The notes beneath the pieces are model-generated. The model did no database searches and had not been told where the DNA came from. It was given only the letters and a program-made list of their open reading frames with translations. From Thermoplasmata archaeon (GTDB lineage Archaea; Thermoplasmatota; E2; UBA202; JdFR-43): a DNA stretch of 11,353 bases. The stretch lies in the NCBI GenBank assembly GCA_021162305.1, contig JAGGYX010000020.1:1-11353 (forward strand), given 5' to 3'. The position numbers were made by a program, and so were the translations under genes. Shown here one piece after another: positions 1 through 11,353 of the stretch; the stretch's first letter is position 1, and every line of letters starts with the position of its first letter.

Positions 1-818
1 GAGATAAGCAGAGCATTACAGGCTACAACAAAAAGGTTATGGAAGAAGGGATTGCAAATGGATTTATTGAGACAAAAGATGAATATATTTTTCAGGGAGC
101 AACATTGAAAGATGCTTTAGAAAACTCGCTCGAGCCTTATTTTACTGGCTTTACAAATGCAAATGGATTTATTGAAAGTATTGGTTTGCAACCTCAGAAA
201 AAATTTGAAGAACTTGATGACGAGGAAAGAAAAAGGTTGCTTTCAGCTTTAACTTTAAAATTGCTTGAACAAAAATGCAACGAAATTGAATGGAAAAGGA
301 AAGCAATATATGGAAGATATTATGGCAACCTTTATGATATGACCTCCAAGCTAAATGCTTCTGCTCGCCTCAATGAGCATGGCACTGGAATAGCTGCATG
401 TTTTGGGGATAAGAAGGCGAGAGAAAGAGTTTTTATACTGCAGGAGAAATATAGAGATGAGATAAGAAAGGAAATGCGTGCCATGGAGAAAAAGGAACCA
501 TATGAGAGGGAGAAGTTTATTTATTTCTATAACGAGAAAAGAGCCTTGGGGGGTGTTCTTGCCGGTCTTGCACTAAAATATCTACCAAACTTTAATATGA
601 ATAAACCCATTCTGGCAATCTCATATAATGACGATATAGACATCTCTGCCAGAGCCACGCAAGACATGGTTGAAAATGGCATTAACCTTGGGGAAGCCAT
701 GCGAAACGCAGCTCAAGCAATAGGCGGCGAGGGCGGCGGTCATCCTGTTGCAGCTGGTGCAAGCATTCCCAAGGAAAAGGAAGAAGAATTTTTAAAATTA
801 CTGGATGAGTTGCTATGA
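1..818 (+). CDS. RecJ-like DHH-family single-stranded-DNA exonuclease, 3' part
   Basis: This is the C-terminal 271 residues of a DHH-superfamily nuclease. The frame is open from base 3 to the TGA at 816-818 and runs off the left edge, so the ATG at 39 is internal. The catalytic DHH motifs would lie upstream, outside the window. The leading residues (DKQSITGYNKK) resemble the region of archaeal RecJ proteins that follows the catalytic domain. The C-terminus carries the DHHA1 signature GGGHPVAAGASIP (about 733-771). Relatives are Mn-dependent 5'-3' ssDNA or RNA exonucleases, and some archaeal ones (GAN) join the CMG replicative helicase. Which archaeal RecJ subgroup this belongs to cannot be decided from this part. 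Its stop overlaps the topA start in ATGA (815-818), indicating co-transcription and coupled translation. Confidence 0.85.
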   Translation, partial: DKQSITGYNKKVMEEGIANGFIETKDEYIFQGATLKDALENSLEPYFTGFTNANGFIESIGLQPQKKFEELDDEERKRLLSALTLKLLEQKCNEIEWKRKAIYGRYYGNLYDMTSKLNASARLNEHGTGIAACFGDKKARERVFILQEKYRDEIRKEMRAMEKKEPYEREKFIYFYNEKRALGGVLAGLALKYLPNFNMNKPILAISYNDDIDISARATQDMVENGINLGEAMRNAAQAIGGEGGGHPVAAGASIPKEKEEEFLKLLDELL

Positions 819-2764
819 AAACGCTTGTCATATGTGAGAAAGGAATAGCTGCGAGAAGGATTGCCCAGATACTTTCGAATGGAAAATATAGGCAAGGAAA
901 AATTGCTGGTGTGCCATACTATTATTTTGATGATTATGTTGTAATAGGACTTAAAGGACATATAATGAAGCTTGATTATCCCAAGGAATTTTCAAAATGG
1001 AATGGAATCCCACCAAAAAATTTGATTGATGTTGAGCCTGTAAAAAAAGTCACTTCTCCTGCAACAAAAAAAGCTTTAAAAGAGCTGGCAAAAGGTGCAA
1101 GCAGAATAATAATAGCAACAGATTATGATAGAGAAGGCGAGTTGATTGGCGTCGAGGCATTGAGCATGCTGCCAGAAGGCATTGAGGTAAAGAGAGCGAG
1201 ATTCAGTGCAATAACCCCATATGAAATAAAAAGAGCTTTTGAAAATCTTGGAGAAGTTGATTATAATCTCTCGAAATCTGCTGAAGCTCGGCAGTATGTG
1301 GATTTGATATGGGGGGCAAGTTTAACTCGTTTCATAAGCATTTCATCAAATCAACTTGGAAAAGATTTTTTATCTGTTGGGCGTGTCCAGACTCCAACAC
1401 TGTCTTTAATAGTTGAAAGAGAAAAACAAATAGAAAAATTTGTCCCAACACCATACTGGATAATAAAATTGGTGCTGGAGAAAAATGGAATAAAATTTGA
1501 AGCCAGCTCAGATAAAATTGAAGATGAGGAAAAGGCAAAAAAGATATATGAAAATGTAAGAAAAAGAAGGGATGCAATTGTTACAGAATTTGAGAAAAAA
1601 ACAAAGCAGGAAATGCCTCCCCCGCCATATGACACAACATCTTTTTTAAAAGATGCATCCTATATTGGCTATTCTCCAGCAAATGCAATGAAAATTGCAG
1701 AAGAGCTTTACATGAATGGATATATTTCATATCCAAGAACAGATAATACTGTATATCCACCCTTGCCATTTGATTCAATCCTGAAAAAGCTTTCAAAAGT
1801 TTTTCCTCGAGATATAGAAAAATTAATCAAAATACGTAGAGAAAAGCCAACGAGAGGTAAAAAATACAGCCATGACCATCCTCCAATACATCCTGTTGAT
1901 GCATATAAAGGAAAGGAGCATCAAAAAATATATGAGCTTATAGCAAGGCGTTTCATGGTTACTCTCGCTAAAAACGCCTTGATAGAGGAAAAGAAATTTA
2001 AGCTTGAGGCAGAGATAATTTTTAAGGGGCAGGGTAAAAAAATTATAGAGAAGAACTGGCTCGAGCTATATCCATATATAAAAATAGAAGAAAGGGAGGT
2101 TCCAGATTTAAAAGAAGGAGAAAGGTTGAGAATAATAGAAGCAAAAATTGAAAGGAAGGAAACAAAACCTCCAAAAAGATATACACAGGGAAGTCTTCTG
2201 GCAGAGATGGAAAAACTTGGTCTGGGAACGAAATCAACGAGGCATGAAATCATAAGCAAGCTTTACCAGAGAAAATACATAAAAGGCAAAACAATCTCGC
2301 CGACGCCTGCAGGCGTGGCTGTAACCGAGGCTTTGAAGAAAGGAGCGGAGATAATAACAAAGCCGGAAATGACTGCCATGCTCGAGGAAGACATGGAAAA
2401 AATTGCAGAGGGCAAAAAAAGCTTTGAGGAAGTGATAGAGGAATCAAAGGATATATTGAAAAAGGCATTTGAAGTTCTCGAAGGAAAGGAAAAAGATATA
2501 GCAAGAGAAATAAAAAATGCATTGTACAAGCAGAATTTCTTTGGAAAGTGTCCAAATTGCGGTTCAGATTTAGTTTTGAGAAAGTCGAGAAATGGGAAAC
2601 GATTCATAGGTTGTTCTAACTATCCAAAATGCACAACAACATATCCATTACCCCAAAAAGGCGTTGTATTTTTCGAGGGCGAATATTGCAAATGTGGTGC
2701 CCCAAAAATAACAATAATATATCGTGGCAAAAAATGGAAAAAATGCGTGGCAAATTGCAATTAA
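815..2764 (+). CDS. topA: DNA topoisomerase I (type IA, archaeal)
   Basis: This 649-residue enzyme relaxes negatively supercoiled DNA by passing a strand through a transient 5'-phosphotyrosine break. An N-terminal Toprim domain has the catalytic Glu8 (VICEKG) and the metal-binding DYDREGE motif (D103, D105, E109). The active-site tyrosine is Y306 in YISYPRTD. The HPPIHP motif (355-360) and [13 protein letters not shown] (468-480) are typical of type IA enzymes. The C-terminus has two zinc ribbons: C579, C582, C600, C606, and C625, C627, C644, C648. There is no helicase domain, so it is not reverse gyrase. The start overlaps the upstream nuclease gene by ATGA. The stop shares bases 2762-2763 with the stop of the opposing eL40 gene. 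All key residues are present and the gene looks intact. Confidence 0.97.
2729..2743 (-). terminator. possible poly-U terminator of the eL40 gene inside topA
   Basis: On the minus strand, two runs of six T lie 18 to 32 nt past the eL40 stop codon (A-runs at 2738-2743 and 2729-2734 on the plus strand). Archaeal RNA polymerase commonly stops at U-rich tracts without a hairpin. The position is right for eL40, but the runs also encode Lys and Phe-type codons of the topA zinc-ribbon region, so they may be incidental. Confidence 0.35.
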
Positions 2765-2913
2765 GCCTTTGCCTTTCTTTCCTTGGTTTTTGGTCTCAGT
2801 CTTTTTGAACCACATCTTCTGCATTTTGTTGCTCCTATAGGATTACGAGCATTGCATCGCATGCATATGAGTTTGTCGAGCAATCTTGCTTCCGCTTCTG
2901 GAAATCTTGCCAT
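2761..2913 (-). CDS. rpl40e: 50S ribosomal protein eL40
   Basis: This 50-residue ribosomal protein of the large subunit starts [12 protein letters not shown], the invariant beginning of archaeal eL40. It has one zinc finger of the form C-x2-C-x10-C-x2-C (C17, C20, C31, C34), followed by the basic tail [12 protein letters not shown]. The ATG at 2913-2911 was preferred over an upstream in-frame ATG (2955) because the protein then has the family length, and because a TATA box (2931-2939) lies about 22 bp upstream, which fits a leaderless mRNA. The extra 14 residues of the longer frame would cross this promoter. The stop overlaps the topA stop on the other strand. The gene is divergent from the AIM24-family gene. 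Confidence 0.95.
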
Positions 2914-2929
2914 GCTGATATAACAAAGC

Positions 2930-2941
2930 ATATTTATAATG
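2930..2941 (-). promoter_or_regulatory. TATA box of the eL40 gene
   Basis: On the minus strand the sequence reads ATTATAAATATGC, centred about 22 bp before the ATG at 2913. This is the spacing expected for an archaeal promoter whose transcript begins at or next to the start codon. No Shine-Dalgarno sequence lies before that ATG. Confidence 0.65.
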
Positions 2942-2965
2942 TTTGCTATTGCCATATTTCATAAA

Positions 2966-2974
2966 ACTTATATT
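2966..2974 (+). promoter_or_regulatory. TATA-like box of the AIM24-family gene
   Basis: ACTTATATT is centred about 24 bp before the ATG at 2994, a leaderless arrangement. A GGAGG at 2975-2979 lies 14 bases before the ATG. That is far for a ribosome binding site, and the GGAGG would sit between the TATA box and the predicted transcription start, so it is probably not used. Confidence 0.5.
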
Positions 2975-2993
2975 GGAGGCGGGGATTAAACAC

Positions 2994-3728
2994 ATGAAAT
3001 ATAAAATAACTGGAGATAATCTGCAAATTGTAACAATTGAGCTTGATGAGAGAGAAAAAGTATATGGAGAAGCTGGCTCAATGGTTTATATGAGCAATAA
3101 CATAAAAATGGAAGCTAAAGCCAGAGGAGGCATATTAAAATCAATAGGAAGAAAATTTATGGGAGAAACATTTTTCATGACAGAATTTTATCCAACAAAT
3201 GGCAATGGCTATGTTGGCTTTGCTGGAAATGCACCAGGAAAAATAAAAGCCATTGAAGTAGATGGAAAGGAATTCATCGTGCAAAAAGATGCTTTTCTGT
3301 GTGCTGAAGATAGCATCGAGTTAAGTGTTGCTTTTCAAAAAAGGCTTGGCTCAATATTTTTTGGAGGAGAAGGCTTCATTTTAGAACGCCTCACTGGCAA
3401 AGGAACTGCTTTCATTCATGCATGTGGTGATTTCATTGAAATGGAATTGAAAGATGGTGAGGAAATAAAAGTAGATACTGGAAGCGTCGTCGGATGGGAA
3501 GGAAGCGTTGATTACAGCATAAGCAGGGTTAAAGGAATAAAAACCATGTTTTTTGGAGGCGAAGGACTTTTCCTCACAACTTTAAAGGGACCTGGCAAAA
3601 TAATCATACAATCCATGACCCTTCATAATCTTGCTTCCGCCTTGGCACCTTTCCTGCCCCACCAGCAGCAGACCTCCGGCAGGAGTGGCGTGTTAGGGAC
3701 ATTTCTGGATGAAACCCTCGGCAAATAA
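2994..3728 (+). CDS. AIM24 / TIGR00266 family beta-helix protein
   Basis: This 244-residue protein belongs to the widespread TIGR00266 family, homologous to the mitochondrial protein Aim24. The biochemical role in prokaryotes is unknown, and the family fold is a trimeric beta-structure related to tryptophan-RNA-binding attenuation-like proteins. Family hallmarks are the opening MKYKITGDNLQIVTIELDE, GEAGSMVYMS, and the repeated glycine motifs SIFFGGEGFILERLTGKG and TMFFGGEGLFLTTLKGPG. There is no signal peptide or membrane segment. The ATG at 2994 was chosen over 2943 because the extra 17 residues do not match the family start and would overlap the divergent promoter region. The stop abuts, with no gap, the stop of the convergent ribK gene. 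Confidence 0.9.
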   Translation: MKYKITGDNLQIVTIELDEREKVYGEAGSMVYMSNNIKMEAKARGGILKSIGRKFMGETFFMTEFYPTNGNGYVGFAGNAPGKIKAIEVDGKEFIVQKDAFLCAEDSIELSVAFQKRLGSIFFGGEGFILERLTGKGTAFIHACGDFIEMELKDGEEIKVDTGSVVGWEGSVDYSISRVKGIKTMFFGGEGLFLTTLKGPGKIIIQSMTLHNLASALAPFLPHQQQTSGRSGVLGTFLDETLGK

Positions 3729-4397
3729 TCAGGCAGTATTCCACTTTATTTCGAGTTGCCATTCTTTAAGCTGTCCATAATCAATTAAGATGGGAGGATA
3801 CATAATTGAATATCTTTTTTTAGTCCATGTTAGCAACTTTTTGAAATTTTCTTTTTCATTTCCTTCGAAAATCATGCTGGCTACGATGCGAGAAGGGAGA
3901 ACTTTATTTCCTTTTCTTTCTTCACACCCTTCAATCAAAGGATTTTTCAATAAGGGATTTTCATAATATATTTTTATTCTGGCTTTTTTCTTGCCTTCCT
4001 CGCAGTCAAGCAAATACTTTCTACGCCATTTTAAAAATGGAACAAATTTTATTTTTATTTTGTCTCCATCTTTAAGTTGCAGTTTCTCTCTCAAATTGTG
4101 TTTTGAGATTATTTCCAGATATTCTTCTTTCGATTTTTCTGGGATTACAATTGCGGCTTTTAATCTTCCTATTTTTACTGGAAAACATTTCACTCCTCCA
4201 TATTTTTTTCCTTTCCTAATAAATCCTCTCACCATTATTCCATCCATTTCTTCTAAAATTTTTTTGTAAGGAGATAGAATATTCAGAGTGCCAGCGTAAG
4301 GATTTATTCCAAGCTCTTCTTTAAACTGCTTTTTATACTCTTCCATAGACATGAAATTTTTTGCTTTCTTTCTCCCAGAAGTAACTATTCCCATCAT
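3729..4397 (-). CDS. ribK: CTP-dependent riboflavin kinase-like protein (DUF120) with unusual C-terminal extension
   Basis: Residues 1-117 of this 222-residue protein match archaeal RibK, which makes FMN from riboflavin and CTP. Matches include IVTSG, FMSMEEYKKQF, LGINPYAGTLN (the TLN at 37-39 is a nucleotide and metal-binding element), GGVKCFPVKI, AAIVIPEKS, and LREKLQLKDGDKI. Two things are odd. The glycine-rich loop after SG, usually like GLGEG, reads RKKAK here. The kinase domain is also followed by about 105 residues (118-222) that I do not recognise, containing NKVLPSRIVASMIFEG and RYSIMYPPILIDYG. The gene begins with ATGATG immediately after the TAA of the upstream winged-helix gene, in the same frame. 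In Thermoplasma these two domains form one protein. Fold assignment is strong; kinase activity is less certain because of the loop. Confidence 0.8.
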   Translation of the reverse strand: MMGIVTSGRKKAKNFMSMEEYKKQFKEELGINPYAGTLNILSPYKKILEEMDGIMVRGFIRKGKKYGGVKCFPVKIGRLKAAIVIPEKSKEEYLEIISKHNLREKLQLKDGDKIKIKFVPFLKWRRKYLLDCEEGKKKARIKIYYENPLLKNPLIEGCEERKGNKVLPSRIVASMIFEGNEKENFKKLLTWTKKRYSIMYPPILIDYGQLKEWQLEIKWNTA

Positions 4398-4637
4398 TTA
4401 AAGTTCTTCTCTACCCTTCATTTTTGCATATAGCTTTATTCCCTCGTCTGTAAGTTTATAGCCATCTTCTCCTTCTTCTATTATTCCATGTTTCTGCAGC
4501 TCTTCTGCAGCATTTTTTACGGCTCTCTCTATTAAATGCTGTTTTTTTGCTATTCTTTCGAGCCTTTTTTCTCCTGATGCTATTTCAACAAACACTGCCT
4601 TCCTTATCTTATTCGACAATATGAAACCTTCATTCAT
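4398..4637 (-). CDS. small winged-helix protein, in frame with ribK
   Basis: This 79-residue protein is predicted to be a winged helix-turn-helix. It begins LSNKIRKAVFVEIASGEKRLERIAKKQ, continues with a recognition-helix-like stretch (IERAVKNAAEELQKHGII) and ends with a wing (EEGEDGYKLTDEGIKLYAKM). It matches the N-terminal DNA-binding half of fused wHTH-RibK proteins of some archaea, where it may regulate riboflavin genes. Here TAA (4398-4400) ends it and the next codon in the same frame is the ribK ATG. It may therefore be a separate regulator, a translationally coupled partner, or the product of a recent nonsense change. The ATG at 4637 is the first in-frame start after the preceding open sequence and has no clear Shine-Dalgarno sequence. 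Confidence 0.75.
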   Translation of the reverse strand: MNEGFILSNKIRKAVFVEIASGEKRLERIAKKQHLIERAVKNAAEELQKHGIIEEGEDGYKLTDEGIKLYAKMKGREEL

Positions 4638-4676
4638 TTTATCATTTGTATATTGTTTCTCTTCATTAAAGTTTTT

Positions 4677-4688
4677 CTTTTTATATGC
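4677..4688 (+). promoter_or_regulatory. TATA box of the methyltransferase gene, possibly bidirectional
   Basis: CTTTTTATATGC is centred about 23 bp before the ATG at 4706, supporting that ATG rather than 4685, which lies inside the box. The reverse strand of the same bases reads GCATATAAAAAG, also TATA-like, about 45 bp before the divergent winged-helix ATG at 4637. That could give an mRNA with a leader of roughly 20 nt. Confidence 0.5.
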
Positions 4689-4705
4689 TTATGCAATATC
4701 ATTTT

Positions 4706-5281
4706 ATGGCAGAAGGTAAATTTGCTATGCTATATGACTTAATATTTGGTCTCATTCTAAGGAGAATGGAAAGAAAGATTGTTGACATCGCCTTTAGACA
4801 TAAATGCGAAAAAATAGTTGATATGGGATGTGGAACAGGATTGCAACTCTCTTTATTGAATAAAAATGGATTTGATACAATTGGTGTTGATATTTCGCCT
4901 GCAATGGTAAGATATGCAAAAAGAAAAGGATTGCAATGTATAATTGGAGATATATCTTCAACACCATTTCCATCTCATAATTTTGATTGTCTCATTTATT
5001 CTTTTGTTTTCCATTTAAATGAAGAGGAAAAGATAAAGGAAATACTGCATGAAGGAAAAAGAATATTGAAGAGAGGAGGAAAGGTAATAATTACAGATTA
5101 TGGAAGGAAAGGCGTCATAACAAAAATGATTGAAAGACTTGCTCCGGAAGAACATTATTCAAACTATCTTGATTACATTAAAAAAGGAGCAATCGATAAT
5201 ATAGTGCAAATTTCAAAAATGAAATTAATGAAGAGGCATCGTTTCTATAAAGGAGCAGTCCAAACAATTGTTCTTTCTTAG
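4706..5281 (+). CDS. class I SAM-dependent methyltransferase
   Basis: This 191-residue methyltransferase has a Rossmann-type fold similar to the UbiE/small-molecule methyltransferase group; its substrate is unknown. Motif I is KIVDMGCGTGLQLSLL (residues about 36-51), the acidic end of beta-2 is GVDISPAMVRYA (Asp62 binds the SAM ribose in relatives), motif II is FDCLIYSFVFHLN, and motif III is LKRGGKVIITDYG. The N-terminus (MAEGKFAMLYDLIFG) is the usual cap helix. An ATG seven codons upstream (4685) was rejected because it falls inside the TATA box. The stop TAG (5279-5281) overlaps the stop of the convergent gene. It is divergent from the wHTH-ribK pair. Confidence 0.88.
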   Translation: MAEGKFAMLYDLIFGLILRRMERKIVDIAFRHKCEKIVDMGCGTGLQLSLLNKNGFDTIGVDISPAMVRYAKRKGLQCIIGDISSTPFPSHNFDCLIYSFVFHLNEEEKIKEILHEGKRILKRGGKVIITDYGRKGVITKMIERLAPEEHYSNYLDYIKKGAIDNIVQISKMKLMKRHRFYKGAVQTIVLS

Positions 5282-5706
5282 ACCACTTCAGGACCAAACA
5301 TATCCTTTTTGCCTTTGCCCGCCTCAAATTTTACCTGCGGCAGCGGGATGGGCGGCGGCAGCTTCAGCTCTCTTGCAATGAAAACCGCTTCTGGCACACA
5401 GAAATGGAGTATAGCTGTATGAATTTGGGAAGCCACGTCATTTGGCATGTTTTTCTTGCTCTGCCATTTCTTTGCTATTTCCTCTGCATCATTGCCTTCA
5501 TATATGAAACCCCCTTCAAATTTTATTATTCCAACAGGACCAAAACTTGCTGTATATTCAAACTCAACATTTGCAACATTTTTTTCAACAACGCTGAATA
5601 ATGTTACGCTACTGTTATGGTCAATTCTTATATTCATAGGGCGTGATAAATCCTTTATATACCTTCTTGCTTCAATTGCCCTGATTTCCATATTTTTTAT
5701 CTTCAT
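5278..5706 (-). CDS. hypothetical protein with possible SecB-like fold
   Basis: This 142-residue protein has no signal peptide and no membrane segment. It contains beta-rich segments (SSVTLFSVVE, NVEFEYTASFG, VGIIKFEGGFIYEG), then KKWQSKKNMPNDVASQI and a helix (ILHFCVPEAVFIARELK) ending in PPPIPLPQVKFE. This order (amphipathic strands, a helix with an aromatic/arginine pair, then a proline-rich loop and a short strand) recalls SecB-type chaperones and archaeal SecB-like proteins such as MJ0357. The similarity is by pattern only and is tentative. The ATG at 5706 is preferred over 5712 because the TATA box at 5725-5735 lies 24-25 bp upstream. The gene is tail-to-tail with the methyltransferase and divergent from the small exported-protein gene. 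Confidence 0.7.
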   Translation of the reverse strand: MKIKNMEIRAIEARRYIKDLSRPMNIRIDHNSSVTLFSVVEKNVANVEFEYTASFGPVGIIKFEGGFIYEGNDAEEIAKKWQSKKNMPNDVASQIHTAILHFCVPEAVFIARELKLPPPIPLPQVKFEAGKGKKDMFGPEVV

Positions 5707-5724
5707 ATTCATTCAAAACAGATT

Positions 5725-5735
5725 GCTATATAAAA
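5725..5735 (-). promoter_or_regulatory. TATA box of the SecB-like gene
   Basis: On the minus strand the sequence reads TTTTATATAGC, centred about 24 bp before the ATG at 5706 and 18 bp before the alternative ATG at 5712. The usual TATA-to-start spacing favours 5706 as a leaderless start. Confidence 0.6.
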
Positions 5736-5768
5736 GTTCCTCTCCATTTGAAGACATGCTCCAATAAA

Positions 5769-5779
5769 GTTTATATATC
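5769..5779 (+). promoter_or_regulatory. TATA box of the exported-protein/receiver/radical SAM operon
   Basis: GTTTATATATC is centred 24 bp before the ATG at 5798, with no Shine-Dalgarno sequence between. It is a clear leaderless promoter and the only evident promoter before the run of genes up to 8285. Confidence 0.65.
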
Positions 5780-5797
5780 CCGAGTTATTTTTACCTC

Positions 5798-6031
5798 ATG
5801 AAAATCTTTGCCCTGATGGCATCATTTATTGTAATAAGCGTAATATTCATGGGAGCTGGAGCTGTTTCATCTGTAAATTATGAATGGGTGAAAAGCAATG
5901 GAATTGGAATGGAGAGCAATGTTTCATTTATAGCTCCAATGCCTGTAAATGTTTCATCATCTGCTTACCTGTTGCCTCATGAAATATTTCTTGGAACCTC
6001 AGAATTTTTCATTGCAATGGAGGGAAAATGA
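5798..6031 (+). CDS. small exported or membrane-anchored protein, unknown function
   Basis: This is a 77-residue protein. Residues 1-22 are hydrophobic after MK (FALMASFIVISVIFMGAGAV), a signal peptide or single membrane anchor with possible cleavage near GAGA or AVS. The remaining 55 residues carry two NxS sequons (NVSF, NVSSS) and no cysteine. I recognise no family. The gene is real on the evidence of a good TATA box at leaderless spacing and an ATGA overlap (6028-6031) with the receiver-domain gene. The context suggests it is co-expressed with that cytoplasmic signalling protein. A role as sensor or signal is possible but not shown by the sequence. Confidence 0.7.
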   Translation: MKIFALMASFIVISVIFMGAGAVSSVNYEWVKSNGIGMESNVSFIAPMPVNVSSSAYLLPHEIFLGTSEFFIAMEGK

Positions 6032-6420
6032 AGGTAATGCTCGTCGTGGAGGATGAAGAGCCAATTCAGGAATTGATCAGGGAATATTTAAAACCACTAA
6101 ATATTGTAATACATTTTGCTTCTACGGGTGAGCAAGGAGTGGAAATGTATAAAAAATTGAAGAAGCAAGGCATAAAACCAATCGTAATCATGGATTTGAA
6201 ATTGCCAGGCATAAACGGGGCGGAGGCGACAAAAAGAATAAAAAGATTTGACAAAGATGCTGAGATTTATGCCTTTACAGCATGGTTTAGAACCAAATTG
6301 GCAGAAGATGCAATGAAAGCTGGAGCAAAAGCAGTTATTGGAAGATATGTTGGATTTGATGGCTTCCGAAACATCATTAATGACATTTTTTCTGGTAAGA
6401 GTATTGCTGGCACAATATGA
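6028..6420 (+). CDS. stand-alone response-regulator receiver domain protein
   Basis: This 130-residue CheY-like receiver has no output domain. The acidic pocket is E8-D9 (VVEDEEPI), the phosphoacceptor is D56 (IVIMDLKLPGINGAEA), and the switch Thr is T84 (AFTAW). The conserved lysine that follows the AGA motif in most receivers (AGA-x5-K-P) is replaced by R106, with Y107 in place of proline. Phosphate coordination may therefore differ from canonical receivers. No histidine kinase is encoded in the window. It overlaps the upstream small exported-protein gene (ATGA, 6028-6031) and the downstream radical SAM gene (ATGA, 6417-6420), so all three are probably translated in a coupled way. Confidence 0.9.
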   Translation: MKVMLVVEDEEPIQELIREYLKPLNIVIHFASTGEQGVEMYKKLKKQGIKPIVIMDLKLPGINGAEATKRIKRFDKDAEIYAFTAWFRTKLAEDAMKAGAKAVIGRYVGFDGFRNIINDIFSGKSIAGTI

Positions 6421-7337
6421 GCGTTTTTGGGCCTGTGCCATCTCGCCGCCTTGGAAAAAGTCTGGGGGTAAATAATATTCCTGTTAAGATTTGCAGCTAT
6501 TCTTGCGTATATTGCCAGCTTGGAAGAACTCTGAAGATGAGTATAGAAAGGAAAGAATATTATCCGCTATCTAAAATTTTTGAGGAAGCAAAGGAAAAAG
6601 CAGGCAATGCAGATTATATCACATTTGTGCCAGATGGTGAACCGACCCTTGACATAAACATTGGTAGAGAAATAGAACTGTTAAAGCAAATAAAAAAAGT
6701 GGCTGTCTTGACAAATGGCTCACTTTTATGGCGTGAGGATGTAAGAAATGATTTGATGAATGCTGATTTAGTATCGATAAAAATAGATGCGGTAAGCGAG
6801 AAATTATGGAAAAAAATCGATAGACCACATCCAGGTTTAAAGCTTGAAAAAGTCATGGAGGGCATGCTCGAATTTGCAAGGGAATTCAAAGGAGAAATCA
6901 TAACAGAAACAATGCTCATAGATGGAATTGACTATGCAGAGGAGTTTGAAAGAATGGCGGATTTCATAAAAAAGATGAAACCGTCGAAAGCCTATATAGC
7001 CATCCCGACACGCCCGCCTGCCGAGCCATGGGTGAGGGCAGCGAGCGAGGAAATGATAGTGAAAGCTTATGGTGCTTTTTCAAAAGTCGCAAGGACTGAA
7101 TATCTCATTGGATATGAGGGAAATGAGTTTACATCTCATGGAAATTTTGAAGAAGATTTGCTCTCCATAACGAGTGTGCATCCAATGAGGAGAGATGCAG
7201 TTGAAAAACTTCTTGAAAAACATGGCAGCTGGCAACTGGTTGAGAAATTGCTGAAAGAAGGAAAAATAACGGAGATTGAGTATGAGGGAAATAAATTTTA
7301 CATGAGGAGGATAAAAAGTAGAAATGATTTAAAATGA
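6417..7337 (+). CDS. radical SAM protein, COG0731-like
   Basis: This 306-residue protein carries the radical SAM CxxxCxxC motif (C26, C30, C33) in CSYSCVYC, which binds the [4Fe-4S] cluster that cleaves SAM. The opening FGPVPSRRLGKSLGV followed by the cluster motif and QLG defines a subfamily of COG0731. That COG also includes the tRNA wyosine enzymes, but this subfamily lacks their diagnostic sequences and its substrate is not established. FVPDGEPTLD is the SAM-binding GGEP-like motif, and VLTNGSLL and SIKIDAV follow as later barrel strands. The last 60 or so residues (SITSVHPMRRDAVEKLLEKHG and onward) look like a winged-helix domain, possibly nucleic-acid binding. It is coupled to the receiver gene by ATGA and lies 15 bp before the PPAT fusion gene. 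Confidence 0.9.
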   Translation: MSVFGPVPSRRLGKSLGVNNIPVKICSYSCVYCQLGRTLKMSIERKEYYPLSKIFEEAKEKAGNADYITFVPDGEPTLDINIGREIELLKQIKKVAVLTNGSLLWREDVRNDLMNADLVSIKIDAVSEKLWKKIDRPHPGLKLEKVMEGMLEFAREFKGEIITETMLIDGIDYAEEFERMADFIKKMKPSKAYIAIPTRPPAEPWVRAASEEMIVKAYGAFSKVARTEYLIGYEGNEFTSHGNFEEDLLSITSVHPMRRDAVEKLLEKHGSWQLVEKLLKEGKITEIEYEGNKFYMRRIKSRNDLK

Positions 7338-7352
7338 GTCTGTTTTCCTATT

Positions 7353-8285
7353 ATGAAGGTTTGCATTGGCGGAACTTTTGATATCCTGCACGCTGGACAT
7401 ATGGCGTTGCTCAAAAAAGCGTTTGAAATTGGCAGCATTGTTTACATTGGCCTGTCATCAGATGAGTTTGTCAGAAAAAGTGGAAAAGAAGCAAAACCAT
7501 ATGAAGAAAGGAAAAAGGCATTAGAAAAATTTTTAGCCAGTAAAGGATGGAAAAGCAAGGCATTCATATCACCTCTGGATAGTGTATATGGAACAACTCC
7601 TTTTGAAGATTTTGATGCAATTGTTGTTTCACCAGAAACTGTTGAAAGGGCAAGAGAAATAAATGATATACGGAGAAGAAATGGATTGAAAGAATTGAAA
7701 ATATATGTTGTTCCTTTTGTTTTAGCCAATGACGGCATACCAATTTCATCATCAAGAATAAAAAATGGAGAAATAGATGGAAGAAAAAGAGTGAAGCCAA
7801 TGAAAGTTTGCATTGCAACAAAAAATGAAATTAAAGTTGAGGCAGTGAAGCAAGTTTTTGATGAGCTTTTTGACTTTGAAATTTTTTATGAAAGTGTTGC
7901 CATTCAAACAAAGAAACAACCATTTGGAAGGGAAATTTTTGAAGAAGCCGTTAAAAGAGCAAGCTCATGCAAAAATTGCGATTATTGCATTGGAATAGAA
8001 GCAGGAATTGAAAAACAGCATGGCATTCATTTCATTGGGCAAATTGTAGTGATAAAAGATAAAGTTGGTTTCACAACATATGGGAAAAGTCCCTCTTTTC
8101 AATGTCCTGATTGGCTGATAGAGGAAATAAAAAAAGGAAAAGAGATGAAAGAAGCAATACCATTTGAAAAAGGAGAAGAAAGCAGGGGAGCAATATGGTA
8201 TTTTTCTCATAAAATGGACAGGCTTGAATTAACAAAGCTTGGAATTTTTATGGCTATGCTGCCCAGACTTACAAAAAATTTTTAA
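7353..8285 (+). CDS. coaD: fusion of phosphopantetheine adenylyltransferase and DUF84 (YjjX-like) NTP phosphatase
   Basis: This 310-residue protein has two domains. Residues 1-149 are an archaeal PPAT, which transfers AMP from ATP to 4'-phosphopantetheine in CoA synthesis. They show the nucleotidyltransferase motif GGTFDILHAGH (HxGH at 13-16) and the ISSSRI motif (131-136). Residues 150-310 resemble DUF84/YjjX inosine/xanthosine triphosphatases, which remove deaminated purine nucleotides; the landmarks are IATKNEIKVEAVKQVF and GIEAGIE. The frame is continuous through Met150, whose codon (7800) could serve as an internal start. The first six residues of the two domains are MKVCIG and MKVCIA, a curious resemblance. 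The gene is 15 bp after the radical SAM gene and probably in its operon. Its stop lies only 23 bp before the tRNA, inside the likely tRNA promoter. Confidence 0.88.
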   Translation: MKVCIGGTFDILHAGHMALLKKAFEIGSIVYIGLSSDEFVRKSGKEAKPYEERKKALEKFLASKGWKSKAFISPLDSVYGTTPFEDFDAIVVSPETVERAREINDIRRRNGLKELKIYVVPFVLANDGIPISSSRIKNGEIDGRKRVKPMKVCIATKNEIKVEAVKQVFDELFDFEIFYESVAIQTKKQPFGREIFEEAVKRASSCKNCDYCIGIEAGIEKQHGIHFIGQIVVIKDKVGFTTYGKSPSFQCPDWLIEEIKKGKEMKEAIPFEKGEESRGAIWYFSHKMDRLELTKLGIFMAMLPRLTKNF

Positions 8286-8287
8286 TT
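8278..8287 (+). promoter_or_regulatory. probable TATA box of tRNA-Ser
   Basis: TTTTTAATTG is centred about 26 bp before the first base of the tRNA, as expected for an archaeal stable-RNA promoter. It overlaps the last codons and stop of the PPAT fusion gene. Confidence 0.45.
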
Positions 8288-8308
8288 GCTGCTTTCTTTT
8301 CCAATAAA

Positions 8309-8391
8309 GCGGGGATGGCCCAGCCTGGTAAGGCGCAGGATTGCTAATCCTGTGGGCTTTGCCCTCGTGGGTTCAAATCCCACTCCCCGCG
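8309..8391 (+). tRNA. tRNA-Ser (anticodon GCU)
   Basis: This 83-nt class II tRNA folds completely. The acceptor stem pairs GCGGGGA (8309-8315) with TCCCCGC (8384-8390), and the discriminator is G8391, the serine identity base. The D stem pairs GCC with GGC. The anticodon stem pairs CAGGA (8336-8340) with TCCTG (8348-8352), and the loop TTGCTAA places anticodon GCT at 8343-8345, reading AGC and AGU serine codons. The long variable arm GGGC-TTT-GCCC (8354-8364) is the class II hallmark. The T arm is GTGGG-TTCAAAT-CCCAC. There is no intron, and the 3' CCA is not encoded. Confidence 0.98.
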
Positions 8392-8442
8392 CTATTTCAT
8401 AAATTTTCTCCCGATGTATGATGGAGTCAGTCAGCCGATAGA

Positions 8443-8465
8443 TTTATATTTGCCTTTTATATTTG
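8443..8465 (+). promoter_or_regulatory. tandem TATA boxes before alba
   Basis: The 10-mer TTTATATTTG occurs twice, at 8443-8452 and 8456-8465, offset by 13 bp. Each copy is a reasonable archaeal TATA box. The proximal copy is centred about 23 bp before the alba ATG. The distal copy would start transcription about 10 nt before the ATG, close to or inside the Shine-Dalgarno sequence. Together with the tRNA end, these boxes fill most of the 91-bp gap 8392-8482, which holds no other feature I can see. Confidence 0.5.
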
Positions 8466-8468
8466 GGT

Positions 8469-8477
8469 GAGGAGGGA
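8469..8477 (+). promoter_or_regulatory. Shine-Dalgarno sequence of alba
   Basis: GAGGAGGGA, with core GGAGGG at 8471-8476, lies 6 to 7 bases before the alba ATG. It is the strongest ribosome binding site in the window and contrasts with the leaderless starts of most neighbouring genes. Confidence 0.7.
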
Positions 8478-8482
8478 TAAAA

Positions 8483-8764
8483 ATGGCAGAACAACAGGAA
8501 AATGTGGTATACGTGGGTAATAAGCCGCCAATGAATTACGTGCTTGCTGCAATAACCCAGTTAAATTCTGGGGCACAACAGGTGGCAATAAAAGCAAGAG
8601 GTAGAGCAATTTCTCGTGCTGTTGATGTGGCAGAGATTGTCAGAAGACGCTTTGTACCTGATGCGCAGATCAAGGATGTAAAAATATTCACTGAGGAGCT
8701 ACAAAACGAAGAAGGCGGAAAAGTGAACGTCTCTTGCATCGAAATCTACCTGGCTCGCCAATAA
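8483..8764 (+). CDS. alba: chromatin protein Alba
   Basis: This is a 93-residue DNA/RNA-binding protein of the Alba (Sac10b) family, a dimeric nucleoid protein in archaea. The signature is [20 protein letters not shown] (residues 11-30), then [24 protein letters not shown], and a C-terminal strand [13 protein letters not shown]. Relative to Sulfolobus Sso10b, the double lysine K16-K17 corresponds to N13-K14 here, so the lysine that is acetylated in Sulfolobus is absent. The start is fixed by the GGAGGG 6-7 bases upstream and by the family length. A hairpin with a pyrimidine tract spans its stop codon. Its only near neighbours are the tRNA upstream and rpoK downstream, each with its own signals. 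Confidence 0.96.
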
Positions 8765-8790
8765 GCCAGGTCTCTCTTTCTTTTTATAAT
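8748..8790 (+). terminator. hairpin plus pyrimidine tract at the end of alba
   Basis: ACCTGGCT (8748-8755) and AGCCAGGT (8764-8771) form a perfect 8-bp inverted repeat with an 8-nt loop. The TAA stop of alba (8762-8764) lies at the loop/3'-stem border. The sequence then runs TCTCTCTTTCTTTTTAT (8771-8787), nearly all pyrimidine and ending in T5. The layout resembles an intrinsic terminator. It could also stabilise the mRNA 3' end. Confidence 0.55.
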
Positions 8791-8843
8791 GAAATTGCAA
8801 AAAGTTTTTAAACATAATAAATATCCCTTTTTGCATTGTTTTG

Positions 8844-8852
8844 AAAAGGGGA
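8844..8852 (+). promoter_or_regulatory. purine-rich ribosome binding site before the rpoK TTG start
   Basis: AAAAGGGGA ends four bases before the TTG at 8857 and supports initiation there. Possible TATA sequences upstream are GTTTTTAAAC (8804-8813) and AATAAATATC (8816-8825). Either would give a short leader, and I cannot choose between them. Confidence 0.4.
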
Positions 8853-8856
8853 TAAA

Positions 8857-9054
8857 TTGAAATACACACGATTTGAAAAGGCTCGAATAATAGGGGCGAG
8901 GGCTTTACAAGTGGCAATGGGAGCTCCATTGTTGATAAAGCCTCCAGCTGGTGTAGTTGACCCTGTCCAGCTCGCCATCATTGAATTTGAAAAGGGTGTT
9001 ATTCCAATAACTGTAAAAAGGAGAGGAAAATTTATAAAAGGAGCTGTAGTATAG
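8857..9054 (+). CDS. rpoK: DNA-directed RNA polymerase subunit K (Rpo6, Rpb6/omega family)
   Basis: This is a 65-residue RNA polymerase subunit, homologous to eukaryotic Rpb6 and bacterial omega, which helps assemble and hold the large subunit. The family core [16 protein letters not shown] and VAMGAP is followed by [22 protein letters not shown], which is characteristic. The start codon is TTG (8857-8859). An in-frame TGA at 8842-8844 excludes a start further upstream, and the next ATG (codon 21) would delete the core motif. The gene ends TAG, 7 bp before rps2. In many archaea rpoK sits with rpoN, eno and rps2. Here eno is absent between rpoK and rps2, and alba is upstream instead of rpl13, rps9 and rpoN. 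Confidence 0.95.
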
Positions 9055-9061
9055 GGAGAAT

Positions 9062-9676
9062 ATGGAAAGTGCAAAAGAAGAAAAAAGTTTACTAGTGCCA
9101 GAAGAGACCTATATTTCATGCGGCGTTGAAATAGGCACGCAGCAGAAGACGGCGCACATGGAAAAATTTATAGCGAGGGTGAGAAACGATGGTCTGTATA
9201 TTATCAACATTGAAGAAACAGATAAAAGGATAAGACATGCTGCAAAATTGCTTGCAAGATATGAGCCCAATAAAGTTTTGGTTGCCGCAGTCCGCCACTA
9301 TGCAAGAAAGCCAATAAAAAAGATGGCTGAAATATGCGGTTTTATTGTTTCCATAGGTCGTTTTCTGCCAGGCACGCTTACAAATCCTCTTTCGCAAAAT
9401 TATAAAGAAGTTGATATTGTATTTGTTAATGACCCTATTGGTGACAAGCAGGCTATGAATGAAGCCATAAAAGTTGGATTGCCCATCGTTGCATTATGCG
9501 ATACAAATAATGAAACAAGGTTTGTTGATTTAGTTATTCCAGCAAATAATAAAGGAAGGAAAGCACTCGCTTTAATATACTGGTTGCTTACAAGAGAAAT
9601 TTTGAAGGCAAGAGGAGATATAAAAAGTGATGAAGAATTTAACTATGCAATAGAAGACTTTGAAGAAGAGTTTTAA
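9062..9676 (+). CDS. rps2: 30S ribosomal protein uS2
   Basis: This 204-residue small-subunit protein is of the archaeal/eukaryotic S2p (SA) type. Diagnostic stretches are HMEKFIARVRNDGLYIINIEETDKR broken across residues 32-56, AVRHYARKPIKKMAE, GRFLPGTLTNP, and VDIVFVNDPIGDKQAMNEA. IVALCDTNNETRFVDLVIPANNKGRKA follows, containing the family's DTN and IPANNKG motifs. The C-terminus is acidic (YAIEDFEEEF), as in other archaeal S2 proteins. The ATG at 9062 lies 3 bases after AGGGAG (9053-9058), which overlaps the rpoK stop and indicates a two-gene operon. The length is normal for archaea. Confidence 0.97.
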   Translation: MESAKEEKSLLVPEETYISCGVEIGTQQKTAHMEKFIARVRNDGLYIINIEETDKRIRHAAKLLARYEPNKVLVAAVRHYARKPIKKMAEICGFIVSIGRFLPGTLTNPLSQNYKEVDIVFVNDPIGDKQAMNEAIKVGLPIVALCDTNNETRFVDLVIPANNKGRKALALIYWLLTREILKARGDIKSDEEFNYAIEDFEEEF

Positions 9677-9682
9677 ATTTAG

Positions 9683-9695
9683 GCATATATTTTAA
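9683..9695 (+). promoter_or_regulatory. TATA box of the MazG-like gene
   Basis: GCATATATTTTAA is centred about 26 bp before the ATG at 9716, with no Shine-Dalgarno sequence. It fits a leaderless transcript separate from rpoK-rps2. Confidence 0.5.
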
Positions 9696-9715
9696 TTAAC
9701 CCCCATTACTGATTT

Positions 9716-10093
9716 ATGAAAAATGAAGTAGATATTGCATCCATTATTGATAAAATAAATGCTTTTGTGAATGAAAGAGAATGGGAAAAATATCATACTC
9801 CTAAAAATTTAGCCATATCTATGTCCATCGAAGCCAATGAGCTTCTGGAAATTTTTCAATGGGAAAATCCATCTTTCCAAGAAATTAAAAATGATAAGGA
9901 AAAATTGAGAAATGTGTCCCATGAGATAGCAGATATTTTGATTTATCTTCTCAGATTTATATATAAATTGGATTTAAATTTGGAAAAAATTGTAATAGAA
10001 AAACTAAGAATAAATGAGGAAAAATATCCAGTAGAAAAATGTAGAGGAAAGCCAGATAAGTATTTTGCTTATTCTAAAGAAAAGCAAGGATAG
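9716..10093 (+). CDS. MazG-like nucleotide pyrophosphohydrolase (DCTPP1/RS21-C6 type)
   Basis: This 125-residue all-alpha NTP pyrophosphohydrolase is the type that hydrolyses dCTP or modified nucleotides to NMP and pyrophosphate. REWEKYHTPKNLAISMSIEANELLEIFQW contains the first metal-binding pair E39 and E42. HEIADILIYLLRF contains the second pair E70 and D73. KLRINEEKYPVEKCRGKPDKY is the usual C-terminal motif. All four acidic ligands are present. The length fits single-domain homologues. A nucleotide-pool cleaning role parallels the DUF84 domain encoded at 7800-8285. The stop TAG (10091-10093) is immediately followed by the TATA box of the TFS gene. Confidence 0.92.
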   Translation: MKNEVDIASIIDKINAFVNEREWEKYHTPKNLAISMSIEANELLEIFQWENPSFQEIKNDKEKLRNVSHEIADILIYLLRFIYKLDLNLEKIVIEKLRINEEKYPVEKCRGKPDKYFAYSKEKQG

Positions 10094-10104
10094 CTTTTTA
10101 TATC
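10094..10104 (+). promoter_or_regulatory. TATA box of the TFS gene
   Basis: CTTTTTATATC is centred 23 bp before the ATG at 10122 and starts right after the stop of the preceding gene. It marks 10122 as a leaderless start. Confidence 0.6.
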
Positions 10105-10121
10105 ATGCTACTTTGCCTTTT

Positions 10122-10418
10122 ATGTTCTGTCCAAAGTGCGGCGGGCTGCTATATCCAGAAGGCGATGAGCTTGTGTGCAGGAGATGCGGTTACAGAAAAA
10201 AGAAAGAGGGGGGCAAGGTAGTTGTTTCTAAGGCAAAGGAAAGAGAAGCTGTTGTCATAGAAAAAGATATAGAATTGCTTCCGAAAACAAGGGTAAGATG
10301 CCCAAAATGCGGGAATGAGGAGGCATACTGGATTTTACGCCAGACGAGGGCCGCTGATGAACCTGAAACCCGTATCTATATATGCACAAAATGCGGATAT
10401 AGATGGCGGGAATATTAA
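10122..10418 (+). CDS. tfs: transcription factor S (TFS, archaeal TFIIS-like RNA-cleavage factor)
   Basis: This 98-residue factor rescues backtracked RNA polymerase by stimulating transcript cleavage. The N-terminal zinc ribbon is MFCPKCGGLLYPEGD (C3, C6, C19, C22), related to Rpb9. The C-terminal TFIIS-type ribbon has C60, C63, C88, C91. The acidic hairpin that reaches the polymerase active site is RAADEPETR, with the catalytic D79-E80, so it is an active-type TFS. A longer in-frame reading from 10065 was rejected because it adds 19 residues overlapping the previous gene and carries the TATA box inside it. The linker between the ribbons is short, making the protein slightly smaller than typical homologues. 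Confidence 0.95.
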   Translation: MFCPKCGGLLYPEGDELVCRRCGYRKKKEGGKVVVSKAKEREAVVIEKDIELLPKTRVRCPKCGNEEAYWILRQTRAADEPETRIYICTKCGYRWREY

Positions 10419-10465
10419 CATATGAGTAATAATGATTTTTCGGGAAGTTAATGGATATGCGAAAT

Positions 10466-10477
10466 GCATAAATAAAG
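10466..10477 (+). promoter_or_regulatory. possible TATA box of the PKD surface-protein gene
   Basis: GCATAAATAAAG is centred about 32 bp before the ATG at 10503, predicting a short leader. An AAAAGGA lies at 10479-10485, rather far upstream (17 bases) to act as a ribosome binding site. Nothing else is evident in the gap 10419-10502. Confidence 0.35.
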
Positions 10478-10502
10478 AAAAAGGATAATAAAAACGATTC
10501 AA

Positions 10503-11353
10503 ATGAAGGCAAAAATATTGATGGCGATAATGGTTATTATAGGTGTTAGTATAACAAGCATAGCAGCTCCATCTGTTGACTTCAGCTGGACACCATCAAA
10601 TCCAACGGATCTGCAGGATATTCATTTCATTGATGAGTCACAAGGCAATATAATTGCGTGGATGTGGTATTTCGGCGACGGGAACAGCTCAATCCAGCAA
10701 AATCCATGGCATCGCTATGAAGATGATGGCACATATCAGGTGAGGCTTGTAATAATACTCGAAAATGGCAGCATTCTATCTCTGACAAAAACAATCACAA
10801 TTGCCAATGTGGCGCCGCACGCCATCATTGGAGGTGCAAGACTATACAATGAGAGTAATATTACTTTTGTGTCTGCCAGTTACGATGATGATGGTTCCAT
10901 CTCCTCATGTCACTGGGAATTTGGAGATGGAAACACCTCAAATGGATGCATTGTAACGCATGAATACGGAAAGGATGGCATATATGTTGTAAATCTTACA
11001 GTATATGATGATGATGGGGCATCCAATAAAACAAATGCAACCATCATACTTGATACATTGCCACCTTCAACACTTTACAATATAAGCTGTGAAGGATGGT
11101 GCAAAAGTGATGTAGAAGTGGAGTTAAATGCAACAGATAATCTTTCAGGTGTAGATTATACAAGATATAAAATAGATGACGGAGACTGGCATATATATAA
11201 TAAAACAATAGAGATAAAATCTGAGGGAGTTCATAAGTTATATTTCTATAGTGTTGATAAAGCAGGAAATATTGAAGGGGAAAAGAATGTGACCATAAAA
11301 ATAGATAAGACAAAGCCATTCACAAAAGCTGAGATAAATGCAACTTATGAAAA
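10503..11353 (+). CDS. exported PKD-domain surface protein, 5' part
   Basis: The frame is open from ATG 10503 to the right edge (283 residues), so the protein is truncated by the window. Residues 1-21 (MKAKILMAIMVIIGVSITSI...) are a signal peptide with probable cleavage after AA. Two PKD beta-sandwich domains follow, with the signatures WYFGDG (55-60) and WEFGDG (138-143), each followed by a conserved HxY (HRYEDDGTYQV, HEYGKDGIYVV). Residues 184-272 form a different Ig-like domain with DNLSGVDYTRYKIDDGDW and GVHKLYFYSVDKAGNIE, as in OmpL47-type repeats. The text after DKTKP suggests another copy. About fourteen NxS/T sequons point to N-glycosylation outside the cell. Cys136/149 and Cys196/200 could form disulfides. 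The likely role is adhesion or cell surface. Confidence 0.85.
   Translation, partial: MKAKILMAIMVIIGVSITSIAAPSVDFSWTPSNPTDLQDIHFIDESQGNIIAWMWYFGDGNSSIQQNPWHRYEDDGTYQVRLVIILENGSILSLTKTITIANVAPHAIIGGARLYNESNITFVSASYDDDGSISSCHWEFGDGNTSNGCIVTHEYGKDGIYVVNLTVYDDDGASNKTNATIILDTLPPSTLYNISCEGWCKSDVEVELNATDNLSGVDYTRYKIDDGDWHIYNKTIEIKSEGVHKLYFYSVDKAGNIEGEKNVTIKIDKTKPFTKAEINATYE

Follow-up and report, generated by a model that had tools for sequence, protein, structure and literature searches.

On the minus strand of the stretch of DNA analyzed here (the window, 11,353 nucleotides), a small winged-helix (wHTH) gene, a single TAA, and the start of a riboflavin kinase gene (ribK) follow one another in one frame. 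The locus raises the question of what this stop codon is: a nonsense mutation that has recently split a fused wHTH-RibK gene, a leaky codon that is read through, a point of termination and reinitiation, or the plain end of a gene. The relevant features are as follows.

4661..4690, minus strand: promoter-like, A/T-rich stretch preceding the wHTH gene, recognized by eye
4401..4637, minus strand: free 79-aa winged-helix protein, a putative DNA-binding regulator (EGF-wHTH)
4398..4400, minus strand: stop codon TAA of the wHTH gene, abutting the ribK start (TAA, gap 0 in 5/5 genomes of the genus)
3729..4397, minus strand: ribK (PF01982), 222 aa, RibK domain plus C-terminal extension, coordinates including the stop codon
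4047..4397, minus strand: RibK catalytic domain, residues 1-117
3732..4046, minus strand: predicted C-terminal GyrI/BmrR-like domain, residues 118-222, only in the window's family

The name EGF-wHTH is coined here from a conserved N-terminal motif. From the ATG at 4637, the minus strand reads to GAA GAA CTT TAA (4400-4398) and then ATG ATG GGA from 4397. The open reading frames agree with the letters (wHTH, 4398-4637, 79 aa; ribK, 3729-4397, 222 aa; one frame, 0 nt apart), and the sequence-only reading had described this arrangement correctly. Two tightly spaced genes have a one in three chance of sharing a frame. Other pairs in the window are also tight, with 4-nt overlaps at 815/818, 6028/6031, and 6417/6420 (ORF coordinates). 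The in-frame, zero-gap layout is real, yet not unusual.

Two neighboring features may be recorded here. An AIM24-family gene on the plus strand converges with ribK on the minus strand, with 0 bases between the two stops at 3728/3729 (window 3726-3731). An ORF of 310 aa at window 7353-8285 resembles, from the look of its sequence, a CoaD-type nucleotidyltransferase joined to a DUF84 NTPase-like domain, the latter opening anew with MKVCIATKNEIKVEAV.

The junction was compared across Thermoplasmata/Thermoplasmatota metagenome-assembled genomes (AUK146, AUK114, JdFR-43, UBA202, and others). PF01982 is found in 54 of the 59 related genomes and is missing from G017, G020, G021, G029, and G054; in G020, the wHTH gene lies 48 bases from the contig end, leaving no room to judge its RibK. 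In the window's family (f1, G000-G016), a wHTH gene of ~79 aa lies immediately upstream of ribK in 17/17 genomes. The gaps are -4 nt (3 genomes), 0 (5), +1 (8), and +2 (1), counted with one start (L036) shifted to its ATG. Gap 0 is confined to the window's genus and occurs in all five of its genomes examined (G000-G004), each time as TAA-ATG; the other 12 of the 17 family genomes have the two genes out of frame. Whether close relatives keep the TAA, a comparison proposed with the sequence-only reading, is thereby answered: the codon and its zero gap are kept in 5/5 genomes of the genus, so the stop is not a sequencing error in a single assembly. The pair is also present in two genomes of the window's order outside f1, G018 and G019, where RibK has no C-terminal domain. 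The nearest in-frame ribK ATG, judged by eye, is at about -14 in G018 and +1 in G019; the computed values of +13 and +7, respectively, measure the distance to where the RibK alignment begins rather than to the start codon.

Both genes are under purifying selection. Between G002 and G004, dN and dS are 0.011 and 0.25 for the wHTH gene and 0.043 and 0.36 for ribK; between G000 and G002, they are 0.044 and 1.14 for the wHTH gene and 0.157 and 1.33 for ribK. The low dN relative to dS indicates that neither gene looks decayed. The TAA is the ordinary boundary of two separate, tightly packed, conserved genes.

Which winged helix the upstream gene encodes bears directly on the idea of a broken fusion. 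The 79-aa protein qualifies as a winged helix by fold and matches HTH_45 at 26.2 bits (cut-off 25.5). In hmmsearch comparisons, 19/19 wHTH proteins of the window's order score 75-94 bits against a model of the free wHTH of the class, and the same 19 score 0.2-3.7 bits against a model of the wHTH of RbkR, the fused wHTH-RibK protein that serves as both riboflavin kinase and transcriptional regulator. Alignment of profiles (hhalign) relates the order's wHTH to the free wHTH at 99.9% (E 1.8e-34) and to the RbkR wHTH at 38.0% (E 3.4e-4), the latter being the level one would expect between two winged helices; between the free wHTH of the class and the RbkR wHTH, the value is 1.2% (E 0.043). Descent of the free wHTH from the RbkR wHTH was also considered and is ruled out by the contrasting model scores. 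By these profile comparisons, the window's wHTH is a different gene from the DNA-binding half of RbkR.

The free wHTH has its own neighborhood elsewhere in the class. Among the loci read outside the window's order (L001-L030, L049, and L050, with G040 and G041 left out), RibK carries a fused N-terminal wHTH extension, as RbkR, in 32/32. In 25 of these loci, a free wHTH lies directly upstream of RbkR, its stop falling 272-337 nt before the RibK domain and ahead of RbkR's own wHTH. None was found beside RbkR in the other seven (L002, L017, L023, L024, L025, L049, and L050); the L002 contig starts too near RibK to hold one, and in L050 (G024) the free wHTH and RibK are on separate contigs. Searches with the free wHTH match 63 of 80 genomes of the class (G017 and G021 weakly, inside longer ORFs) and 49 of 154 genomes of the phylum draw, 38 of these at E 1e-10 or better. 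Seven of the 38 strong matches fall outside the class, and on reading all seven, five precede a fused RbkR. Of the other two, L130 (G096) has a free wHTH adjoining a RibK that has no RbkR wHTH and no room for a C-terminal domain, perhaps a second, separate change, and L149 has no RibK within the 2,153 bases present. The commonest layout seen is a free wHTH followed by RbkR with its own wHTH and RibK domains; in the window's order, it is a free wHTH followed by RibK.

An in-frame single stop is also found in L142 (G091; ~1434-2415 on its reverse complement), where it separates a free wHTH from a fused RbkR, indicating that this layout also arises when RbkR keeps its own wHTH. In six-frame genome searches, no fusion of the free-wHTH type with RibK was found among matches at E 1e-10 or better. 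Strong matches lie in open frames of 75-127 aa, the exception being a 246-aa frame in G099, whose RibK is in another frame. The protein database yields 206 matches to the wHTH; the 120 listed are 69-126 aa long, lengths that say nothing about fusions, as that search admits proteins of at most 1.75 times the query length.

Translation of ribK was approached through pairing of its upstream sequence with the anti-Shine-Dalgarno (SD) sequence, using an assumed 16S tail rather than the genome's own; the genome's own 16S 3' end was not found, the single match to a shorter pattern lying in a stretch that by eye is unlike rRNA. Over positions -15..-4, mean duplex energy is -6.3 for RbkR genes whose gap is at least 14 nt (n=21), compared with -1.5 for f1 ribK (n=17) and -1.0 for background at random positions. 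The difference between f1 ribK and these RbkR genes (p 7.6e-6) is exploratory, the -15..-4 window having been picked after a first scan over -22..-4 and the rows being related rather than independent. Over -22..-4, the contrast is smaller: the means are -5.1 for f1 ribK, -2.7 for f1 wHTH, -7.2 for RbkR, and -2.3 for background. Relative to background, the f1 ribK value points to a distant purine-rich site, which speaks against a site being missing altogether. Energies over -15..-4 are likewise weak for the three RbkR genes with -4 overlaps (-0.4, -2.7, and -3.1). Near its start, f1 ribK has no SD-like site, whereas the RbkR genes with gaps of at least 14 nt do.

According to one study of six Haloferax and E. 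coli gene pairs, reinitiation is nearly lost once ~20 nt separate the genes; the study names -4 and -1 nt as by far the commonest distances (PMC10666635). The f1 gaps of 0 and +1 are merely near these distances. Taken together, the reinitiation study, junctions of -4 to +2 nt, and a missing near SD-like site suggest that translation of the wHTH gene and ribK is likely coupled in the window's family, whereas RbkR genes with wide gaps likely initiate independently. The proposal that ribosomes terminate at the TAA and restart on the adjacent ATG, made from the window's letters, gains inferential support from these junctions, found in 17/17 genomes, and from the missing near SD-like site. Translational coupling is the best-supported mechanism among the earlier readings.

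The downstream protein has two parts. PF01982 (CTP-dep_RFKase) covers residues 5-117 of its 222 aa (E 3.8e-33). Its scores fall below the cut-offs of NF010762, the wHTH-RibK model (106 vs 279 bits), and of NF040694 (102 vs 168 bits). No Pfam family was found on the remaining ~105 residues; a DUF3879 row is under its cut-off (E 0.11) and lies outside the C-terminal part. In f1, these ~105 residues have the predicted GyrI/BmrR C-terminal fold, and hhalign relates them to one archaeal GyrI-like family at 93.8% (E 1.7e-7). The GyrI-like family PF06445 listed 0/16 members of the domain at E up to 10 (HMMER filters on), and a sequence-profile search of the PDB returned only two STU2 chains (E 0.11). 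On predicted fold and profile, the domain resembles the effector-binding domains of GyrI and BmrR.

No match to this domain was found in 143 phylum-draw genomes outside f1. PF06445 itself matches in just 3 of 25 genomes searched, two of them in f1 (L104 of G009 and L105 of G010), and with so few matches no obvious donor of the domain is seen. The combination of RibK with a GyrI-like domain is, among the genomes searched, seen in the window's family only. Searches of open-licence literature found no paper joining a GyrI-like or effector-binding domain with riboflavin kinase, and none on winged helix, riboflavin kinase, and Thermoplasma together; among the papers listed there on riboflavin kinases and their regulators, none is announced as treating a protein of this build. 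The domain type is best known from drug-sensing regulators. Its ligand in the kinase is probably flat and aromatic and could be a flavin.

Several readings of the locus compete with coupled translation of two separate genes. A shared frame, a lone stop, and fusions of wHTH and RibK elsewhere in the class make it tempting to see a former RbkR gene split by a nonsense mutation, a recent split being one of the options offered by the sequence-only reading. This is most improbable: the wHTH is not homologous to that of RbkR at a comparable level, its true counterpart is the free gene next to fused RbkR, and a stop ends the wHTH gene in 17/17 f1 genomes while the offset and frame of the junction vary between genera. 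An equally slim chance attaches to programmed or leaky read-through of the TAA, which would add a fused regulator-kinase to the free proteins. The in-frame single TAA in 5/5 genomes of the genus is what one would look for, but the genes lie in different frames in 12 of the 17 family members; they cannot be joined there, which rules out a fused protein as what the family has conserved. Both of these earlier interpretations are therefore set aside.

The genes could instead be merely packed together, with neither translational coupling nor a functional link. The equally tight neighbors in the window and the separate contigs of wHTH and RibK in G024 agree with this view; adjacency that persists between families and outside the class, and a ribK that has no SD-like site close to its start, make it rather unlikely. 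A further alternative concerns the history of the locus and not its present-day mechanism. The RibK of the window's order has no RbkR DNA-binding domain and begins with the RibK domain, which could reflect replacement of RbkR by a stand-alone RibK that came from a different lineage of archaea, its start falling next to the wHTH stop. A RibK tree (102 domains, 126 columns; omitting L046, full-length P0001-P0028, every second of P0029-P0120, and all loci from L070 except six) places the order outside the fused Thermoplasmatota and with other RibK, and in it L130 (G096) has a long branch. This fork is weak (support 63/90), with 126 columns for 102 rows and an unsettled bootstrap, and the unchanged location of RibK, right after the same wHTH gene, agrees with loss of the RbkR wHTH in place. 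Replacement is thus a serious possibility, although the less probable course.

The reading of the locus as a conserved two-gene operon, with a free wHTH gene followed by riboflavin kinase, the TAA as an ordinary gene end, and ribK coupled to the gene before it, is held with considerable confidence. The pair would be carried on one mRNA, probably from a single promoter in the A/T-rich stretch at 4661..4690. By eye, most of the 17 f1 sequences have an A-run followed by TTTAT some 40 nt ahead of the wHTH start, the window's version being CTTTAAT. Translation of ribK would fall mainly to ribosomes coming straight off the wHTH gene, which would fix the ratio of the two proteins. The predicted product of RibK is FMN, and the wHTH protein is a putative regulator of its own operon or of flavin genes. 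Matches to the lumazine synthase family in 23 of 25 genomes, the window's among them, fit local riboflavin synthesis. As a separate observation, two genomes of genus g9 in the window's order, G017 and G021 (completeness 93% and 70%, respectively), have no PF01982, no close free wHTH, and no bacterial-type flavokinase PF01687, and each has two lumazine-synthase-family matches.

It is conceivable, if somewhat speculative, that this family has divided the roles of RbkR anew: the kinase, lacking its own DNA-binding domain, would have gained a GyrI-like sensor, and the free wHTH, made in fixed ratio through coupled translation, would dock on this kinase and supply the DNA binding, the two proteins together sensing flavin. 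In-frame neighbors tempt one to see a broken fusion, and the ordinary junction found here corrects that misreading. The small regulator is found beside riboflavin kinase in several families of the phylum, which makes it a candidate flavin regulator, and the architecture of the kinase would link FMN synthesis to a domain of the drug-sensor type.

Comparison with known systems places these features in context. The reinitiation pairs of Haloferax volcanii and E. coli (PMC10666635) resemble those of f1 in having stop and start within a few nucleotides and a downstream gene with no near SD-like site; the commonest distances that the study reports are -4 and -1, whereas f1 most often has 0 or +1 (13/17). 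The existence of fused wHTH-RibK proteins in Thermoplasma, asserted in the earlier reading, stands (PDB 5trd and 3cta; TA1064 of T. acidophilum, PMC8305020), but the window's wHTH is not that half. RbkR and the window's protein share the CTP-dependent RibK domain. RbkR has its N-terminal wHTH in the same polypeptide and the window's RibK does not; the latter's C-terminal domain is the one unmatched in the 143 genomes outside f1. The MJ0056 type of stand-alone CTP-dependent riboflavin kinase (2vbv, 2oyn) shares RibK fold and sequence with the window's protein, for which use of CTP and riboflavin is predicted. However, that type is a single domain, with chains of 131-137 residues, and the window's RibK, with ~105 further residues as a second domain, departs from it, as its NF040694 score reflects. 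Finally, the C-terminal domains of GyrI-like proteins and BmrR (1bow, 1jyh, and CTR107, 5kax) span ~155 residues, compared with ~105 in f1 RibK, and their usual partner is a DNA-binding domain; in f1, the domain is attached to a kinase instead.
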